Source of the DNA: Psychroflexus longus
GTDB lineage: Bacteria > Bacteroidota > Bacteroidia > Flavobacteriales > Flavobacteriaceae
Reading direction: 5' to 3'
NCBI RefSeq assembly: GCF_020164595.1
Contig: NZ_JAIQZE010000008.1
Coordinates: 1-64,000 of the forward strand
Length of the DNA: 64,000 nucleotides
The position numbers were made by a program, and so were the translations under genes. This document shows, piece by piece, positions 1 to 64,000 of the stretch (positions are counted from its first letter, which is position 1; each line of letters opens with the position of its first letter). The notes below the pieces were generated by a model. The model was not told where the DNA came from, did not search any database, and saw only the letters and a program-made list of their open reading frames with translations.

Positions 1-37
1 TGCACAAGCAAAACAAACTCAAAAGAAAATCGTATAA
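1..37 (+). CDS. possible 3' end of a gene entering from the left
   Basis: One plus-strand frame is open from the window edge to a TAA at 35-37 and reads QAKQTQKKIV before the stop. This Lys/Gln-rich tail is plausible for a protein C-terminus, and the palindrome at 44-75 lies just after it. Eleven codons are too few to identify anything, and the frame could be chance. Confidence 0.25.
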   Translation, partial: AQAKQTQKKIV

Positions 38-40
38 ATC

Positions 41-75
41 AAAAAACCTTAACGATGCTAGCATCGTTAAGGTTT
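41..75 (-). terminator. terminator, mainly for the M28 peptidase gene
   Basis: A perfect 32-bp palindrome (AAACCTTAACGATGCT and its complement, 44-75) is followed on the minus strand by a run of six T. It lies 60 bp after the stop of the minus-strand peptidase. A convergent gene ending at 37 could share it. Confidence 0.8.
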
Positions 76-134
76 AAATTATAAATTTAATGGCTAATAA
101 TCTGTATCGGTTATTTAGGACGAGACATTAATAA

Positions 135-1145
135 TTATAAAGTTGGTTTATCTACAAAGGGTCTTTCATCTCGATTGGCAATTTCCCAAGCTGTAAAAAA
201 CACAAGTTTTGCTCTTTTTTTAAGCACCTCATAGTTGATCTTATCTGCGGTATCCGTTGGTTTATGATAATCCTCATGAACACCGTTAAAATAGAATATG
301 ATCGGAATATCAAATTTTGCAAAATTATAATGATCACTTCTGTAGTAAAATCTATTTGGATCATTTTCATCATTATACGTGTAGTCTAAATTCATATTTA
401 CGTACTTAGAATTGGCTTCTTCAGAAATTTCATGAAGTTCTGTGCTCAATTTATCACTACCTATAAGGTAGATATAATCTGGATTATTTTTATGAGCTTC
501 ATCCACCCTACCTATCATGTCCATATTGAGATTGGCCACAGTATTTTCAAGAGGGAAAATAGGATTTTGAGTATAATATTTAGATCCTAACAGACCCTTC
601 TCCTCGCCTGTAAGGTGAAGAAAAACTATAGACCTTTTGGGTCTGTAACCCTCTTCTATAGCTTTATTGAAAGCTTCTGCAATCTCCATCATAGCCATAG
701 ATCCGGAGCCTCCGTCATCAGCTCCATTGTAAATATCACCGTTACGCATCCCGACATGATCGTAATGCGAAGTGATGATAAGGTACTCCTCAGGAAGCTC
801 ACTCCCTTTTATCATGGCGACTACATTCTCACTTGAAGGTAATTTACCATTAAAAAAAGAAGAATCAATAGTTTGCATATATGGATCTTCCTCTTCGGAA
901 CCCCCTTGAATATTCAGGCTTTTATAATAATTCTTCAAGTATTGAGCAGCTTCTTTTTGACCCTGACTTCCGGTATCGCGTCCCTCAAATTCATCTGAAC
1001 TGAACGTATACAGATAATCACTTAATTCTGAAGATGTTATAGAATTAGAAAACCGAACAGGGTCAACATCTTTAACATCTTTCATTTGTGTTTTGCAGCC
1101 AACAAGACCCAAAATCACAACTAATGGTAATATTATTTTTTTCAT
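135..1145 (-). CDS. M28 family metallopeptidase, lipoprotein
   Basis: Predicted zinc exopeptidase, 336 residues. The N-terminus is a lipoprotein signal (MKKIILPLVVILGLVGC, lipobox LVGC), so the enzyme is probably anchored in the cell envelope. M28 landmarks follow in order: SHYDHVG (first zinc His), NGADDGGSG (bridging Asp), GEEKGLLGS (catalytic Glu pair), NMDMIGR (zinc Asp) and EDYHKPTD near residue 310 (last zinc His). The family removes amino acids from peptide N-termini or cleaves small amide substrates; the true substrate is unknown. It stands alone, transcribed away from the tRNA-Ser gene and ending at a strong terminator. Class and lipoprotein nature are well supported. Confidence 0.9.
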   Translation of the reverse strand: MKKIILPLVVILGLVGCKTQMKDVKDVDPVRFSNSITSSELSDYLYTFSSDEFEGRDTGSQGQKEAAQYLKNYYKSLNIQGGSEEEDPYMQTIDSSFFNGKLPSSENVVAMIKGSELPEEYLIITSHYDHVGMRNGDIYNGADDGGSGSMAMMEIAEAFNKAIEEGYRPKRSIVFLHLTGEEKGLLGSKYYTQNPIFPLENTVANLNMDMIGRVDEAHKNNPDYIYLIGSDKLSTELHEISEEANSKYVNMNLDYTYNDENDPNRFYYRSDHYNFAKFDIPIIFYFNGVHEDYHKPTDTADKINYEVLKKRAKLVFFTAWEIANRDERPFVDKPTL

Positions 1146-1420
1146 AAATTATTTATTTGTCGCTAAAATACTAGTAAAAGCCATGACTTTGAAATATTAA
1201 AGCTGAAAATTCATTTTGATTTTGTTTGCTGCTAATTTCAATACTCACAGATACATTGCTTATTGCTCTAGTTAAATTTACGATCCAGTCTTGAACGATG
1301 ATTAACTGATGATTTCGATACATTAAAATACCATGATTTTAAAAAAATACTACTTTATAAAGAGAAAATCTTCTAATGACCAATGTGAAAACAATTTTGC
1401 AAAAAACAGAAGGGAATAAT

Positions 1421-1450
1421 TTTGTCAAACTAAAAATGTTAGTATATTTG
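1421..1450 (+). promoter_or_regulatory. promoter of tRNA-Ser
   Basis: TTTG at 1421-1424 and TATATTTG at 1443-1450 are separated by 18 bp. They match the Bacteroidetes sigma-ABfr promoter (-33 TTTG, -7 TAnnTTTG). The tRNA starts 33 bp after the -7 box. Confidence 0.8.
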
Positions 1451-1482
1451 CAACCGCTAAAGAAAACCATAAATTGTTATCT

Positions 1483-1567
1483 GGAGAAATGGCAGAGTGG
1501 TCGAATGCGGCAGTCTTGAAAACTGTTGAGGGTCACACCTCCGGGGGTTCGAATCCCTCTTTCTCCG
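1483..1567 (+). tRNA. tRNA-Ser (anticodon TGA)
   Basis: Acceptor stem GGAGAAA pairs with TTTCTCC. The anticodon loop CTTGAAA carries TGA, a long variable arm (about TTGAGGGTCACACCTCC) marks a class II tRNA, and the T-loop is TTCGAAT. CCA is not encoded. It reads UCA/UCN serine codons. Confidence 0.97.
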
Positions 1568-1576
1568 CAAAAGGAA

Positions 1577-1604
1577 AACCCACAACTTTCGTTGTGGGTT
1601 TTTT
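1577..1604 (+). terminator. terminator after tRNA-Ser
   Basis: AACCCACAAC and GTTGTGGGTT form a 10-bp stem with a TTTC loop, followed by a T-run. It starts 10 bases after the tRNA. Confidence 0.85.
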
Positions 1605-1622
1605 AATATCCGGTCGCGTCGA

Positions 1623-1747
1623 AAGCGGAGCTTTTGTAAGAGGCGGGGTATTAAAAAAGCAAAGCAAGCGCCAGCTTGATTGGGGTTTCCATGCTTGCAC
1701 AGAACACCCTTTCAGCGATCAACGCAGTTAATCCTCATACTCCGCTT
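1623..1747 (+). other. possible structured RNA block after tRNA-Ser
   Basis: This block is richer in G and C than its surroundings and lies between two terminators. AAGCGGAG (1623-1630) and CTCCGCTT (1740-1747) could close it, and an internal hairpin CAAGC-GCCA-GCTTG lies at 1665-1678. Several open frames cross it but none looks like a protein. From memory, similar sequence follows tRNA genes in other Flavobacteriaceae; that was not checked. It may be a noncoding RNA or a conserved mobile remnant. Confidence 0.3.
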
Positions 1748-1780
1748 CATTGAGTTTCAAACGAAACTTCAAAAATCAAA

Positions 1781-1813
1781 AAACCCTTTAAAGTCAGTCT
1801 TTAAAGGGTTTTT
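1781..1813 (+). terminator. second terminator-like hairpin downstream of tRNA-Ser
   Basis: AAACCCTTTAAAG and CTTTAAAGGGTTT form a perfect 13-bp stem with a 5-base loop, followed by TTCATTTT. It would end any transcript that crosses the structured block at 1623-1747. Confidence 0.7.
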
Positions 1814-1856
1814 CATTTTCTAGACATTTTCAAAAGGCACATAGAATATCAAAGTT

Positions 1857-1917
1857 TAGTTACCCTATTAGTTACCCTATTGAAATTTTAGGTTCGATTC
1901 CTAAAATAGGGTAACTA
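1857..1917. repeat. direct and inverted 13-bp repeats around a T-arm-like core
   Basis: TAGTTACCCTATT occurs at 1857-1869 and 1869-1881, and its inverse AATAGGGTAACTA at 1905-1917. The core between them, TTTAGG-TTCGATT-CCTAAA (1887-1905), has the form of a tRNA T stem-loop. The lower stem extends it like an acceptor stem. This could be a tRNA remnant or an old attachment site, but no integrase gene is present here. Confidence 0.45.
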
Positions 1918-2426
1918 AATTTAAAAGATTCGGAGCGAATTCGCCGATATTACTGGAACTCGAGATGTTTTTAAATTAATCTTGCTCAAATTTAAACTTA
2001 TATCAGAAGCTTTCGAAATCATTAATCTCAATCTACATTTCACTGTTAACAAGTGTTGTAACCAGGCATTAATAATCACTAAAAAAATTAAAGACCCAAA
2101 CGCTTTAATCATCATCTCAACTATTGTAATTATAAGTATCCTAACACAAATAAGAGAAGTAAGATCTGATGAAAAGCATCAAGCAATTTTTAATTATAAA
2201 CAAAAAACCTTAGAAAAAATTATTAAAAATGGTTTACTAAAAAGCTTTAGTCCTTCAAGGCTTTCTGAAAAAAACGTTTTAATAGACTATTCTGGATAGA
2301 TATACCATTTATCTACTATTTTAATGGTATCCATCAATTACAAAAAATAAGCAACAGCTAAAAAAAGACTACAATTTAAATGGTTCGCATAAGTCATGAG
2401 AAAAACGATTATTCACGATTCTAGAC
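1918..2426. other. gene-poor stretch with one doubtful open frame
   Basis: An open frame of 105 codons on the plus strand (1982-2299) begins only with TTG and has no ATG. It predicts one hydrophobic stretch near residues 41-55 and a Lys-rich C-terminus, and resembles no family I know. I do not call it a gene. Nothing else is recognisable. Confidence 0.3.
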
Positions 2427-5400
2427 CTAAGCTCTTTTTTTCAAAATATCCAATAGAATATCCCATTCTTGTTTTAACTCTTGAAACAGTGTGAAGTATG
2501 CCTCTTTGTTTTTTGAAATAATTTCTTTTTCAATAGTTATCAAAAGTTCCGAAAAAATACCCCATCTAAGATTTAAAGAAGTTCCTTTTAATGAGTGTGC
2601 AATTGATTCGGCTTTTTTAAGATCAGACTTGTTTAGTTCTATCTCCAAGTCAGATAGTTTCTTTTCAACATCTTCAATAGCATTAGGTATTAAGAACTCT
2701 AAAGTTTCTATGTCACCACCTAATTGGTAAAGAAGCTCTTTTCGATCAAAATGATTCAAATCTATAAATGAAAGTTCATTTTCACTTTCAGTATTTACTT
2801 GCCTGCTTCCATTAATTAAATATTTGTTTAGAATAGATTCTAGTTTATTTGTTTCAATGGGCTTTGTTAAAAAATCATCCATTCCACTATTAAGCGCTTT
2901 ATCTTTTTTGTTTATTGAAGCTCCTGCAGTAAGGCCTATCACGATTGTTCTTTTAATCTTTTTCTTTGACTCATATTCTCGTAATTTAGAAGTAGTTTCA
3001 TTACCGTCCATTTCTGGCATTTGAACATCCATAAATATAAGATCTGGTTTGAGTGAGATAATCTTGTCTAGTGCTACTTTTCCATTCTCAGCCTTAAATA
3101 ATTCAATATTTGGCAAAACACGCTTAATGTGAGAAGAAGCTAAAAGCATATTATTTAAATTATCTTCAACGATAAGAACTTTAAACGTTGAATAGTTGAT
3201 GAAATCTGATTTTGCTTTACTTTTTATTTTTTCACTTAAAATATTTGGTCGTTTTATTTCGATATTCCTCAGTTCAGTCTCAAGCGTAAAATAAAACTCG
3301 CTGCCCTCACCCTCTTTAGATTTAACGTCTAGTTTCCCTCCCATTTTTCGAACAAGTTGGTCTGAAATTACCAGTCCAAGTCCTGTCCCTCCAAATTTGC
3401 GTGTAGTAGAGCTATCTGCTTGAGAAAATGCTTTGAACAGCTTTGCTTTTTGAGCATCTGAGATACCAATACCTGTATCACAAACTGAAAATTGTATTTG
3501 GCCAAATCCCCCCTTTCTTCCAAGCAAAGATAGTTTGAGCTCAACTTTTCCCTTCTCTATGAATTTTAAAGCATTGCTCAATAAATTGGTGAGTATTTGA
3601 CGAACCCTAGTAGGATCTAACAGAGCAAACCTTGGTATTTTGGAGTCGATACTAATTTTAAGCTCTATATCTTTATTTAAGGCTAGATGTTTTACTAAAC
3701 CTGCCGTCTGCTCAACTAAATCGATTATATCGGTTTCAATTACTTCAATATCCAATTTGCCTGCTTCGATTTTTGAAAAATCGAGTATGTCATTAATAAT
3801 GTTCAAAAGACCTAAGCCACTATCATGAATTGTATCAACGTATTGTTCTTGTACTTCGTTGAGTTGAGTACTCTTCAATAATTCTGAAAATCCTATCACA
3901 CTATTCATGGGGGTACGAATTTCATGAGACATATTGGCTAAAAATTCAGACTTAGCTTTATCTGCCCTTTGAGCGTCTTCCTTGGCTTCAATTAAGTGTT
4001 TTTCAACTATTTTTCTACTGTTTAGATTAGCAATCATGCCACCAAAAATATTCAATAATTTTTTGTCTTGATCTGTAAACATATAAGTGGATCGTACATA
4101 GTCAAACCCAATAAAACCAATACACTTACGTTCAAGCATCATTGGAACTGTAAGAATACTTTTTATCTCCTGCGTTTCAAGAATTTTTCTCAGATTATCG
4201 CCTGCTGGCAATTGCATTATATCTTCAATATATACTTCGACACCATCCTTATGAGCCTCTACAATTGTAGATATAGAATCATTTGTTAAGTTTTGTAAGT
4301 TTTTTATTTGGGATTCAATGTTATTATTACACCACTCATAAGTATTACTACATGTATCTTTCTCCCAATCAAAACTAAACACATAAACTCTGTCTGCTGA
4401 AACAAATTCTCCAATCTCTTTTAAGGAATTATTAATTGTGGCATCCACCGAATTGAGAGGTACATTAATATAAGTTGATGCACTCTTCATCAGTAGCGAT
4501 TGCATTTCATTGAGCTTTTCTAGTTTTTCTGATGCTAACACCTGATCTGTTATATCGGTAATCACACCAAATAGTTTAGTCATTTTCCCATCTTGAAAAC
4601 TTGGTTGGCCAGTCGAACGTACCCACTTTTCATTACCTTTTGCAGAAATAAACTTACAGCTAACGTCGAAAGAAATTTCCTCTGAAATTGATTTAGAAAT
4701 AGCATCGGTAATTACTTTTTTAAAATCAGGATGGTAAAAATCAATACCATTTTCTTTATTATGATCGAATTCTTTTTCAACTTCATAAATTGAATACACT
4801 TCTTTACTCCAGATGGTCTGGCCTGTTTCAATGTCCAATTCCCAGGACCCTGTTTTATTGATTTTCTCAGCCTCTTCCAGTATCGTATTAGTCCTTATTA
4901 GTATTTCTTTTGTTTTTTCCCTTTCGGTAATATCCATGACAGAGCCATGCATTTTTAATGGTTTGCCATTTTCATCAAAAATAACTTTCCCTCTAGCTTT
5001 TACAATTCTTACTTCATTATCAGTTGGTCTAATTAATCGGTGTTTAATATTGTAAGCTGCAATATTTTTTAAAGCATTATCGAAGGCATTTTCAATTTTT
5101 TCTCTGTCATCGGGGTGGGAAATGAGCATAATTTCATCTTTGCTCATCGTCTCATTTCCACCAGTAATCTTTTGCCAATTATCTGAGGTTGTAAACTTAT
5201 TTTCAGGTATAAGATATTCAAAACTCCCCGTATCTGTTAACTCTTCAGATTCCTTAAGTATCGTATTGTATTTAATTAACTCTTGCTCATTTTTTTTGAA
5301 TTCTGTTATGTCTATATGAGCGCCCAATACTCGCACAGCTTTACCATTTTTATCATGTATTGCTTTTCCTCGAGCATAAATCCAAACTGTAGAACCGTTC

Positions 5401-5711
5401 TTGTGAGTATATCTTATTGTTTGCTCGTATGGAATTGATGGATTTTCATAATGTTGCTTAACTTTCTCCATTGCAATTTTTAAATCATCCTGATTTATTA
5501 AATTTTGCCAAGCATATATTTTATGTGGCATTTCATCAGGGTTATAACCCAATATTTTCCAAAATTTTGGACTGATCCATTCTTCATCAGGATTCTCCAA
5601 ATCCCAATACCATATACCGTCTAATTGAGCTTCTTGGATAAAATCAAAAATGCTTTCATCGGTTTTGATTAATTCGTAAAGCTCTTTTATAAGATAATGA
5701 TTGTCTTTCAT
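2427..5711 (-). CDS. hybrid sensor histidine kinase (PAS x3, GAF, HisKA, HATPase, REC, Hpt)
   Basis: A 1094-residue cytoplasmic multi-step phosphorelay protein without membrane segments. Three PAS domains lie at about 22-140, 150-265 and 280-395, the first two ending in the usual VLGAHIDITE and MHGSVMDITE motifs. A GAF domain follows at about 405-575. The dimerisation/H-box has the phospho-acceptor His596 (MSHEIRTPMN). The ATPase domain shows the N box (LTNLLSNALKF), CDTGIGIS and GGTGLGL. A receiver domain has Asp895 in FMDVQMP, and a C-terminal Hpt domain has His1039 in AHSLKGTS. The path is therefore His596 to Asp895 to His1039 to an unlinked regulator. No response regulator or output gene lies next to it. 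The stimulus is unknown; PAS plus GAF without a transmembrane segment suggests an internal signal such as redox state, light or a small ligand. Confidence 0.93.
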   Translation of the reverse strand: MKDNHYLIKELYELIKTDESIFDFIQEAQLDGIWYWDLENPDEEWISPKFWKILGYNPDEMPHKIYAWQNLINQDDLKIAMEKVKQHYENPSIPYEQTIRYTHKNGSTVWIYARGKAIHDKNGKAVRVLGAHIDITEFKKNEQELIKYNTILKESEELTDTGSFEYLIPENKFTTSDNWQKITGGNETMSKDEIMLISHPDDREKIENAFDNALKNIAAYNIKHRLIRPTDNEVRIVKARGKVIFDENGKPLKMHGSVMDITEREKTKEILIRTNTILEEAEKINKTGSWELDIETGQTIWSKEVYSIYEVEKEFDHNKENGIDFYHPDFKKVITDAISKSISEEISFDVSCKFISAKGNEKWVRSTGQPSFQDGKMTKLFGVITDITDQVLASEKLEKLNEMQSLLMKSASTYINVPLNSVDATINNSLKEIGEFVSADRVYVFSFDWEKDTCSNTYEWCNNNIESQIKNLQNLTNDSISTIVEAHKDGVEVYIEDIMQLPAGDNLRKILETQEIKSILTVPMMLERKCIGFIGFDYVRSTYMFTDQDKKLLNIFGGMIANLNSRKIVEKHLIEAKEDAQRADKAKSEFLANMSHEIRTPMNSVIGFSELLKSTQLNEVQEQYVDTIHDSGLGLLNIINDILDFSKIEAGKLDIEVIETDIIDLVEQTAGLVKHLALNKDIELKISIDSKIPRFALLDPTRVRQILTNLLSNALKFIEKGKVELKLSLLGRKGGFGQIQFSVCDTGIGISDAQKAKLFKAFSQADSSTTRKFGGTGLGLVISDQLVRKMGGKLDVKSKEGEGSEFYFTLETELRNIEIKRPNILSEKIKSKAKSDFINYSTFKVLIVEDNLNNMLLASSHIKRVLPNIELFKAENGKVALDKIISLKPDLIFMDVQMPEMDGNETTSKLREYESKKKIKRTIVIGLTAGASINKKDKALNSGMDDFLTKPIETNKLESILNKYLINGSRQVNTESENELSFIDLNHFDRKELLYQLGGDIETLEFLIPNAIEDVEKKLSDLEIELNKSDLKKAESIAHSLKGTSLNLRWGIFSELLITIEKEIISKNKEAYFTLFQELKQEWDILLDILKKRA

Positions 5712-6133
5712 ATTGTAGGATTAGCATTTTAAAAAAAATTAACGCAATAAATTTAATATTTTAGTTTTATTTGAATTAATATTTAGACAAAGAACTAAAA
5801 ATTGCTAGCTAAAGAAAAATTCAGTTTGGGCTTTTAGCCTATTAGTTTTTCTAATTAATGAAGAAAACTTAATAAGAATAACTTTATATTCTAATTTGAC
5901 CTAAGACTCTTTAACATGGTATTCTCATTCAAAAAATATATTAGCATTGACTATCTTGCTTATCGAAGTTAATTATAGGCTGCCGATTTTATTGTTCTGA
6001 TTTTTGAAAAAAAAGCAATGTCTTTTTGAAGGAGCGTTGTGTTCTAAATGAAAGTCTTAGTTTTGAAGGATAATTTTAAATGACGGAGACCACATAGATT
6101 TATGTCTTATCCTTTTCAATAGCTTCGAAGAAT
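5712..6133. other. intergenic region between divergent genes
   Basis: This AT-rich spacer should hold the promoters for the kinase (minus) and the ATP-grasp gene (plus). No full TTTG/TAnnTTTG pair, hairpin or open frame worth calling was found. Confidence 0.4.
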
Positions 6134-7300
6134 ATGATACTAATAGACCACCCATATATTTCAGATTTTTTACTAAAAACGATTAAAGAAAATAATTTTG
6201 AAATTGTTTCTACTCAGGCAGCAAGATCATTAATCCAAGATGATGCAATGAATTGGATTTCTGAATATGAGGCATTACATAAACTGCTTAGTACTGCAAA
6301 TCCTCTCCTTTATACCAATTCTGAAAATTCGTTGAAATGGGTATTCGAATATCTGAAAGAAACTGACTTACCTGACCAGATCAAATTATTTAAGGACAAA
6401 TACGAATTCAGAGAACTGATCCGGGATATCTTCCCTGATTTTATCTTTAGAAAAATCAAAATCGATGAAATCCAAAACCTTGATATTAATACCTTGAAAC
6501 TACCCTTTGTCATTAAGCCTTCTTTAGGTTTTTTCAGCATTGGAGTTCAAATTATTCATACCAAGTCTGACTGGCATGTTGCTCAAAAGGAATTAACTTA
6601 TGATAATCTAAAAAGCATTTATCCAAAAGAGGTGATGGATGCATCTACTTTTATCATAGAAGAATACATAGAAGGAAAAGAATTTGCCATCGATGCTTAT
6701 TTTAATAACGAAGGAGAAGTCGTTGTCCTCAATATTATGCACCATGTGTTTTCGTCCAGAACGGATGTTAGTGACAGGCTCTACTCGACTTCAAAAAGTA
6801 TCATTCGCAGGCATAAAGAAAGCATTGAAAAGTTTTTAAGTCCCATTGGGGAAAAAGCTGGTTTGAAAAACTTCCCCTTACACCTGGAGGTTAGAATTGA
6901 TCAACAAGGAATCATAAGGCCTATTGAAGTCAACCCACTTCGCTTTGGAGGCTGGTGTACGACAGCAGACCTTTCCTGGTATGCCTTTAAATTCAATTCA
7001 TATCAGTATTTCCTTCAGAATAAGAAACCTGACTGGGATGAAATATTTAAATACAAAAAAGATGAGATCCATAGTATTGTTTTACTAAACAATTCTTCAG
7101 GTATCAAGCCATCAGAAATCTCTTATTTTGATTTTGAAAAGCTTCAACAAGATTTAGAACACATTTTAGTCATCAGAGAATTAAATTTTAATAAATATCC
7201 TGCTTTTGGAATCGTATTTACTGAAACCAGTCAAGACAATGGAGAAGAACTAAAAGAGATCCTAAACTCTGATTTGAGAAAGTATATTAAAATTAATTAG
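6134..7300 (+). CDS. ATP-grasp domain protein
   Basis: A 388-residue predicted ATP-dependent carboxylate ligase. ATP-grasp signatures are FVIKPSLGFFSIG (residues about 125-137, with the ATP-binding Lys128), the EEYIEGKEFAID strand near 177-188, and EVNPLRFGG near 270, where Glu and Asn would bind the magnesium ions. Ligases of this fold join a carboxylate to an amine or thiol through an acyl phosphate; the substrate cannot be told from sequence. There is no signal peptide. The gene ends tail to tail, with a 4-bp overlap, against a nucleoside-deoxyribosyltransferase-like gene on the other strand. The start is the ATG at 6134, without a visible ribosome binding site, as is usual here. Confidence 0.8.
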   Translation: MILIDHPYISDFLLKTIKENNFEIVSTQAARSLIQDDAMNWISEYEALHKLLSTANPLLYTNSENSLKWVFEYLKETDLPDQIKLFKDKYEFRELIRDIFPDFIFRKIKIDEIQNLDINTLKLPFVIKPSLGFFSIGVQIIHTKSDWHVAQKELTYDNLKSIYPKEVMDASTFIIEEYIEGKEFAIDAYFNNEGEVVVLNIMHHVFSSRTDVSDRLYSTSKSIIRRHKESIEKFLSPIGEKAGLKNFPLHLEVRIDQQGIIRPIEVNPLRFGGWCTTADLSWYAFKFNSYQYFLQNKKPDWDEIFKYKKDEIHSIVLLNNSSGIKPSEISYFDFEKLQQDLEHILVIRELNFNKYPAFGIVFTETSQDNGEELKEILNSDLRKYIKIN

Positions 7301-7917
7301 AATAATTCTCTTTTATTTTTAATCAGCGTATCAGCTATTTCTTCAATGAACGAATCAGCAACTAGTTTTGGTTTATCCTCTTTTCTTAAGGTATGCCATT
7401 TAATGCCATGCATTTGAGAAATTTCTCGGGCCCAATCAACACCCTGAGCATCTTCGGGGCTGCCTACAATAAAATCTTTGTTTCGCCTGTCTTTTAGATA
7501 TTCCTGCAGGAAATAGCCGAATTCCCACCTACTTGAAGGGCCAATATTGGGCGCAAACACCTCTGATTTTTCTTTGGTCCAATAAGCAGGCAGCCAAAAG
7601 GTGGTGATATCACAACGCTTTAAGTAGTGATGTTCCCAGAGCATTTGAGGATCTCTGATTACTTCTAAGTCCTTATCAGTAACTTTAGCGCCAGCACCCT
7701 CCAGCTCTTCCCAGTATCCGCTTTTCGGCTCGGGTGATACAAGTAGCATGCTTGGATCTAAGCGTTCATCTTGTTGTAATACTGATATGATTTTACGCCT
7801 CCAACCTGTTTTCATCTCACCATCAGGAGGTGAAACACCACCCAAGAAAACACCTAGCTTTGGGTATACCGCATTGTGGTCTCTTGAAAACAATGTCCTT
7901 ATTTCTTTTTCTTTCAT
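7297..7917 (-). CDS. nucleoside 2-deoxyribosyltransferase-like protein
   Basis: A 206-residue cytoplasmic protein. The N-terminal VFLGGVSPPDG with WRRK fits the nucleotide-binding entry of the nucleoside 2-deoxyribosyltransferase-like fold (Nuc_deoxyri_tr2 type). Further hallmarks are the WEHHYLKRCDITTFWLPAY segment, GPSSRWEFGYF (residues about 127-137, with the Glu expected to be catalytic in the family) and IVGSPEDAQG. Members cleave or transfer the N-glycosidic bond of nucleosides or NAD-like compounds, but many are uncharacterised. It converges on the ATP-grasp gene. Fold assignment is fairly sure; activity is not. Confidence 0.75.
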   Translation of the reverse strand: MKEKEIRTLFSRDHNAVYPKLGVFLGGVSPPDGEMKTGWRRKIISVLQQDERLDPSMLLVSPEPKSGYWEELEGAGAKVTDKDLEVIRDPQMLWEHHYLKRCDITTFWLPAYWTKEKSEVFAPNIGPSSRWEFGYFLQEYLKDRRNKDFIVGSPEDAQGVDWAREISQMHGIKWHTLRKEDKPKLVADSFIEEIADTLIKNKRELF

Positions 7918-8808
7918 ACTTATTGATCAGTTAATAAAGCTATTGAAATTCATTAATTATTGATTTGTTTAAACTTACTAATTAAATCTTCAACAAAACT
8001 TTACTTTTAATAAAGAAGGTTATAAACTGAAGTAGCACTTACAACTGCTTTTTTTTGCGATGACACATAATCGTTCAATTTTGAATGTAGAGATTATTCT
8101 TGTCATGATAAAAATTAAAAATATAAAACACATGAAATAAATCACAACTGAAACAGCCATAAAAAAGATGAAATTAAATAAGGCTATTGAAAATTAGTTC
8201 AGATTTAATCCTTCTGATACTATGAATGATAGTTTAAAAAACAATTGCAAAGTTGGTTGTTCATAGGATGATAGTGAAAACATAATCAATAACTTTATCA
8301 CTAAAATGGTCTCAGGAAATAGAATTTATCAACAGAATTAATAAGTAATCCACTACTGACTTCTATTTTGAAACAGCCAAAAACTGGATGGATATTTTTA
8401 TCTATCTGGCTTATTAGATAAAACAACTACTAAACTCTATAAAATTACTGTTCACTTCACCATTACATTACTCCTGTTTATTAGCATGGGGCTTATTCCT
8501 GAATTCTAGTAAAACGATAAAATTATATATCAGGATTTTAGAATTTTTCTAAGGAGGTTTTGTTAGTGGCCTATTGGTGAATGGTATTTTACCAAATTAA
8601 ACTATTACGCTAAAAAAATGAAATAATAAGAATCTCTTTTTCAACGCTGCAAATCTGAAATTAGAGATACATACTTTTTCTGTAAGGAAATAAATGGAGC
8701 TATCTTTTTACTAAGGAATAATCAACGTTTATAAGTCAATAAAACCGATGACATGGAAGATCATTAGTTTTGTGTATTTTAGAAACGTAAAAATAAAAAA
8801 GAATATAA
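7918..8808. other. 890-bp gene-poor stretch, possibly decayed coding DNA
   Basis: No intact gene is visible. One frame from ATG 8222 reads CKVGCS, a TAG, then DDSENIINN and about 20 more codons, as if a small gene had taken a nonsense mutation. A hydrophobic frame near 8450-8510 is also cut by stops. A TAnnTTTG-like box (TAGTTTTG, about 8766-8773) precedes the small gene at 8809. Confidence 0.35.
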
Positions 8809-9009
8809 ATGGATAATTCATCAATATTTATATTGTTACTAATATTGGCTGTCGGATTTATATGGTTATTGCCAATAATATCAATCCTATTTTCAAGTAA
8901 AACCTCAGGAAGTGAAAAATTTGCTTGGATACTTGCAGTAATTTTTATTTCATGGTTTGCATGGATTTTTTATCTATTACTCGCCCCCCTTAAAAATAGG
9001 AGTCATTAA
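8809..9009 (+). CDS. small membrane protein, PLDc_N-like
   Basis: A 66-residue protein with two predicted transmembrane helices (about 5-28 and 36-59), linked by SSKTSGSEK and ending in LAPLKNRSH. The pattern of Lys, a Trp-rich second helix and a short basic tail resembles the PLDc_N family of small two-helix proteins, whose function is mostly unknown. A TAGTTTTG box lies 36 bp upstream. It stands alone in a gene-poor stretch. Coding status is likely from start, composition and topology; the family call is tentative. Confidence 0.65.
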   Translation: MDNSSIFILLLILAVGFIWLLPIISILFSSKTSGSEKFAWILAVIFISWFAWIFYLLLAPLKNRSH

Positions 9010-9266
9010 TTACATAAAAACGATAAAGCCAACTTCTGTTTTTTTAACCTGAACATATGTCTCATATGGATGCCTTTTATAAAGGTCTGGATGTTAAAAA
9101 ATTTAGCAAGCTAGTTTAATGAGACTATCTGTATTTGTAATAAATAACTTTAAAATCAATACAATTACCCACCATTTTTAGAAAAAAGATTTTAAAATTT
9201 CTATTGGTAAATTTGGAGTCTTATTCAAGGGATTTAATAGAGTTGATGCTCATATCATTTCATTCC

Positions 9267-11237
9267 TTATTCATTCCAAAGATCGGGAATAAGTTCATAC
9301 CCGGTAGCGCCTAAAGGTTTTTGATCGTAGGGGTTTAATTTTTCTGTATGTACGTCATACAATCGCTTTGCTGTTTTTTTAATCGCTTCAACCATATGTG
9401 GATAAGGACGATCGGTTACATCTATGATTCCGCAATTATAATTTTCACCATCGTAGCTTCTTCCGGTTAAATCCTGATCAGCCCATTGAAAATACCCAAC
9501 ACCGATTAAGCCAGGATGACTAAAAGCTTGTTCAGTATAATGTCTGTAAGCAACACCGCGCTCCTCTTGATTTTTGACTTGTACCAAAGCCTGAGCCATT
9601 CCTCTATTGACATTTCCTGTGTGATATTCCCCTATAAGCATGGGTAAATCTATCACTTCACTAATTCTATCCATCGTTTCTACTGGAGGAACAACTTCAT
9701 AGGCATTAAAACTAAACACATCGAAAACGTCTTTACACATGTTTAGAATCTCGTTCTCCGGAACTTCTCCAAATCGTATTCCTAAAGTGAGGTGATTGGG
9801 ATCGTATTTTCTTACCGAAGCTTCCACGGTTTGGAGAAATATTTTAAACGTGTCAAAGATAAAGGCCTTACGCCTTTCTGGGGTATCCCCTTCAGCTAGA
9901 TGGTTTATCAAAGCTTGCTTAATAGGCTTATCATCATTTTCGGCTAGAATCAAGTCACATAATCTCGATTCCTGACCTAGCCATGAGGGCTCGTTTCCGG
10001 TAAAATAGCCTATCAACCATTTGTTATCCATGTATGGAGAAACTGTCTTCTTAACAGCCTCTTCGGTTTTGATTTGAAAGTCCGATGCATAGACATCTAC
10101 AAGTCCCATTACCCCTTCGTTTATACCAAGGCCAGAAAGTTGTAGCATAAATGGTTTTTGATTCATATCTATCACCTCCTTGCTGCTCCAGTTAGCTATG
10201 GTATTAAGTCCCCAGTTAGACATTCTCTTAATGATCATTTCTCGGGATTTGATAGGATATTCATCTCCAAAGCGACGATGCAAGTTCCAGGTTCCAAAGG
10301 AAACTGTATTAGGGGTTTTCGGATCGTAACCCATACCTTCCGGAGGTAGTTTCTTTATGAAACCAGAACGGTCACGCTTATCCAGTCTATTCACCTGACC
10401 TCCATTTCCTGGGGCTACACAATCTACACCAAGAGACAAAAACTGATAACCTTCCGGATCGACAAACCACCACTTTCCATCTACCTTTTGTGTTCTAAAA
10501 AAACCTGTGCCTTCTACTTTTGCATTCAGGTAGCCGCCATATTTGGAATAATTAAAATTCTCTTTTTCACTTAAGCTCTCTTCTTCAGTTTTCCAGGCAG
10601 TTTCTAACTGTTCTAGAGATTTGATTTTCTCATCAAAGTGCAATAGATTGGACTGACCAAATTCGTCTACAATAGGTGTTTCACCAAGATATTCATCACC
10701 AGGATCTTCTTTGTGTAAACTTATGGACCGCAACTCAAATGACGGGTTTCCAATTGGAGCGTGCATCCTGATTCCAATAGAATCTACCCCTTTGAGAGGT
10801 ACACGGTCTCCACCTAAATTAAACCAACCGGTATAGCGTGGCTTATTCATGGTTCCGGCAATATCATTTGCTGCATCGGGAAGTTGCCTGTAAAAACGTA
10901 ATGGAATCGCCTGTTTAATCCAGCCACCGGGAGCATAACTCATAACTCGAAGATCGTTGTATCCAGAATCTGTAGTAAAGCCGACCTGAAATCGCTGCGG
11001 AGTACTAATCATCATTTCAAGTAAAACAAAATTATAATCGCTCCAGTTTGTCTCTAATTCAGGATTTATATCTTTTAATGCAAATTTTTCTCCCGAAACA
11101 GTTTTAGTACTATCAAATTGAATTTTGAATGATTTGTCAACAGATTCATCACATCCTAAAAATGACATGCCAACCACAGCGAGGACGATAACAAATAATA
11201 AAAAATTATTCTCGATTGCGTATTTAATCTTATTCAT
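9267..11237 (-). CDS. agarase-like glycoside hydrolase (GH-A clan, GH50-like), lipoprotein
   Basis: A 656-residue predicted polysaccharide hydrolase with a lipoprotein signal (lipobox FLGC, about residue 29), so probably anchored in the envelope. An N-terminal beta-sandwich-like region (about 40-190) precedes a TIM barrel that opens with KWWFVDPEGYQFLSLGVD, a phrase typical of GH50 beta-agarases and relatives. Likely catalytic residues are Glu416 in TGNEPSW (acid/base) and Glu537 in LIGEYHTG (nucleophile), spaced as in GH-A enzymes. Substrate could be agarose, porphyran-type oligosaccharide or another red-algal galactan; I cannot separate these. There is no SusC/SusD pair, sulfatase or sugar transporter beside it, so it is an orphan rather than part of a visible utilisation locus. 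Confidence 0.75.
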   Translation of the reverse strand: MNKIKYAIENNFLLFVIVLAVVGMSFLGCDESVDKSFKIQFDSTKTVSGEKFALKDINPELETNWSDYNFVLLEMMISTPQRFQVGFTTDSGYNDLRVMSYAPGGWIKQAIPLRFYRQLPDAANDIAGTMNKPRYTGWFNLGGDRVPLKGVDSIGIRMHAPIGNPSFELRSISLHKEDPGDEYLGETPIVDEFGQSNLLHFDEKIKSLEQLETAWKTEEESLSEKENFNYSKYGGYLNAKVEGTGFFRTQKVDGKWWFVDPEGYQFLSLGVDCVAPGNGGQVNRLDKRDRSGFIKKLPPEGMGYDPKTPNTVSFGTWNLHRRFGDEYPIKSREMIIKRMSNWGLNTIANWSSKEVIDMNQKPFMLQLSGLGINEGVMGLVDVYASDFQIKTEEAVKKTVSPYMDNKWLIGYFTGNEPSWLGQESRLCDLILAENDDKPIKQALINHLAEGDTPERRKAFIFDTFKIFLQTVEASVRKYDPNHLTLGIRFGEVPENEILNMCKDVFDVFSFNAYEVVPPVETMDRISEVIDLPMLIGEYHTGNVNRGMAQALVQVKNQEERGVAYRHYTEQAFSHPGLIGVGYFQWADQDLTGRSYDGENYNCGIIDVTDRPYPHMVEAIKKTAKRLYDVHTEKLNPYDQKPLGATGYELIPDLWNE

Positions 11238-11448
11238 AAGTTTATTCTATATAATTCAATGTTTGTCTCCAAAATTATCTATAGACTATTCAGAAGCCCT
11301 TAAATTTTTTTCGTTTTCAGTTCCTCCTAATATTTTAATAAAAAGGAAAATGCATCTCTCACTTTATTAAGGCAGACAAGATGAGTTTTTATTGTACTTT
11401 AGTTAATAACTTTTGGATTGCAAGTATACCAAACTTTAAAAAACTCTT

Positions 11449-11724
11449 ATGCACTATATCCTATTTTACAAAGCTGTTGAAAATTATATTGAAAAGCGAG
11501 CACCCTACAGAGAGGAACATTTAAAACTGATAGAGTCATTTTACAGTCAAGGGGATTTACTCATGGCAGGAGCACTTGATGATCCTGCTACCGGTGGTGC
11601 ATTTATCTTCAAAGGAGATAGCACAGAAAAAGCAGAGGAATTTGCCAACAAAGATCCCTATGTCAAAAACGGACTGATAACCGAATGGGAAGTTCGTCCC
11701 TGGACTGTAGTCATTGGTAGTTGA
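11449..11724 (+). CDS. YciI family protein
   Basis: A 91-residue protein with a ferredoxin-like alpha/beta pattern and the YciI hallmarks: YREEHLKL (conserved His), GDLLMAGALDDP (conserved Asp) and the C-terminal DPYVKNGLITEWEVRPW. YciI proteins are small cytoplasmic dimers, some of which act as enzymes on chlorinated or epoxide compounds; most are of unknown function. It starts at an ATG 211 bp from the divergent glycoside hydrolase. Confidence 0.88.
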   Translation: MHYILFYKAVENYIEKRAPYREEHLKLIESFYSQGDLLMAGALDDPATGGAFIFKGDSTEKAEEFANKDPYVKNGLITEWEVRPWTVVIGS

Positions 11725-11745
11725 AATTAATTAGGTTAATGAAGT

Positions 11746-11949
11746 TTAATATTTCTTTTTATGTGTAACCCAAAACATCCTAAAGAAAAATAAACTATAA
11801 ATTGAAAATCCTATAAAAGTGAAAGGTTTAGAGGATTCTTCAGGAAGAAAGAATGAGTAATAAAAATGGATACTAAGTGATGCCAGCCCAATTAAATAAA
11901 TGCATTTAAATAGCCAATGTTCTTCTTTTAAAAATTCCATACCAGTCAT
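11746..11949 (-). CDS. small hypothetical membrane protein
   Basis: A 67-residue protein with two hydrophobic segments (about 12-33 and 42-60), aromatic-rich, ending in WVTHKKKY. Start at the ATG (MTGMEF); the Met at position 4 is an alternative. It lies between a YciI gene and a serine hydrolase gene, 84 bp upstream of the latter on the same strand. No family recognised; coding status rests on topology and an uninterrupted frame. Confidence 0.5.
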   Translation of the reverse strand: MTGMEFLKEEHWLFKCIYLIGLASLSIHFYYSFFLPEESSKPFTFIGFSIYSLFFFRMFWVTHKKKY

Positions 11950-12033
11950 TTGATCTTTTTAAAATTTAAGTAATTCTACAAATAAAGCATTAACACAATT
12001 AAAGCATTTTGGTAAATCTCACTGCTTAACGAA

Positions 12034-13170
12034 TTAGTTAGACGCTTGCTGCAATAACCTCATCACATCATCAATTTTTGAATTATCGATCCAGCGGGTT
12101 ACGACTATTAAGTCATTTTCCTCATCGATGACGATATAGTTACCACCAAAACCTGCAGCATAATAAACCTCTTTAGAAACGCCTTCCCAGCTTCCTTGAC
12201 TGTTGTTCCACCACAGATATCCGTAATCTGGTTTTGCCCGAGAAGACTTTTGAACGCTTTTTACCCAGTTTTCTGAAATCAACTGCTGGTTTTTCCATTT
12301 TCCATTTCTTAAAAACAGTAAACCAAACCTGGCATGATCCAGAGTATTGATAAAGATCCCACCTCCAAAATGTCCGCCACCACTCACCGACTGCATTTGC
12401 AAACCATCCACATTAACGTAAGAATTAGGATAGCCCAGCCATCTCCAGGTGGTGGAAGCACCAATCGGATCCATAATTTCCTCTTTCAAGACCTGAGGTA
12501 ATGGTTTTCTCCAAACCTGTAAAAGCGAGTAAGCCAGAACATTAACTCTGACGTCGTTGTACTTGTAATGCGTTCCGGGTTCATACAATTGCCGAGCTCT
12601 CCAATCGTCAGCAGAACCTTCTTTAGGAGGTCGGTCGGCCCAATCATAAAGTCCAAATTGTTGTCCGGACCAGTCTGAAGATTGAGTCAATAAATGATCC
12701 CAAGTAATCTTTTGATTGTGTTCGCCTTCAAAAGTACCATCCCAAATATAATCTCGAGCTTTATCATTTACATTACGAATTAACTTACGATCCAAAGCTA
12801 ATCCTGCTACAGTTGACAAATAACTTTTGGCGACGCTAAAGGTCATATCCACACGCTCAACATCTCCCCACTCCGCAACGATATATCCATCCTTAATAAT
12901 CAAACCTGCTGTACCACCCCTTTCTTTGGTTTTGCCTAAAATTTCAAAATCAGGTTCTCTGGAAAAAGCCTTTATGATGGCTATTCTCAAATCTTTATTA
13001 ACTGAGTTTTCATATTCAGAAGCTGTTGTTACAGCGCTATCTAACAAAACAGGATTTAATCCTAGTTCTTTAGCCGACTTCCGTTCCCAGTCTTGATTTG
13101 GATAATACTGAGCTGATACAAGATTTGAACAAAAAAGTAGAAGACTTATAAAAGTGAGTAAAAATTTCAT
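12034..13170 (-). CDS. serine hydrolase, class C beta-lactamase / transpeptidase-like
   Basis: A 378-residue secreted protein with a signal peptide (MKFLLTFISLLLFCSNLVSA). Active-site motifs of the beta-lactamase-related family are SVAK (Ser112, Lys115) and YKYN (Tyr as general base, near residue 192). The C-terminal half has the alternating Gly-rich strands expected (GGGHFGGGIFINTLDH, DYGYLWWNN). Relatives include class C beta-lactamases, D,D-peptidases, esterases and 6-aminohexanoate-dimer hydrolases; the last group often has a similar layout. No drug-resistance role should be inferred. It stands alone. Confidence 0.85.
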   Translation of the reverse strand: MKFLLTFISLLLFCSNLVSAQYYPNQDWERKSAKELGLNPVLLDSAVTTASEYENSVNKDLRIAIIKAFSREPDFEILGKTKERGGTAGLIIKDGYIVAEWGDVERVDMTFSVAKSYLSTVAGLALDRKLIRNVNDKARDYIWDGTFEGEHNQKITWDHLLTQSSDWSGQQFGLYDWADRPPKEGSADDWRARQLYEPGTHYKYNDVRVNVLAYSLLQVWRKPLPQVLKEEIMDPIGASTTWRWLGYPNSYVNVDGLQMQSVSGGGHFGGGIFINTLDHARFGLLFLRNGKWKNQQLISENWVKSVQKSSRAKPDYGYLWWNNSQGSWEGVSKEVYYAAGFGGNYIVIDEENDLIVVTRWIDNSKIDDVMRLLQQASN

Positions 13171-13326
13171 CGTAAGTTTAAAATAAGTTAGGAGTTGAAA
13201 TTATTCATAAAATTTGAATTAGCTAAATCTCAGTTTGTAAATATTTATGATGAAGTTTATAATACGAAATATAATTAAGCTTAACTGTTCTTATGTATTT
13301 TGAGTTTTCCTAAAAAAGAAACAAAC

Positions 13327-14475
13327 ATGAAAAACCAGAAACATCTTTTTGATCTGCCTAAAGACTTGCATTACTTAAATGGAGCATACATGTCTCCAAA
13401 CCTTAAATCTGTCGAACAGGCAGGAATTAAGGGAATCTTGAGAAAATCTGATCCAACTTCCATCAAAGAACATGATTTCTTTGAACCTGCTGAAGAGGTT
13501 AAAATGCTTTTTGGAAAATTAATCAATAGCTCAGCTTCCCAAATTGCTCTAATTCCATCAGCTTCTTACGGATTGATGAATGCTATTCAAAACGTCCCAA
13601 TCAAGAAAGGTCAGCATGCGATCACGGTGAGTAAAGAGTTTCCGAGTGATCATTTGGCTTTGAGAAAATTCTGCGAAAAGAAAAATGCTGAACTTAAAAT
13701 TATAGATCCCCCTAAATCCATTGTAGGAAGAACTCAAAAATGGACAGAAGATATTCTAGAACATATCAATGAGGATACTGCCGTGGTCGTTATGTCTGCT
13801 ATTCACTGGATGGAAGGTCTAAAGTTCGATTTGAAAGCCATTGGAGAAAAGTGTCGCCAGACTAATACTTATTTTATAGTTGACGGATCGCAATCTGTAG
13901 GAGCGCTGCCCCTGGATGTTCAGGAGTTTAAAATTGATGCCTTAATTTGTGCGACCTACAAATGGCTTTTGGGTCCCTACTCCTCTGGTTTGGCTTATTA
14001 CAGTGAAAAATATAATGATGGTGAACCTATAGAACATTCATGGATGACCAGGAAAGGCAGTTATGATTTTAGAAAACTCACGGCTTATCCCAGAGAATAT
14101 GGAGAGGGTGCCATGCGCTATAATGTTGGTGAGTTTAGTAATTTTATTGCCTTGCCGATGCTAAAGTCCGCATTGGAGCAGATTCTCGATTGGGGTGTTG
14201 AAAGTATTCAAACCTATTGTTTTGACTTGCTTAAGCCTTTAAGAGACTTTCTGAAAGAAAAAGATCTAGAAAAGGACGAAGATGCTAGGGTTAGTTCACA
14301 TTTATATGGCATGTACCTGCCGCCCAAACTTAAGACTTCCCAACTAAAAGAAGACTTCAAGGCTCATAAGATTCATGTTTCCACCAGAGAGGATTACATC
14401 AGAATTTCGCCTCATGTTTATAACGATAACCATGATATAAGTGAATTGATTAAAGTTTTGGGCAAGCACATTTGA
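13327..14475 (+). CDS. aminotransferase class V (PLP-dependent)
   Basis: A 382-residue fold-type I PLP enzyme. Lys212 in CATYKWLLGP is the expected PLP Schiff-base lysine, and Asp186 in IVDGSQSVG binds the pyridine nitrogen. SAIHWMEG near 157-164 is the typical preceding strand. Class V members act as aminotransferases, cysteine desulfurases or kynureninase-like enzymes; the lack of a mobile Cys loop argues against desulfurase. The frame also opens 27 bp upstream at a TTG, but the ATG at 13327 (MKNQKHLFDLP) fits family N-termini. Upstream gene is divergent. Confidence 0.85.
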   Translation: MKNQKHLFDLPKDLHYLNGAYMSPNLKSVEQAGIKGILRKSDPTSIKEHDFFEPAEEVKMLFGKLINSSASQIALIPSASYGLMNAIQNVPIKKGQHAITVSKEFPSDHLALRKFCEKKNAELKIIDPPKSIVGRTQKWTEDILEHINEDTAVVVMSAIHWMEGLKFDLKAIGEKCRQTNTYFIVDGSQSVGALPLDVQEFKIDALICATYKWLLGPYSSGLAYYSEKYNDGEPIEHSWMTRKGSYDFRKLTAYPREYGEGAMRYNVGEFSNFIALPMLKSALEQILDWGVESIQTYCFDLLKPLRDFLKEKDLEKDEDARVSSHLYGMYLPPKLKTSQLKEDFKAHKIHVSTREDYIRISPHVYNDNHDISELIKVLGKHI

Positions 14476-14770
14476 GTGTGATTTTAATTTCAGAAAATAT
14501 ATTTTAAAACTTTAATTGATCGATAATAACTTTAGTTGATCTTCTATCAAAGCTGAAGACTTTACATCAACGAAAAGCATTAAGCAATGTATTGTGACTG
14601 ATGAAGTGAACGGTGTCAAAATCATAAGAAATTAAAAATAGAAAATACACAACATTTAATAGCTGGTGAGATCGCATTGATTAACTCATAAACTAAATAA
14701 AAAAACACTGCGATTTAAAAGCTATTTGAGGAATTGAATGGATATTCATATAAGATTTAAACTCATAAAA
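14476..14770. other. intergenic, with a possible coding remnant
   Basis: Between two plus-strand genes. A frame around 14550-14632 encodes a plausible peptide ending VTDEVNGVKIIRN but has no proper start and is cut upstream by stops, so it may be a gene fragment. No terminator or promoter stands out. Confidence 0.3.
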
Positions 14771-15223
14771 ATGCATTTTAAAAAATTGACTGACGAGCGT
14801 GTTTTTGATGTTGCTGACTATGTGCAGGCATACTTTTCCAAGTATAAAAATGAAAAAATTGAGCTTTTTCTTGGCTGTGATAGCCAAAATCGTTTACAAA
14901 CTACCTATGCAACGACTTTAGTTTTTAATGTGGCTTCAACGGGTTGCCATGTCATCTATAGGAAAGAGGTCGTTCCAATGATTACTGATATGTGGACAAG
15001 GCTTTGGGGTGAGGCGGAGCGCTCTGTGGAAACCGCTTTGTATTTGCGGGAACACAATATAGAAATCGATACAATTGACCTGGATTATAACGAAAATCCT
15101 AAATACAAATCGAATAAATTGGTCACTGCTGCTGTAGGTTATGTAGAATCGCTTGGTTTTAAAGCAAGAATAAAGCCTCACCTCCTTCCCGCGGTATATG
15201 CCGCAGACCATATTGTAGGGTAA
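14771..15223 (+). CDS. RNase H-like protein of the YkuK/DUF458 family
   Basis: A 150-residue protein. The strand LFLGCDSQN near residue 35 supplies the first Asp of an RNase H-type fold, EAERSVETALYL and IDLDYNENP supply further acidic residues, and the C-terminus PAVYAADHIVG ends in the conserved ADHIV. Bacillus YkuK defines the family; a nuclease activity is presumed from the fold. An upstream ATG at 14738 exists, but family proteins start close to the MHFKKL Met, which I chose. It converges on tRNA-Asp. Confidence 0.82.
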   Translation: MHFKKLTDERVFDVADYVQAYFSKYKNEKIELFLGCDSQNRLQTTYATTLVFNVASTGCHVIYRKEVVPMITDMWTRLWGEAERSVETALYLREHNIEIDTIDLDYNENPKYKSNKLVTAAVGYVESLGFKARIKPHLLPAVYAADHIVG

Positions 15224-15234
15224 AAAAAATGTTC

Positions 15235-15268
15235 AAAATAAAAAAGCCCTTCCTGTTGGGAAAGACTT
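15235..15268 (-). terminator. terminator after tRNA-Asp
   Basis: On the minus strand AAGTCTTTCC and GGAAGGGCTT form a 10-bp stem (with G-T pairs) and a short CAACA-type loop, followed by six T. It ends the tRNA-Asp transcript and lies just beyond the stop of the convergent DUF458 gene. Confidence 0.75.
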
Positions 15269-15336
15269 CTAGCGGTTTAATTTTCTAAACCTAAGAATGC
15301 TTTTACACATTCACAACACAACTTCTTCAAAAAAAG

Positions 15337-15410
15337 CGGTCTGGACGAGACTCGAACTCGCGACCCCCTGCGTGACAGGCAGGTATTCTAACCAACTGAA
15401 CTACCAGACC
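15337..15410 (-). tRNA. tRNA-Asp (anticodon GTC)
   Basis: Read on the minus strand: acceptor GGTCTGG pairs with CCAGACC, D arm TAGTTCAGTTGGTTAGAA, anticodon loop CTGTCAC with GTC, T-loop TTCGAGT, discriminator G. 74 nt, CCA not encoded. Confidence 0.97.
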
Positions 15411-15428
15411 GTTGCTTAATTGCGAGTG

Positions 15429-15459
15429 CAAATATAAACCCAATTTTTGATTACACAAA
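15429..15459 (-). promoter_or_regulatory. promoter of tRNA-Asp
   Basis: On the minus strand TTTG (15456-15459) and TATATTTG (15429-15436) are 19 bp apart, a good match to the Bacteroidetes promoter. The tRNA begins 18 bp after the -7 box. Confidence 0.8.
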
Positions 15460-15494
15460 CATGTTTTGACAAAATAATTAGGCAAAATTTGATG

Positions 15495-16424
15495 CTAAGA
15501 CTTTAGCTTCTGTTTTTCAACTAAATAAGTCGATAAAATTTTTTCAAAATCTTTTCGAATATCTGCTTCAACGTATCTGATTCTATATTTTGCACAAGTC
15601 AGCTTTACTTCCTGAATAAATTCTGACATCTTTTCTACATATTCTTTTTGGATTTGCTGCGTATGCAAATCTATTTTAGATCCAGTTTCAAGATCAAAAA
15701 ACCGCTTTGGAGCTTCATCAAATTCAAAATTGACTTCTGTTTTATGATCTAAAGTGTGAAATAGGATCACTTGGTGTTTATTGTACTTAAGATGCCTCAG
15801 TGCTTCAAATAAATCTCCTCTGGATAAATCTGCCTGAAATAAATCTGTAAATAAAAAAACAAGCGAACGCCGTTTAAGTTTTTCTGCAATTTCATGGAGA
15901 AATTGATAAGTATTGGTTTTTGTGTTTTGCTGCTGTGTATTAATACTTTTTTCAAGCTCATTATAGATCATATTGTAGTGCAGGCCACTCCCCTTTTCTG
16001 TTGCCTGAAACCTTAGCTCTTCATCATAAATAGACAAGCCTACTGCGTCTCTCTGCCGATTGAGCAGTTGCATGATAGCTGCTATCGATAGCGCAGAAAA
16101 GCTTAGCTTATCCAGACTGGATATAGATGGAGATGAAACTTCTGGATAATACATGGAAGCCGATTGATCTAGAATGAAATGACATCTAAGGTTGGTCTCT
16201 TCTTCGAATTTCTTGGTGTAGAGCTTATCGGTCTTACCATACAGCTTCCAATCTATATGTCTGGTACTTTCTCCTGTATTATAAAGCTTATGCTCAGCAA
16301 ACTCAGCAGAATATCCATGAAACGGACTTTTGTGAATACCAGAAATGAAACCCTCAACAACTTGAGAAGCTAATAGAGGAAGATTGGCAATGTTTGACTC
16401 TCGAAGAGAATTTTTAAGGTCCAT
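15495..16424 (-). CDS. DUF58 domain protein
   Basis: A 309-residue cytoplasmic protein of the DUF58 family. The hallmark HIDWKLYGKTDKLYTK (residues about 57-72) precedes a von Willebrand factor A-like fold whose MIDAS-type motif is DQSASM. Such proteins are usually encoded with a MoxR AAA ATPase and BatA/B membrane proteins and are thought to act in envelope or chaperone-like assembly, but none of those partners is here, so this copy is separate. It lies 67 bp after the thioredoxin gene on the same strand, with a terminator in between. Confidence 0.87.
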   Translation of the reverse strand: MDLKNSLRESNIANLPLLASQVVEGFISGIHKSPFHGYSAEFAEHKLYNTGESTRHIDWKLYGKTDKLYTKKFEEETNLRCHFILDQSASMYYPEVSSPSISSLDKLSFSALSIAAIMQLLNRQRDAVGLSIYDEELRFQATEKGSGLHYNMIYNELEKSINTQQQNTKTNTYQFLHEIAEKLKRRSLVFLFTDLFQADLSRGDLFEALRHLKYNKHQVILFHTLDHKTEVNFEFDEAPKRFFDLETGSKIDLHTQQIQKEYVEKMSEFIQEVKLTCAKYRIRYVEADIRKDFEKILSTYLVEKQKLKS

Positions 16425-16435
16425 AGTTATCAGAA

Positions 16436-16468
16436 ATAAAAAAGGCTTGGTAAATTTACCAAGCCTTT
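16436..16468 (-). terminator. terminator of trxA
   Basis: A perfect 28-bp palindrome (AAAGGCTTGGTAAA and complement, 16441-16468) is followed by T residues on the minus strand. It lies just after the thioredoxin stop, so the DUF58 gene downstream needs its own promoter. Confidence 0.85.
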
Positions 16469-16491
16469 AAATTATATAACCTTATTGAAAA

Positions 16492-16809
16492 TTACAATAG
16501 GTTTTCAATAGCTTCTTTGTAAGTATGTTTTTGTGCAACTCCTACTTGACGATTTACCATTTCTCCATCCTTAAATAAGAGAACTGTTGGTATATTTCTT
16601 ACACCATATTTTGCAGCAAATTCTTGGTTTTGATCAACATCCATCTTCGCAACTACTGCTTTTCCTTCATATTCGGAACTTAGTTCATCTATAATTGGAC
16701 CTACCATTCTACATGGTCCACACCAAGCTGCCCAAAAATCAACCAAAACCGGCTTATCGCTTTGTAATACTTTCTCTTGAAAATCTTTATCTGTTACTTC
16801 TAGTGTCAT
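16492..16809 (-). CDS. trxA: thioredoxin
   Basis: A 105-residue classical thioredoxin. The active site WCGPC (Cys30, Cys33) and the cis-Pro strand NIPTVLLFKDGE are intact. It reduces disulfides in cytoplasmic proteins using electrons from thioredoxin reductase, which is not in this window. It has its own terminator and follows a redoxin gene by 95 bp on the same strand. Confidence 0.96.
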   Translation of the reverse strand: MTLEVTDKDFQEKVLQSDKPVLVDFWAAWCGPCRMVGPIIDELSSEYEGKAVVAKMDVDQNQEFAAKYGVRNIPTVLLFKDGEMVNRQVGVAQKHTYKEAIENLL

Positions 16810-16904
16810 AATTATAATGTTTTATACAAAATTAGGTTTTGTCGTGGGATATACAACTTAATAATATATTAATTAATCTTATTTAAGAATCAGTGCGCCT
16901 TATG

Positions 16905-17465
16905 TTAATAACTTCTCCATTTGATATTACAGCCCATACTTGGTTTTTGGTGCTCAGGCACTGGTCTATTGTTTAAAAGTGCATCTAGAGCTTCCCTTAT
17001 ACTTCTCCCAGAAGTTGGGATTCCATTTTTTGGCCTAGAGTCATCAAGCTGACCTCTATAGACTAATTTCAGACTTTCATCAAACACATAAAAATCTGGA
17101 GTGCAGGCGGCGTTATATGCTCTTGCCACCTCTTGACTTTCATCATAAAGATAAGGAAATGGATAATTGAGCTGCCTTGCCGTTTTAAACATTTGGTCTG
17201 GATGATCTTGTGGATAAGCCTTTACGTCATTACTTGAAATCGCTACAAAACTAAATCCTAAAATTCTATAATCGTTTGCTAACCTAACGACCTCATCGTT
17301 GACGTGTTTTACATAAGGACAATGGTTACAGATGAACATGATAATTGTTCCTTTTTCTCCTCGAAGTTTTTCTAAAGAAAGAAGGGAACGAGAAATGCTG
17401 TCTGGAAGTTCAAAATTTGGAGCTTGTGTACCAAGCTTCAACATTTTAGAAGGAGTTAAAGACAT
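16905..17465 (-). CDS. thioredoxin-family redoxin (AhpC/TSA-like)
   Basis: A 186-residue protein with a thioredoxin-like fold: LGTQAPNFELPD at the start, then FICNHCPYVKH with a CNHC pair followed by Pro, the cis-Pro region AACTPDFYVFD, and RGQLDDSRP. This architecture is frequent in Bacteroidetes and annotated as thioredoxin or redoxin family; the role is probably thiol-disulfide exchange or peroxide reduction, without direct evidence. There is no signal peptide, so it is likely cytoplasmic. Confidence 0.85.
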   Translation of the reverse strand: MSLTPSKMLKLGTQAPNFELPDSISRSLLSLEKLRGEKGTIIMFICNHCPYVKHVNDEVVRLANDYRILGFSFVAISSNDVKAYPQDHPDQMFKTARQLNYPFPYLYDESQEVARAYNAACTPDFYVFDESLKLVYRGQLDDSRPKNGIPTSGRSIREALDALLNNRPVPEHQKPSMGCNIKWRSY

Positions 17466-17493
17466 TATTTTTTATTTTGATACCAAATTTAAA

Positions 17494-17521
17494 CAAAAAA
17501 GCTATCGTTTCCGATAGCTTT
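17494..17521 (-). terminator. terminator of the nusB-DUF1573-yajC operon
   Basis: AAAGCTATCG and CGATAGCTTT form a 10-bp stem with a short loop (17498-17521), followed by six T on the minus strand. It sits between the yajC stop and the redoxin start. Confidence 0.85.
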
Positions 17522-17545
17522 ATAATCACTTAATTCCCAAGAAAA

Positions 17546-17851
17546 TTATTTCTTTTCTTCTTTCTTTTCCTTTACAGGAGCATTTATTTTTTGAGTAAGC
17601 TCGTAGGATAAAGCAGACTTATCAAAAGTCATTTTCCCAGATCCTGTTTCAAGTATCACAGCGTCTAACTTTTCACTGATATCAGCTACTTTTCCATGCA
17701 ACCCACTTTTGGTAATAATTTTATCTCCACGCTTGATGGATTCTATAAAACTTTTTTCTTTCTTCTGTTTCTTCATTTGAGGCCTTATCATAAAAAAATA
17801 AAGCACTACAAAAATTAAAACTAGAGGTAATAAACTTCCTATTTGATCCAT
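17546..17851 (-). CDS. yajC: preprotein translocase subunit YajC
   Basis: A 101-residue protein with one N-terminal transmembrane helix (about 6-24) and the family motif FFMIRPQMKKQKK, followed by a small beta domain (GDKIITKSGLHGKVADI). YajC associates with SecDF in the inner membrane and aids protein export. It follows the DUF1573 gene by 5 bp and nusB further upstream, an order common in Flavobacteriaceae, and ends at a terminator. Confidence 0.93.
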   Translation of the reverse strand: MDQIGSLLPLVLIFVVLYFFMIRPQMKKQKKEKSFIESIKRGDKIITKSGLHGKVADISEKLDAVILETGSGKMTFDKSALSYELTQKINAPVKEKKEEKK

Positions 17852-17856
17852 AAAAG

Positions 17857-18330
17857 TTATTTTACTGGTGAACCAGCGTTGCTGTTCTGCGGGTTAACGA
17901 AAGCCTTTATTCTAAGCGTTTCCCTTCCAGATTGTGTATTAGCTGTAATTCTTACAGCCTTCATTTGTTGATTAGGCTTTCCTCTTGTATTGAATTTGAC
18001 TAGCATCTCCCCTTTGTCACCTGGAGCGATAGCTTCTTTTGTCCATGTTGGAACTGTACATCCACATGTAGCAACTGCATTAGACACTATAAGAGGTGCA
18101 TCTCCCGTATTTGTAAAAACAAAAGTGTGTTCTACAACTTCTCCTTCTTCTACTGTACCAAAATCAAATTCCTGCTCTTCAAACTCCATCACTGGATAAG
18201 CTTGAGTTTTAGAATCACGTTCTTCAGCAATTTCTTTCTTGGATTCATCAACTTTTGCTGAAGCATCTTCTTTACAAGCTGTAAACGACAATGTTGCTAA
18301 GGCAACTAGTGCAAACATTAATTTTTTCAT
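17857..18330 (-). CDS. DUF1573 lipoprotein
   Basis: A 157-residue lipoprotein (lipobox FTAC, near residue 19) with an immunoglobulin-like DUF1573 domain: EFDFGTVEEGEVVEHTF, then NTGDAPLIVSNAVATCGCT and the strand GDKGEMLVKFNTRG. DUF1573 proteins are abundant in Bacteroidetes envelopes and of unknown function. The frame is open further upstream, but the ATG at 18330 (MKKLMFALVALA) starts the signal peptide and is preferred. It lies between nusB and yajC in one operon. Confidence 0.88.
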   Translation of the reverse strand: MKKLMFALVALATLSFTACKEDASAKVDESKKEIAEERDSKTQAYPVMEFEEQEFDFGTVEEGEVVEHTFVFTNTGDAPLIVSNAVATCGCTVPTWTKEAIAPGDKGEMLVKFNTRGKPNQQMKAVRITANTQSGRETLRIKAFVNPQNSNAGSPVK

Positions 18331-18375
18331 GAGTATTAAATTTAAATTTTTACAAAAATATGACAAATTAGGCAA

Positions 18376-19317
18376 TTACATTAAGCCTCTACCTACTTTA
18401 TTAATTTTACCATTGGTTTGATATTCCTTGGACACTGTATCCAAAACCCCGTTTATGAATGTGCTGCTTTTCGGAGTGCTATATTCTTTAGCAAGTTCAA
18501 GGTATTCATTAATAGTTACCCTTATAGGAATGGAAGGGAATTTCATAAATTCACATAAAGCCATTTTCATGAGAATACTGTCAATTTCTGCTATTCTATC
18601 CTGATCCCAGTTGGGGGTTTTGTTTTTAGTAATTTCAGAAAACTGCTCATCTGCAAGAAGTGTTTTTGTAAAAAGCTCCCGAGCAAAATTTTCATCCTCT
18701 GCATTTTTATACAAACGAGGAATTGATAGTGACTCGTCTGCTTCTTTTTGTTTCTGGAGGAATTTTAAGAAAGTTGTATTTACAATAGGAAAATCATCTA
18801 TCCACGTCAAATTATGATCTTCGTAATAATCATACAAATCATCGTTGGGTGCTATAATTTCTTTGAATATGCTTACAATGAAATCTTTGTCTTCCTTGAA
18901 GCTTGTCGTTTCTGTAAAAATATAATCTGCATAAAGATCTGACTCCAGAATTTTATTCCAAACTAATTTCGGATACTCATCATCTTTAGACCAGTGGTTT
19001 AATTTTCTACCTTCAATAAGTTCGCTTAATGCATGACTACTGGTTATTCTCTGCAGAAGCTGGTTGTTGATGAATTTTGTATTAGGATTTTTCTCTTCCT
19101 GAGTAGCAAGAAACTTCTTTTTTACAATATTGTAATAGTCTTCAGCCTGACTTCTTATGCTAACCAAGAGTTCTAAATTGAGCAGGAAAAGATTGTACAT
19201 GTCTTCTGTGCTCTTTTTCAAAAATTTCTCTTCAGTTTGCATAGAGTCTTTACTTCCCTGATGGAACGCATAAAGAGATTGCATTACTTTGGCACGAATA
19301 TGTCTTCTTGTTAACAT
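18376..19317 (-). CDS. nusB: transcription antitermination protein NusB, long Bacteroidetes form
   Basis: A 313-residue protein, about twice the length of the enterobacterial NusB. The start MLTRRHIRAKVMQSLYAF is the typical NusB N-terminus, and the C-terminal helical half carries MALCEFMKFPSIPIRVTINEY and a final STPKSSTFINGVLD, matching the conserved end of the family. The middle (about 70-190) is the extra helical insertion seen in Bacteroidetes. NusB binds boxA RNA with NusE to support rRNA antitermination. First gene of the operon with DUF1573 and yajC. Confidence 0.94.
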   Translation of the reverse strand: MLTRRHIRAKVMQSLYAFHQGSKDSMQTEEKFLKKSTEDMYNLFLLNLELLVSIRSQAEDYYNIVKKKFLATQEEKNPNTKFINNQLLQRITSSHALSELIEGRKLNHWSKDDEYPKLVWNKILESDLYADYIFTETTSFKEDKDFIVSIFKEIIAPNDDLYDYYEDHNLTWIDDFPIVNTTFLKFLQKQKEADESLSIPRLYKNAEDENFARELFTKTLLADEQFSEITKNKTPNWDQDRIAEIDSILMKMALCEFMKFPSIPIRVTINEYLELAKEYSTPKSSTFINGVLDTVSKEYQTNGKINKVGRGLM

Positions 19318-19473
19318 CTGTAAGTTCTAGAATTTTAGCGCAAAAATAATATTTAAAAGAAGAGTTTGAACCCTATTTTGGTTTTTTTAGAAACAAAATG
19401 AAATACTATAAATCCCACTGATGAATAGACCTTTAAACTTTTGTTATTACAAAGGGCAATACAGTCTTTTGAT

Positions 19474-19481
19474 TACATTTG
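19474..19481 (+). promoter_or_regulatory. -7 promoter box for the ABC transporter gene
   Basis: TACATTTG matches TAnnTTTG and lies 15 bp before the ATG at 19497. It overlaps the in-frame TTG at 19479, which argues against that TTG as start. No -33 TTTG at the ideal distance was found. Confidence 0.5.
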
Positions 19482-19496
19482 CATCCTCAAAGTAAA

Positions 19497-21263
19497 ATGT
19501 GGATGAAGGCCCTACAAAGTCTAAATAAATATTTGTTTAAATACAGAGGCAGATTGCTTCTTGGCTTTATTATAACCATCGGTGCACGTGTTTTTGCTGT
19601 TTTTACACCTCAACTTATTAGGAATTCTACAAACGCTATAGAGGATTATGTAAATGGTAATGAAGCCAGTGTTGCCGAAGTTAAAGAAGAGTTACTTATC
19701 AATATAGGTCTTATTATTGGTGCTGCTTTAGCTTCTGCAATCCTTACATTCTTGATGCGCCAAACTTTTATAGTCGTCTCCAGATATATTGAATATGATT
19801 TAAAAAATGAAATCTACACACAATACCAAAACCTATCTTTAGATTTTTACAAACGAAACCGGACGGGAGATTTGATGAACAGGATTTCTGAAGATGTTTC
19901 AAAAGTAAGAATGTATGTTGGTCCGGCTCTTATGTATGGAGTGCAAACACTTACTCTTTTTGTAGTAGTGATCTATTTTATGATTCAGGCAGCTCCAACT
20001 CTTACCTTGTACACATTGGTGCCCTTCCCTATTTTATCCTTTGCTATTTACAAATTAAGTGTAGCTATTAATAAGAGAAGTGCGGAGATCCAGCGATTTT
20101 TATCTTACCTTAATACCTATACTCAGGAAAGCTTTAGTGGCATTGCGGTTATTAAATCTTACGGAATTTTAAAGAAATTTAATACAGATTTTGAAAAACT
20201 ATCTCACGAAAGCAAGGATAAAAATGTCAATCTGGCGAAAGTTGAAGCTTTCTTTTTTCCGCTTATGATTTTACTTATTGGCTTTAGTAATCTGTTTGTG
20301 ATCTATTTTGGCGGAATGCAATACATCGATGGAAAAATTGAAAACGTAGGGGTTATAGTAGAATTTTTACTTTATGTAAATATGCTTACCTGGCCTGTCG
20401 CTTCTGTAGGATGGATCACCTCTATGGTGCAAAGAGCTGAAGCTTCTCAAGAACGTATCAATGAATTTTTAAGTGAAGTTCCCAATGTTAAAAATAATTC
20501 TACAAATTATTCTGAATCTATTAAGGGTGAAATCGAGTTCAGGAACGTTAGTTTTACTTATGAAGACACCAATATTGTTGCTTTAAAAAATGTGTCCTTT
20601 AAAGTAAAAAAAGGTGAAACCCTGGCTATTATGGGTAAAACTGGTTCTGGTAAATCAACGATTTTAGAATTAATAGGCCGATTATATGATGTAGATGAAG
20701 GCGAGATATTAATAGATGGAAAACCCATTGAAAGTTTTAATTTGGATAACTTAAGACAGCAACTGGGATATGTGCCACAGGATGCTTTCCTATTCAGTAG
20801 TTCGATACGTGATAACATTAAATTCGGAAAAGCAGATGCTACCGAAGAAGACATTATCAATGCTGCTAAAAACGCTGCGGTTCACAGTAATATAATTGAG
20901 TTCAGTAAAGGATATGATACTATTCTTGGAGAACGCGGAATTACCCTCTCGGGAGGTCAAAAACAAAGAGTGTCTATCGCAAGAGCAATTATAAAAGATC
21001 CTCAGATTGTATTGTTTGATGATTGTTTATCTGCAGTAGATACAGAAACGGAAGAAGAAATTTTCAACAAACTCAACAAAATCTCGAACAATAAGACTTC
21101 AGTTGTTGTGAGTCACCGTGCATCTTCAGCCAAAAATGCAAACCACATCATTGTTCTTGATGATGGTGAAATCCTTGAGGAAGGAACACATTCAGAGTTA
21201 ATCGCTCAAAACGGTTACTATAAAGATTTGTATAACAAACAACTTTCAGAAAAAGAAAGTTGA
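19497..21263 (+). CDS. ABC transporter, fused permease and ATPase (exporter type)
   Basis: A 588-residue half-transporter. Six transmembrane helices span about 15-320, followed by an ATPase domain with Walker A GKTGSGKS, signature LSGGQKQR, Walker B IVLFDD and switch His in VSHRAS. The residue after the Walker B Asp is Asp rather than the usual Glu, as in some heterodimeric exporters, so one composite ATP site may be weak. It would act as a homo- or heterodimer exporting lipids or drugs across the inner membrane. Start at ATG 19497 (MWMKAL); ATG 19503 is also possible. Confidence 0.92.
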   Translation: MWMKALQSLNKYLFKYRGRLLLGFIITIGARVFAVFTPQLIRNSTNAIEDYVNGNEASVAEVKEELLINIGLIIGAALASAILTFLMRQTFIVVSRYIEYDLKNEIYTQYQNLSLDFYKRNRTGDLMNRISEDVSKVRMYVGPALMYGVQTLTLFVVVIYFMIQAAPTLTLYTLVPFPILSFAIYKLSVAINKRSAEIQRFLSYLNTYTQESFSGIAVIKSYGILKKFNTDFEKLSHESKDKNVNLAKVEAFFFPLMILLIGFSNLFVIYFGGMQYIDGKIENVGVIVEFLLYVNMLTWPVASVGWITSMVQRAEASQERINEFLSEVPNVKNNSTNYSESIKGEIEFRNVSFTYEDTNIVALKNVSFKVKKGETLAIMGKTGSGKSTILELIGRLYDVDEGEILIDGKPIESFNLDNLRQQLGYVPQDAFLFSSSIRDNIKFGKADATEEDIINAAKNAAVHSNIIEFSKGYDTILGERGITLSGGQKQRVSIARAIIKDPQIVLFDDCLSAVDTETEEEIFNKLNKISNNKTSVVVSHRASSAKNANHIIVLDDGEILEEGTHSELIAQNGYYKDLYNKQLSEKES

Positions 21264-21338
21264 AAATAAATTTGCGTTTTTGATTTTTTTTAAGACTTTT
21301 GAACAAACGTTATATTAATCTTATTTAACAAAAGTATT

Positions 21339-21737
21339 ATGAGTGAACAAGGGTCGATGAAGAATGAAGACATTTTTTCAAAAGTGATAAGAGCTGGTAG
21401 GAGGACTTACTTTTTTGATGTCAGGTCTACAAAAGCAGACGATTATTATCTAACGATTACAGAAAGTAAAAAATTCACAAATGAAGACGGCTCTTTCTTT
21501 TACAGAAAGCATAAAATTTACCTATACAAAGAAGATTTTGAAAACTTTAAAGAAGCTCTGGATGAAACTACCAATTTCATCATTGACAAAAAGGGCGAAG
21601 AAGTAATAAGCGACAGACATCAGAAAGATTTTACGAAGCCATCAGAAATAGAGACAAATGACTCTACAAAAAACGAAGAGCATGAAGCAAAAACTAGTGC
21701 GACTGCCTTCACAAACATAAGCTTCGACGATATTTAA
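21339..21737 (+). CDS. DUF3276 / PUR-alpha-like nucleic-acid-binding protein
   Basis: A 132-residue protein with one PUR repeat: VIRAGRRTYFFDVRSTKADDYYLTITESKK, given here as positions about 17-46, then FYRKHKIYLYKEDFENF. The acidic, low-complexity tail follows from about 95. Bacterial PUR-type proteins bind single-stranded DNA or RNA as dimers; DUF3276 is characteristic of Bacteroidetes. It sits 75 bp after the ABC transporter and ends at a strong terminator. Confidence 0.9.
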   Translation: MSEQGSMKNEDIFSKVIRAGRRTYFFDVRSTKADDYYLTITESKKFTNEDGSFFYRKHKIYLYKEDFENFKEALDETTNFIIDKKGEEVISDRHQKDFTKPSEIETNDSTKNEEHEAKTSATAFTNISFDDI

Positions 21738-21762
21738 AATATTATCAAACTATTTGATATGG

Positions 21763-21798
21763 AAAACCCTCTAAATATAAGTTTTAGAGGGTTTTTTT
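21763..21798 (+). terminator. terminator after the PUR-type gene
   Basis: AAAACCCTCTAAA and TTTAGAGGGTTTT form a 13-bp stem with a 7-base loop, then a T-run. Because both ends carry A/T runs it may also serve the convergent tonB gene. Confidence 0.85.
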
Positions 21799-21802
21799 AT
21801 GG

Positions 21803-22528
21803 TTAATCAGAAACTTTGAATGTAATAGGCAAAGCAAAGATAACATCGACTGGATGTCCACGTTGTTTCCCTGGTTGCATTCGAGGAAGTTTTTCTATAA
21901 CTCGCTGACTTTCTTCTTTCAATTTGGGATGTGGAGCTCTTGCATTTAAAAATTCAACTTCACCATTTGCCTTAATTTTGAAAGATGTGTAAATGCGGTT
22001 GATTCCTTGCAAGCCTAACTCGGAAGCCAAACCTGAATTAAACTCCTTGTTGATAAACTTTCTAATTTGCTCACTCATACATGATTTTCTCTGTTTGTTG
22101 TCTGAGTGTTGTTCACAGCCTGGGAAAATGGGAACGTCTTCTATAAACTCAAAGCCTATTTCTGTGATCGGCTCATCTTCTATTTTTTCTAATTCATCAA
22201 TTTCTAAAGATGGCACATCCGAATCTATTTTCTCTGCTTCCGGAATAACCTCTTGATTTTCTGGTAATTCTTCATCAATGATGAAATCATTAGAATCTAT
22301 TTTAGGCTCTGGGATTCGTTCAGGCTGTTGTTTTGGAATATTAACAACGGGTATTTCTTCCTCCTCAAGCATGACATGAGAAACAACTTTGTGATCTGAT
22401 GTTAATTTTGCCTCTGTTTTCCATTCTACTAAAATCAATATCATACTAAGTGCTACTACTAAACCAATTTGAAAAAACAGAGTTTTCTTTTGATTCAGAT
22501 TTTTATTGGAATACTTTTTTGGTTTCAT
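21803..22528 (-). CDS. TonB-like energy transducer
   Basis: A 241-residue inner-membrane protein with one N-terminal transmembrane helix (about 16-34), a long acidic/Pro-rich periplasmic stretch, and a C-terminal TonB domain. Conserved points in that domain are INRIYTSFKIKANGEVEF, the HPKLKEESQRVIEKLP helix, and MQPGKQRGHPVDVIFALPI. It links the proton gradient to outer-membrane TonB receptors; two receptor genes lie in this window but not beside it. The chosen ATG at 22528 starts MKPKKYSNKNL, the usual flavobacterial N-terminus; the frame is open upstream. Confidence 0.87.
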   Translation of the reverse strand: MKPKKYSNKNLNQKKTLFFQIGLVVALSMILILVEWKTEAKLTSDHKVVSHVMLEEEEIPVVNIPKQQPERIPEPKIDSNDFIIDEELPENQEVIPEAEKIDSDVPSLEIDELEKIEDEPITEIGFEFIEDVPIFPGCEQHSDNKQRKSCMSEQIRKFINKEFNSGLASELGLQGINRIYTSFKIKANGEVEFLNARAPHPKLKEESQRVIEKLPRMQPGKQRGHPVDVIFALPITFKVSD

Positions 22529-22654
22529 TCTTCGTTTTTTTGTGTGTGAATAGTCGAAAGCGTTATAAGTATAAAAACTTATATGCTTTAGGGTCAAAAA
22601 CGAATTCGTCTATCTGCTAGCTTTTTCAACAAAACCAATAATAATGCCAGAGCA

Positions 22655-22690
22655 TAAAAAATCCCTTGCAAACCAAGTTTACAAGGGATT
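22655..22690 (-). terminator. terminator of the gene at 22711
   Basis: AATCCCTTG and CAAGGGATT form a 9-bp stem (22660-22690), followed on the minus strand by a T-run. Confidence 0.75.
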
Positions 22691-22710
22691 AATACAAAAA
22701 ACTTAATTAT

Positions 22711-23295
22711 TTATTTAATGTAAAGTTTTTCCATATAACTGTTTCCTCTGCTATTAATCGCCACAGAATACTCTCCTGCTGGCGCCTCAGAAAAATCTAA
22801 AGTCTTTTTAAAGACTAAGTCTTTACCTTTAACGTTCATGATAAGATGCCCTTTAGCATCGTATATTTTCATTTGAGTAAAATCCTTAGTTGGATTTGTA
22901 AACGAAACTCTTACCTTTCTTTTGTTGGTATTCATCACCTTAAATTTTGGCTTGAAAACAACACCATAATCTTCAACTTGTATTCCTTTACTGGTTTTCA
23001 ACACTGATTTGTATGTAATGAGGTTTGAGTTTTCCAAACTAATTGTATAAGTGCCTTTTGGAAGTGTTTTCAAACTTATTTTCTTAAGGTAAGGTTGAGA
23101 CAACTCTGTATCTACAAATAAAAGTTTTCCTTCTGCATCAATAAAACTAAGTTTATTATCATCATCATTTCCAGTAATCTGAATTTCCAACACATTTTCT
23201 GAGTTTACCTTTACTTCAAATTGTCTCGCTGCAGTTACACTAAAACTCACAATTAATAATATAAATGATAAGCTTATTTTAAAAATAGTGTTCAT
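22711..23295 (-). CDS. secreted protein, possible type IX secretion C-terminal domain
   Basis: A 194-residue exported protein with a signal peptide (MNTIFKISLSFILLIVSFSVTA, cut near residue 22). The body is beta-rich, with LPKGTYTISLEN near residue 85. The C-terminus, about 150-194, has the form YDAKGHLI, a Gly/Asp turn, APAGEYSVAINSRG and a final KLYIK, which resembles the type A sorting domain of type IX secreted proteins, although that could be shared beta-sandwich pattern. No enzyme motif is seen. A Bacteroidetes -7 box lies 48 bp upstream, and it has its own terminator, so it is monocistronic. Confidence 0.7.
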   Translation of the reverse strand: MNTIFKISLSFILLIVSFSVTAARQFEVKVNSENVLEIQITGNDDDNKLSFIDAEGKLLFVDTELSQPYLKKISLKTLPKGTYTISLENSNLITYKSVLKTSKGIQVEDYGVVFKPKFKVMNTNKRKVRVSFTNPTKDFTQMKIYDAKGHLIMNVKGKDLVFKKTLDFSEAPAGEYSVAINSRGNSYMEKLYIK

Positions 23296-23342
23296 AATTT
23301 TCTTTTTTATGTTAATAAATAATATCCTTAAACAATACACTA

Positions 23343-23350
23343 CAAATATA
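23343..23350 (-). promoter_or_regulatory. -7 promoter box for the gene at 22711
   Basis: On the minus strand TATATTTG (plus CAAATATA) matches TAnnTTTG and lies 48 bp before the ATG. No TTTG is found at 17-19 bp upstream. Confidence 0.4.
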
Positions 23351-23487
23351 TATAGCATAAACGGCTGGAATAAATTCAAAATAAACACATATATGTGCTA
23401 TATTAACCCTAATTGATCATAGCAGTCGTCAATTCAAATTATATTGCACATTTAGTGGTGTCGTTTTTTCAAAAAAATGTAAATTGA

Positions 23488-23510
23488 TTTTGATTTATTT
23501 CTAATCAAAA
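23488..23510 (+). promoter_or_regulatory. inverted repeat before the AraC gene, possible operator
   Basis: TTTTGATT (23488-23495) and AATCAAAA (23503-23510) are perfect inverted repeats around 7 bases, ending 2 bp before the ATG. Position suggests autoregulation or a translational block; no proof. Confidence 0.35.
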
Positions 23511-23512
23511 AC

Positions 23513-24397
23513 ATGAGTAAAAAAACTAAACCCATATTAGAAAAACTTGAAGCCGGATTTGGCACTTCTTTTACCTACAAACATTTCAATGTTGATCATC
23601 AAAATAAAAATGATACGTTCTGGCATTATCATCCAGAGATTGAGTTGGTGTATATCAACGAAGGTTCGGGTAAACGTCTAGTGGGAAGTCATTCTTCATT
23701 TTACAGAAATGGAAATTTAATTTTAATTGGATCTAATCTTCCGCATTGCGGATTTACAGATACGCTGGAAAAACATCAAAGAGAAACCGTTATACAGATG
23801 TTGCCTACATTCCTCGGAGATACTTTTTTTGAATTGCCAGAATTTCATCAGGTTAAAAATTTATTACAACGTGCCCAAAATGGAATCGTCTTCCATGGTG
23901 AAGATAAGCGAAGAATTGGGGCATTAATTGAAAATCTTAACGAACAACCTCCACTTTCGCGATTACTTGGACTAATATATATTTTAAAAGAATTGTCTGA
24001 AGCAAAAAACTACACCTTATTAAATGCAGAGGGCTATATGCTTGAAACCAGAATAGAGGACAACCAACGCATCAATTTAATTTTCAATTTTGTAAGAGAA
24101 GAGTTCAAAAGAACCATTAGCTTAGATGAAATTTCAGAACTGGTGAATATGACAAAACCTGCATTTTGTAGATATTTCAAGAAAATCACAGGAAAAACCT
24201 TTATAGAATTCGTCAATGATTACCGGTTAACTCATGCAGCTAAAATGCTTCACGAAAAACAAGTGAGTATTCTGGATATTTGTTACGAAAGTGGTTTTAA
24301 TAATTTTAGCCATTTCAATAAAAAGTTCAAAGCTTTTACAAGTCGCACCCCCACTCAATACAGAAATGAACTGGTTTATTCTGTCACTGAATCTTAA
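23513..24397 (+). CDS. AraC family transcriptional regulator
   Basis: A 294-residue regulator with an N-terminal cupin-like sensor (FWHYHPEIELVYINEG, GNLILIGSNLPHCG; residues about 40-90) and a C-terminal AraC double HTH (about 190-290) that reads ISLDEISELVNMTKPAFCRYF and then the second helix set SILDICYESGFNNFSHFN. Such proteins control sugar or stress genes after binding a small ligand. Downstream lies a heptamer repeat and a dispersed element, so its target is not obvious from context. Confidence 0.92.
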   Translation: MSKKTKPILEKLEAGFGTSFTYKHFNVDHQNKNDTFWHYHPEIELVYINEGSGKRLVGSHSSFYRNGNLILIGSNLPHCGFTDTLEKHQRETVIQMLPTFLGDTFFELPEFHQVKNLLQRAQNGIVFHGEDKRRIGALIENLNEQPPLSRLLGLIYILKELSEAKNYTLLNAEGYMLETRIEDNQRINLIFNFVREEFKRTISLDEISELVNMTKPAFCRYFKKITGKTFIEFVNDYRLTHAAKMLHEKQVSILDICYESGFNNFSHFNKKFKAFTSRTPTQYRNELVYSVTES

Positions 24398-24399
24398 AT

Positions 24400-24436
24400 C
24401 GGTAGACGGTAGACGGTAGACGGTAGACGGTAGACG
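24400..24436. repeat. tandem heptamer repeat, five units of CGGTAGA
   Basis: Five perfect copies of CGGTAGA run from 24400 to 24434, followed by CG, just after the AraC stop. A lone CGGTAGAC occurs at 40600-40607, also a short way before a copy of the dispersed element. Confidence 0.9.
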
Positions 24437-24543
24437 AAATTTAAAAAATAGCTTACATATTTATTATTCAGTATTCTTTATTCGATATTATGAAATCTTT
24501 ACTTCTTAAATTGTATTTTTTAATATCGAACTTAACCCTAGCC

Positions 24544-24617
24544 TAGCCCCGATAGTAATAGAAAGCCCGCCCCAAAGCTTTGGGGACGGACTTGAAATAG
24601 ATAGCGGGAATAGCTCC
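24544..24617. repeat. dispersed structured element, copy 1
   Basis: Shares TAGCCCCGATA at the start and AGCGGGAATAGCTCC at the end with the copy at 51778. Predicted pairing: AGC-CCCG with CGGG-AATA-GCT, AAGCCCG with CGGACTT, and a central palindrome CCCCAAAGCTTTGGGG. It lies in the spacer between convergent genes (AraC gene and cydB). Confidence 0.85.
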
Positions 24618-24670
24618 TTCCTAAAACTTAACTTAATCATTAAAAAAGTAACTCAGACCTACTCATTTAT

Positions 24671-25708
24671 TTAATAGCCTTCTGCATCTGTTTTGACTTT
24701 TCCCCAGAATGTTTTGTAAACAAAATAGCTATACATAATGACTAAAGGTCCACCAATAGCGACAAATCCCATCATGATTTTGAGAGTTTTAGTGGAAGCA
24801 GCGGCGTTGTAGATAGTAATACTGTTTTCAATTTCTGAATTGGATAATAATAAACGAGGGTATAATTCAAAAGCTACAATTACTAGTAATAGTGCAATGG
24901 TAAGACTTGTAAAAATAAATGCCCAACCGTACTTCTTTTTACTGGCAAGTCTTGGAACGTTAGCTATGCTTAAAAATACCAAAAATGGAACTACATAAAG
25001 CACTTTATTCTCGTTAAAAACTAATAGTAAATGTTCAAGATTGAAGAATCCATAGACAGTCGTTACTACATAGGAAATGATAAAAAAGGCAATGCCAATT
25101 TTCAAAAACTGCTGAATTCTTGTGTATAATTTGCCCTCCGTTTTTAACAGTAAATAAATGGCACCGTGCATCATAAACAGAGCTAAACTAGTGACGCCAA
25201 CAAGGATAGAGAATGGATTGAGAAACTCAAAAAAGCCTCGGCCCGTATATTCGTAATTCTGATCCAGCGGCATGCCATTCAAGATATTACCGAGAACCAC
25301 ACCGAGCAAGACAGCAAGCATAATGCTGGAAATGGAGTAACCCCAATCCCACATGCGTCGCCACCACAGCATATCCTCCATATTTCTGAATTTGATGGAG
25401 ATCCCTCTAAAAATAATAAACAATAAAAATAAGATGAAAGGTGTGTACATCGCAGAAAAAAGCGTTCCATAAAATACAGGAAACCCTGCAAATAAGGTTC
25501 CTCCACCAATCACCAGCCAGACTTCATTTCCGTGCCAGGTAGGGTCAATTGCCTTCAAAGCGGTTTCCCTACTCGAATTCTGCCTAAAAAACATATGCCA
25601 GGCGCCTGCTCCAAAGTCGAAGCCATCCAAGATAGCATATCCAGAAAATAAACCTCCTACTACCAAAAACCACCAGGTGGGGTAATCTAAACCTAAAAAC
25701 GTTTCCAT
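24671..25708 (-). CDS. cydB: cytochrome bd oxidase subunit II
   Basis: A 345-residue integral membrane protein with about eight to nine helices. The N-terminus has the CydB signature GYAILDGFDFGAG, then WHGNEVWLVIGGG and FRGISIKFRN. CydB stabilises the quinol oxidase formed with CydA, which reduces oxygen with high affinity and also withstands nitric oxide and cyanide. It follows cydA by 5 bp, so the two are cotranscribed. Its 3' side faces the AraC gene across the dispersed element. Confidence 0.95.
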   Translation of the reverse strand: METFLGLDYPTWWFLVVGGLFSGYAILDGFDFGAGAWHMFFRQNSSRETALKAIDPTWHGNEVWLVIGGGTLFAGFPVFYGTLFSAMYTPFILFLLFIIFRGISIKFRNMEDMLWWRRMWDWGYSISSIMLAVLLGVVLGNILNGMPLDQNYEYTGRGFFEFLNPFSILVGVTSLALFMMHGAIYLLLKTEGKLYTRIQQFLKIGIAFFIISYVVTTVYGFFNLEHLLLVFNENKVLYVVPFLVFLSIANVPRLASKKKYGWAFIFTSLTIALLLVIVAFELYPRLLLSNSEIENSITIYNAAASTKTLKIMMGFVAIGGPLVIMYSYFVYKTFWGKVKTDAEGY

Positions 25709-25713
25709 ATGAA

Positions 25714-27099
25714 TTAGTTTTTTTCGTTTGCTATTGCTTCAGTTATCTCTTTATTCAATGAGCCTTCCTCAAAATCATGTTCATCGTATGGACCCTTTTT
25801 GATACCTTTATTCATAAGGTAGATGAAAAGAAGAAAAAGTATAAAGTAAACGATAAAGAATAAGATTAAAGAAAACAGTACTTGATTGGCTTGTACACTT
25901 TTGGAAAGCGCATCTGAGGTTCGTAATAAACCATAAACCACCCATGGCTGTCTTCCCATTTCTGCGGTAAACCAACCGAATTGATTAGCTATTTGTGGCA
26001 ATAAAGCTGTAAAAACGAAAGTCCAAAGCAACCATTTCTTCTGAAATAATTTGCCCCGCTTCCATTGAAACAAAGCGAACAAACTTATAGCGATAAGAAA
26101 CATTCCTATAGCTACCATAATGTGATAAAATTGAAATACAGCATTAACTTGCGAAGGCCGGTCCCTTTCTGGAAAAGCATTAAGACCTGTTACCGGAGTT
26201 TCAAAATCCTGATGCAGCATAAAAGACAAACCTCCAGGGATTTTCAAACCGGTTACTTCCTGATTTTCTTTATCTACCCAGCCAAGTAAATACAAATCGG
26301 CTGGGGCTTCGGCATCAAAATGACCTTCCATTGTGGCTAATTTAGCGGGCTGGTTGACTGATACCCCTTCAGCTGAACTATGGCCTGTAGCGAGTTGTGC
26401 CAGAGAACAAACAGCGGCAACAACTAAGGTAATTTTGAAAGCCTTTTTAGAAATTTCAACATAACGGCCTTTTAAAATATAATAAGCGTGAACTCTAAGA
26501 ATCAGGAATGTTCCTGCCAAAAATGCGCCTAGCCAAACGTGCGTTAATCGGTCTACTGAAGACGGATTGAACACCATCGCCCAGAAATCAACAATCTCCG
26601 CTCTGGCCTGCATGCCTTCGCCGACAATGTGATAACCCGCTGGAGTTTGTTGCCAGGAATTGGCGACGACAATCCAAACGGCAGAAAACATAGAGCCTAA
26701 AAATACGGCCCAGGTGGCGACTAAATGCACCCATGGTTTTACTCTGTTCCATCCGAAAAGCAAAATACCTAAAGCGCTACTTTCCAGAGCGAAAGCAAAA
26801 ATACCTTCGGCGGCAAGGGCACTACCGAAAATATCGCCAACATATCGCGAGTAAGTGGCCCAGTTAGTTCCAAATTCAAATTCCATAACAATTCCTGTTA
26901 CAACACCTATCCCAAAGGTGATGGCAAATAGCTTGGTCCAGAATTTGGCTAATACTTCATATTGTTTGTTTTTCGTTCGTATGTAAATGCTTTCAAAAAC
27001 AACCATAATCAATCCTATACCAATACTCAATGGCGGATAGATATAATGAAAAGCGACAGTGAAGGCAAATTGGATACGAGAGAGAATTTCTACATCCAT
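25714..27099 (-). CDS. cydA: cytochrome bd oxidase subunit I
   Basis: A 461-residue membrane protein with about nine helices. The start [18 protein letters not shown] places His18, the axial ligand of haem b595 type, where Escherichia coli has His19. The GRQPW motif of the quinol site loop is present ([11 protein letters not shown]). It is shorter than the enterobacterial form, so it has the short Q-loop. The frame is open 33 bp further upstream, but the ATG at 27099 is the family start. The promoter region has a TGATTTTAATCA palindrome, suggesting control by a Crp/Fnr-type protein. Encoded with cydB. Confidence 0.96.
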
Positions 27100-27112
27100 A
27101 ATTCTTTTTTTG

Positions 27113-27176
27113 CAAAAATAGGGCGAAACCAATAGAAAGGTTTGCTACTTGGGTTACCCTTAGCTGATTTTAATCA
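27113..27176 (-). promoter_or_regulatory. cydAB promoter with Crp/Fnr-type site
   Basis: On the minus strand a -7 box TATTTTTG (27113-27120) lies 14 bp before the cydA ATG. The palindrome TGATTTTAATCA (27165-27176) is centred 54 bp upstream of the box centre, about -62 from the start of transcription, a normal class I activator position. The site fits TTGAT-N4-ATCAA of FNR proteins in its core. Confidence 0.6.
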
Positions 27177-27292
27177 TGTCTAATTTAATTGTGCGCTTGC
27201 GAATTTTAAATATTGAAGATGTTAATCCATACTAGGAGCTTAAAAGTCTTTTAGAAAAATCGTTTTATCATTTATTTCCCTTGTCTTCCAAG

Positions 27293-27328
27293 TGAACTTT
27301 TTCTGACTTATGAACCTTTTCTGACTTA
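27293..27328. repeat. two tandem 18-bp repeats across the cbpM stop
   Basis: TGAACTTTTTCTGACTTA (27293-27310) is followed directly by TGAACCTTTTCTGACTTA (27311-27328), one mismatch. The last TTA is the cbpM stop codon on the minus strand. Confidence 0.85.
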
Positions 27329-27625
27329 TTCGTCTATTTTATATGCCTTCAACTTGCTTTTAGTCATCCTCAATTCTTCGTGTAAATCATCAATTTGATG
27401 TAATAAATTATGGATCACATCAATACCTTCAATATTAATATTTAGTTCATAATGAAACTGAATAGCTCTTTCGAGCGTTTTTAGCTGTTCGTTTAAAATG
27501 TATTTTTTATCATCCACAACAACGATTTCAATCACACCATATTCATTTAGAGCGTTGATAAAAGAAAAATTGATGTCGCAGTTCGAACAGAAGTGTTCGA
27601 CAAGTATTAACTTATTTGTTTCCAT
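27326..27625 (-). CDS. CbpM-like chaperone modulator
   Basis: A 99-residue protein. N-terminal helices resemble a MerR-like fold, and [18 protein letters not shown] forms a C-terminal coiled coil. In enterobacteria CbpM binds CbpA and inhibits it. Here the gene starts inside the last 14 bp of the cbpA-like gene, a strong hint of translational coupling. Assignment rests on this context and on size. Confidence 0.72.
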
Positions 27626-28538
27626 GAGGTCTTATATTTTGTAATTCGCTAATCAATTGCTTTTCTTTTTCTGAAAGATTGGTTGGTAATTTCACGTTGT
27701 AGGTTACAATTAAATCACCAAATTCATTCTCTTTTTTATAAACAGGAAAGCCTTTCCCTTTCAATTTAACTTTGGTGCCGGATTGGGTTTCTGGTGTAAT
27801 TTTCAATTTGACTTTACCATCAAAAGTATCTATCAAAACTTCTCCACCCAACAAGGCAGTGTAAAGATCTACATCTGCTGTGGTATACAAATGACTTCCA
27901 TCTCGTTTAAAGTCTGTGTTGTTATTGATCGAAACGGTTATGTATAAATCCCCATTTGGACCGCCGTTGATTCCGGGAGCACCATGCCCGTTAATTTTTA
28001 TAACCTGGCCATCTTCAATGCCTGCAGGGAAAGTTAGTCGGATTTTTTTGCCGTTGACAGTAAGGGTCTGCTTTTGAGTGGTATAAACATCTTTTAAGTT
28101 GAGTTCTAGATGAGCATTCAGATCCTGTCCTCTGAACTTGTTTTGTCTAGTTCTTCCCTGGCTACTTCTACCTTGGTCACCAAACATCGATTCAAAAAAG
28201 TCTGAAAAATCTCCTGAAAATTCTTGCTGATTGGAATATCCACCAGCATTGCCGTAAGTCTGTTGCTGTTGCCTTTGCTGCTGTTGACGCTGAGCTTCTT
28301 TAAATTCATCGGCATGTTTCCAGTCCTTACCAAACTCATCGTACTTTTTTCTTTTCTCAGGATCACTCAGTACTTCATGCGCCTCGCTTACTTGTTTGAA
28401 CGTGTTTTCCGCTTCCTGATTGTTGGGATTTAAGTCTGGATGGTATTTTCGAGCCAACTTACGATAAGCAGCTTTTATCTCCTTCTGAGTAGCCTTTTTA
28501 GTAAGGCCTAAAGTTTTATAATAATCAACAAATTCCAT
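27612..28538 (-). CDS. cbpA: DnaJ-type cochaperone CbpA
   Basis: A 308-residue J-domain protein. The J domain (about 4-70) contains the HPD motif in [11 protein letters not shown] Gln/Gly-rich linker (about 78-125) follows, then two C-terminal beta domains (DnaJ_C) with [11 protein letters not shown] and [10 protein letters not shown]. The cysteine-rich zinc finger of DnaJ is absent, so it is CbpA class. It stimulates DnaK ATPase. It overlaps the CbpM-like gene by 14 bp and faces the cupin gene across a 343-bp spacer. Confidence 0.9.
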
Positions 28539-28815
28539 AGTTTATAGTTGAGCTTAACCTTTAATGACATTTACTAAGTTATTGACTTTTTATGAAAAAA
28601 TCTAACATGTACTCTTTAAAATTCAAAGGAGATTAAGATATCCTAAGATTTAAAATGGATTGCGTTTGACTTGAAATATTAACTGATTCCTAAACAGATA
28701 CAATGACTGCTCCCAAGCCTTTTGTGAATATTTGATTGAATCTGTAAGGTCTTGGATTTTATTCCCCCGCATATTAAAAATTACAATAGTTAATTTTAGT
28801 CCAATTTTTGTGACA

Positions 28816-28858
28816 TGACCTCAGTCATATTTGAATAGGACTAGTTTTTTTAATTTTA
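28816..28858 (+). promoter_or_regulatory. cupin promoter with Crp/Fnr-type site
   Basis: The palindrome TGACCTCAGTCA (28816-28827, ATGAC-N4-GTCAT when extended) is centred 33 bp before a -7 box TAATTTTA (28851-28858; one mismatch to TAnnTTTG). This puts the site near -42, a class II activator position. The ATG follows 23 bp after the box. The rest of the 343-bp spacer shows nothing else. Confidence 0.55.
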
Positions 28859-28881
28859 ATTGTTTATAAATAATAAAACCT

Positions 28882-29166
28882 ATGAAAACTGCCTCTTTAA
28901 TTCAACACCTCGAATTCCATAACGAAAAACCACTTATCACTGTTTTATTCGAAACTGATTTTACTAAGGAAATCAGAATTGCCATGCACAAAGGCACAAC
29001 GATGAAAGAACACAAAACATCTTTTCCAATTGTCGTAGAAATCCATGACGGCGAAATAGATTTCGGAGTTGATGGTGAAATTAAGAATCTGACAAAAGGA
29101 GACCTTATCGCCTTAGAAGCCAATGTGCCTCACGATTTGATAGCCAAAAAAGACAGCATCGTATGA
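28882..29166 (+). CDS. small cupin protein, cut short by an in-frame TGA
   Basis: A 94-residue single-cupin protein. The first motif region is AMHKGTTMKEHKTSFPIVVEI, given here as positions about 34-54, and the second is LTKGDLIALEANVPHDLIAKK. In the same frame, after a TGA at 29164-29166, the sequence goes on as LTLTKQDKSERVQDVVGE to a TAA at 29221-29223. The usual family form has a residue such as Arg here (CGA to TGA is one transition), so the natural protein probably ran about 113 residues. It may be a truncated protein, a pseudogene or a sequencing error. The promoter carries a Crp/Fnr-type site shared with the globin and cyd promoters. Confidence 0.8.
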   Translation: MKTASLIQHLEFHNEKPLITVLFETDFTKEIRIAMHKGTTMKEHKTSFPIVVEIHDGEIDFGVDGEIKNLTKGDLIALEANVPHDLIAKKDSIV

Positions 29167-29275
29167 TTAACGTTGACCAAGCAGGATAAATCTGAACGGG
29201 TTCAGGATGTTGTTGGTGAATAAGAGAATATCCAATAAAGCTTATCAAGTCCTTAAGAACTTCAACATAAAAAAA

Positions 29276-29737
29276 TCACTTCCAAAATTTATCTGGCCAA
29301 TTTTCACAGCTGTTTTGAGATTTATGTATGGCTTGAAATTCGGCCAATTTTGATGCCTCCAATTCAGTTTGGATTTTCATAAACAATTCCCGCTCTTCCA
29401 AACGAATATGCTTTTGCAACAATTCGTAGATAATTTTGAAATCGGAATAAGATTTAGATTCAATTTCAAACAAAGATTCCAATTCCCGGTGTTGTTGTTT
29501 TGCTTTTTGAACGAGAAGCTGCTCATCACCAAATTTGGAGAATAAGTATTTTTCTTCCAATTCAAAATGCGGAACCAAGTGATGTTTCCAAAACCAGGAA
29601 GCATAGTTTTCCATTTTTTGAAGTTCAGCTTTTTTCGCTACTCCTTTTTGTAAACGCAAGGCAAAAATAAGCCCATCATGATGTTCTCTACTTAAGTTTT
29701 TCAAGGCGTCATGACGTTTTATTGGTGTATTGTTCAT
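29276..29737 (-). CDS. hemerythrin-like protein
   Basis: A 153-residue helical protein. Conserved iron-binding pattern: SREHHDG near residue 17, HFELEEKYLF near 57, QQHRELE near 82 and HIRLEERELF near 110, matching H, HxxxE, H, HxxxE. The role is likely di-iron binding for oxygen or NO handling, or iron storage. It lies 30 bp after the truncated haemoglobin gene on the same strand, under the same upstream Crp/Fnr-type site. The repair-of-iron-centre (YtfE) role is possible but the fold alone does not decide it. Confidence 0.82.
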   Translation of the reverse strand: MNNTPIKRHDALKNLSREHHDGLIFALRLQKGVAKKAELQKMENYASWFWKHHLVPHFELEEKYLFSKFGDEQLLVQKAKQQHRELESLFEIESKSYSDFKIIYELLQKHIRLEERELFMKIQTELEASKLAEFQAIHKSQNSCENWPDKFWK

Positions 29738-29767
29738 ATTTCAAAATAAGTAAAAATAAGCAAGAAA

Positions 29768-30166
29768 CTAATCTGAAGCACATATGTTTCTGTCCATATA
29801 CATGGTTATAAATAAATGCGAAGCCATGTTTCTGGCGTTATTCTTGGCTCTATCCGCTTTTTCACCTTCAAAATTATCATCGATGGTTTCAAACCAAAGA
29901 TTTAGCCAAATTCCGAAGTGTTTTTGCTCAATACTTCCATCAAAATGAGTATCAACACGTTCATGAGCTAGTTTTGGATTGCCTTTGTATTTAGATTTAA
30001 AGAATAAATTGCTCTCCCAGAAATCGGTCAGTTTTTCAAGATGTTCACCCCAGTCCTTTATCATTTCATTGAAAAAATAACCTATTTCTTCATTAGCTCT
30101 TACTTTAGAATAAAATCTAGTAACCAATAATGAAATATCTTCTCGAGTACTGATGTCTTTTACCAT
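29768..30166 (-). CDS. group III truncated haemoglobin
   Basis: A 132-residue globin. Conserved phrases are FYSKVRANEEIGYFFNE near residue 16-32, FWESNLFFKSKYKGNP, and AHERVDTHFDGSIEQKHFGIW, where the His of the latter region fits the proximal ligand. Group III globins bind oxygen or NO and are common near nitrosative-stress genes. First gene of a two-gene operon with hemerythrin; a TGACTTAAGTCA palindrome lies 57 bp upstream. Confidence 0.88.
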   Translation of the reverse strand: MVKDISTREDISLLVTRFYSKVRANEEIGYFFNEMIKDWGEHLEKLTDFWESNLFFKSKYKGNPKLAHERVDTHFDGSIEQKHFGIWLNLWFETIDDNFEGEKADRAKNNARNMASHLFITMYMDRNICASD

Positions 30167-30192
30167 ATCAACTTTAAATACTTATTAAAGCT

Positions 30193-30235
30193 GAAAGGTA
30201 AACTTGGAAAGCCTTTTACTTTATGACTTAAGTCA
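30193..30235 (-). promoter_or_regulatory. globin-hemerythrin promoter with Crp/Fnr-type site
   Basis: On the minus strand a -7 box TACCTTTC (30193-30200; one mismatch to TAnnTTTG) lies 26 bp before the ATG. The perfect palindrome TGACTTAAGTCA (30224-30235) is centred 33 bp from it, the same spacing as at two sites nearby. Confidence 0.55.
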
Positions 30236-30243
30236 GGTTGATT

Positions 30244-30840
30244 TTACCTAAATATTTTTCCCTTTCTAATTTTCAATTTGCCCATTTTTTCCAGAGCTTT
30301 GCAAGCTCTTATTACCGTTTCTACGCGTAAACCAGTAAGGTCTGCAATCTGTTGACGCGTAAGATCCACTTGCAAAGTCTCATAGGTCTCCATCTTTTGA
30401 ATATATTTTTTGGTATAGTCCAGCAACCTGATGATACGATGTTCAGGGTCCTGAGATGAAATTTCTGAAGCCATAATTGCTTTGTAGTAAAGCCGGGAGG
30501 CTAAAACCTCTGATAGTTTAAAATGAGCTTCAGGATGTTGTTGTAACAGATTAAAAAAATCACTTTTGGGTAATCGATAAATTTCTGCATCTGTGATCGC
30601 TTCAGCACCAGCTGGATAAGAAACATCTACAAATAAAGGAGGCTCTCCAAAACTTTGGCCAGCGTAAAAAATTCCTTGTATGAATTCCTTTCCCCCTCGA
30701 TTGATGTTATTCATCTTGACTTCACCAGATTTTATTTGAAAATAAAACTGAGCCTTACTTCCGTAATCGAAAATACTGGTATCCTTCTCAACATTTAGGA
30801 TTTCAGCATTATACTGCAACAATAAATTAGCTTCAATCAT
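30244..30840 (-). CDS. Crp/Fnr family transcriptional regulator
   Basis: A 198-residue protein with an N-terminal cyclic-nucleotide-binding-like domain (GEVKMNNINRGGKEFIQGIF, GQSFGEPPLF) and a C-terminal winged helix with LTRQQIADLTGLRVETVIR. There is no FNR-type cysteine cluster, so it does not sense oxygen through a 4Fe-4S cluster of the classical kind; haem or another ligand is possible. It sits among genes with TGAY-N4-RTCA palindromes, which makes it the likely reader of those sites. It starts 92 bp from the palindrome of the divergent Cys-rich/TonB-receptor operon. Confidence 0.92.
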   Translation of the reverse strand: MIEANLLLQYNAEILNVEKDTSIFDYGSKAQFYFQIKSGEVKMNNINRGGKEFIQGIFYAGQSFGEPPLFVDVSYPAGAEAITDAEIYRLPKSDFFNLLQQHPEAHFKLSEVLASRLYYKAIMASEISSQDPEHRIIRLLDYTKKYIQKMETYETLQVDLTRQQIADLTGLRVETVIRACKALEKMGKLKIRKGKIFR

Positions 30841-30930
30841 TGGTTTCGCTTTTAGTGATAGTTAAAGATGCTGATTTTTCTGAAGTTTACAGATGATAAA
30901 CATCAGTTTCAATTAAAATTAATTCGCTAA

Positions 30931-30975
30931 TGTGACTTCAATCACAAACCAAAGCAAATGTTCTACTTATTTTTG
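30931..30975 (+). promoter_or_regulatory. promoter of the Cys-rich/TonB-receptor operon with Crp/Fnr-type site
   Basis: TGTGACTTCAATCACA (30931-30946), core TGACTTCAATCA, is centred 33 bp before a perfect -7 box TATTTTTG (30968-30975). The site thus lies at about -42. The predicted start of transcription falls on the GTG start codon at 30980. Confidence 0.65.
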
Positions 30976-30979
30976 CAGT

Positions 30980-31363
30980 GTGAAAAACATCAAATTTAAT
31001 ATAGCTCTGGCATTAAGTCTTACTGTGCTCCTATTCACTGTTAAGTCAGCGTTTTGGCTATCCTATTATGTGGTTTTTACAGATAACTTTATTGAAAGCT
31101 ATTGTGAGAATACAGATCAACCTGAACTGGAATGTGATGGAAAATGTTTTTTAAGTGACGTTCTCGATAAAAAAGAAACAGACACTCCCAAAAACGCTAA
31201 CATTTTTCTGGAAAGTGAACTTCTTTTCACAACTACCGAATATGAAACAGATCTTATTTTAGATGCGCTTATTTCAAAACAACAACATTCCTATTTTTAT
31301 AATTCACTTTATAAATTTCACTATTTAAAAAACAGTTTTAAGCCTCCTTCAGTTGTTGTTTAA
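30980..31363 (+). CDS. small Cys-containing membrane protein, partner of a TonB receptor
   Basis: A 127-residue protein with an N-terminal transmembrane or signal segment (about 7-27), then ESYCENTDQPELECDGKCFL with three cysteines close together, and a polar C-terminus ending in SFKPPSVVV. Similar small proteins often precede TonB-dependent receptors in Flavobacteriaceae; their role is unknown. The frame is open back to 30932, but that would place the start inside the regulatory palindrome, so the GTG at 30980 is chosen. It is followed after 48 bp by the receptor gene. Confidence 0.7.
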   Translation: MKNIKFNIALALSLTVLLFTVKSAFWLSYYVVFTDNFIESYCENTDQPELECDGKCFLSDVLDKKETDTPKNANIFLESELLFTTTEYETDLILDALISKQQHSYFYNSLYKFHYLKNSFKPPSVVV

Positions 31364-31411
31364 CACCACATTTTAATTAAAAAATAATAGTTAAACATCA
31401 AATGCTTAAAC

Positions 31412-33709
31412 ATGAAATTTATTCTAAGCGCCATATTCTTTGTGGCTAGTTCTGTAATGCTCATTGCACAAACAAAGACCATAAAAGTAAAAGACGCGCA
31501 AACCAAAGAAACCCTTACTGGCGTTTATGCCATCGATCAAAATAACAAAAATGATTACCGCATTACAGAAAACAAGATTCTGAAACTTGACATCGGTAAA
31601 ACTTACCGCATCAGTCACATTGGCTACAGTTCTCAGATTTTGAAAGTAAAAGCTTCAACTCTAGAAGTTATTTACCTGGAAGCTCAAAACACAGAGTTGG
31701 CTGAGGTTTTAGTCACAGGGAAAATCTTCCAGGATCCAGTGATGAACATCACCACGCCAGACTTAACCGAAAGAGTAAGTCAGCCCAAAAATGTAGCTGA
31801 TCTTTTCAGAGACATCAATGGATTTGGTCTCATCAAACGGGGGAATTATGCCATCGATCCATCGTTCCGAGCTTCACAATATGAGCAGTTGAACATTCAA
31901 TACGACGGAGGAACCAAAGTGATGAATGCTTGTCCCAATAGAATGGATCCTATTACTACGCACGTCATGCCAGAAGATATTGCAAAGATAGAAGTGGTTC
32001 GCGGACCTTACACCATGCGCTACGGCGCTACATTTGGCGGACTCATCAACATGGTTTCCAAACGACCAGAACTAGGGAAATATGGTTTATCTGGAAGTGC
32101 TTCAACTGGGTACGAAACCAATGGAAATTCTATGGTCAATATGGTTCGTCTTCAGTATGCTGAAGAAAAGTTTGATGTTGTAGGTATGTATGGCTACCGG
32201 GATTTTGGCAACTACGAAGACGGTGCTGGTCGAGAAATCCCTTCTTCATTTAGAAGTATAGATTACAGCCTGCGAATAGGCTATAACTTTACTAGTTTGG
32301 AGCGTTTGCAATTACACTGGAGACAATCCTTCGGTAGAGATGTACTTCACGCTTCCTTACCCATGGATTCAGATTATGACGATTCCTCTATGTTGTCCCT
32401 GGATTATTTCAAGAAAAGACCAGGTAAAACGCTTCAAAAGATTCAAGCTAAAACTTATTATTCCTATGTCGATCACTTGATGAGCAACACCCGACGTAGC
32501 AATTTTGCGACGGCTGAAGCGTTTTCACCAGTAGAAGCAACAACAGCGGGTGGCCGATTTGAACTGGAATGGAAACTCGCCGAGTTTTGGACCTTGTTCA
32601 CAGGAACCGATGCCCTATTAATCAGTAGAGATGGAACCAGAAATCGAACAATCAAACAAAATATGATGGGCATGCCGATCAATCCACCGCTTGAATTGAC
32701 CGATAAAATCTGGCAGGATTCATACATCAACGACTACGGGTTTTTTGCAGAATCCCGATATAGGCTTAATTCTTCTACAGTTCTTAATGCTGGTGTTCGT
32801 TATGATTTGGTCAACTCCGATATTCAGGATCCTGAAGCAGATTTTCAAGCTTACTATCCAGGTCTCGGTAGCAGAACCGAGCATAATTTTAGCGGAACTC
32901 TTTCTCTCAAGAAATTGCTGGATGCCGATAATCAGTTGGAATTTGCTTTTGGTCGCGGGGTTCGTTCAGCTAATATGATAGAGCGATTTATAAATCATTT
33001 TCAGGTAGGTCAAGATCCATTTGAATACATCGGTAATCCCAATCTGGATGCTGAAGTTAACAACCAATTTGAAGTGGCTTATACAGGCAAGAAAAACCTT
33101 GATGGCTTCGTCAAAAGATTAGATTGGGGTGCTTCAGTGTATTTTTCACATTTCGAAAACTATATCGTTGCTATCATAGACCCTACTAAAACTAGAAAGT
33201 TTATGCCTAATCAGGAACCTATCAACCCTAAAGTATTCAGGAATCTGAACGATGCTTACAAAACAGGTTTTGAAGCCAATTTAAGCGTCAACTTCTTCAA
33301 CAACTTTCAGTTGGATGCGGAAACCGCTTATGTGTACGCGAGGAATGAAGACTTAAGTGAATCTTTACCGCTTACGCCGCCTTTACGAACTAGGTTGAGT
33401 TTACAATACAATAAAAACAAATTTTGGGCAGCGACCGATGTAAGATTGGTATCTCAGCAAGATGAGCTAGCAACTTCATTCGGTGAAAACCAGGCGACAC
33501 CAGGCTACGAATTGGTGGACTTCCGTTTGGGCTATGAATTACTTCCAGGCTTGGATTTGGGTGCAGCAGTTTTGAATGTGTTTGATCAGCAGTATTATGA
33601 TCACCTTAATTTTGCTTTCAGAAATCAGGCTAATGCAGGATTAAGTGGAATGGAGCGTTTAACCGATCCTGGACAAAACTTCACTGTATTTGTGAAGTAT
33701 GCATTTTAA
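31412..33709 (+). CDS. TonB-dependent receptor, OprC/NosA-like (possible copper)
   Basis: A 765-residue outer-membrane receptor with a signal peptide. An N-terminal beta domain resembling the carboxypeptidase-like extension precedes the plug, in which EVVRGPYTMRYGATFGGLIN is typical. The loop MNACPNRMDPITTHVMPEDI (positions about 170-189) recalls the copper-related receptors OprC/NosA, where a Cys/Met-rich loop lies at the same place before the plug strand. Barrel strands fill the rest up to a final aromatic residue (FVKYAF). With the upstream Cys-rich protein, copper or another thiophilic metal is a reasonable guess. Expression would follow the Crp/Fnr-type site of the operon. Confidence 0.85.
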   Translation: MKFILSAIFFVASSVMLIAQTKTIKVKDAQTKETLTGVYAIDQNNKNDYRITENKILKLDIGKTYRISHIGYSSQILKVKASTLEVIYLEAQNTELAEVLVTGKIFQDPVMNITTPDLTERVSQPKNVADLFRDINGFGLIKRGNYAIDPSFRASQYEQLNIQYDGGTKVMNACPNRMDPITTHVMPEDIAKIEVVRGPYTMRYGATFGGLINMVSKRPELGKYGLSGSASTGYETNGNSMVNMVRLQYAEEKFDVVGMYGYRDFGNYEDGAGREIPSSFRSIDYSLRIGYNFTSLERLQLHWRQSFGRDVLHASLPMDSDYDDSSMLSLDYFKKRPGKTLQKIQAKTYYSYVDHLMSNTRRSNFATAEAFSPVEATTAGGRFELEWKLAEFWTLFTGTDALLISRDGTRNRTIKQNMMGMPINPPLELTDKIWQDSYINDYGFFAESRYRLNSSTVLNAGVRYDLVNSDIQDPEADFQAYYPGLGSRTEHNFSGTLSLKKLLDADNQLEFAFGRGVRSANMIERFINHFQVGQDPFEYIGNPNLDAEVNNQFEVAYTGKKNLDGFVKRLDWGASVYFSHFENYIVAIIDPTKTRKFMPNQEPINPKVFRNLNDAYKTGFEANLSVNFFNNFQLDAETAYVYARNEDLSESLPLTPPLRTRLSLQYNKNKFWAATDVRLVSQQDELATSFGENQATPGYELVDFRLGYELLPGLDLGAAVLNVFDQQYYDHLNFAFRNQANAGLSGMERLTDPGQNFTVFVKYAF

Positions 33710-33724
33710 ATATTCTGTCGTTTT

Positions 33725-33758
33725 ACGGGCTGTCTGCTAACAAAGGTAGGCTGCCCGT
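33725..33758 (+). terminator. possible terminator after the TonB receptor
   Basis: ACGGGC and GCCCGT pair across a 22-base interval that includes further partial pairing, followed by a weak T-run. It lies 16 bp after the receptor stop. Confidence 0.45.
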
Positions 33759-33815
33759 TATTAATCCACAGATTTTTTTAATTACAAGGTTTGATGTTTT
33801 GTTGATATGATTGAC

Positions 33816-33842
33816 TGATGTTTTAATTCAGTAATCTTCAAA
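33816..33842. repeat. 27-bp repeat upstream of sod
   Basis: TGATGTTTTAATTCA plus GTAATCTTCAAA; a second copy with one mismatch lies at 34789-34815, on the other side of the sod gene. The 335-bp spacer that contains it has no gene and is otherwise AT-rich, with a related GAACGCAA phrase near 33900 that also recurs after sod. Confidence 0.75.
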
Positions 33843-34045
33843 ATTATATAATCAACTAATTCTTAATTCTTCAAATCAAAACAGCCACAGATATCCAGAA
33901 CGCAATATGAATTTTAAAAAGAAAAGATGAACTATATTTAGTTAAACTTATTACTTACTAAAAATTAATTAGCTGCATAATTTAAAAATATTAGTGATTT
34001 TATTAATTTTTCAATACTTAATCAAATTTCTAAAAAACCAATATC

Positions 34046-34747
34046 ATGGAACGACGAAAGTTTATTAGCCAAACAGCACTTGTTACTGCTGGAATCATAA
34101 CGGCCCCACACCTGAGATTTTCGAGAAGTGCTATCAATAGCAGAGGTAAATTTAAATTACCCGATCTGCCTTACACTTATGATGCTTTAGAACCTTATAT
34201 TGATGAATTCACTATGAGGATTCATCATGGCAAACATTTTCAAGGCTACACCGATAAGCTCAATAAAGCTATTGAAAACACAGAGCTAAAGGAAAGTTCG
34301 ATCACTGAAATTTTGAAATCGGTTGATCCAGATTTTTCTGCGATTCGAAATAACGGCGGCGGTTATTACAACCACAAATTATTTTTTGAGAGTCTTTCTC
34401 CAAAACCGAAACTAAAGCCTGAAGGTGAATTGATGGAAGCCATTGAAAGGGATTTTGGTTCTTACGAGACTTTTGTAGATGAATTCTCCAAAACAGCTGG
34501 AAGAATATTTGGCTCAGGCTGGGCGTGGTTGATCAAAGATGAAACTGGTAGACTGGCAGTTGTTGGTACAGCCAATCAGGACAATCCATTGATGTCATTT
34601 ACAAAAGAAAAAGGCATTCCCTTAATGGGAATTGACGTCTGGGAACACGCCTATTACCTCAACTATCAAAATAAAAGGTCCGATTATATTGAAGCTTTTT
34701 TTAATATATTGAACTGGGAATTTGTTGAAAATAGGTACAGACAGTAG
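34046..34747 (+). CDS. superoxide dismutase (Fe/Mn), Tat-type export signal
   Basis: A 233-residue Fe/Mn SOD. The N-terminus MERRKFISQTALVTAGI looks like a twin-arginine signal, so the enzyme is probably exported folded to the periplasm. The core has the ligand set in family context: IHHGKHFQGY, GGGYYNHKLFF, and DVWEHAYYLNY for the last two ligands; FGSGWAWLI is also typical. It converts superoxide to peroxide and oxygen. It is flanked by two copies of a 27-bp repeat and precedes the RND efflux operon. Confidence 0.9.
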   Translation: MERRKFISQTALVTAGIITAPHLRFSRSAINSRGKFKLPDLPYTYDALEPYIDEFTMRIHHGKHFQGYTDKLNKAIENTELKESSITEILKSVDPDFSAIRNNGGGYYNHKLFFESLSPKPKLKPEGELMEAIERDFGSYETFVDEFSKTAGRIFGSGWAWLIKDETGRLAVVGTANQDNPLMSFTKEKGIPLMGIDVWEHAYYLNYQNKRSDYIEAFFNILNWEFVENRYRQ

Positions 34748-34788
34748 TGAAAAATAAAATTTATTTACAGAAAAAATTTTAAACATTT

Positions 34789-34815
34789 TGATGTTTTAAT
34801 TCAATAATCTTCAAA
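34789..34815. repeat. 27-bp repeat downstream of sod
   Basis: Second copy of the repeat at 33816-33842, one mismatch (A for G at the 16th position). A variant of its TAATCTTCAAATC part also recurs near 50660-50715. Confidence 0.75.
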
Positions 34816-34936
34816 TCAGACAATACCATCCCGAACGCAAGAAGTTTATAATTTAACTTATATCCTGTATTGAACATTTGTTACATTCAGTATGGATCTT
34901 ACTTTCTAATTTTGCACAATCAAATTCAGAAGAAAA

Positions 34937-36265
34937 ATGAATGCATTTATAAAATTAATTTCTCTCACAGCTATCCTTTTAAATCTAGGGGTTATGCAAG
35001 CTCAGGAAGAAGTGAAATATACGTTGGGAGAATTGAAGAACCAAGTCCTTCAAGACAACAGATCGCTTCAAGTAAACGAAAATAAATTCAAAAAAATAAG
35101 GGCGCGCTACCGTCAAACCAATGCGGCATTTTTACCTCAGCTAAGTGCTTCTCACAGTTTTTACAGAACCAATAATCCTGTACAGGCTTTTGGAACTTTA
35201 TTGAATCAGGGGATTTTTACAGAGCAGGATTTTCAGATCGACAACCTGAACAATCCGAGTGCCATTTCCAACTTTACTACCGCTTTAAGCATACAACAAC
35301 CGCTTATCAATTTGGACAAGTGGGCACAGCGTTCGGCGCTAAATGCTCAAAAGGAGGCACAAGAGTACCAGAATACATTTGAAGAAAAAGCACTTCTCGT
35401 CGAAGTAGAAAAATTATATATGCAACTTCAATTGGCATATAAAGGTGTTGAAGTCCTTGAACAGACTAGAAAAATTGCCAGACAAAATTTTGAAAGCATT
35501 CAGAATTTTTATGAAGAAGGATTGCTAGTGATGCCAGATGTATTGAATGCAGAAGTAAGATTAAACGAAGTTGAAAACGAATACATCGCTGCCTCTAACC
35601 AGCTCAAAAATCTTTCAGACTATCTTCTCTTCCTCATGAACAAGGATTCTAATGCGGTTATAAAACCAGATTCAAAACTCGAACTTAACGTGGTTGCATT
35701 GGAAGAAAATAGTCAAATTGAAACCAGAGAAGACGTCTTAGCGGTCAATCTTCAAACAGAAGCACAATCTGAAATACAGAAGGCTTCCAAGTTGTCTTTT
35801 CTCCCAACGCTCAACGCTTTTGGAAATGTGCAATGGTTTGCTGATGAGGTTTTTACGACCAAATCCAGAAACTTTCTTGTAGGGGCATCACTGAACTGGA
35901 ATATTTTTGAGGGCGGAAAAAACATTGCAAAACTGCAGGAAGAAAGTGCAGGTCTGGAACAGGCGCAACTGGAAGCCTCTATGTACACTTCTCAATCTTA
36001 TTTGGAATTGGAAAAAGCCAGACGACAATTTCGGGAAGCAGAGCAGAAACTCAACAGAAATAGACTCTCCTTGGAACAAGCTGAGAAAGCTTACAGAATA
36101 AGAAAAGATAGATTTGATGAAGGTCTGGAAAGAACTACAGATTTACTTCAGGCAGAACAAAAGCAATCGGCTATGAGACTCACTTATAACCAATCCATAT
36201 TCGAATTTAATTACGCTCAGCTATACGTTCAATTTTTAGCAAATACCTCTACTTATGAAAACTAA
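34937..36265 (+). CDS. TolC-family outer membrane efflux protein
   Basis: A 442-residue protein with a signal peptide (MNAFIKLISLTAILLNLGVMQA). Two long helical repeats carry the OEP pattern with heptads such as LEKARRQFREAEQKLNRN near residue 355. It would form the outer-membrane channel of the RND pump encoded next. It overlaps the adaptor gene by 11 bp, so the two are translationally coupled. Confidence 0.9.
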   Translation: MNAFIKLISLTAILLNLGVMQAQEEVKYTLGELKNQVLQDNRSLQVNENKFKKIRARYRQTNAAFLPQLSASHSFYRTNNPVQAFGTLLNQGIFTEQDFQIDNLNNPSAISNFTTALSIQQPLINLDKWAQRSALNAQKEAQEYQNTFEEKALLVEVEKLYMQLQLAYKGVEVLEQTRKIARQNFESIQNFYEEGLLVMPDVLNAEVRLNEVENEYIAASNQLKNLSDYLLFLMNKDSNAVIKPDSKLELNVVALEENSQIETREDVLAVNLQTEAQSEIQKASKLSFLPTLNAFGNVQWFADEVFTTKSRNFLVGASLNWNIFEGGKNIAKLQEESAGLEQAQLEASMYTSQSYLELEKARRQFREAEQKLNRNRLSLEQAEKAYRIRKDRFDEGLERTTDLLQAEQKQSAMRLTYNQSIFEFNYAQLYVQFLANTSTYEN

Positions 36266-37325
36266 ACTATTACTTATATTCTTTATTTCATTGCTTACAT
36301 TAAGCTTAGCCAGTTGCGATGAAAAGACTCAAAGCAAAGATACTGAACCAAAAGCCGTTAACGTCAAGGTTCAAAACCCGACTACTACTTTGCCTCAGCG
36401 CTTGAGTCATAAAGGAAAAATTCAGTCTTCAAAATCTGTTGACATTCAATCCAGAGGTTCAAGCTATGTAGAACGAATTTTTGTAGATGTTGGTGATGTA
36501 GTGAATAAAAATCAATTACTCGTTAAACTAAATAGTGTAGATATCACTTCAAAACGAACTCAACTTTTAGCTCAACTTGAAGAAGTGGAGGCAAGCCTGG
36601 AAAATGCTGAAAGAGACTATGAACGCTATCAAAATTTGCGAGAAAAAAACAGTGTTTCAGAAAAGGAACTTGAATCCATCCGTTTGAAATACAGGTCTGC
36701 ACAAAGTCAAAAGGCTGCAGTCGAAAGTCAGTTAAGAGGCATTGAGTCAGAATTAAAATATTTTGATATAAAATCACCATTTGATGGCGTAGTGACTGCA
36801 AAACATATACAAGAAGGAGACTTAGCCAATCCACAGATGCCTATTCTTCAAATGGAGGCGAACAAGGCTTTTGAATTTCACTTTTCAGTTTCAGAGCGAG
36901 AAATTTTAGCTTTGAGAAAAGGACAACTTGCTAAGGTTGAAATTTCGAACGATCATCAAAAAGTTGATGCGCAAATTTCAGAAATAAGTTCATCGTCGCT
37001 CAGTTCAGGTGGACAATACATCATAAAAGCCAAACTTTTAAATAATGACAACATTGAGTTGTTTTCCGGACAGCAAGGTGAAATACAATTGGTAACAGAT
37101 AAGTTGGATCAGGGAATTTTTGTTCCTGAATCTGCTCTGATAAGACGTGGGGGTTTACAAGGCCTATATGTGCTGAGCTCAGAACAAAAAGCCATGCTAA
37201 GATGGGTAGAAGTTGGAGCTCATTACGGAGAGCATGTTGAAATATTATCTGGTATCCAGACTGATGAAAGCATCATTACCTCCTCAGACTCCAAGCTTTA
37301 CAACGGTATAAACGTAAACTACTAG
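36255..37325 (+). CDS. RND periplasmic adaptor (HlyD/MFP family)
   Basis: A 356-residue lipoprotein (lipobox LASC). Barrel-sandwich half motifs lie at SSYVERIFVDVGDVVNKNQL and FDGVVTAKHIQEGDL, with a coiled-coil hairpin between them (about 95-155). The adaptor joins the inner-membrane pump to the TolC protein. Overlaps tolC-like gene and precedes the pump gene by 5 bp. Confidence 0.92.
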   Translation: MKTKLLLIFFISLLTLSLASCDEKTQSKDTEPKAVNVKVQNPTTTLPQRLSHKGKIQSSKSVDIQSRGSSYVERIFVDVGDVVNKNQLLVKLNSVDITSKRTQLLAQLEEVEASLENAERDYERYQNLREKNSVSEKELESIRLKYRSAQSQKAAVESQLRGIESELKYFDIKSPFDGVVTAKHIQEGDLANPQMPILQMEANKAFEFHFSVSEREILALRKGQLAKVEISNDHQKVDAQISEISSSSLSSGGQYIIKAKLLNNDNIELFSGQQGEIQLVTDKLDQGIFVPESALIRRGGLQGLYVLSSEQKAMLRWVEVGAHYGEHVEILSGIQTDESIITSSDSKLYNGINVNY

Positions 37326-37330
37326 ATCTT

Positions 37331-40300
37331 ATGAAAAATGGTATTGCCGGGAAACTAGCCAACGCATTCCTTACTTCAAAAATTACTATTCTATTGATGG
37401 TGGTATTCATGGGTGTAGGTATTTATGCTACCCTACTGATTCCAAGAGAAGAAGAACCGCAGATTGATGTACCGATGGCAGACATATTTGTGAGCTATCC
37501 CGGTGCAAGTCCCAAAGAAATTGAGTCCAAAGTCATCATTCCCCTGGAGCGTGTTATCTCCAATATTGACGGAATTGAGTATGTTCACACCAATTCCATG
37601 CAAGGGCAAGCCATGCTTATCGCTCAGTTCTACGTGGGTGAAGATATAGAAAGGTCTTATGTAAAACTCCATGATGAGATCATGCGTCACATGGATCAAA
37701 TCCCAAAAGGAGTTTCACAACCGCTTATCAAGACGCGCTCTATCAACGATGTCCCGGTTGTAGGATTGACCTTGCATAGCGAAAAATTTGATGATTTCCG
37801 TCTTAAGCAGATTGCAGACGAATTAATTATGGAAATCGAAAAGGTTGAAAATGTAGCTTCCACTGAAGTGATAGGCGGCCGAAGCAGGGAACTAAAAATC
37901 TATTTTGACCACCAGAAAGCGGCGTCATACAATCTGGATATTTTAAAAGTGACGCAGTCAATACAAGCTAACAATACAAAATTTGAAAGTGGAACTATTC
38001 AAAATCAAGATGAGAACATTCTCATTACCACTGGAAAATTCATCGAAACCGAAAAAGATTTAAGACAAATTGTTGTTGGAACCTACCAGAACCAACCGGT
38101 ATATTTAGATCAAATTGCCACAGTAGAAGATGGTGCTGAAGAGCCAAAAAATTACGTAGAATTCGGTTTTGGGGCTGGAAGTGCAGAACAAGCAAAAAGA
38201 CCGTCCTCCTACTCAGCCGTAACTCTATCCGTCGCCAAGCGAGAAGGTTCGGACGCGATGCAGGTAGCCGACCAAATCTTAGCTCAAAAGGAACGCTGGG
38301 AAAAATTCATTATACCCGAAAATGTAGAGCTTGAAGTCACTCGAAATTATGGTGAAACCGCTTCCGCAAAAGTGTCGGATTTATTATTTAACCTTCTCAG
38401 TGCTATCATAGCAGTGACTTTGGTCGTTATGATCTCTATGGGTTGGCGTGGCGGTCTTGTGGTTTTTATCTCAGTCCCGGTCACCTTTGCTTTGACCATG
38501 CTGAGTTATTACCTGTTTGATTATACCTTAAATAGAATCACGCTATTTGCTCTCATTTTTATTACCGGAATTGTAGTGGATGACTCTATTATCATCACAG
38601 AAAATATGCACCGGCATTTCAAAATGAAGAAAAGGTCCCTGCGAAAGGCTGCTATTTATGCGATCAACGAAGTTGGTAATCCAACCATTTTGGCAGCCTT
38701 CATAGTTATCGCTTCCGTACTTCCTATGGCTTTTGTGAGTGGGATGATGGGGCCCTATATGAGTCCGATGCCTATTGGTGCATCCATAACCATGATTCTT
38801 TCCTTATTTATCGCGCTTACCATTGTGCCTTATTTGGCCTATCACTTTTTAAAAGGTGATGGTAAGCCGGAAAGCGATGAAGAAGATGATGAGGAAGCGA
38901 TTAAAGAAGCAGACAAACTTGGAGACGAAAAATTAAAACAGACCCGGATTTATAAACTCTATGAGAAAATTCAAAGACCACTTCTTGAAAGTTCAAAAAA
39001 ACGCTGGCTTTTTATAGGCAGTACATTTGTCATCCTTATCGCCTCGTTGCTTTTATTTTTGAATGAATCTGTCTTGGTAAAAATGCTTCCGTTTGATAAC
39101 AAAAATGAATTTCAAATTGTTATCGACATGCCGGAAGGGGCGACTCTAGAACGCACTCAGGCAGTGACTTTAGAAATTGCAGAATACGTCAAAAGCAGAG
39201 AGGAAGTCGTGAATTATCAGACCTATGTTGGAACCGCTTCACCCATTACGTTTAATGGTTTGGTGAGACATTACGATTTGAGAAAAGGCGCTCATTTAGC
39301 CGATATCCAGGTCAATATCACCAACAAAAATGAACGTAGTGAGCAGAGTCATGATATCGCCAAGTCATTCAGAAAAGATGTAAAATCGATAGCTGATCGC
39401 TATGGAGCAGTTATCAAAATTGTTGAAGTTCCACCTGGACCACCAGTATTATCTACCATTGTTGCAGAGGTATACGGACCAGATTATGAAGAACAAATCA
39501 AGATTGCTCAAAATGTAAAAGACATTTTACAGGAGACTCAAAGTGTGGTCGATATTGATTGGCGGGTAGAAGCCAACCAAACCGAAGTTGAATTTATGGT
39601 TGATACCGAGAGAGCCAACTTGGAAGGATTGAGCGCTCAGCAAATAGCTGAAACCATGCGGTTAAGTCTTGGTAATGCATCTGTCGGCATGGCTTATAGA
39701 GAAAATGAACGTGAACAAGTCAGCATCACTTATTACACTCCAAATGTGGATAAATCATCTATTGAAGATTTATACAAACTGAAAGTGAGATCACAGCAAG
39801 GCCACATGGTGAATATTGGCGAACTGGTCAATCTAGTTGAGCAACCTATAGAAAAAAGCATTTACAGAAAAAACAAACGCCGCGTAGTTTACGTCACTGC
39901 TGAAATGGCTGGAGAACTTGAAAGTCCGGTGTATGCTATTTTAGGCATGGAAGAATACTTAAAAGATATGCACCTGCCAGAAGGCTATTCCATAGAAGAA
40001 TTGTACACCGACATTCCTGTAGATACCGATGATTACTCCGTGAAATGGGATGGTGAATGGCAGATTACACTAGAGGTTTTTAGGGATCTGGGAATTGCTT
40101 TTCTAGGAGTCATCTTCATCATCTATATGCTCATTGTTGGTTGGTTCCAAAGTTTCCGATCCCCTATTGTGATGATGATTGCGATACCGCTTTCCTTGAT
40201 TGGCATCGTTTTGGCGCACTGGCTTTTTGACGCTTATTTTACAGCAACTTCATTTATAGGGATGATTGCCTTGGCGGGAATCATGGTTAGGAATTCGGTC

Positions 40301-40561
40301 TTGTTAATCGATTTTATAGAAATCCGTCTTAACGAAGGCATTGCCTTTAAGCAGGCTATTATTGAAGCAGGAGCCGTAAGAACCACACCTATATTATTAA
40401 CTGCTGGAACTGTGGTCATCGGTGCCGTCGCCATACTCTTTGATCCCATTTTTCAAGGACTCGCGCTATCATTGATGGGTGGAACCATTGTTTCCACGTT
40501 TTTAACGCTGATTTTAGTTCCTCTTGTGTTTTATGTGGTGATGAAGAAGAAATATAATTAG
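37331..40561 (+). CDS. RND efflux pump, inner membrane subunit (AcrB family)
   Basis: A 1076-residue pump with twelve predicted helices in two halves. The first periplasmic region starts after the first helix with EEPQIDVPMADIFVSYPGAS. The conserved GIVVDDSII of helix 4 carries the two Asp of the proton relay. The second half ends with IALAGIMVRNSVLLIDFI, near residue 990. A Glu/Asp-rich linker (about 515-540) is an unusual acidic insertion between the halves. It exports drugs, bile-type compounds or metabolites using the proton gradient; specificity is unknown. Last gene of a three-gene operon. Confidence 0.95.
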   Translation: MKNGIAGKLANAFLTSKITILLMVVFMGVGIYATLLIPREEEPQIDVPMADIFVSYPGASPKEIESKVIIPLERVISNIDGIEYVHTNSMQGQAMLIAQFYVGEDIERSYVKLHDEIMRHMDQIPKGVSQPLIKTRSINDVPVVGLTLHSEKFDDFRLKQIADELIMEIEKVENVASTEVIGGRSRELKIYFDHQKAASYNLDILKVTQSIQANNTKFESGTIQNQDENILITTGKFIETEKDLRQIVVGTYQNQPVYLDQIATVEDGAEEPKNYVEFGFGAGSAEQAKRPSSYSAVTLSVAKREGSDAMQVADQILAQKERWEKFIIPENVELEVTRNYGETASAKVSDLLFNLLSAIIAVTLVVMISMGWRGGLVVFISVPVTFALTMLSYYLFDYTLNRITLFALIFITGIVVDDSIIITENMHRHFKMKKRSLRKAAIYAINEVGNPTILAAFIVIASVLPMAFVSGMMGPYMSPMPIGASITMILSLFIALTIVPYLAYHFLKGDGKPESDEEDDEEAIKEADKLGDEKLKQTRIYKLYEKIQRPLLESSKKRWLFIGSTFVILIASLLLFLNESVLVKMLPFDNKNEFQIVIDMPEGATLERTQAVTLEIAEYVKSREEVVNYQTYVGTASPITFNGLVRHYDLRKGAHLADIQVNITNKNERSEQSHDIAKSFRKDVKSIADRYGAVIKIVEVPPGPPVLSTIVAEVYGPDYEEQIKIAQNVKDILQETQSVVDIDWRVEANQTEVEFMVDTERANLEGLSAQQIAETMRLSLGNASVGMAYRENEREQVSITYYTPNVDKSSIEDLYKLKVRSQQGHMVNIGELVNLVEQPIEKSIYRKNKRRVVYVTAEMAGELESPVYAILGMEEYLKDMHLPEGYSIEELYTDIPVDTDDYSVKWDGEWQITLEVFRDLGIAFLGVIFIIYMLIVGWFQSFRSPIVMMIAIPLSLIGIVLAHWLFDAYFTATSFIGMIALAGIMVRNSVLLIDFIEIRLNEGIAFKQAIIEAGAVRTTPILLTAGTVVIGAVAILFDPIFQGLALSLMGGTIVSTFLTLILVPLVFYVVMKKKYN

Positions 40562-40951
40562 GATTAACTAAGACTGAAATATTTTGAACTTAATAATCAC
40601 GGTAGACCAAATTTTGAAGCACAAAGTACAATATTAGAAGTATGAGGTAAAAAACTAAGAAACAACGGACTTTAAATGAGTGGTTAGTGGAAGTTTAATA
40701 AAATAACTTATGTATTACTTATTTAATGTTTGGAATATTTATTCGATTTTCTATCCCCCATGCTCAGTGTATCGTACTTTTCACTTTTAATATAATTTTT
40801 TCAATCACTAGCCCCGATAAAAATGGAAAGCCCGCAATCAATCCCCTCACCAAGGCTTTGGGGATTGGGGAAAGGACTTGAAATGGAAACTAGGATGAGC
40901 TTCAAAAACAGTAAATGACCTTCTATCCTTATAATTAGGTAAAAAATCTAT
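40562..40951. other. 389-bp spacer between convergent genes
   Basis: Contains a lone CGGTAGAC (40600-40607) and dispersed element copy 2 (40809-40903). No open frame worth calling and no clear T-run hairpin apart from the element itself. Confidence 0.5.
40809..40903. repeat. dispersed structured element, copy 2 (diverged)
   Basis: Same TAGCCCCGATA start and GGACTTGAAATGGA phrase as the other copies. The central hairpin differs: CAATCCCC and GGGGATTG pair instead of CCCCAAAG with CTTTGGGG, so base pairing is kept while the sequence changes. The outer closing arm (TAGGATGAGCTTC) has decayed. Confidence 0.8.
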
Positions 40952-41722
40952 TTATTGCGCGGTCCAGCCGCCATCGAGCGTATAAGAGGAGCCCGTGATG
41001 GCAGATGAGTTTTCCGCAGCCAGAAAGAGGGCTAATTCTGAAATCTTTTCTTCTGGTATAAATTCTTTTACTGCCTGCTTTTTTAGCATAACTTTTTGGA
41101 CAATTTCCTCTTCTGTTAATCCATGGGCTTTACTTTGATCTTTGATTTGTCCTTCAACCAGCGGCGTTTTGACATACCCAGGACAGATGGCATTACAGGT
41201 AATATTTGAACCTGCACCTTCCAAGCCTAAAACTTTTGTAAGTCCTATCATACCATGTTTTGCAGAGACGTAAGCCGATTTATACTCTGATGCTCTTAAA
41301 CCATGAACAGAAGAAATATTTATGATTCTACCAAATTTATTTTTCTTCATGCTGGTCCAAACTGCTTTGGAGGCTATAAAGGCTGCTGTTAGGTTGATCG
41401 CAATAATAGCGTTCCATTTTTCCAGAGGAAATTCTTCTAGAGGAGATACATATTGAATTCCTGCATTATTAATAAGGGTATCTATAGTTTCAAATTTTTC
41501 CAGGGTTGCTGTCACAAGCTTTTCAATTTCTTCCGGATGCATGAGGTTGGCATTAGAAAAATCTGTTTTTACATTGTATTCCTCTGCTACTTTTCTCGCT
41601 ATTTCTGCACCATTTGTTTCCAAACCGTGAAACATCACATTATACCCTTTACTTGCAAACGCTTTGGCAATCGTATATCCAATTCCGCTGGTACTTCCTG
41701 TTATGAGTGCTGTTCTAGTCAT
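40952..41722 (-). CDS. 3-hydroxybutyrate dehydrogenase (SDR family)
   Basis: A 256-residue short-chain dehydrogenase. TGSTSGIGYTIAKAF near residue 8 is the Rossmann nucleotide motif, NNAGIQ near 88 the typical SDR strand, and SSVHGLRASEYKSAYVSAKHG carries the Ser, Tyr and Lys of the catalytic triad. The TPLVEGQIKDQSKAHGLTEE segment is characteristic of D-3-hydroxybutyrate dehydrogenase, which oxidises 3-hydroxybutyrate to acetoacetate with NAD. It is the last gene of a catabolic cluster and overlaps the upstream hydrolase gene by 8 bp. Confidence 0.88.
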   Translation of the reverse strand: MTRTALITGSTSGIGYTIAKAFASKGYNVMFHGLETNGAEIARKVAEEYNVKTDFSNANLMHPEEIEKLVTATLEKFETIDTLINNAGIQYVSPLEEFPLEKWNAIIAINLTAAFIASKAVWTSMKKNKFGRIINISSVHGLRASEYKSAYVSAKHGMIGLTKVLGLEGAGSNITCNAICPGYVKTPLVEGQIKDQSKAHGLTEEEIVQKVMLKKQAVKEFIPEEKISELALFLAAENSSAITGSSYTLDGGWTAQ

Positions 41723-42509
41723 TTTTTAAAAAATTTAAAACTATCTTATTAAATTGTGCAGGTTGATCCATAGTTACTCCGTGTCTTGACTGGTTAACCA
41801 CTTCAACTTTGGAATTTTCCATTTGTTTGGCGTAGGCTTCTTTCAATGAAACAGGGGTGTAATCCTGGTCTGAAGCTATGACTAATGTGGGAACTTTTAT
41901 GTCTTTGATCTTTTCTCCAATCCCCCATTCCATCAGCGTGATGAAGGAATTGAAATAGCTGCCAACAGGATTTTTTCTTACTCTCTTATAAAAAGCTTCT
42001 TTAAGTTTTAGCTGCTCATCTTCTGGAAACATGCTTTCTGAAATTTGTTTGGCTAAAGGCTCTATTCCTACTGTTTCCAAAATTTTGGTCCTGTCCTTAA
42101 TCATTTCTTCTCCCATTTCTCCTAAATTGTTAAAATCTGGAGCTGTGTTGACAACAATTAGTTTAGAAATCAATTTAGGTTGCTTTATCGCTATTTCAAA
42201 AGCAATGGCACCACCCATAGAAAATCCAACGATCACAAATTGTTTTATTCCTAATTCCTGAAGCAAGAGCACATTATCTTCTGCACAAAGAGAAATACCA
42301 TATTCATCCCTGGTTTTAGGTTTTGATGAATTCCCATGGCCCCGAAGGTCTGGTGCAATAACCCGATAATGTTTAGAAAAGCTTTCAATCTGCATGTTCC
42401 AGTCGGCTTTTGTAGAACCCAGACCGTGAAGGAGAAGAATTGCTTCTCCTTCACCTATGTCCAGGTATTCCAGTTCAATGCCGTTGCTAAGTTTTATACT
42501 TCGGATCAT
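41715..42509 (-). CDS. alpha/beta hydrolase (cytoplasmic)
   Basis: A 264-residue alpha/beta hydrolase. HGLGSTKADWN is the oxyanion loop, GFSMGGA has the nucleophile Ser, and the Asp and His of the triad lie in SDQDYTPV and QSRHGVT. It has no signal peptide. Relatives include 3-oxoadipate enol-lactonase and small esterases. Located 8 bp after the TonB receptor gene and overlapping the dehydrogenase gene; a role as intracellular esterase for hydroxybutyrate esters is inferred from context. Confidence 0.85.
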   Translation of the reverse strand: MIRSIKLSNGIELEYLDIGEGEAILLLHGLGSTKADWNMQIESFSKHYRVIAPDLRGHGNSSKPKTRDEYGISLCAEDNVLLLQELGIKQFVIVGFSMGGAIAFEIAIKQPKLISKLIVVNTAPDFNNLGEMGEEMIKDRTKILETVGIEPLAKQISESMFPEDEQLKLKEAFYKRVRKNPVGSYFNSFITLMEWGIGEKIKDIKVPTLVIASDQDYTPVSLKEAYAKQMENSKVEVVNQSRHGVTMDQPAQFNKIVLNFLKND

Positions 42510-42517
42510 AGCTAGGT

Positions 42518-45007
42518 TTACATTTTGTTTCTTTTGTTTTGACCAAACTGATACTTCAATTCTACTAGATATAATCTTCCGATAACTGGTGAGGCTACAA
42601 ACTCTCTGACCTCAGAATCGAAAATGTTGGTAACAGAAGCACCCAGGCTTAAATTTTCATTGATGTTGTATCCAACATTGATATCGAAGTTTACAAAGCC
42701 TCCGAGTGGACCATAGTTCCATGTTCTTCCAACTCTGGCATTTTCAACAATTTCATTGACTCCATCTCCATTAAGATCCTGAGTTTCTGCAGCGACATTG
42801 ATACCTGAGAAGAAGTCATATTCTTGAACCCATCTGCTAAAAATGGATCCGAAAAATTTGTCACCAGTATAATAATAACCCAGGTTTGCTTTATGCTTTG
42901 GAGTATTAATTGGGAGATCTGTTTTGGTCACCACTCCATCTCTGTTCGCATCATTAGCTGAATCGTTCAAGTCGAGATCGTAGTCGAAATAAGAGTAATT
43001 AAAAGCTAATCTGTTTCTGTCATTTAGGTAATAATTCAATCCAAGATCTGCTCCGTAGGTATCCACTTTTCCAAAGTTCAAGTAAGTAAGTACAAATCCA
43101 CCATTGGCTCCAGGAGTAACATCATTGATCGGTGTACCACCTCTACTTACAACAGGGTTGTCAGGTTGTGCAATATTTAATAATGGGCTAAGGAAATCTT
43201 CAGAAACATTATAATATGCATTAGCGTCAATAAGGAGTTTATCTCCAAAAAGTTTCCCCTTATAACCAGCTTCTAAAGAACGTATTGTCTCTACCTTCAA
43301 TTCAGGAATTTGAGTGCCATCTTGTAATGTAAATCCTTCACCATTACCCAATACTAGACCTCCAAAAAGGTTTCCGCTTAAATTAAGGATTGATGGAGCT
43401 GCGATACCCTTTCCATAAGTAAGTCTAAAACTTCCGAAATCATAGTTTTTAACAAGTGCAGCTTTTGGAATAAAGTTTCCGCCATAAAGTTCGTGATCAT
43501 CATATCTTCCTACCAGCAGAACATCAAGGTCAATATCTTCAAAATTATACTCCAACTGACCGTAGAATCCTGTCTGGTCAATAATTATTGCTCCATCCTG
43601 ATCCAACAAATAAGTTCCTTGTGAATCGGCTCTATCCTGTTGAAATTGAGCACCCGCAACATAGAGAAGATTACCAATTTGGTTGTTATACTGTGCCTCT
43701 GCATTCAATCTTCGCGACGCATCTTTAAACACTGCACCTCTTGGAAGTGTTATACCACCACCTGGGGCACCTTGGATAGGGAAGAAAGCTTCAGTAAAAG
43801 AACGACTTCTAGCTTCTTGTTCCCCAAAACCATTTTCGATGAAAGACACATAATTTTGTGTTCTTTGATTCATCGCATAGGTATCGTCTGTATTACTCCA
43901 GTGATGATACACATTAGCATAAACACGTGGAGAAACAAATTTCAATTGCGCGTAATCAATGCTCCAGTCTTTGATCTGATTTCTACCAGCGTTGGTCACA
44001 CCAATATTATTATTGTTACTATGGCCATAAGAAGCAATAAGATCTGTTCTATCATTAAATGAATAATAGGTAGTTGCTCCATACCTAGTGACTGAAAAAT
44101 CTCTGTCCAATTCCAATTCAGGATAGGCTGTTGTTCCGACATAAACAGAATCTACATAGTTAAATTCTTCGCCTTGTTGTCTTTCTCCCCATACTTTGAA
44201 AGCGAATTTGTCGTTTACAACCTGAGCATGGCGAGCGCGTATATTAAATTGTTCTTGATTTCCTCCGGCTAGAGCAATTGTAGTTCCTTCTGAAGACCTA
44301 GGGTCTTTAGTAATTGTACTTATCAGACCATTATGAGCATTCGGACCGTATAAGGCAGCGTTAGGACCTAAAATGATTTCATTTCTTTCGATATCATCCC
44401 TAATAATTGTAGTAAAACTTCCAAAAGGTAAGCCAGTAGCAATAAGAGAGGAAATTCTACCGTCCTCTACCTGTAGGTTTTTACTATTGAAAGCAGAATT
44501 AAAACCACGAATATTGATACCAATTCCCTGCACTCCAGTTCTAACGTAATCCACACCCTTTTGCCTTGCAGCCAACTCTGCAGGATTTCCAGCGTATCTT
44601 TCAATATCTTCAGAATTAATAATATTGACTGTAGCAGGAGCTCTCGTTACTTTTTGTGGCCTTCTGTTGGCAGAAATCACCACCTCATCGATCATTGCTG
44701 AAGATTCAGATAAACTAAAATTTTCAACAAGAACATCTTTATCATTTACGACTATGTCACGGGAAATGGTTCCGTAACCAATGTAAAAGACATCTAAGGC
44801 ATATTCGCCAGTATCAATATTTTTGAGCAAATATTTACCGTTGGCATCTGTAACCGCACCTATATTGGTTCCTCTTAGCACAACGCTAGTGCCTTGAAGC
44901 GGTTTTTGAGTACTTGCATCTGTAACAGTTCCGCTTACACTGCCTTTTTGAGCATAAGCAGCCATACTGATCAACAGACAAAGGAACATTGACATATGTA
45001 TCTTCAT
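42518..45007 (-). CDS. TonB-dependent receptor with carboxypeptidase-like N-domain
   Basis: An 829-residue outer-membrane receptor: signal peptide, then a CarboxypepD_reg-like domain (GSVSGTVTDASTQKPLQGTS, about 22-95), a plug (SANRRPQKVTRAPATVNI, GPNAALYGPNAHNGLIST) and a barrel closing at YLVELKYQF. No SusD-like partner is present, so it is not a classical polysaccharide locus. Its place at the head of a hydrolase and dehydrogenase suggests uptake of a small ester or oligomer. A long-range inverted repeat lies upstream (45049-45120). Confidence 0.9.
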   Translation of the reverse strand: MKIHMSMFLCLLISMAAYAQKGSVSGTVTDASTQKPLQGTSVVLRGTNIGAVTDANGKYLLKNIDTGEYALDVFYIGYGTISRDIVVNDKDVLVENFSLSESSAMIDEVVISANRRPQKVTRAPATVNIINSEDIERYAGNPAELAARQKGVDYVRTGVQGIGINIRGFNSAFNSKNLQVEDGRISSLIATGLPFGSFTTIIRDDIERNEIILGPNAALYGPNAHNGLISTITKDPRSSEGTTIALAGGNQEQFNIRARHAQVVNDKFAFKVWGERQQGEEFNYVDSVYVGTTAYPELELDRDFSVTRYGATTYYSFNDRTDLIASYGHSNNNNIGVTNAGRNQIKDWSIDYAQLKFVSPRVYANVYHHWSNTDDTYAMNQRTQNYVSFIENGFGEQEARSRSFTEAFFPIQGAPGGGITLPRGAVFKDASRRLNAEAQYNNQIGNLLYVAGAQFQQDRADSQGTYLLDQDGAIIIDQTGFYGQLEYNFEDIDLDVLLVGRYDDHELYGGNFIPKAALVKNYDFGSFRLTYGKGIAAPSILNLSGNLFGGLVLGNGEGFTLQDGTQIPELKVETIRSLEAGYKGKLFGDKLLIDANAYYNVSEDFLSPLLNIAQPDNPVVSRGGTPINDVTPGANGGFVLTYLNFGKVDTYGADLGLNYYLNDRNRLAFNYSYFDYDLDLNDSANDANRDGVVTKTDLPINTPKHKANLGYYYTGDKFFGSIFSRWVQEYDFFSGINVAAETQDLNGDGVNEIVENARVGRTWNYGPLGGFVNFDINVGYNINENLSLGASVTNIFDSEVREFVASPVIGRLYLVELKYQFGQNKRNKM

Positions 45008-45048
45008 AACATAGATTTTTAATTGTTTAAGACGAAATTAAGAATTGA

Positions 45049-45120
45049 CTTAAGCCTGTGATATGAAGAAAAAAAATTCATTCATGTGACTCATGAAATA
45101 AAAAGCTGCTACAGGTTAAG
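45049..45120. repeat. inverted repeat before the TonB receptor
   Basis: CTTAAGCCTGT (45049-45059) faces ACAGGTTAAG (45111-45120) across 51 bases, with the palindrome TCATGTGACTCATGA (45082-45096) between. It could fold as a leader RNA or hold an operator. Lies in the 125-bp gap between the 476-residue protein gene and the receptor gene. Confidence 0.4.
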
Positions 45121-45132
45121 GACATATTATAT

Positions 45133-46563
45133 TTACTGCTCTGATACCAAGTGCGACTTTATAGAGGAAAAAAGTCCTGGGAAGGTAAATGAAAGTCTTT
45201 CCACAAACGCAGAGAAGTCCAAACGTCCTTTTTTGCTGAAATTTTCAGCAGATTCTGCAGTTAGTATAAACTCTTTTTTTAATTTTTCTTCAGAAAAATT
45301 ACCAACCATATAGTTGGAAAGTGTATGATACCAGTGAATTTTAGGAATAAAATCTTCAAGATGCATCACTTCAGTTTCTCGTTCAATCAAGTTGTATTTT
45401 TTGATGATTTTCAAAACTTCAGAGTATTTCTCTTTAGTAATCAATAACATCAAATAACTTGAAAAAAAATGCCTCCATCGGTGCTCAAAGACATCCTCAT
45501 TATTATCATTCAGAAAGTTATTAGCAAAGTTTTCAGCAACATTAAGTCGCTTATTTCTAACTAATGTCCGTATGTAATGTGTTGCAAATCCGAGCTTGTG
45601 GTGATGATTGTGAGTCTTTTTATATAAGTCGTAGTTTTCTACCATCAATTCTAAAGCTTCCTTGTTTTTGTCCTTTTTCAACAAAATAGCAATTAGATTA
45701 TTGAGATAGAAAAGTTTATCACTGTTCTCTTGTTTTATAGAGAGGTAAGCATAATATTCTGCCTTTTCTAAATCTTCAAGATTGGAATGAAGTATGACCC
45801 GATTTGCGTAATAATTGAACAAAATGCGACGGGAATACATCAATCCTTCCTGGAAATATTTATCGACTTGGTCAAAAATAGAAGTGGCCTTTTCATATTC
45901 CTTGTAATTAAAATACAAAAACACCAGCCTAATAAAAGCATTGTATCTATTGAGTCCGTCAAGGTTTTCACTTCGCATGAACTCCAGAAGCTGTTCCTCC
46001 CAGTGTTTGGTATCATGGCTGCCGCTCGTGTATTGACGTGTAAGGTCTTTGGTTGCAAAAAAAAGTTGCTCTTTGACTTCAACAGCCTTTAGGTAATAGT
46101 TTCGATTTTCTTTCAAAAAGGATTCTGTCAATTTACAGTCCTTATATCGAAAACGAATCAAAAGAAAATCCTGATACTCTCTTACCAACTCATAGAATTT
46201 CTGAAAATAGAAGGAAGTATGGGTATAACTTGTAATCTCATTTAATAGATCCTTTTCTTCAGAGGGCTTTATCGTATCGGTTAAAATCTTATTCTCTATT
46301 GCGGAAAGGTAGTTCAGATGTCCGTCCACATCTTTAGTCTGCAGTTTTTTAGCTATCCATTTTTTTATATAAGTGTATTTTCTTTTGTCAATAGTTTCAT
46401 CAAAATCATAAGAAACTAACAATGAAGTGGCATTGGAACAAACCTTATCAAGAATAGATTCTTTTTCATCATCTCTTATTTTATGATCCTTCAAGAGGTA
46501 TGAAGCTTCGTGAGGGAGAATCCCCTCAGCAAAATCATTGAATATTTTAAGTTTAGATTTCAT
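45133..46563 (-). CDS. hypothetical helical-repeat protein of the hydroxybutyrate cluster
   Basis: A 476-residue protein without signal peptide or membrane segment. It is almost all helix, rich in Lys, Glu, Tyr and Phe, with TPR-like pairs such as YEKATSIFDQVDKYFQEGL (about residue 225-243) and LEKAEYYAYLSIKQ (about 262-275). I know no function for this family. It starts 2 bp after the secreted hydrolase gene, so it is part of the same operon; a scaffold or regulator is possible, and a transcriptional role is not supported because no HTH is seen. Confidence 0.75.
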   Translation of the reverse strand: MKSKLKIFNDFAEGILPHEASYLLKDHKIRDDEKESILDKVCSNATSLLVSYDFDETIDKRKYTYIKKWIAKKLQTKDVDGHLNYLSAIENKILTDTIKPSEEKDLLNEITSYTHTSFYFQKFYELVREYQDFLLIRFRYKDCKLTESFLKENRNYYLKAVEVKEQLFFATKDLTRQYTSGSHDTKHWEEQLLEFMRSENLDGLNRYNAFIRLVFLYFNYKEYEKATSIFDQVDKYFQEGLMYSRRILFNYYANRVILHSNLEDLEKAEYYAYLSIKQENSDKLFYLNNLIAILLKKDKNKEALELMVENYDLYKKTHNHHHKLGFATHYIRTLVRNKRLNVAENFANNFLNDNNEDVFEHRWRHFFSSYLMLLITKEKYSEVLKIIKKYNLIERETEVMHLEDFIPKIHWYHTLSNYMVGNFSEEKLKKEFILTAESAENFSKKGRLDFSAFVERLSFTFPGLFSSIKSHLVSEQ

Positions 46564-46565
46564 TA

Positions 46566-47492
46566 TTAGTTTAAGAATTCTGTGATCACAGTATTCACTT
46601 GATCTGGCTTTTCAAAGTTTACAAAATGCCCCGCTTCATCAATCAATTCAATTTTTAGGTTCTTTATTTTTTCTTTGGCTGTTTCAACTAAAGAAGTAAT
46701 ATTCTGAGCAGGATGAAAATATCTATTAGGTATCAAAAGATCATTTTTTCCGTAAATCATCAAGACAGGAATTTCGATATCAGACATCCTATCAATGACC
46801 GGTTCATCCAGCATCGCATGAATGTTATTCACTACGACTTCAGAATAGATCTTCATATCATCAGCTTCCTTCATTGTGATTCGTTCCTGAATCATAAATT
46901 CAGCATCTTCGGGAAATTGGTGAAAATTCATTTTAAAATTGTTCCTGATTTGTTCTGGAGTAGATTTTTCGACCATTTCAGCAGTGTAAGAAGCTTTCAT
47001 TACAACTGCTTCATTCTCAGAGAATGTTTCAATACCAGCAGGAGCTATCAGCACAAGACTTTTGAAATTATCCTGAGCAGCTAACAGCGTGTGCATAGCG
47101 ACCTGTCCTCCCATAGAGTGACCTACCAGAATCACATCATGAAGATTCTTTTTTTCGATAAAGCTATTTAGAAAATCAGCGTAATCTTTCAGGGAATAGG
47201 TCGTACTGTTTTTTGTGGATTTTCCATAACCTGGAAGATCCAAGGCTATACACCTGTACTCATTCTTGAGTTCTGAAATATTTTTCTTCCAGGACTGCAA
47301 ATTGCTGGAAAGTCCGTGAATGAACAAGAGTGTGTTTTGTCCCGAACCTACATCCACAAAAGCAATTTTTTCGTTTTCTATTGAAATCTTTTCCACGTTT
47401 TCATCATAGTTTAAAATATCACTAATCTGGTTCTGACTAAGAGCACTTAACCAGAACAATAATAGGCTACTGCAAAAAATTATTTTTGACAT
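46566..47492 (-). CDS. alpha/beta hydrolase with signal peptide
   Basis: A 308-residue exported hydrolase. The signal peptide MSKIIFCSSLLLFWLSALS is followed by HGLSSNLQSW (oxyanion loop), VGHSMGGQ (nucleophile Ser), and the triad Asp/His in GKNDLLIP and DEAGHFVNFEKP. It would act in the periplasm or envelope on an ester. It overlaps the upstream ligase gene by 26 bp, so the two are tightly linked. With the cytoplasmic hydrolase and dehydrogenase, it supports a route from ester to hydroxy acid. Confidence 0.85.
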   Translation of the reverse strand: MSKIIFCSSLLLFWLSALSQNQISDILNYDENVEKISIENEKIAFVDVGSGQNTLLFIHGLSSNLQSWKKNISELKNEYRCIALDLPGYGKSTKNSTTYSLKDYADFLNSFIEKKNLHDVILVGHSMGGQVAMHTLLAAQDNFKSLVLIAPAGIETFSENEAVVMKASYTAEMVEKSTPEQIRNNFKMNFHQFPEDAEFMIQERITMKEADDMKIYSEVVVNNIHAMLDEPVIDRMSDIEIPVLMIYGKNDLLIPNRYFHPAQNITSLVETAKEKIKNLKIELIDEAGHFVNFEKPDQVNTVITEFLN

Positions 47493-48996
47493 TATTCATT
47501 TTTTTAAATGCGACTTTCAATTTCTTTTTATTGATTTTTCCTAATCCTGACTTAGGCAACTTCTCCATAACAATGATCTCCTTTGGAACTTTATAGGAAG
47601 CAAGGTTGTTTTTCAGAAAAGATCTTATGTCTTTTTCATGGAGTTTTTGATTGTCAAGTACAACAAAAGCAACTCCAGTTTCACCCCACTTCTCATCCTC
47701 AACTCCAACGACTGCTGCCTCCATAATTCCGTCTATTTTATAAAGTGTTTTTTCTATTTCTGAAGGATGAATGTTTTCTCCACCAGAAATATAGATCTGG
47801 TTTTTCCTTCCAAGAATGTATAAAAACCCATCATCATCTTTGGTGACTACATCTCCGGTGTGTAACCAGTCATCTTTAATTTTTCCGAGTGTATAAGAAG
47901 TGTTATTCCAATATCCCGGAGTGACGATATGACCTCTAACGCAGAACTCTCCTGGTTCATTATTATTCACTTCTTCGTTCTCATCATTTATGATCTTAAC
48001 ATCCACATAAAAATTGGGCTTTCCAATTGAGCCTTTTTTCCACAAAGCTTCATGCCGGTGAAGAGAAGTAATGGAAGGACCAGCTTCTGTAAGTCCGTAT
48101 CCCTGACTGATGAGAATTCCCTTTTTTGCCCAGGCATCTATTAATTGGATGGATAAATCTTCTCCCCCTACTATAAAATAATTTAATTTTTTCGGCTTGA
48201 ATGCCTCAAAAGCTTTAGAATTTACCATCATGCGAAGCATTGTAGGCACTGCTAAAAATAAACTTATCGGTTGTTCTTGAAGGTAGCTTAAAACTTTTCC
48301 AGGTTTAAATTTGCTTATAAAATCTACTCTCGCTCCTCGATGAAGCATGGGTAACAATAAAACATTCCATCCTGAAGTATGGTAAGGAGGCAATGAATTA
48401 AGGGTATGATCTGAAGAAGTTATTTCAAGTTGAATAGCTGTATTGAGATTGTTCCAAACCATCATCTGGTTGGTATAAATGACTCCTTTAGGTTTACCTG
48501 TAGTACCTGAGGTGAAAAAAATAAAAACAGGCTGCTCCTTTTCTATTTCAAAATCTGGTTCAAAATCATCTAAACTTATTGTTTTAGCTTTTTCAAAAAA
48601 ACTTTCGAGAGAGATAATCTGAGCTTCGGCTCTTTTTTTTAGATCAAGAATTTGTGTTTCAAATTTGAAATCATCAGCTAAAATTAGAGAAGGGCTTACA
48701 TCTTTCAAACAATGAAGCATTTCAGATGTTGAATACCTGTAGTTAAGTGGAACCAGAATAATACCCAAACGCTGCGCAGCGATAAAGAGCATAAGATATT
48801 GCGGAGAGTGTTCAGCGATCACCGCCAATCGATCTCCTTTTTTGAGATGAAATCTATTCGTAAGATAGCTGCCAATCTGTAGTGAATTCTGATGAAGTTG
48901 TAAGTAAGAAAAGGACTGTTTGGTTTCCGTGCAAAAAACCGCCTTTTTATGAGGCGTGTACGATGACCATTTTGATATCCAGTCCAGATAATTCAT
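47467..48996 (-). CDS. acyl-CoA synthetase / AMP-dependent ligase
   Basis: A 509-residue member of the ANL superfamily. The AMP-binding motif is FFTSGTTGKPKG (near residue 170), followed by YGLTEAGPS, DDWLHTGD and the C-terminal catalytic Lys in KSGLGKINKK. It activates a carboxylic acid to acyl-CoA through acyl-AMP. Here the likely substrate is a short hydroxy or keto acid such as acetoacetate or 3-hydroxybutyrate, by context. It overlaps the symporter gene (ATGA) and the exported hydrolase gene. Confidence 0.88.
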   Translation of the reverse strand: MNYLDWISKWSSYTPHKKAVFCTETKQSFSYLQLHQNSLQIGSYLTNRFHLKKGDRLAVIAEHSPQYLMLFIAAQRLGIILVPLNYRYSTSEMLHCLKDVSPSLILADDFKFETQILDLKKRAEAQIISLESFFEKAKTISLDDFEPDFEIEKEQPVFIFFTSGTTGKPKGVIYTNQMMVWNNLNTAIQLEITSSDHTLNSLPPYHTSGWNVLLLPMLHRGARVDFISKFKPGKVLSYLQEQPISLFLAVPTMLRMMVNSKAFEAFKPKKLNYFIVGGEDLSIQLIDAWAKKGILISQGYGLTEAGPSITSLHRHEALWKKGSIGKPNFYVDVKIINDENEEVNNNEPGEFCVRGHIVTPGYWNNTSYTLGKIKDDWLHTGDVVTKDDDGFLYILGRKNQIYISGGENIHPSEIEKTLYKIDGIMEAAVVGVEDEKWGETGVAFVVLDNQKLHEKDIRSFLKNNLASYKVPKEIIVMEKLPKSGLGKINKKKLKVAFKKMNNVKNNFLQ

Positions 48997-50477
48997 GCTT
49001 TCTTCTTACTGACTGAATATAGAAAATTAGCGACAATAAAAGATATTACAATGGCTATGGCCGCAGAGACTCCCGGATTATTAACGGGCTCTTGCATATA
49101 CTCTGTGATTCTCCCGTAATAAATAATAAAATGAAGCGCCACAGCAGAAAAACTGGCGATAAAGACGGCTGTTTTTTTCACTTTTTTAAAATATATTCCA
49201 AAAAGCACAGGTACAAAAGCAGCAGCAAAATAGGCATATACGCCATTTTGAGCAAAAATAGCAACGCTTACATTTGGATTGATTATCTGATCGTAGCTTA
49301 GTGAAAAACTTGCTATGGCAAGCGCCACAATAACGATCTTATTTAATGCCACACCACTTATTTTTTTAACTGAAGGAAAAAGGGGTGTGATAAGGTCTGT
49401 ACTTATTGTAGTAGAAAGTGATTGAATTAAATTTTCCAGCGTTGAAAGTCCAGCTGAAATCAATCCTGCAACGATTATGACACCAGCTCCGGCTGTAAAA
49501 GTCTTAACAACATAGGCAGAAACCAGCTCATCCATTTGAAGCGGTACACCACCTAATGTGAGATTTGGGAATAATATTCTGGCGTACAAGCCAACAAAGA
49601 CGACCATGAAGAAAAGGATCATGCATATAATGGCGATTATGAGATATTGGTTCACTGATTTCTCACTCTTCAGAAATAAAGTTTTTGTAATGATATGTGG
49701 CTGACAAACAATCGCAATACCAATTACAATCTGACAGAAAATAATCTCAAAATAGTCTCTGAACAAAAAACTTTCCTCATTAGTAGGCTTTACAAGATTC
49801 GGATCGATAGCTTTAAGTGTAGCCACAAATCCCTCAAAGCCTTCGGTGAAGTAGTCTGCACCTGAGGCGAGAAGCATCACAGCAACTATAAACATAAGAA
49901 TTGCCTGAACAGAATTGGTGTATACCATAGAATTGGCTCCTCCAAACATCATGTATCCAAATACAAACACCACCAACCCTAAAAGTACCCAGAAGGGTTC
50001 CAAATTAAGTGACTTGGAAATAATCTGAGTGAGTCCGACACAAATGAGAACAATAAAAGTAATAAGTAAGAGAGAAAGAATTGCAAAAAATATGGTCATG
50101 GCTTTACTATCGTAACGTTTACCGATCCATTGTGCCATCGTTACTGCCTTAACCGTCGAACCATACTTTTGAAAGGCTTTAGTAAAGAAGATAAGTGATG
50201 CAAAAATCGCAATCGGCATGACAAACCCAAAAGATATAATTCCTGAAAATCCATATAGCGCAATAAACCCAGGATTAATAATAAACGTTGCAGCACTAGT
50301 CATGGAAGCTGCCAAAGACAAACCAACGGCCCAGGCAGGAAATCCTTTACTACCTATTGCAAAATCATTAATGTCTTTAGTTTTAATCATTCCTCTGATT
50401 ACAAAAAAAATGATAACTATCGCATATATGACAAGTAAAATCGTGACGTAAGTTGACCAAGTATCGCTTGCGAACAT
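48993..50477 (-). CDS. sodium:solute symporter (SSF family)
   Basis: A 494-residue transporter with about thirteen helices. SSF hallmarks are DFAIGSKGFPAWAVGLSLAA near residue 40, GGANSMVYTNSVQAILMF near 195 and AGLISAGLSTLENLIQS near 335. It would bring a small carboxylate in with sodium. The frame is open 18 bp further upstream only from a TTG, so ATG 50477 is chosen. First gene of the cluster; overlap with the ligase gene by 4 bp shows coupled translation. Confidence 0.88.
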   Translation of the reverse strand: MFASDTWSTYVTILLVIYAIVIIFFVIRGMIKTKDINDFAIGSKGFPAWAVGLSLAASMTSAATFIINPGFIALYGFSGIISFGFVMPIAIFASLIFFTKAFQKYGSTVKAVTMAQWIGKRYDSKAMTIFFAILSLLLITFIVLICVGLTQIISKSLNLEPFWVLLGLVVFVFGYMMFGGANSMVYTNSVQAILMFIVAVMLLASGADYFTEGFEGFVATLKAIDPNLVKPTNEESFLFRDYFEIIFCQIVIGIAIVCQPHIITKTLFLKSEKSVNQYLIIAIICMILFFMVVFVGLYARILFPNLTLGGVPLQMDELVSAYVVKTFTAGAGVIIVAGLISAGLSTLENLIQSLSTTISTDLITPLFPSVKKISGVALNKIVIVALAIASFSLSYDQIINPNVSVAIFAQNGVYAYFAAAFVPVLFGIYFKKVKKTAVFIASFSAVALHFIIYYGRITEYMQEPVNNPGVSAAIAIVISFIVANFLYSVSKKKA

Positions 50478-50659
50478 AAGTAGTATAAATTTCAAACGTG
50501 AAATTAGATTTAATAAGCTGATTCCACAGCATCACTTAGTGAATATGAAAGTGTGACTTATTAATATTTATACTTAAATATATATTTAACCCTTATAATA
50601 ATAAATAAAGACCTAAGTGCGACTAAACTTTAGAATACATCTAGCCATTATAACAAATC

Positions 50660-50715
50660 ATATTATCAACTAATCCTCAAATCCTATAATCTTCAAATCA
50701 TATCATCAGCGAATC
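50660..50715. repeat. AATC-TTCAAATC-type low-complexity repeat
   Basis: Repeats of AATC-YTCAAATC with TAT and ATCA spacers, e.g. CTAATCCTCAAATC then TATAATCTTCAAATCA. The same phrase recurs in the two repeats flanking sod (33816, 34789). Confidence 0.6.
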
Positions 50716-50719
50716 CAGA

Positions 50720-51526
50720 TCAAGAATTAGCTGAAATCACTTGTTTTAAAATGGACTCTACTCCAAGATCATCGTTGCTCGAGGTGTGGTAATTGGCTAT
50801 ATTTTTTACATTGGGATGCGCATTGGACATGGCGTAACTAAACTGAGCTAATTTCAACATTTCAATGTCATTATTATAATCACCAAAGACCATAGTCTCT
50901 TTGGGAGTAATGTTGAGATGATCCTGAATTTGCTTCAAAGCGTAAGACTTGTTAGCTTCTTTATGCAAAATATCCATCCAATTCTGACCAGAAACCGTAA
51001 CCTGAAATCGATCGGTTATATCTTCAACACCTGGATAAACGTACTTTTCTGTAGACTTGAAATGAAACACGGCAATCTTTACAAATTGATCGTCGTCGAC
51101 TTGCGTCAAATCTTTTACATGGCTCACCTCTGAATAGTAATTACCGAGTATAGAAATAAATTCTGAATCCTCCGATTCGATATAAGCTGTTTTTCTACCA
51201 CATAAAACGATATAACAGTCGTTTATTTTTCTCAAACGTGAAATACATTCTGAAATTTCGACAAGATTCAGCTGCAATAGGACATTGGTTTCTTTATTAA
51301 ACATCATGATGGCTCCATTTTCTGCAATCACACTAATATCTTCTTTGATGGAAGACAGTTTTTCCAAAATACTTTGATACTGTCTTCCACTCGCTGCTAC
51401 AAAATGAATGTCGTTTCTTTTTAAATGCTCAAACTGACTTAAAAACAGAGAACTCACTTGGTGTTCACTGTTCAATAAAGTGCCGTCCATATCTGAAACT
51501 ACGAGTTTAATTTTAGAAAAATCCAT
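50720..51526 (-). CDS. HAD-superfamily phosphatase, Cof type
   Basis: A 268-residue HAD-IIB protein. Motif I is DMDGTLLN (nucleophile Asp near residue 12), motif II is VAASGRQ, and motif IV is FGDYNNDIEML. The cap is of the Cof/YidA type. Such enzymes remove phosphate from sugar phosphates or flavin mononucleotide; substrate unknown. Monocistronic, after a repeat-bearing spacer. Confidence 0.9.
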   Translation of the reverse strand: MDFSKIKLVVSDMDGTLLNSEHQVSSLFLSQFEHLKRNDIHFVAASGRQYQSILEKLSSIKEDISVIAENGAIMMFNKETNVLLQLNLVEISECISRLRKINDCYIVLCGRKTAYIESEDSEFISILGNYYSEVSHVKDLTQVDDDQFVKIAVFHFKSTEKYVYPGVEDITDRFQVTVSGQNWMDILHKEANKSYALKQIQDHLNITPKETMVFGDYNNDIEMLKLAQFSYAMSNAHPNVKNIANYHTSSNDDLGVESILKQVISANS

Positions 51527-51777
51527 TGCTTATTTTGTATTTGTAACTTTTGAAAAGTGTTTTTGGTAATAAAATTGTTCCACTAATCTATTAAAAGATA
51601 TATCATCCCAAAATTGATTTGACCTTAAATTCTAAAGTTTACATCAATTAATGCTAATCTGAAGCGTGAGTTGAAATTAAGAAGAATAATTTCGATGTTC
51701 GGTAAACAGCATAAAATATTTATTATTCAGGTTTATTGAAAATTTGAAACCAAAAATCTAAAATCCTAAATCTTCCC
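51527..51777. other. spacer upstream of the HAD gene
   Basis: AT-rich spacer with many short open frames but none credible. It should hold the HAD gene promoter on its left side; no clear TAnnTTTG/TTTG pair was found. Element copy 3 follows at 51778. Confidence 0.4.
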
Positions 51778-51855
51778 AGCCCCGATAGAAATGGAAAGCC
51801 CGCAATCCCCAAAGCTTTGGGGAACGGACTTGGAATGGATAGCGGGAATAGCTCC
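51778..51855. repeat. dispersed structured element, copy 3
   Basis: Nearly identical to copy 1: AGCCCCGATAG start, AAGCCCG with CGGACTT, the central palindrome CCCCAAAGCTTTGGGG, and AGCGGGAATAGCTCC end. It lies between the SQR terminator and the HAD gene. Confidence 0.85.
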
Positions 51856-51890
51856 AAAAAAAAAGCAGAACCCAATTGAGACTCTGCTTT
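51856..51890 (-). terminator. terminator of the SQR gene
   Basis: On the minus strand AAAGCAGA and TCTGCTTT pair across a 13-base loop, followed by nine T. It lies 24 bp after the SQR stop. Confidence 0.8.
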
Positions 51891-51914
51891 CGTGAACTTA
51901 AAACTATTTATGAT

Positions 51915-53171
51915 TTATACGGCTTCCCCTTTCATCATTTTATTCCAATATAAATACGGTAAACCATACTTTTTCAACATCCATAGTCTCCAATGTTCTT
52001 TAGCTGAATTGAATACTAACATCTGTTTTAGTTTTGGATCTGGTGTGAAGTTGCCTTCATAATCAAATTCTGCCAAGGCCATTTTGCCATAACCGGTTAC
52101 TAATGGGCATGAGGAATAACCTTGATAGCTTTTATTGCTTGCTGGTTTATTGTTCATCATAAACATGAGGTTTTCTACCACCACAGGTACTTGTTTTCTA
52201 ATGGCAGCACCTGTTTTGGCAGTTGGCAGGGCGGCGACATCTCCTAAACCAAAAATATTTGGATATTCATTATGTTGGAGAGAATTGATGTTCACGTCCA
52301 GCCAGCCCTCTTTGGTTACTAAATTTGATTCTTTAATAAATTTTGGAGCAGTTTGAGGTGGTGCTAAATGCAACATATCAAATGGCATTTCAATAATGGC
52401 ATCACCAGATATTTTTTCACCAATGCTTTTACTTTCATTTTCTACACATTGATTTTCATCGTCTCCAACGTACTTGAACGTGACAATTTTCTTGTCAGCA
52501 TCAATTTTAACCGGTGCATAAAAAGGCTTAAAGTGCATACCGTAACGATCGACTACTTTGGTAAGTGTATCCCGAATTTCTTTTACACCGAACAAAACGG
52601 AACCAGGAGTTGCAAATACAACTCGCGCATCAATTTTATTTTTTTGGAAATAATCTGCCGCTAAATAAGCGATTTTCTGAGGAGCACCACCGCACTTAAT
52701 TGGTGTTGTAGGTTGTGTAAATATGGCATTTCCACCTTTGAAATTTTTTACCACCTCCCAGGTGTGCTTAGGATCTGTATAATTACTACATACCACTCCT
52801 TTATCCAAAGAAGATTCTAAACCTTCAATTAAAGAAAGATCCATGACTAAACCTGGAGCGACTACCAGATAATCATAACTGACCTCACCACTGTTTTTTG
52901 TTTTGACTAAATTGTTATCTGCATCAAATCCAGTGGCGTAATCTTGTATCCAATCAGCACCTTCAGGAATTAAATCCTTCATAGGTTTGGCGGTATCTTC
53001 ATAATCGTATGTTCCTGCTCCAACTAGCGTCCATGCAGGTTGATAATAATGAGTATCTGCTGGGTCTATAATTCCAATCGAAAGACCAGAATCCTTTTTG
53101 AGGAGTTGTGCAGCAGTCATTATTCCCGCTGTACCTCCTCCAATGATTAAAACTGAATATTTTGATTTCAT
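51915..53171 (-). CDS. sqr: sulfide:quinone oxidoreductase
   Basis: A 418-residue FAD protein. The dinucleotide motif VLIIGGGTAGIMTA opens the sequence, and APGLVMDL and GLGDVAALP are the usual flavoprotein strands. Cys128 (GVVCSNY) and Cys160 (PIKCGGAPQKI) are the catalytic pair in SQR of the type that ends in a membrane-binding helix region near KYGLPYLYWNKMMKG. It oxidises sulfide to polysulfide and passes electrons to the quinone pool. It has its own terminator, and a GTTAC-N4-GTTAC site before it at a position favouring activation. Confidence 0.88.
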   Translation of the reverse strand: MKSKYSVLIIGGGTAGIMTAAQLLKKDSGLSIGIIDPADTHYYQPAWTLVGAGTYDYEDTAKPMKDLIPEGADWIQDYATGFDADNNLVKTKNSGEVSYDYLVVAPGLVMDLSLIEGLESSLDKGVVCSNYTDPKHTWEVVKNFKGGNAIFTQPTTPIKCGGAPQKIAYLAADYFQKNKIDARVVFATPGSVLFGVKEIRDTLTKVVDRYGMHFKPFYAPVKIDADKKIVTFKYVGDDENQCVENESKSIGEKISGDAIIEMPFDMLHLAPPQTAPKFIKESNLVTKEGWLDVNINSLQHNEYPNIFGLGDVAALPTAKTGAAIRKQVPVVVENLMFMMNNKPASNKSYQGYSSCPLVTGYGKMALAEFDYEGNFTPDPKLKQMLVFNSAKEHWRLWMLKKYGLPYLYWNKMMKGEAV

Positions 53172-53186
53172 GTCTTTTGTTTTTTT

Positions 53187-53230
53187 TAAAAATAACTAAT
53201 AAGCCTAATTTAGAATGTTACAAAAGTTAC
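53187..53230 (-). promoter_or_regulatory. sqr promoter with Crp/Fnr-type site (second type)
   Basis: On the minus strand a -7 box TATTTTTA (53187-53194, one mismatch to TAnnTTTG) lies 16 bp before the ATG. GTTACAAAAGTTAC (53217-53230) is centred 33 bp from the box. The same spacing and a similar GTnAC-N4-GTTAC motif occur before the peroxiredoxin gene. Confidence 0.5.
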
Positions 53231-53376
53231 ACAGATTTTACAGTAAGCTTAATTACCAGCATATGAGAAAAAATAAGAACAATATCTGAGCTCTTATTAC
53301 CCATAGCTAAAGAATGACCTTATGATATGCAGGCATTCAAGTATTTTGATTGATGAGAAGCAATAAACATTCAATG

Positions 53377-54117
53377 TCATTCCATCAAAACCTGGAAAAG
53401 CATCATCATCGCTATAGAAACTGTAACTATGGTGGCGACGTGTTGTTTTTTTGAATTTTCTAAAGCATCGGGTATAAGGTCTGAAAACACCATCCATACC
53501 ATAGCTCCAGCTGCGAGACCTAAACCTACCGGCAGAAATGGTTTAAAAGCCGAAACAAATAGAAACGCCGGAATTGCCAGAAGAGGTTGCGGCAAACTAG
53601 AAACAATGCTCCATACTCCTGCCTTCCAGGTACTCATCCCTTTGGGAATCAAAACAAGGCTAATGGCTAAACCTTCTGGTATATTATGAATAGCAATAGC
53701 CGCAGACATGAACACGCCAAATCCTTCATCACCACCAAAAGAAACTCCGATTCCGACACCTTCGGCAAAGGAATGTATAGTCATCACCCCTATAATCATT
53801 AATGCTTTTTTGGCATTAGCTCCTTTTAATTTACCGACATGAAGATCATCATGCTTGGAAAGCCATTTCTGACTAAGTAGAATAAAAACCAAGCCTACTA
53901 AAACTCCGATAATCGTTCTATACAAATTATAACCAATCCCTTCATTTACCAGTCTAAAACTTGCCGCTAGCATAATTCCTGATGCGACGGCACCTCCCCA
54001 GCCTAGCCATTTTTTAGGCATCTTTTTGACAAAAAAGAAAGGGATTGCTCCAAATCCAGTTGTTATGGCAGTAATTAATGCATACAAAAGGACTTTTAAA
54101 ACTGGCTCATCGAACAT
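53377..54117 (-). CDS. ZIP family metal transporter
   Basis: A 246-residue membrane protein with about eight helices. HSFAEGVGIGVSF and HNIPEGLAIS are the two metal-binding helix motifs of the ZIP family, with the His and Glu that line the path. It brings zinc or a related divalent ion into the cytoplasm. The next gene upstream on its strand is 57 bp away. Regulation unknown. Confidence 0.9.
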   Translation of the reverse strand: MFDEPVLKVLLYALITAITTGFGAIPFFFVKKMPKKWLGWGGAVASGIMLAASFRLVNEGIGYNLYRTIIGVLVGLVFILLSQKWLSKHDDLHVGKLKGANAKKALMIIGVMTIHSFAEGVGIGVSFGGDEGFGVFMSAAIAIHNIPEGLAISLVLIPKGMSTWKAGVWSIVSSLPQPLLAIPAFLFVSAFKPFLPVGLGLAAGAMVWMVFSDLIPDALENSKKQHVATIVTVSIAMMMLFQVLME

Positions 54118-54173
54118 AATTCTCGTTGTTATGTAAAATAAAGTTTCTTATGATTAGTGATTTTTCACCTATG

Positions 54174-54851
54174 TTAATCAACAATAAAATCAACAGCAGT
54201 CTGTACGTGTAAATCTGTAGTAGCTAGAAATGGCAAAGTTGATGTTTCATTTTTGAGTAAAATTGGTAGCTCAGTACACCCTAATATCACGGCATCTACA
54301 TCATTTTCAAAAGTGGTGATAAGTTCCTTGTAAAAAGCTTTAGCCTCTTCAGTAAATTTACCCTGAGTTAATTCCTTGGAGACAAAATGATGTGATTTTT
54401 CAATATCAATTTCACCAGGAATCACGATTTCAAGTTGGTGTTTGCTTGTTAGATAATCCTTTAAAAAACCTTTGGTCATCGTTGGTTTATTACCCAATAA
54501 GAGCAACTTTTTGAAGTTGTTCTTCTTTGCTTCTTTAGCTACAGAATCTCCAATGTGGAGGAACGGAATACCTATTTTAGGCTGGACAAAATCGACAGCC
54601 ATGTGCGGGGTGTTGGCACAGATCAAGACAGCCTCTGCGCCTGCCTGCTCCAAAGTCTTAGCAACTCTCAGGTAAGTTTGATTGATTTCATCTTCATCTT
54701 GCCTTCTCATCACATCAATGTTGATGCTATGCAGCAATAATTCTGGATTTTGCGAGCCTCCGATTCTATCGGATACTTTGGCGTTGATATCACGATAATA
54801 TTCTAGTGTGGAGTGATAAGATGTTCCTCCAATAAGTCCAAGTAGTTTCAT
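54174..54851 (-). CDS. aspartate/glutamate racemase family protein
   Basis: A 225-residue two-domain racemase. The start MKLLGLIGGTSYHS is typical, CANTPHM (near residue 79) and GCTELPILL (near 190) contain the two catalytic Cys. It interconverts L- and D-aspartate or -glutamate. The frame extends 3 codons upstream to another Met, but MKLLGLIGG is the family start. Confidence 0.9.
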   Translation of the reverse strand: MKLLGLIGGTSYHSTLEYYRDINAKVSDRIGGSQNPELLLHSINIDVMRRQDEDEINQTYLRVAKTLEQAGAEAVLICANTPHMAVDFVQPKIGIPFLHIGDSVAKEAKKNNFKKLLLLGNKPTMTKGFLKDYLTSKHQLEIVIPGEIDIEKSHHFVSKELTQGKFTEEAKAFYKELITTFENDVDAVILGCTELPILLKNETSTLPFLATTDLHVQTAVDFIVD

Positions 54852-54876
54852 AAGCAACAATTGAGTTCGTTATGAG

Positions 54877-55236
54877 TTATGCTTTTTTAACAAATTGAGA
54901 TTTTAATGCCATGGCTCCAAAATCCTTAATTTTGCAATCGATATTGTGATCGCCATCTGTCAGACGAATATTTTTCACTTTGGTTCCTGCTTTCAACGGT
55001 TTTGGAAACCCCTTCACCGGAAGGTCTTTTACGATAACGACGTTGTCCCCATTTTCAAGTACGTTTCCATTAGCATCTTTTATAAGGGGTTCTTTGCTTT
55101 CCGCTTCGTTTCCTTCTGGTTTCTTTTCTTCGATATTCCACTCAAAACTACATTGCGGACAATTGTATGAACCTTGCCCTACGGAATAACCATAAGGTGA
55201 TTTACAATTTGGGCATTCTTTCAGTTCTTCTGACAT
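54877..55236 (-). CDS. zinc-ribbon protein YjdM/PhnA family
   Basis: A 119-residue protein. [20 protein letters not shown] and CPQC form a zinc ribbon with two CxxC pairs at about residues 8-32, followed by the conserved core [15 protein letters not shown] and [13 protein letters not shown]. The family was named PhnA but is not a phosphonoacetate hydrolase; role unknown. It is 25 bp from the racemase gene on the same strand. Confidence 0.88.
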
Positions 55237-55316
55237 AGATTTTTTAAATATTATTTTAAGCTCATAAATACGAAGAACCTTTTACTTCTTAGGCATCGAT
55301 TAGATTTTATTCTAGT

Positions 55317-56090
55317 CTAAAAAGAAGTCGAATAAATGACTCTACCATGATGAGGCTGTTCTTCCCTATAATTGTTGATTGGCATCAAGTATTTCAATAA
55401 TTCTACTTGCTCAAGCGAAACTTCTATAGCCTGCTTGAACACAATCCAGGTCACTTCTTCAGAACAAGGCGGCGTGGTAAGCGAACCATTATATGAAAAG
55501 TAACCTTTATTCTGTGGTAGATTTTGAGAAATATCAAAAGGACGTTGTATCAGTTTCGTTTCTCCTTTTTGAATAGGAAGGTAACTTTCTAGAAGTTCAA
55601 AGGGTTTGCTGTTTTTTCCTTCCTTAGCCATCACTGAAAGCACCACAAATTCTTTGGACTCGTTTTGGTGTACCAGATGAATTTCCAAAGGATAGCGAAC
55701 ACCTTCAATAAGATGTTCTGCGGGTTCGTGGAAATGAAATTGTTTGAGATGAAAAGTATCGGTTTCGTGAATCAAAAAATCTCCTTCTTCAAAATCATAC
55801 TGAATGGAATGCCCATTATTTGCAACATCATGGAGTATTGTTTTTTCTGAATAATGTAAGTCTATAGGCTCAAGATCCTCTGAAACTTTATAGTTGACAA
55901 GATTGATTGGCGATTGAAAATTTCCATTACAATGGGTTTCACCTTCCAGCTCTGACCACCGCTCCGGACCTGTCTCCCCATCATAACTCCAATGAACTGA
56001 TTTATCACTAGTATCAACCTCTTCTTTAGATTGATTTTTACAACCTAAAACCAAAACAAGAACGGAAGTAAGTACAAGAAATCTATTCAT
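55317..56090 (-). CDS. alpha-type carbonic anhydrase, lipoprotein
   Basis: A 257-residue lipoprotein (lipobox VLGC). WSYDGETGPERW and CNGNFQSPINL open the alpha-CA fold; zinc ligands lie in FHFHEPAEH and HLVHQN, and the C-terminal SLTTPPCSEEVTW is the family signature. It interconverts carbon dioxide and bicarbonate in the envelope. The ATG at 56090 overlaps the end of the cytochrome c gene by 8 bp, so the two are coupled. The next Met upstream would need a TTG start. Confidence 0.92.
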   Translation of the reverse strand: MNRFLVLTSVLVLVLGCKNQSKEEVDTSDKSVHWSYDGETGPERWSELEGETHCNGNFQSPINLVNYKVSEDLEPIDLHYSEKTILHDVANNGHSIQYDFEEGDFLIHETDTFHLKQFHFHEPAEHLIEGVRYPLEIHLVHQNESKEFVVLSVMAKEGKNSKPFELLESYLPIQKGETKLIQRPFDISQNLPQNKGYFSYNGSLTTPPCSEEVTWIVFKQAIEVSLEQVELLKYLMPINNYREEQPHHGRVIYSTSF

Positions 56091-57084
56091 TTTTCTCAAA
56101 GCTTATACTCCACATTCCTCTGACTTCATTCACTCCGTAACCTATAGCATTATCTTGAGGATACAATTCTTTGATTTTATCGTAGGTTTCTCTTTCGATT
56201 TCCTTGCCTGGTGTTCCATGACATTTCAGGCACATGCCATTGGTGACTATAGGATAGTAAAAATTCACGTTTTCACCATCTTCCACCACTGTAGGTTCGG
56301 GCTCTTCTCCATTTTTTAAAATCTGCTTATACAGTGAAATATATTCCAACTCTTCCGCGTTAGCTTCATTTTCTGGATTTCTAAACTTGTCAGAAACTCG
56401 TTTTATAGCAGCGTTGTGCTTGGTTGCCATAGAATCGGTAAGTGGCATCGCCTGAACATTACAAAAGGATAAAGCATGCAAGACGCCTTCCTTTTGAATC
56501 GCTCCCATCAAGTTTTTACCCAAAGTTTGCTTGGTAGATTTGGCGTAGGACATACCAATTTCCGCATAGCTTTGCTCAGGCTCAGGTAAGCTCCCAACAG
56601 ATTTTCCCTTTTGCCTGTATCCTTTCTTGTGCTTCTTTTCCCAGTGCTCCTGGAACCACTCTGGCTGTTCAATTTCGTAATCATACATAAATGCAGCGAT
56701 AGCTTCAATATCTTTTTGCTTGTAAGGCTGGTAAGGCATTAATCCGAAACGCTTTACAGCGCCTTTAAGCTTTGCCTTTTCATGAGTCGGTTTTTCGACA
56801 AAATTCCATAGATCAGCAATAAATTCTTCTTTGGAATCTGCATCTCGGGAGTATCTCGCTTTCAAAGCTATCATCGGTGGTGCTATCATGGATTCTTCAG
56901 CGGCTTTGGGACTATGGCAGAGATAGCATTTGTTCTGCATCAGGGTCTTTCCTCTCGCTGCTATTTCTTCTGAATTTAATTCAGTTGACTTTAATTTTAT
57001 GTAATCTGTTTTATTTTCTTCAGAAGATTTTTTGCAGGAGGTCAGGCTCACAGCTATAACTAAAGCAATTAAGGTCCATTTCAT
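56083..57084 (-). CDS. diheme cytochrome c, lipoprotein, DUF3365 C-terminal domain
   Basis: A 333-residue lipoprotein (lipobox SLTSC). The first haem site is CYLCH near residue 55, with M or Met-rich ligand region in GLMPYQPY. A second haem site, CLKCHG near residue 287, lies in a C-terminal DUF3365 domain (also called Tll0287-like), which can bind a haem with a His ligand and may sense redox state. A role in electron transfer in the envelope is likely. It is first in a two-gene operon with carbonic anhydrase. The frame begins upstream at a TTG inside a -7-like box, so the ATG at 57084 is chosen. Confidence 0.9.
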   Translation of the reverse strand: MKWTLIALVIAVSLTSCKKSSEENKTDYIKLKSTELNSEEIAARGKTLMQNKCYLCHSPKAAEESMIAPPMIALKARYSRDADSKEEFIADLWNFVEKPTHEKAKLKGAVKRFGLMPYQPYKQKDIEAIAAFMYDYEIEQPEWFQEHWEKKHKKGYRQKGKSVGSLPEPEQSYAEIGMSYAKSTKQTLGKNLMGAIQKEGVLHALSFCNVQAMPLTDSMATKHNAAIKRVSDKFRNPENEANAEELEYISLYKQILKNGEEPEPTVVEDGENVNFYYPIVTNGMCLKCHGTPGKEIERETYDKIKELYPQDNAIGYGVNEVRGMWSISFEKNE

Positions 57085-57090
57085 GATATT

Positions 57091-57147
57091 CAAATTTAAT
57101 AAAGCAATTTAGGCAGAGTCTATGTATTGAATGGTAACTAAAGTTAC
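57091..57147 (-). promoter_or_regulatory. cytochrome c operon promoter region with GTAAC-type palindrome
   Basis: GTAACTAAAGTTAC (57134-57147), a perfect GTAAC-N4-GTTAC palindrome, lies 50 bp before the ATG. A perfect -7 box TAAATTTG (57091-57098) is 46 bp from its centre; a poorer box at 57104-57111 fits the 33-bp spacing seen at sqr and prx. The position is therefore less certain here. Confidence 0.4.
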
Positions 57148-57202
57148 AGGAATCTGAGGAGGTAGGTTTTAGGGAGTGAAAAATTTCGAATTTCGAATTA
57201 TG

Positions 57203-57242
57203 AATTTTTGATCTGTAAGTCGTGAGTTATAGATCAAAATTT
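57203..57242. repeat. 16-bp inverted repeat between cytochrome c and peroxiredoxin genes
   Basis: AATTTTTGATCTGTAA and TTATAGATCAAAATTT pair over 16 positions with two irregular pairs and an 8-base loop. No T-run follows in either direction. It may be a remnant of a dispersed element; the AATTTCGAATT phrases around it are repetitive. Confidence 0.6.
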
Positions 57243-57320
57243 TGAAATTACAAGTTCGGAATGATAAATTTGAAATCTCCCAGGTACCGAAAACAATGAA
57301 AACAAGAAATAGCTTAAAAC

Positions 57321-57349
57321 AAAAAAAGCGGAGAATACATCTCCGCTTT
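57321..57349 (-). terminator. terminator of the peroxiredoxin gene
   Basis: AAAGCGGAGA and TCTCCGCTTT form a 10-bp stem with a 5-base loop (57325-57349), followed by seven T on the minus strand. Confidence 0.85.
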
Positions 57350-57371
57350 CATTAATCAACAAAACTACTTA

Positions 57372-58043
57372 CTAAAATTGTTTCTTGGCCAGATACCAAG
57401 TTGTTTTCTCGATAGACTCATCTGCTACTCTGTCTTCGTATGCCTTCAATGTTTTTGGTGGTGGTACAATGCCTTTTTCACCTTTTTTCCAATCCAATGG
57501 GCAAGCTGCACCGTGTTCATCGGAGAATTGTAGAGCTTCCAAACATCTTAAGATCTCATCCATGTTTCTACCTACATTTAGCGGGTAGTACATGATCAAT
57601 CTTATTTTTTTGCTCGGATCGATGAAGAATACGGCTCTTACAGCTGCAGTTTCACTTTCGTTGGGCTGTAACATTCCGTATAGCTTGGATACCTTCATAT
57701 CGATATCTGCGATAATTGGAAAGTCCATATAGACTCCGGTGTTTTGCTTAACGCTATCTACCCAACCAATGTGAGAGTGAATGGAGTCAATACTCAATCC
57801 TAAAAGTTCAGTGTTAAGAGCTTCAAACTCTTTTTTTCTGACTGCAAATCCACTCATTTCGGTGGTACATACAGGCGTAAAATCTGCAGGGTGAGAAAAC
57901 ATTACCGTCCATTTGTCTGGAGCAAACTCAGACATTTTCATTTTACCTGTAGTGGTTACTGCTTCAAAATCTGGAGCTTGATCACCGATTCTTGGCATCT
58001 GAGCTGGTTGTTCTGCGTTGTTTATTTCTTTTAAATCTTCCAT
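57372..58043 (-). CDS. peroxiredoxin (Prx6-type)
   Basis: A 223-residue peroxiredoxin. The active site HPADFTPVCTTE has the peroxidatic Cys59. RAVFFIDPSKKIRLIMYYP and the long C-terminal extension (ACPLDWKKGEKGI) are typical of the Prx6/AhpC2 type, which removes hydrogen peroxide and organic peroxides. A resolving Cys is possibly the one in GAACPLDW, but 1-Cys action is common. It stands alone with its own terminator; a GTAACGATAGTTAC palindrome lies 33 bp from a -7 box upstream. Confidence 0.92.
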   Translation of the reverse strand: MEDLKEINNAEQPAQMPRIGDQAPDFEAVTTTGKMKMSEFAPDKWTVMFSHPADFTPVCTTEMSGFAVRKKEFEALNTELLGLSIDSIHSHIGWVDSVKQNTGVYMDFPIIADIDMKVSKLYGMLQPNESETAAVRAVFFIDPSKKIRLIMYYPLNVGRNMDEILRCLEALQFSDEHGAACPLDWKKGEKGIVPPPKTLKAYEDRVADESIEKTTWYLAKKQF

Positions 58044-58068
58044 AGTTAATTTGTTTTTTATGATGGTA

Positions 58069-58112
58069 AAAATATAAGTTTAAACTATAGTTTTGAAAGT
58101 AACGATAGTTAC
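58069..58112 (-). promoter_or_regulatory. peroxiredoxin promoter with Crp/Fnr-type site (second type)
   Basis: On the minus strand a -7 box TATATTTT (58069-58076; one mismatch) lies 26 bp before the ATG. The perfect palindrome GTAACGATAGTTAC (58099-58112) is centred 33 bp from it. Confidence 0.55.
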
Positions 58113-58227
58113 ACAGAATAGTAAAATGTCGAAATAATTAAAAAACTATTTTCATTGTTGGATAGCCTTAAAAGCGTGAAACATTAGAAGTAGTTTTTTA
58201 AATCAAGAAAAAGGCTTCTGAAATGCT

Positions 58228-58647
58228 TTAAAACTTACTGAAGCAGTTCTTTTCTGAAGGTAAATCAAGCGTCTTAAATACCTTGATTAATTTGACTAGA
58301 GACGTGTTATCAATAGAATTGAAATCAATCTGTATTGTTTTCGTTTCTGACTTCACAATGTAATTTCCCTCAATTTTTTGAATATCCTGAATCTCATTAA
58401 AATCTATTTTGGTATTTGATCGAAGTAACTTGACTTCCTCAATGCTATTGTTTTCGATCAACAAATAGAGATTCTTGCTGGAGTAGAAAAAATCGAACAA
58501 GTGGCCAGCACCTAAAAACAGATAGACGAAAGCACTCCAGTTAAAAGAGTCCTCTCCAGTAAATAAAAAATAAAACCCAACTATGATCCATAATGAGGCA
58601 ATGATCAAAGGCGAGTAAATTCTTTTTTTATAAAAATTGATTTTCAT
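58228..58647 (-). CDS. tandem paralogue A, two-helix membrane protein with PH-like tail
   Basis: A 139-residue protein, the last of five head-to-tail copies. Two transmembrane helices (about 12-32 and 38-55) are followed by a soluble beta-rich domain (YLLIENNSIEEVKLLRSN, then KIDFNEIQDIQKIEGNYIVK) that looks like a bacterial PH domain and ends with a helix (LVKLIKVFKTLDLPSEK). The most diverged copy. It lies 1 bp after copy B. Function unknown. Confidence 0.7.
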   Translation of the reverse strand: MKINFYKKRIYSPLIIASLWIIVGFYFLFTGEDSFNWSAFVYLFLGAGHLFDFFYSSKNLYLLIENNSIEEVKLLRSNTKIDFNEIQDIQKIEGNYIVKSETKTIQIDFNSIDNTSLVKLIKVFKTLDLPSEKNCFSKF

Positions 58648-58648
58648 T

Positions 58649-59071
58649 TCAGCTGGTTAAAAAATTTTTGTCCGGAGGAAGGTTTAGGTTTTTAAGAAAA
58701 TGAATTAATTGGTCCAGAGATTCTTTTTCGATGACATCTGGTTCAATCTTTAAAGTTTTATTTCCCGACTTTAAGATAAAGTCACCGTGTATTCTTTTGA
58801 TCTCCTTAATGTGGTCTATATGTATCTCATTCGTAAAACTAAATCCATAAAGAAAATTCTTCTTGATCACCCCGTTTTCTATAATCAGATATTGATGTTT
58901 AGTATCATAGAGAAAGTGGAGAATATCCAAAAAGCCAATGGCTATAAAGCCGAATCCAAACCAATATATATTCTCACTGGTAATGAGAAAATAGCCAATA
59001 CCAAAAGCTATCCATACCAATCCTAAAGTGAGATGGGTGTTGAGTTTTCTTTTCTTTAGATTTATTTTCAT
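58649..59071 (-). CDS. tandem paralogue B, two-helix membrane protein with PH-like tail
   Basis: A 140-residue protein with the same layout as its neighbours: start MKINLKKRKL, two helices, YLIIENGVIKKNFLYGF, then EIHIDHIKEIKRIHGDFILKSG and an end NLPPDKNFLTS. It lies 3 bp after the broken copy C. Likely part of one transcript. Confidence 0.72.
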   Translation of the reverse strand: MKINLKKRKLNTHLTLGLVWIAFGIGYFLITSENIYWFGFGFIAIGFLDILHFLYDTKHQYLIIENGVIKKNFLYGFSFTNEIHIDHIKEIKRIHGDFILKSGNKTLKIEPDVIEKESLDQLIHFLKNLNLPPDKNFLTS

Positions 59072-59074
59072 AAT

Positions 59075-59491
59075 TCAGCTTGCCAAAAAAGTATTCTCAG
59101 ATGGTAAATCTAGATCTTTTAGAAATTCATTCAATTGGTTAATAGATTCTTTTTCGATGAAATTGAGTTTAATTTTTAGTTTTTTGGTGTCGGATTTCAG
59201 AATATACTTATCGTTAACTTTCTCTATCTCTACGATTTCATCCACATTGATTTTATTTTTAAATAAATAGAGAGTGTTTTTTTCGATTTTCTCATTATTG
59301 ATTTGAAGGTATTGATGCTTTTGATTGTAAAGAAAAACTGTAAAGATTGCTAGACCAGCTGTTACATAGAAATAATTTTAAAGCTCTGTGAAATTGTCGT
59401 TTAAGAATAGGTAATAAACCCCCGGCACAAACCAAAAAAGACTTAAGTATAAATCTGTGTAAAGGCGTTTTTTAGTGAATGTTATTTTCAT
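59075..59491 (-). pseudogene. tandem paralogue C, broken by a premature TAA
   Basis: From the ATG at 59491 the frame reads MKITFTKKRLYTDLYLSLFW and on to codon 37, then meets TAA (59378-59380). The same frame continues without shift through YLQINNEKIEKNTLYLF to a natural end FLAS and a TGA at 59075. So one nonsense codon splits an otherwise complete copy. It starts with an ATGA overlap on the stop of copy D. Confidence 0.85.
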
Positions 59492-59907
59492 TTCCAACTG
59501 GCTAAAAAGGATTTTTCTGAAGGTAAATCAAGACCTTTTAAAAGCTCTAGCAATTTATTCAACGAGGAATGATCAACGAGATCAATTTTAATCTTCATCG
59601 CTTTAGATCCTGATCTTAAAATGTAATTCCCTTTTACTTTCTCAATATGTTGAATCTCATCCAACTCCATCTTATTTTTGAACCCGTAAAGTATGTTTTT
59701 AGTGATGATCCCGTTTTCGATTATGAGATAGCCATGTTTTAGATCATAAAAATAATGTCCTTAATATAGTATCCCTAAAATCGTAAAAAGAAAGCCGTAC
59801 AATTTAGTAAAATTGCTTTCATACAGAGAAAAGACTCCTGCTGAAAACAACAGTATACCCATTGTTAAGTTGATGTAGAGTCTAAACTTTTGAAAATTGA
59901 TTTTCAT
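59488..59907 (-). pseudogene. tandem paralogue D, broken by a premature TAA
   Basis: From the ATG at 59907 the frame reads MKINFQKFRLYINLTMGILL and on to ILGILY, then TAA as codon 49 (59761-59763), where copy E has Leu (LYLGHYLYD). The frame is intact afterwards: GHYFYDLKHGYLIIENG and the end FLASWK. Its 3' half is almost identical to that of copy E, so this is a young duplication or gene conversion. The ATG of copy C overlaps its TGA, and its ATG overlaps the TGA of copy E. Confidence 0.87.
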
Positions 59908-60323
59908 TTCCAACTGGCTAAAAAGGATTTTTCTGAAGGTAGATCAAGACCTTTTAAAAGCTCTAGCAATTTGTTTAACGAAGAATGATCTATGAGATCG
60001 ATCTTAATTTTCATCGTTTTGGATGCTGATTTTAGGATGTAATTCCCTTTTACTTTCTCAATCTGTTGAATGTCATCCAACTCCATTTTATTTTTAAAAC
60101 CGTAAAGTATGTTTTTGGTGATGATCCCGTTTTCGATTTCGAGATAGCCATGTTTTAGATCGTATAAATAATGCCCTAAATAGAGAACGGCCAAAATCAT
60201 ATATACGATACCTTTCCATATGCTAGAATCGCTTTCATTTAAAGAATAGGTACCCATTATTATCCAAGTGATCCCTAAGCCTAAGTTGATGTAAAGTCTG
60301 TAATTTGAAAATTTTATTTTCAT
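59904..60323 (-). CDS. tandem paralogue E, two-helix membrane protein with PH-like tail
   Basis: A 139-residue intact copy and the first gene of the array. Two helices (about 12-27 and 37-53), then HGYLEIENGIITKNILYG and the PH-like core ELDDIQQIEKVKGNYILKS, and the end LASWK. Its TGA overlaps the ATG of copy D. No promoter was found in the short upstream spacer. Copies E, D, C, B, A form one array on the minus strand. Confidence 0.75.
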   Translation of the reverse strand: MKIKFSNYRLYINLGLGITWIIMGTYSLNESDSSIWKGIVYMILAVLYLGHYLYDLKHGYLEIENGIITKNILYGFKNKMELDDIQQIEKVKGNYILKSASKTMKIKIDLIDHSSLNKLLELLKGLDLPSEKSFLASWK

Positions 60324-61020
60324 TAGATAGAAAAGTTAATAATTATGGCTTTAATGAATTTTTGTAAGCATTCCCTCCGCTTATGATCGCTTCTTTAGCG
60401 CCTCCCAGTCGTAAAGTGTATTGACTACAAAAAAGCTGAAAAATCCAAGGATAAATACTTTTACATCTCTTCTTGATGTGTTTTTCATCATAGTTAGTGG
60501 ATTTAATATAAATCTTGAATTTAAAGAATTCTGTAATAAGAGACATGTATATCTTTCTTGTATCTGATTGAAATATTGCCGAGTACAACTCTTAAGTTAA
60601 TTAAAGTTCTAAAATTATTTTCGCTTTAAATTCGTTTAGATTTTATTTTTTTTTGATAATTAAAGTAAAGTTTTCCTATTACTATAGTCGAACCAATCAT
60701 CAGGACATAGATCATGATGTACCTAAAAACCATAGAAGTGAAAATGAAATTAAAGTTTTTTTCGATGGATTTGTAAATAATTAATTTTAGTAGTTTCCAT
60801 TTCTTAATCTATAGTAATTGGTTATTTATAACTTCAAAGCCAGCTTTTAAAATCTGATTAACATGTAATTACTATCGTTTTTTTAAGTTCCAAATTAAAG
60901 CATCTTATTCAATAAAATGCAATTTGACAAAAATAAATTATCCACATCACCGTGAGTGATTTAAAGGATAACTCATGCAGATATGGTTTGACTTAATAGG
61001 CAAAACAACTTAAGGACGAA
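60324..61020. other. gene-poor spacer of about 700 bp
   Basis: Between the paralogue array and the PD40 gene. One minus-strand frame of 81 codons (60343-60588) has no family signs and I do not call it. A 35-codon frame at 60626-60733 is listed separately. No repeat of the dispersed type was found. Confidence 0.4.
60626..60733 (-). CDS. possible very small membrane protein
   Basis: A 35-codon frame from ATG 60733: a hydrophobic run (YIMIYVLMIGSTIVIG) then a basic tail (KKIKSKRI). It fits a single-helix small protein, but its length gives little support. It could be chance. Confidence 0.3.
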   Translation of the reverse strand: MVFRYIMIYVLMIGSTIVIGKLYFNYQKKIKSKRI

Positions 61021-61869
61021 TTACTTTTCATAAGAAACAAAAGCAAAGCGTTTCCCATCAGGTGACCAGGAGGGCACATTGAGGCTGCCTTGTCCGCCGG
61101 TAAATTCGCATAAAGTAGTGATCTCTTGGGTTTCCAAATCGAAAAGTCTTAGGGCTACTTGTTTCAATGGTGGGTGGGCATCGCCCTGATCTTTGAGATA
61201 GGATAGAAATACAAAAGAAAAACCGTCTGGCGACGGGTGTGGAAACCAGTTGGAGTAGACATCTTGTGTAAGTTGTGTTTTTTCGCTACCATCCACTTTC
61301 ATCCTCCAGATCTCCATGCTTCCAGATCGTATGGAATTGTAATAAATGTAGTGTCCATCGTGGGAATAATCTGGACCATCGTCTAGCCATTCTCCGGCTG
61401 TAAGTCTGGTTTCCTGACCGCTAGCAATGTCAATATTGTAAATATCAAGACTCTTATCACGTTTGGCTGTATAAACCAGAGTTTTCCCGTCTGGGGACCA
61501 ACCGTGCCAAAAGGAAGGTTCTTTGGGCGTGATCAATTCTGGAGTACCACCAGAGGCTGGAAGTCTATAAATTTTGGAAGTGAGCCACTGTTCTTTATCC
61601 TTGGGTGGGAATGCATCAGCAGAGCTGATAACTATCTGTTTTCCGTCTGGCGAAATGCCATGGTCATTGTTCAGATGTTTTGCAAAACCTGTGTCTAGAT
61701 CTGTTCTTGCTTTGGTTTTCAAATTCAGTTTAAAAAGTTTTCCATCACTATTTAAAAGAAGATATTTATCATCTCGACTCCAGTTGGGCGCCTCAAAATG
61801 ACCATTTTCAGTATAGATCACTTCCCTTTGGTGAGTATTGAGATTGTAAATTTCTAGTATGGATTTCAT
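61021..61869 (-). CDS. PD40/WD40-like beta-propeller protein, TolB-like
   Basis: A 282-residue protein of repeated PD40 blades: APNWSRDDKYLLLNSDGKLF, ISPDGKQIVISSAD, WSPDGKTLVYTAKRD, YSHDGHYIYYNS, PSPDGFSFVFLSY and a final WSPDGKRFAFVSYEK. There is no signal peptide, so it is probably cytoplasmic, unlike TolB itself. Such propellers bind partners; the function of this one is unknown. The small gene at 61934 lies upstream on the same strand. Confidence 0.85.
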   Translation of the reverse strand: MKSILEIYNLNTHQREVIYTENGHFEAPNWSRDDKYLLLNSDGKLFKLNLKTKARTDLDTGFAKHLNNDHGISPDGKQIVISSADAFPPKDKEQWLTSKIYRLPASGGTPELITPKEPSFWHGWSPDGKTLVYTAKRDKSLDIYNIDIASGQETRLTAGEWLDDGPDYSHDGHYIYYNSIRSGSMEIWRMKVDGSEKTQLTQDVYSNWFPHPSPDGFSFVFLSYLKDQGDAHPPLKQVALRLFDLETQEITTLCEFTGGQGSLNVPSWSPDGKRFAFVSYEK

Positions 61870-61933
61870 TTTAAAGTAATTTGAAGGCTTGTCTTAATAG
61901 TAAGACTCAGAACTTAAGAAGCCTTACTTCTCA

Positions 61934-62107
61934 TTAATCCTCATCAGACTTTTTCAGTTGATTATAACCAGTCACCCCTGCAGCAATTGACAGAACTAAC
62001 ATAGTAGGAACAGCGACTTTCCAAAGCGGACAGGAAAAATAAGCGCCGACCATTAAACCTAAAAACAATCCGCTTGCCCAAAATAAAACCATGTGTTGCT
62101 TGATCAT
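61934..62107 (-). CDS. small two-helix membrane protein
   Basis: A 57-residue frame from ATG 62107: two hydrophobic segments (VLFWASGLFLGLMVGAYF near 7-24 and VAVPTMLVLSIAAGVTGY near 31-48) joined by SCPLWK, with a polar end NQLKKSDED. The regular helix spacing and the charged tail fit a real small membrane protein. The PD40 gene begins 65 bp downstream on the same strand. The rest of the 435-bp spacer (61870-62304) shows nothing clear; it would also hold the promoter of the plus-strand gene at 62305. Confidence 0.6.
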   Translation of the reverse strand: MIKQHMVLFWASGLFLGLMVGAYFSCPLWKVAVPTMLVLSIAAGVTGYNQLKKSDED

Positions 62108-62304
62108 AATATCATTTTTTCTTTAAAAGTATTATTTTTAATTTAAACAAAAAGATCTTATCAGCACAACGTTGTTTTTTGTTTAGCAATGAAAAATTAC
62201 AATTCAAGTTGTAAATATTTAATTTTAGAAAAGCAAACACATATGAATTTCAGCAAATGGTTTCTTTTGCTTAACTTTTACAACTAGTTCAAACCCTCAT
62301 TGAA

Positions 62305-64000
62305 ATGGAAAATGTCATTGTAGAACGTGTTGCTGATTTTCTGAAGCAATATCCGCCCTTTCAGGATTTGAGTTTGGCTGACCTACATCGATTAGCTACA
62401 CAAGTTAGAGTTCATTATATTCCTAAAAGAGACTTTTTATTTAAACAAGGGGACGCAGCGCACAAGGAATTTTATGTGGTGCAACAAGGAGCAGTAGGAT
62501 TACGGTCAAAAGACGTGAGCTCATCCAACTGGATCGATATATGCGACGAAGGCGATATTCTGGGCTTACGCCCATTGTTTGCAGATCAAACCTACGCTAT
62601 GGAAGCCATGGCAAGAGAAGAATGCGTATTGTATGCCATTCCTTTTGAGGCTTTTAAAGAATTATTACTGAATAACAAAATGGTGATGGATTTTCTCCTG
62701 GAGAGCTTTGCCTCCAATACCAGAAATCCAAAATCTTCAGAATCTAAAGGTAAACTGCTATCCAGCAATTACAATTCAGGCGAAGAGGCAACTTCAGAAT
62801 TGGATTTTTTTCAGCAGGCATTTTACACCAAAAATCCTATTTGCCTCTCTCCTACCAAGACGATACAGGAAGCGGCTTATATTATGAATAAGCACAAAAT
62901 CAGCTCGCTAATTATTGAAGAGAATAAGCTCCCGATTGGTATCGTCACCGATAAAGATATTCGCCGGTGGGTCGCCAATGGTAGCATGAATAATGAAGAA
63001 AAGTTAAGCATAATCATGTCTTCACCTGTAAAATGCGTTCCTCCGCATGTTCATTTAGCCGATGTACAGGGCTTACTCTTACAGCATAAAATTGGTCATT
63101 TGTGCGTTACCAAAGATGGATCTCAAAATTCAGAAATTATAGGAATTTTATCAGAGCATGATATTGTTACGGTGCAAGCCAATAATCCTATCGCACTTCT
63201 GAAGCAAATTGAACGGGTGGACCAACAAGAAGATCTAATCAGAATTCGGGAATCACTGAGTAGTCTCTTACAGGCCTACCTCAACACGGGCTTGCCGATG
63301 CCCTACGTCATGAAAGTAAGCCGATTGATCATGCAAGCTTTGATGCACCGGGTCATTGAATTAAGCGAACAAAAACTTGGAGAATCTCCAGTCAAATTTG
63401 CCTGGCTGGGAATTGGGAGTCAAGGGCGGGGCGAACAATTGTTGCTAACAGATCAGGATCATGCATTGGTTTTTGAAGACGTTCCCGATGAAAAATTTGA
63501 ACATACCCAGGCCTACTTTTTAAAATTGGCTGAGGAGGTAAGTCGCATTTTCAATGAACTTGGCTATGTGTTTTGTCCTGCAGACATGATGGCCAGCAAT
63601 CCGGAGTATTGCTTGAGTCTGAGTCAGTGGAAACAGAAGTTTTCCAATTGGATAGATAAGCCTTCATCTAAAAGCATCATGATGTGTAATATCTTTTTTG
63701 ACTACGCTAAGGTGTATGGTGAAGATGAGCTTTCGAAACAACTGAGTGCGCATATTTTCAAAAAACTAAAAGGCAATCAACGTTTTTTCGCTTATCTAGG
63801 TGAAGATGCGGTAAAAAATCCGCCGCCTTTAGGGTTTTTCAGACAATTTATAATTGAAGAGGATGGCGGACATAAAGATGAATTTGATGTCAAAGCCAGA
63901 GCCATTCAGCCGTTGGTGGAGGCGGCCCGGGTTTTAATTTTATCTGAAGGCATAGAAGGTAAAAACAATACGATTGAACGCTTTGAAAAACTGATAGAAC
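62305..64000 (+). CDS. cNMP-binding / CBS / DUF294 nucleotidyltransferase-like protein (partial)
   Basis: Runs off the right end after 565 codons. An N-terminal cyclic-nucleotide-binding domain (about 15-130; KQGDAAHKEFYVVQQGAVGL) is followed by two CBS domains (about 185-310; GIVTDKDIRRWV and GILSEHDIVTV) and a nucleotidyltransferase-like DUF294 domain with GIGSQGRGEQLLLTDQDHA (about residue 370-388) in the pattern GSQGR-E-TDQD. DUF294 C-terminal helices begin after about 490. In other bacteria this layout is coupled to acetate metabolism genes and a DNA polymerase III epsilon-like exonuclease; those could lie beyond this window. No HTH is present in the visible part. Confidence 0.85.
   Translation, partial: MENVIVERVADFLKQYPPFQDLSLADLHRLATQVRVHYIPKRDFLFKQGDAAHKEFYVVQQGAVGLRSKDVSSSNWIDICDEGDILGLRPLFADQTYAMEAMAREECVLYAIPFEAFKELLLNNKMVMDFLLESFASNTRNPKSSESKGKLLSSNYNSGEEATSELDFFQQAFYTKNPICLSPTKTIQEAAYIMNKHKISSLIIEENKLPIGIVTDKDIRRWVANGSMNNEEKLSIIMSSPVKCVPPHVHLADVQGLLLQHKIGHLCVTKDGSQNSEIIGILSEHDIVTVQANNPIALLKQIERVDQQEDLIRIRESLSSLLQAYLNTGLPMPYVMKVSRLIMQALMHRVIELSEQKLGESPVKFAWLGIGSQGRGEQLLLTDQDHALVFEDVPDEKFEHTQAYFLKLAEEVSRIFNELGYVFCPADMMASNPEYCLSLSQWKQKFSNWIDKPSSKSIMMCNIFFDYAKVYGEDELSKQLSAHIFKKLKGNQRFFAYLGEDAVKNPPPLGFFRQFIIEEDGGHKDEFDVKARAIQPLVEAARVLILSEGIEGKNNTIERFEKLIE

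Follow-up and report, generated by a model that had tools for sequence, protein, structure and literature searches.

A palindromic motif at a fixed promoter position before respiration genes of Psychroflexus, and the Crp/Fnr-type regulators that may bind it

Related regulators and the window locus

DNR and NnrR, the NO-responsive activators of denitrification in proteobacteria, lack the FNR cysteine cluster, and DNR shares its core site with the oxygen regulator ANR. To our knowledge, little is known about the sensing of low oxygen and nitrogen oxides in Bacteroidota without FNR, and the open-licence literature searched (titles and abstract openings) describes no such regulon in Flavobacteriaceae. 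The window (the whole 64-kb stretch of DNA analysed) encodes a Crp/Fnr-type regulator that resembles DNR/NnrR in likewise lacking FNR cysteines, in its FNR-like palindrome, and in having nos and NO-handling genes as likely targets; like DNR, it may use the same core site as a regulator that responds to oxygen. It differs in that the gene group most often conserved beside it is a globin module, its score does not indicate orthology to DNR (3dkw, E 1.6e-10, behind CRP structures), and its site arm is TTATGAT rather than the CTTGAT given for DNR (PMC1274295).

Three further comparisons apply. E. coli CRP and FNR share the fold, the TGA-N6-TCA core and, as predicted here, the class II position with the window regulator, which falls below both NCBIfam cut-offs and has no iron-sulphur cysteines. 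As in the rhizobial FixL-FixJ-FixK system, a kinase with a heme-PAS-like domain goes together with a Crp-type activator that is tied to cbb3 oxidase; however, here, in Flavobacteriaceae, receiver and Crp DNA-binding parts are united in one protein, so that a separate FixJ and a transcriptional FixK step would be unneeded. HcpR2 of Bacteroides, Clostridium and others, for which the same source gives the motif GTAACnnnnGTTAC (PMC1274295), is matched, by motif, at cyd and beside a third Crp/Fnr gene; it differs in that the site here precedes cydAB and other genes, and that HMA and metallo-beta-lactamase/rhodanese genes adjoin the third regulator.

The relevant features of the window are as follows.

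24671..27099, minus strand: cydA-cydB (cydB above the TIGR00203 cut-off; cydA closest to models of cytochrome bd subunit I, though under the strict cut-offs of these)
27113..27120, minus strand: cyd -7 box TATTTTTG
27144..27157, minus strand: GTAACCCAAGTAGC, GTAAC-N4-GTTAC-class site conserved at cyd, here with two mismatches; distance to the -7 box 34 bp
27165..27176, minus strand: TGATTTTAATCA, a palindrome; distance to the cyd -7 box 54 bp, place not conserved
28816..28827, plus strand: TGACCTCAGTCA, upstream of the cupin gene
28851..28858, plus strand: cupin -7 box TAATTTTA, one mismatch
28882..29166, plus strand: cupin, 94 aa (Pfam Cupin_2)
29276..29737, minus strand: hemerythrin-domain protein (Pfam PF01814)
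29768..30166, minus strand: globin, 132 aa (Pfam Bac_globin 20 bits, cut-off 21)
30193..30200, minus strand: globin -7 box TACCTTTC with one mismatch; palindrome centre 33 bp away
30224..30235, minus strand: TGACTTAAGTCA, upstream of the globin and hemerythrin genes; corresponds to the TTTATGATTTNAATCATAAA site that adjoins regulator orthologs (window sequence and carriers)
30244..30840, minus strand: Crp/Fnr-type regulator, 198 aa (Pfam cNMP_binding and HTH_Crp_2, alignments, predicted structure)
30933..30944, plus strand: TGACTTCAATCA (TGTGA-N6-TCACA), upstream of the Cys-rich/TonB operon
30968..30975, plus strand: Cys-rich/TonB -7 box TATTTTTG, an exact match; palindrome centre 33 bp away (genome match C42:30933-30975)
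30980..31363, plus strand: small Cys-rich protein, GTG start, no Pfam match
31412..33709, plus strand: TonB-dependent receptor (nearest NCBIfam model TonB-copper, below cut-off, 258 vs 472 bits)

Palindromes and their spacing from the -7 box

Four TGAY-N4-RTCA palindromes precede cydAB, the cupin gene and the globin-hemerythrin and Cys-rich/TonB operons, all where a previous sequence-only reading of this DNA had placed them, and its centre-to-centre distances (54 bp for cyd, 33 bp for each of the others) and its count of two -7 boxes with one mismatch (cupin and globin; those of cyd and Cys-rich/TonB are exact) were confirmed. The raw number of strict palindromes in the window is unremarkable, at 8 against 5.4 +/- 2.1 expected under a first-order Markov model. 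Their clustering, by contrast, stands out: four of the eight lie among the 10,455 window bases that no ORF of at least 90 aa covers, against an expectation of 0.58 +/- 0.75 (maximum 3 in 500 simulations). If ORF 30932-31363 begins at 30980 and not at its first GTG, the 30933 site would bring these to five. That later GTG coincides with the predicted +1, a layout identical at locus L213. Per strand, 1.6% of these non-ORF positions carry a -7 box that has no more than one mismatch. A further non-coding palindrome, TGATAAACATCA at 30894, was absent from the earlier list.

A genome-wide scan, as that reading proposed, found 25 exact palindrome-and-box pairs at 30-60 bp (reversed-pattern control, 6), six of them at exactly 33 bp. 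Across 27 Psychroflexus genomes, the palindrome is followed by an exact TAnnTTTG at a centre distance (d) of 33 bp 184 times (control, 2); ten other spacings (d=21-30) total 128, or 12.8 per spacing (control, 48), which makes the excess at d=33 14-fold. The classical activator position is -41.5. Since the -7 box spans -12 to -5 in F. psychrophilum (PMC9723704), a 33-bp spacing would put the palindrome centre at about -41.5. The spike and the box span together support the proposed activator-type site class in a class II position, relative to predicted transcription starts. The motif repeated before these respiration genes very likely represents a true binding site for regulatory proteins, kept at a constant distance within the promoter, but it probably serves two different regulators.

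Three Crp/Fnr-type regulators and their candidate targets

The window regulator belongs to the Crp/Fnr superfamily (PF00027, 58.9 bits; PF13545, 34 bits; both above cut-off), and its model (pLDDT 90.7) has the CRP fold, past which a fold search with the model returned nothing informative. It scores 64.1 bits against a cut-off of 266 for the NCBIfam CRP equivalog and 43 of 228 bits for FNR. Its recognition helix is GLRVETVIR. The proposed lack of FNR cysteines is borne out by a single Cys in 198 aa, inside the DNA-binding helix; there is no invariant or nearly invariant Cys column in 31 aligned sequences (alignment A2: the window and 30 of 80 named regulator loci; L021 was omitted from alignment A1). 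The 54 sites of its type have a TGAT-N4-ATCA core with outer base A (TATGAT...ATCATA) in 96%, and do not follow the FNR-type TTGAT-N4-ATCAA.

A strict palindrome lies within 300 bp of the regulator at 69 of the 80 named loci, and a globin homolog lies nearby at 60 (clusters) or 61 (tblastn). One ortholog, at locus L335 of F. johnsoniae, is accompanied by an extended site. In Psychroflexus, carriers were defined as the 12 genomes matching it at 57% identity or above (including G025, whose match contains an in-frame TAA), and all 12 have the globin-side palindrome within about 400 bp of the regulator; these globin-associated palindromes were taken from regulator-side sites, with another gene intervening in most carriers. 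The window regulator forms a separate, patchily distributed family, with a TTTATGATTTNAATCATAAA-bearing globin module as its conserved neighbour. Two genomes, G009 and G020, have the globin without this regulator, and no strict palindrome occurs in the 4.0 and 3.5 kb examined there; as a natural knock-out test this is weak, since both globins stand behind other genes in apparent operons.

Among the 27 Psychroflexus genomes, nosZ occurs in 10/12 carriers and 0/15 non-carriers, a co-occurrence whose P values are optimistic because the genomes are related; the carriers without it are G015 and G005 (80% complete). Within the genus, this association favours nitrogen oxides over hypoxia as such for the signal of the window regulator; outside Psychroflexus, nosZ commonly occurs without it. 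A d=33 palindrome precedes nos in G000, G003, G021 and G024; for the last three (G003:C22:117822, G021:C19:8417 and G024:C9:8266) ORFs place the site before the nos operon, and a site in G012 (C30:136533) lies 1.2 kb before nosZ. An assignment of the sites in G003, G012, G021 and G024 to cupin genes was ruled out by the nos ORFs and nosZ. The targets taken together are supported as genes of low-oxygen or nitrogen-oxide metabolism, much as the sequence-only reading (low oxygen or nitric oxide) had suggested. The nosZ here is Sec-dependent (clade II), and its control bears on how N2O is consumed in sediments and saline environments.

A second candidate is a receiver-cNMP-HTH fusion (REC-Crp) at C1:60976-62010 of the same genome, adjoined by a PAS histidine kinase. 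Near-full-length homologs occur in 24 of 27 Psychroflexus genomes. A d=33 palindrome stands directly behind the REC-Crp gene at 27/30 loci (with an exact box at 25), and a usp homolog follows in exactly those 27 and in none of the 3 site-free loci. The sites of usp, cbb3 oxidase (cco) and hemN are of the type found beside REC-Crp. Among 80 relatives, d=33 sites number 2.19 per Mb in the 63 genomes with a fusion match and 0.17 in the 17 without, a comparison that mixes distant lineages and small genomes and in which some matches are confined either to the receiver or to the Crp portion. The kinase PAS domain best matches DosP and FixL in the PDB, and in G000 its His and Arg align with the heme-ligand His and distal Arg of both; we take these to be the heme-ligand and distal residues of heme oxygen sensors. 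By eye, the His is kept in 29/30 and the Arg in 23/30 of the PAS kinases. Core targets such as usp, cbb3 oxidase and hemN would fit control by REC-Crp beside a FixL/DosP-like kinase.

The two 22-bp site profiles, of window-regulator and REC-Crp type, differ in core position 8 and in the right arm; such flanking preferences may also stem from promoter context instead of protein contacts. Attribution of single sites is weak, because the cupin (-7.7), nos (-5.5, in G000) and cyd (-9.8) palindromes score nearer the REC-Crp profile and the globin site (-2.4) is near neutral, leaving the TonB site (+10.2) as the sole clear window-regulator type. The variant TGAY[TC]NNARTCA accounts for 17/58 d=33 sites in 8 carriers and 9/82 in 13 non-carriers (P 0.008), mild support in view of the 21 of 27 genomes counted and the inclusion of sites adjoining the regulator itself. 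The cupin of G015 (L340:1062-1343, 83% identical) has TGACCTTAGTCA with an exact box, TAACTTTG, at d=33.

For cyd, the proposed class I site at 54 bp was right in its arithmetic but is not conserved, with 0/14 relatives having a palindrome at that place, and cyd was rejected as a class I target; a different, GTAAC-type site is conserved instead. Strict TGAY palindromes occur up to 330 bp upstream of cydA in 3/14 relatives (G019 and G022, both d=78; G025, 251 bp from the start). The GTAAC left half with a -7 box at 33-34 bp is present at 15/15 cydA loci, as a perfect palindrome at 5/15; the window copy, GTAACCCAAGTAGC, had gone unlisted in the sequence-only reading. A third Crp/Fnr protein (C3:66894-67526, helix TSRVVISR) has a perfect GTAAC site directly 3' of its gene, by which association an HcpR2-type site can be assigned to it. 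Of 143 hits that pair a GTAAC site with a -7 box, 110 share a single spacing among the 26 scanned (control, 17), and such spacing-restricted sites occur in 46/64 genomes with the third regulator vs 1/16 without. The cytochrome bd genes probably answer to this regulator through another motif.

Proposed scheme and its meaning

On balance we favour a scheme in which TGAY-N4-RTCA at -41.5 would be the class II site of at least two Crp/Fnr activators, with cydAB mainly under the third, GTAAC-type regulator. The sites, spacings, conservation, gene associations and site types are observed; binding, activation, phosphorylation and signals are read from them. REC-Crp would drive a genus-wide core of usp, cbb3 oxidase and hemN, and the adjoining kinase would probably phosphorylate it at low oxygen. 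The window regulator would bind the same core, favouring TGAYTTAARTCA with AT-rich outer arms; it would switch on the globin and hemerythrin genes, most likely nos as well, and probably also the cupin gene and the TonB operon of copper type, with nitric oxide or another nitrogen oxide a likelier signal than oxygen via an iron-sulphur cluster. The third regulator would mainly activate cydAB through its GTAAC-N4-GTTAC-type site in the same position.

The best-surviving alternative, which we consider unlikely, is that REC-Crp binds every TGAY-N4-RTCA site, those of the window included, and that the window regulator acts elsewhere or solely at globin. The scores of the cupin, nos and cyd palindromes fit this, as does a site before the Cys-rich/TonB operon of G018, which lacks the window regulator; however, the palindrome is kept beside window-type regulators in other families, including that of G068, where it lies 5' of the gene and where the fusion has no match at E 1e-20, and the two site profiles differ. 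Decidedly less probable is the view of the sequence-only reading that the window regulator alone binds all four sites as a general low-oxygen activator. Its closeness to three of the four sites, its FNR-like recognition helix and the palindrome beside its gene in every carrier speak for this, but d=33 sites number 80 in the 12 carriers and 104 in the 15 non-carriers (P 0.43 for per-genome totals; non-carriers include the incomplete genomes G006, 52%, G017, 79%, and G023, 86%); a spike equally strong without the gene argues that it is not the binder of the whole set, and with the unconserved cyd palindrome and the fusion-type sites of the core low-oxygen targets cco, hemN and usp we rejected one regulator for all four. 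That the palindromes bind a repressor, or arose by chance in spacers rich in A and T, agrees with their near-expected raw number in the window but is very improbable given the 14-fold excess at one spacing in 27 genomes, the classical activator position, the conserved flanks and target genes, and a site present exactly where usp is.

The sites yield a predicted genus-wide target list, two separable site types and a testable kinase-regulator pair. More tentatively, respiration in Flavobacteriaceae may be governed by three parallel Crp/Fnr activators at -41.5: a FixL-to-receiver-Crp route for cbb3, an iron-sulphur-free nitrogen-oxide type and a GTAAC type. If so, a one-step circuit would combine the functions that in rhizobia are divided between FixJ and FixK, the Crp-type protein that activates cbb3 oxidase being phosphorylated directly; an iron-sulphur-free nitrogen-oxide regulator would be built around a globin and N2O reductase; and a GTAAC-type regulator would keep cytochrome bd outside the low-oxygen regulon.

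Palindromes, promoter boxes and their spacing

The sequence-only reading assigned four TGAY-N4-RTCA palindromes, before cydAB, a cupin gene and the globin-hemerythrin and Cys-rich/TonB operons, to a single Crp/Fnr regulator. All four were confirmed (27165, 28816, 30224, and 30933), and their claimed spacings to the -7 boxes (TAnnTTTG) are correct. The genes concerned are:

cydAB, identified by Pfam/NCBIfam
27326-28538, DnaJ-type and MerR_2 genes beside cyd, overlapping by 14 bases
Cupin gene (Pfam/NCBIfam)
Hemerythrin gene (Pfam/NCBIfam)
Globin gene, scoring slightly below the Pfam cut-off
30244-30840, minus strand, 198-aa Crp/Fnr protein, the window regulator (Pfam/NCBIfam)
Small Cys-rich protein, without a Pfam match
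TonB receptor; the nearest model is a copper receptor, under that model's cut-off
Fe/Mn superoxide dismutase (Pfam/NCBIfam)

We take the DnaJ-type/MerR_2 pair to resemble CbpA-CbpM. Palindromes are not enriched in the window as such (8 observed, 5.4 ± 2.1 expected), and four of the eight lie outside ORFs of at least 90 aa (16% of the window), where 0.58 would be expected. As proposed, a scan of the Psychroflexus longus genome for palindromes with an exact box at 30–60 bp revealed an excess of pairs (25; control, 6), six of which are spaced at exactly 33 bp, centre to centre. Each of the six sites lies upstream of one of the following (identified with Pfam and NCBIfam):

usp, next to the gene for the receiver-Crp fusion
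the cbb3 oxidase genes ccoS, ccoNO, and ccoP
a gene of the radical-SAM type, apparently hemN (named by eye)
a 2Fe-2S ferredoxin gene
the nos operon
the Cys-rich/TonB operon of the window

Across 27 Psychroflexus genomes the 33-bp pair occurs 184 times (control, 2), and ten other spacings combined give 128 pairs (control, 48). The palindrome/box observation is sound, and statistically very strong when extended to the genus.

In Escherichia coli, -41.5 is the class II activator position. The class II placement proposed earlier is probable for the 33-bp sites: in F. psychrophilum the box spans -12 to -5 according to the accessible text of Guerin et al., 2021 (PMC9723704), which would set a palindrome centre 33 bp upstream at -41.5. 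The same box span puts +1 of the Cys-rich gene on its GTG start (box to start, 30968-30980), and a leaderless mRNA is therefore predicted; this layout is repeated in genome G018 (locus L213:2298-2345).

Three Crp/Fnr candidates and the receiver-Crp fusion

One regulator for all sites is unlikely: the window regulator was found in 12 of the 27 genus genomes, and these carriers have 80 33-bp sites, versus 104 in the 15 non-carriers (P 0.43). The P. longus genome encodes three PF13545 matches above the cut-off and one below; the candidates are:

Window regulator, recognition helix VETVIR
C1:60976-62010, 345-aa receiver-cNMP-HTH fusion, recognition helix SESLIR
C3:66894-67526, 211-aa third regulator, recognition helix TSRVVISR

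The TGA arm is read in FNR and CRP by two conserved residues of the recognition helix, E and R; both are kept in the window regulator and the fusion. The helix of the third regulator is NtcA-like in form and, by analogy with NtcA, whose helix form suits GTA-N8-TAC, would suit that motif.

Of the 27 genus members, 24 have the fusion at near full length. A 33-bp palindrome lies directly behind its gene in 27 of 30 loci (with an exact box in 25), and exactly those 27 bear a downstream usp homolog; none was found downstream in the other three (L101, L103, and L105). The fusion gene is preceded by a kinase gene whose PAS domain has DosP and FixL as best PDB matches (E 1e-16 to 1e-12), with aligned His and Arg residues, presumably the heme-ligand His and distal Arg. 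The L101, L103, and L105 kinases have Lys or Met at the distal-Arg position, and the loci L097 and L098 (Lys), L111 (Ile), and L113 (neither His nor Arg) still keep the 33-bp site. Among 80 relatives, the density of 33-bp sites is 2.19 per Mb in genomes with a fusion match (E 1e-20, some matches covering one protein half only; 439 sites, 63 genomes) versus 0.17 in those without (5 sites, 17 genomes), a comparison confounded by lineage and genome size. Outside the genus, a stand-alone 226–256 aa Crp-like match often replaces the fusion.

According to the accessible text of PMC9723704, oxygen limitation strongly induces the cbb3 oxidase in F. psychrophilum, as well as heme synthesis enzymes; the terms "crp" and "fnr" are absent from that text. 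The portions available of other papers predict that a Crp/Fnr protein of Flavobacteriales has a MalR-like role related to carbon (PMC8510549) and describe the alphaproteobacterial FixL, FixJ, FxkR, and FixK without using the word "fused" (PMC4999443). Within titles and abstract openings, with subscription journals mostly outside coverage, neither a receiver-Crp/FixL-like pair nor such a regulon was found for Flavobacteriaceae.

The window regulator and a probable nitrogen-oxide role

The absence of FNR cysteines from the window regulator, noted earlier, was borne out by alignments. Among 80 named loci, the top-ranking ones of 565 relatives (Salegentibacter, Flavobacterium, Tenacibaculum, Aquimarina, Pedobacter, and others), 69 have a strict palindrome no more than 300 bp from the regulator gene, and 54 sites within 100 bp carry an exact box at 33 or 34 bp. 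Among these 80 loci, globin is nearby in 60 by clusters and 61 by tblastn, and a 95-aa protein, which gave no match in a Pfam and NCBIfam search, is the other conserved neighbour, in 55; the cupin is present in only one (tblastn) and is therefore read as a local addition. All 12 genus carriers have a palindrome on the globin side of the regulator gene; in eight, its distance to the box is exactly 33 bp and the box has no more than one mismatch. An additional non-coding palindrome, TGATAAACATCA (30894-30905), separated by 39 bp from the one at 30933, lies in the spacer that divides the regulator gene from the TonB operon and is possibly autoregulatory.

The site profiles of the window regulator (TTTTATGATTTAARTCATAAAA) and of the fusion at usp (TGATTTTTATCATWTTT) diverge at core position 8 (A/G versus T) and in the right arm. 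By profile scoring, the usp, cco, and hemN sites clearly belong with the fusion and the TonB site with the window regulator, and the globin site is near neutral; the cupin, nos, and cyd palindromes lean to the fusion profile, with cyd poor on both.

Within the genus, nosZ is present in 10 of 12 carriers versus 0 of 15 non-carriers (P 8e-6) and globin in 12 of 12 versus 2 of 15 (P 6e-6), both with relatives treated as independent; outside the genus, nosZ is common in genomes without the window regulator. Based on these co-occurrences and the ScdA/hemerythrin gene in the nos operon, we read the window regulator as putatively nitrogen-oxide-responsive and DNR/NnrR-like in role, with no claim of orthology; DNR (3dkw) is one among many matches, ranked behind CRP. 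Three genomes of one genus in another family (G052, G065, and G076) have 9 to 14 window-regulator matches each, an expansion.

Near the P. longus nos operon lies an 86-aa cydA start, 91% identical (C34:212004-212261, L133), and a cydB-like end fragment (by eye) lies beside nos in G021 (L223:1252-1473); both may be what is left of cyd genes in the nos neighbourhood.

GTAAC-type sites and the cyd promoter

The class I site proposed at 54 bp before cyd was not upheld: among 15 genus genomes with cydA (at least 84% identity), P. longus alone has the TGAY palindrome there. All 15 instead carry GTAAC-N4-(near-)GTTAC (five perfect; in P. longus GTAACCCAAGTAGC, 27144-27157), picked as the best 14-mer within 120 bp; its distance to the box is 33 or 34 bp. 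The 80 relatives contain 143 perfect motifs with a downstream box (control, 17), 110 of them at one of 26 spacings (counted from match rows). Such sites occur in 46 of 64 genomes having the third regulator versus 1 of 16 lacking it, that sole exception being 52% complete. A perfect GTAAC site lies directly behind the third regulator gene, and by coordinates the layout is the same in G003, G028, G035, G038, G040, and G062.

In the window, perfect GTAAC-N4-GTTAC palindromes (57134-57147 and 58099-58112) also lie beside cytochrome c-like and peroxiredoxin genes, the former with a minus-strand box 46 bp away from its centre. The third regulator (L011:1498-2133) contains the cysteine-rich stretch CAMTLSCC, and its gene stands before HMA and metallo-beta-lactamase/rhodanese genes; it could conceivably sense a sulphur or thiol signal.

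The accessible part of Rodionov et al., 2005 (PMC1274295) gives the HcpR2 motif as GTAACnnnnGTTAC, Bacteroides included; the motif class is thus already known, and its placement before cydAB is the addition here. HcpR is also mentioned, in the portions available, alongside PgRsp of P. gingivalis (PMC6955866), with an RNA in Bacteroides (PMC13370916), and once in a study of iron responses of three Bacteroidetes (PMC10434189). The reading of these promoters needs three regulators instead of one, plus a different cyd site.
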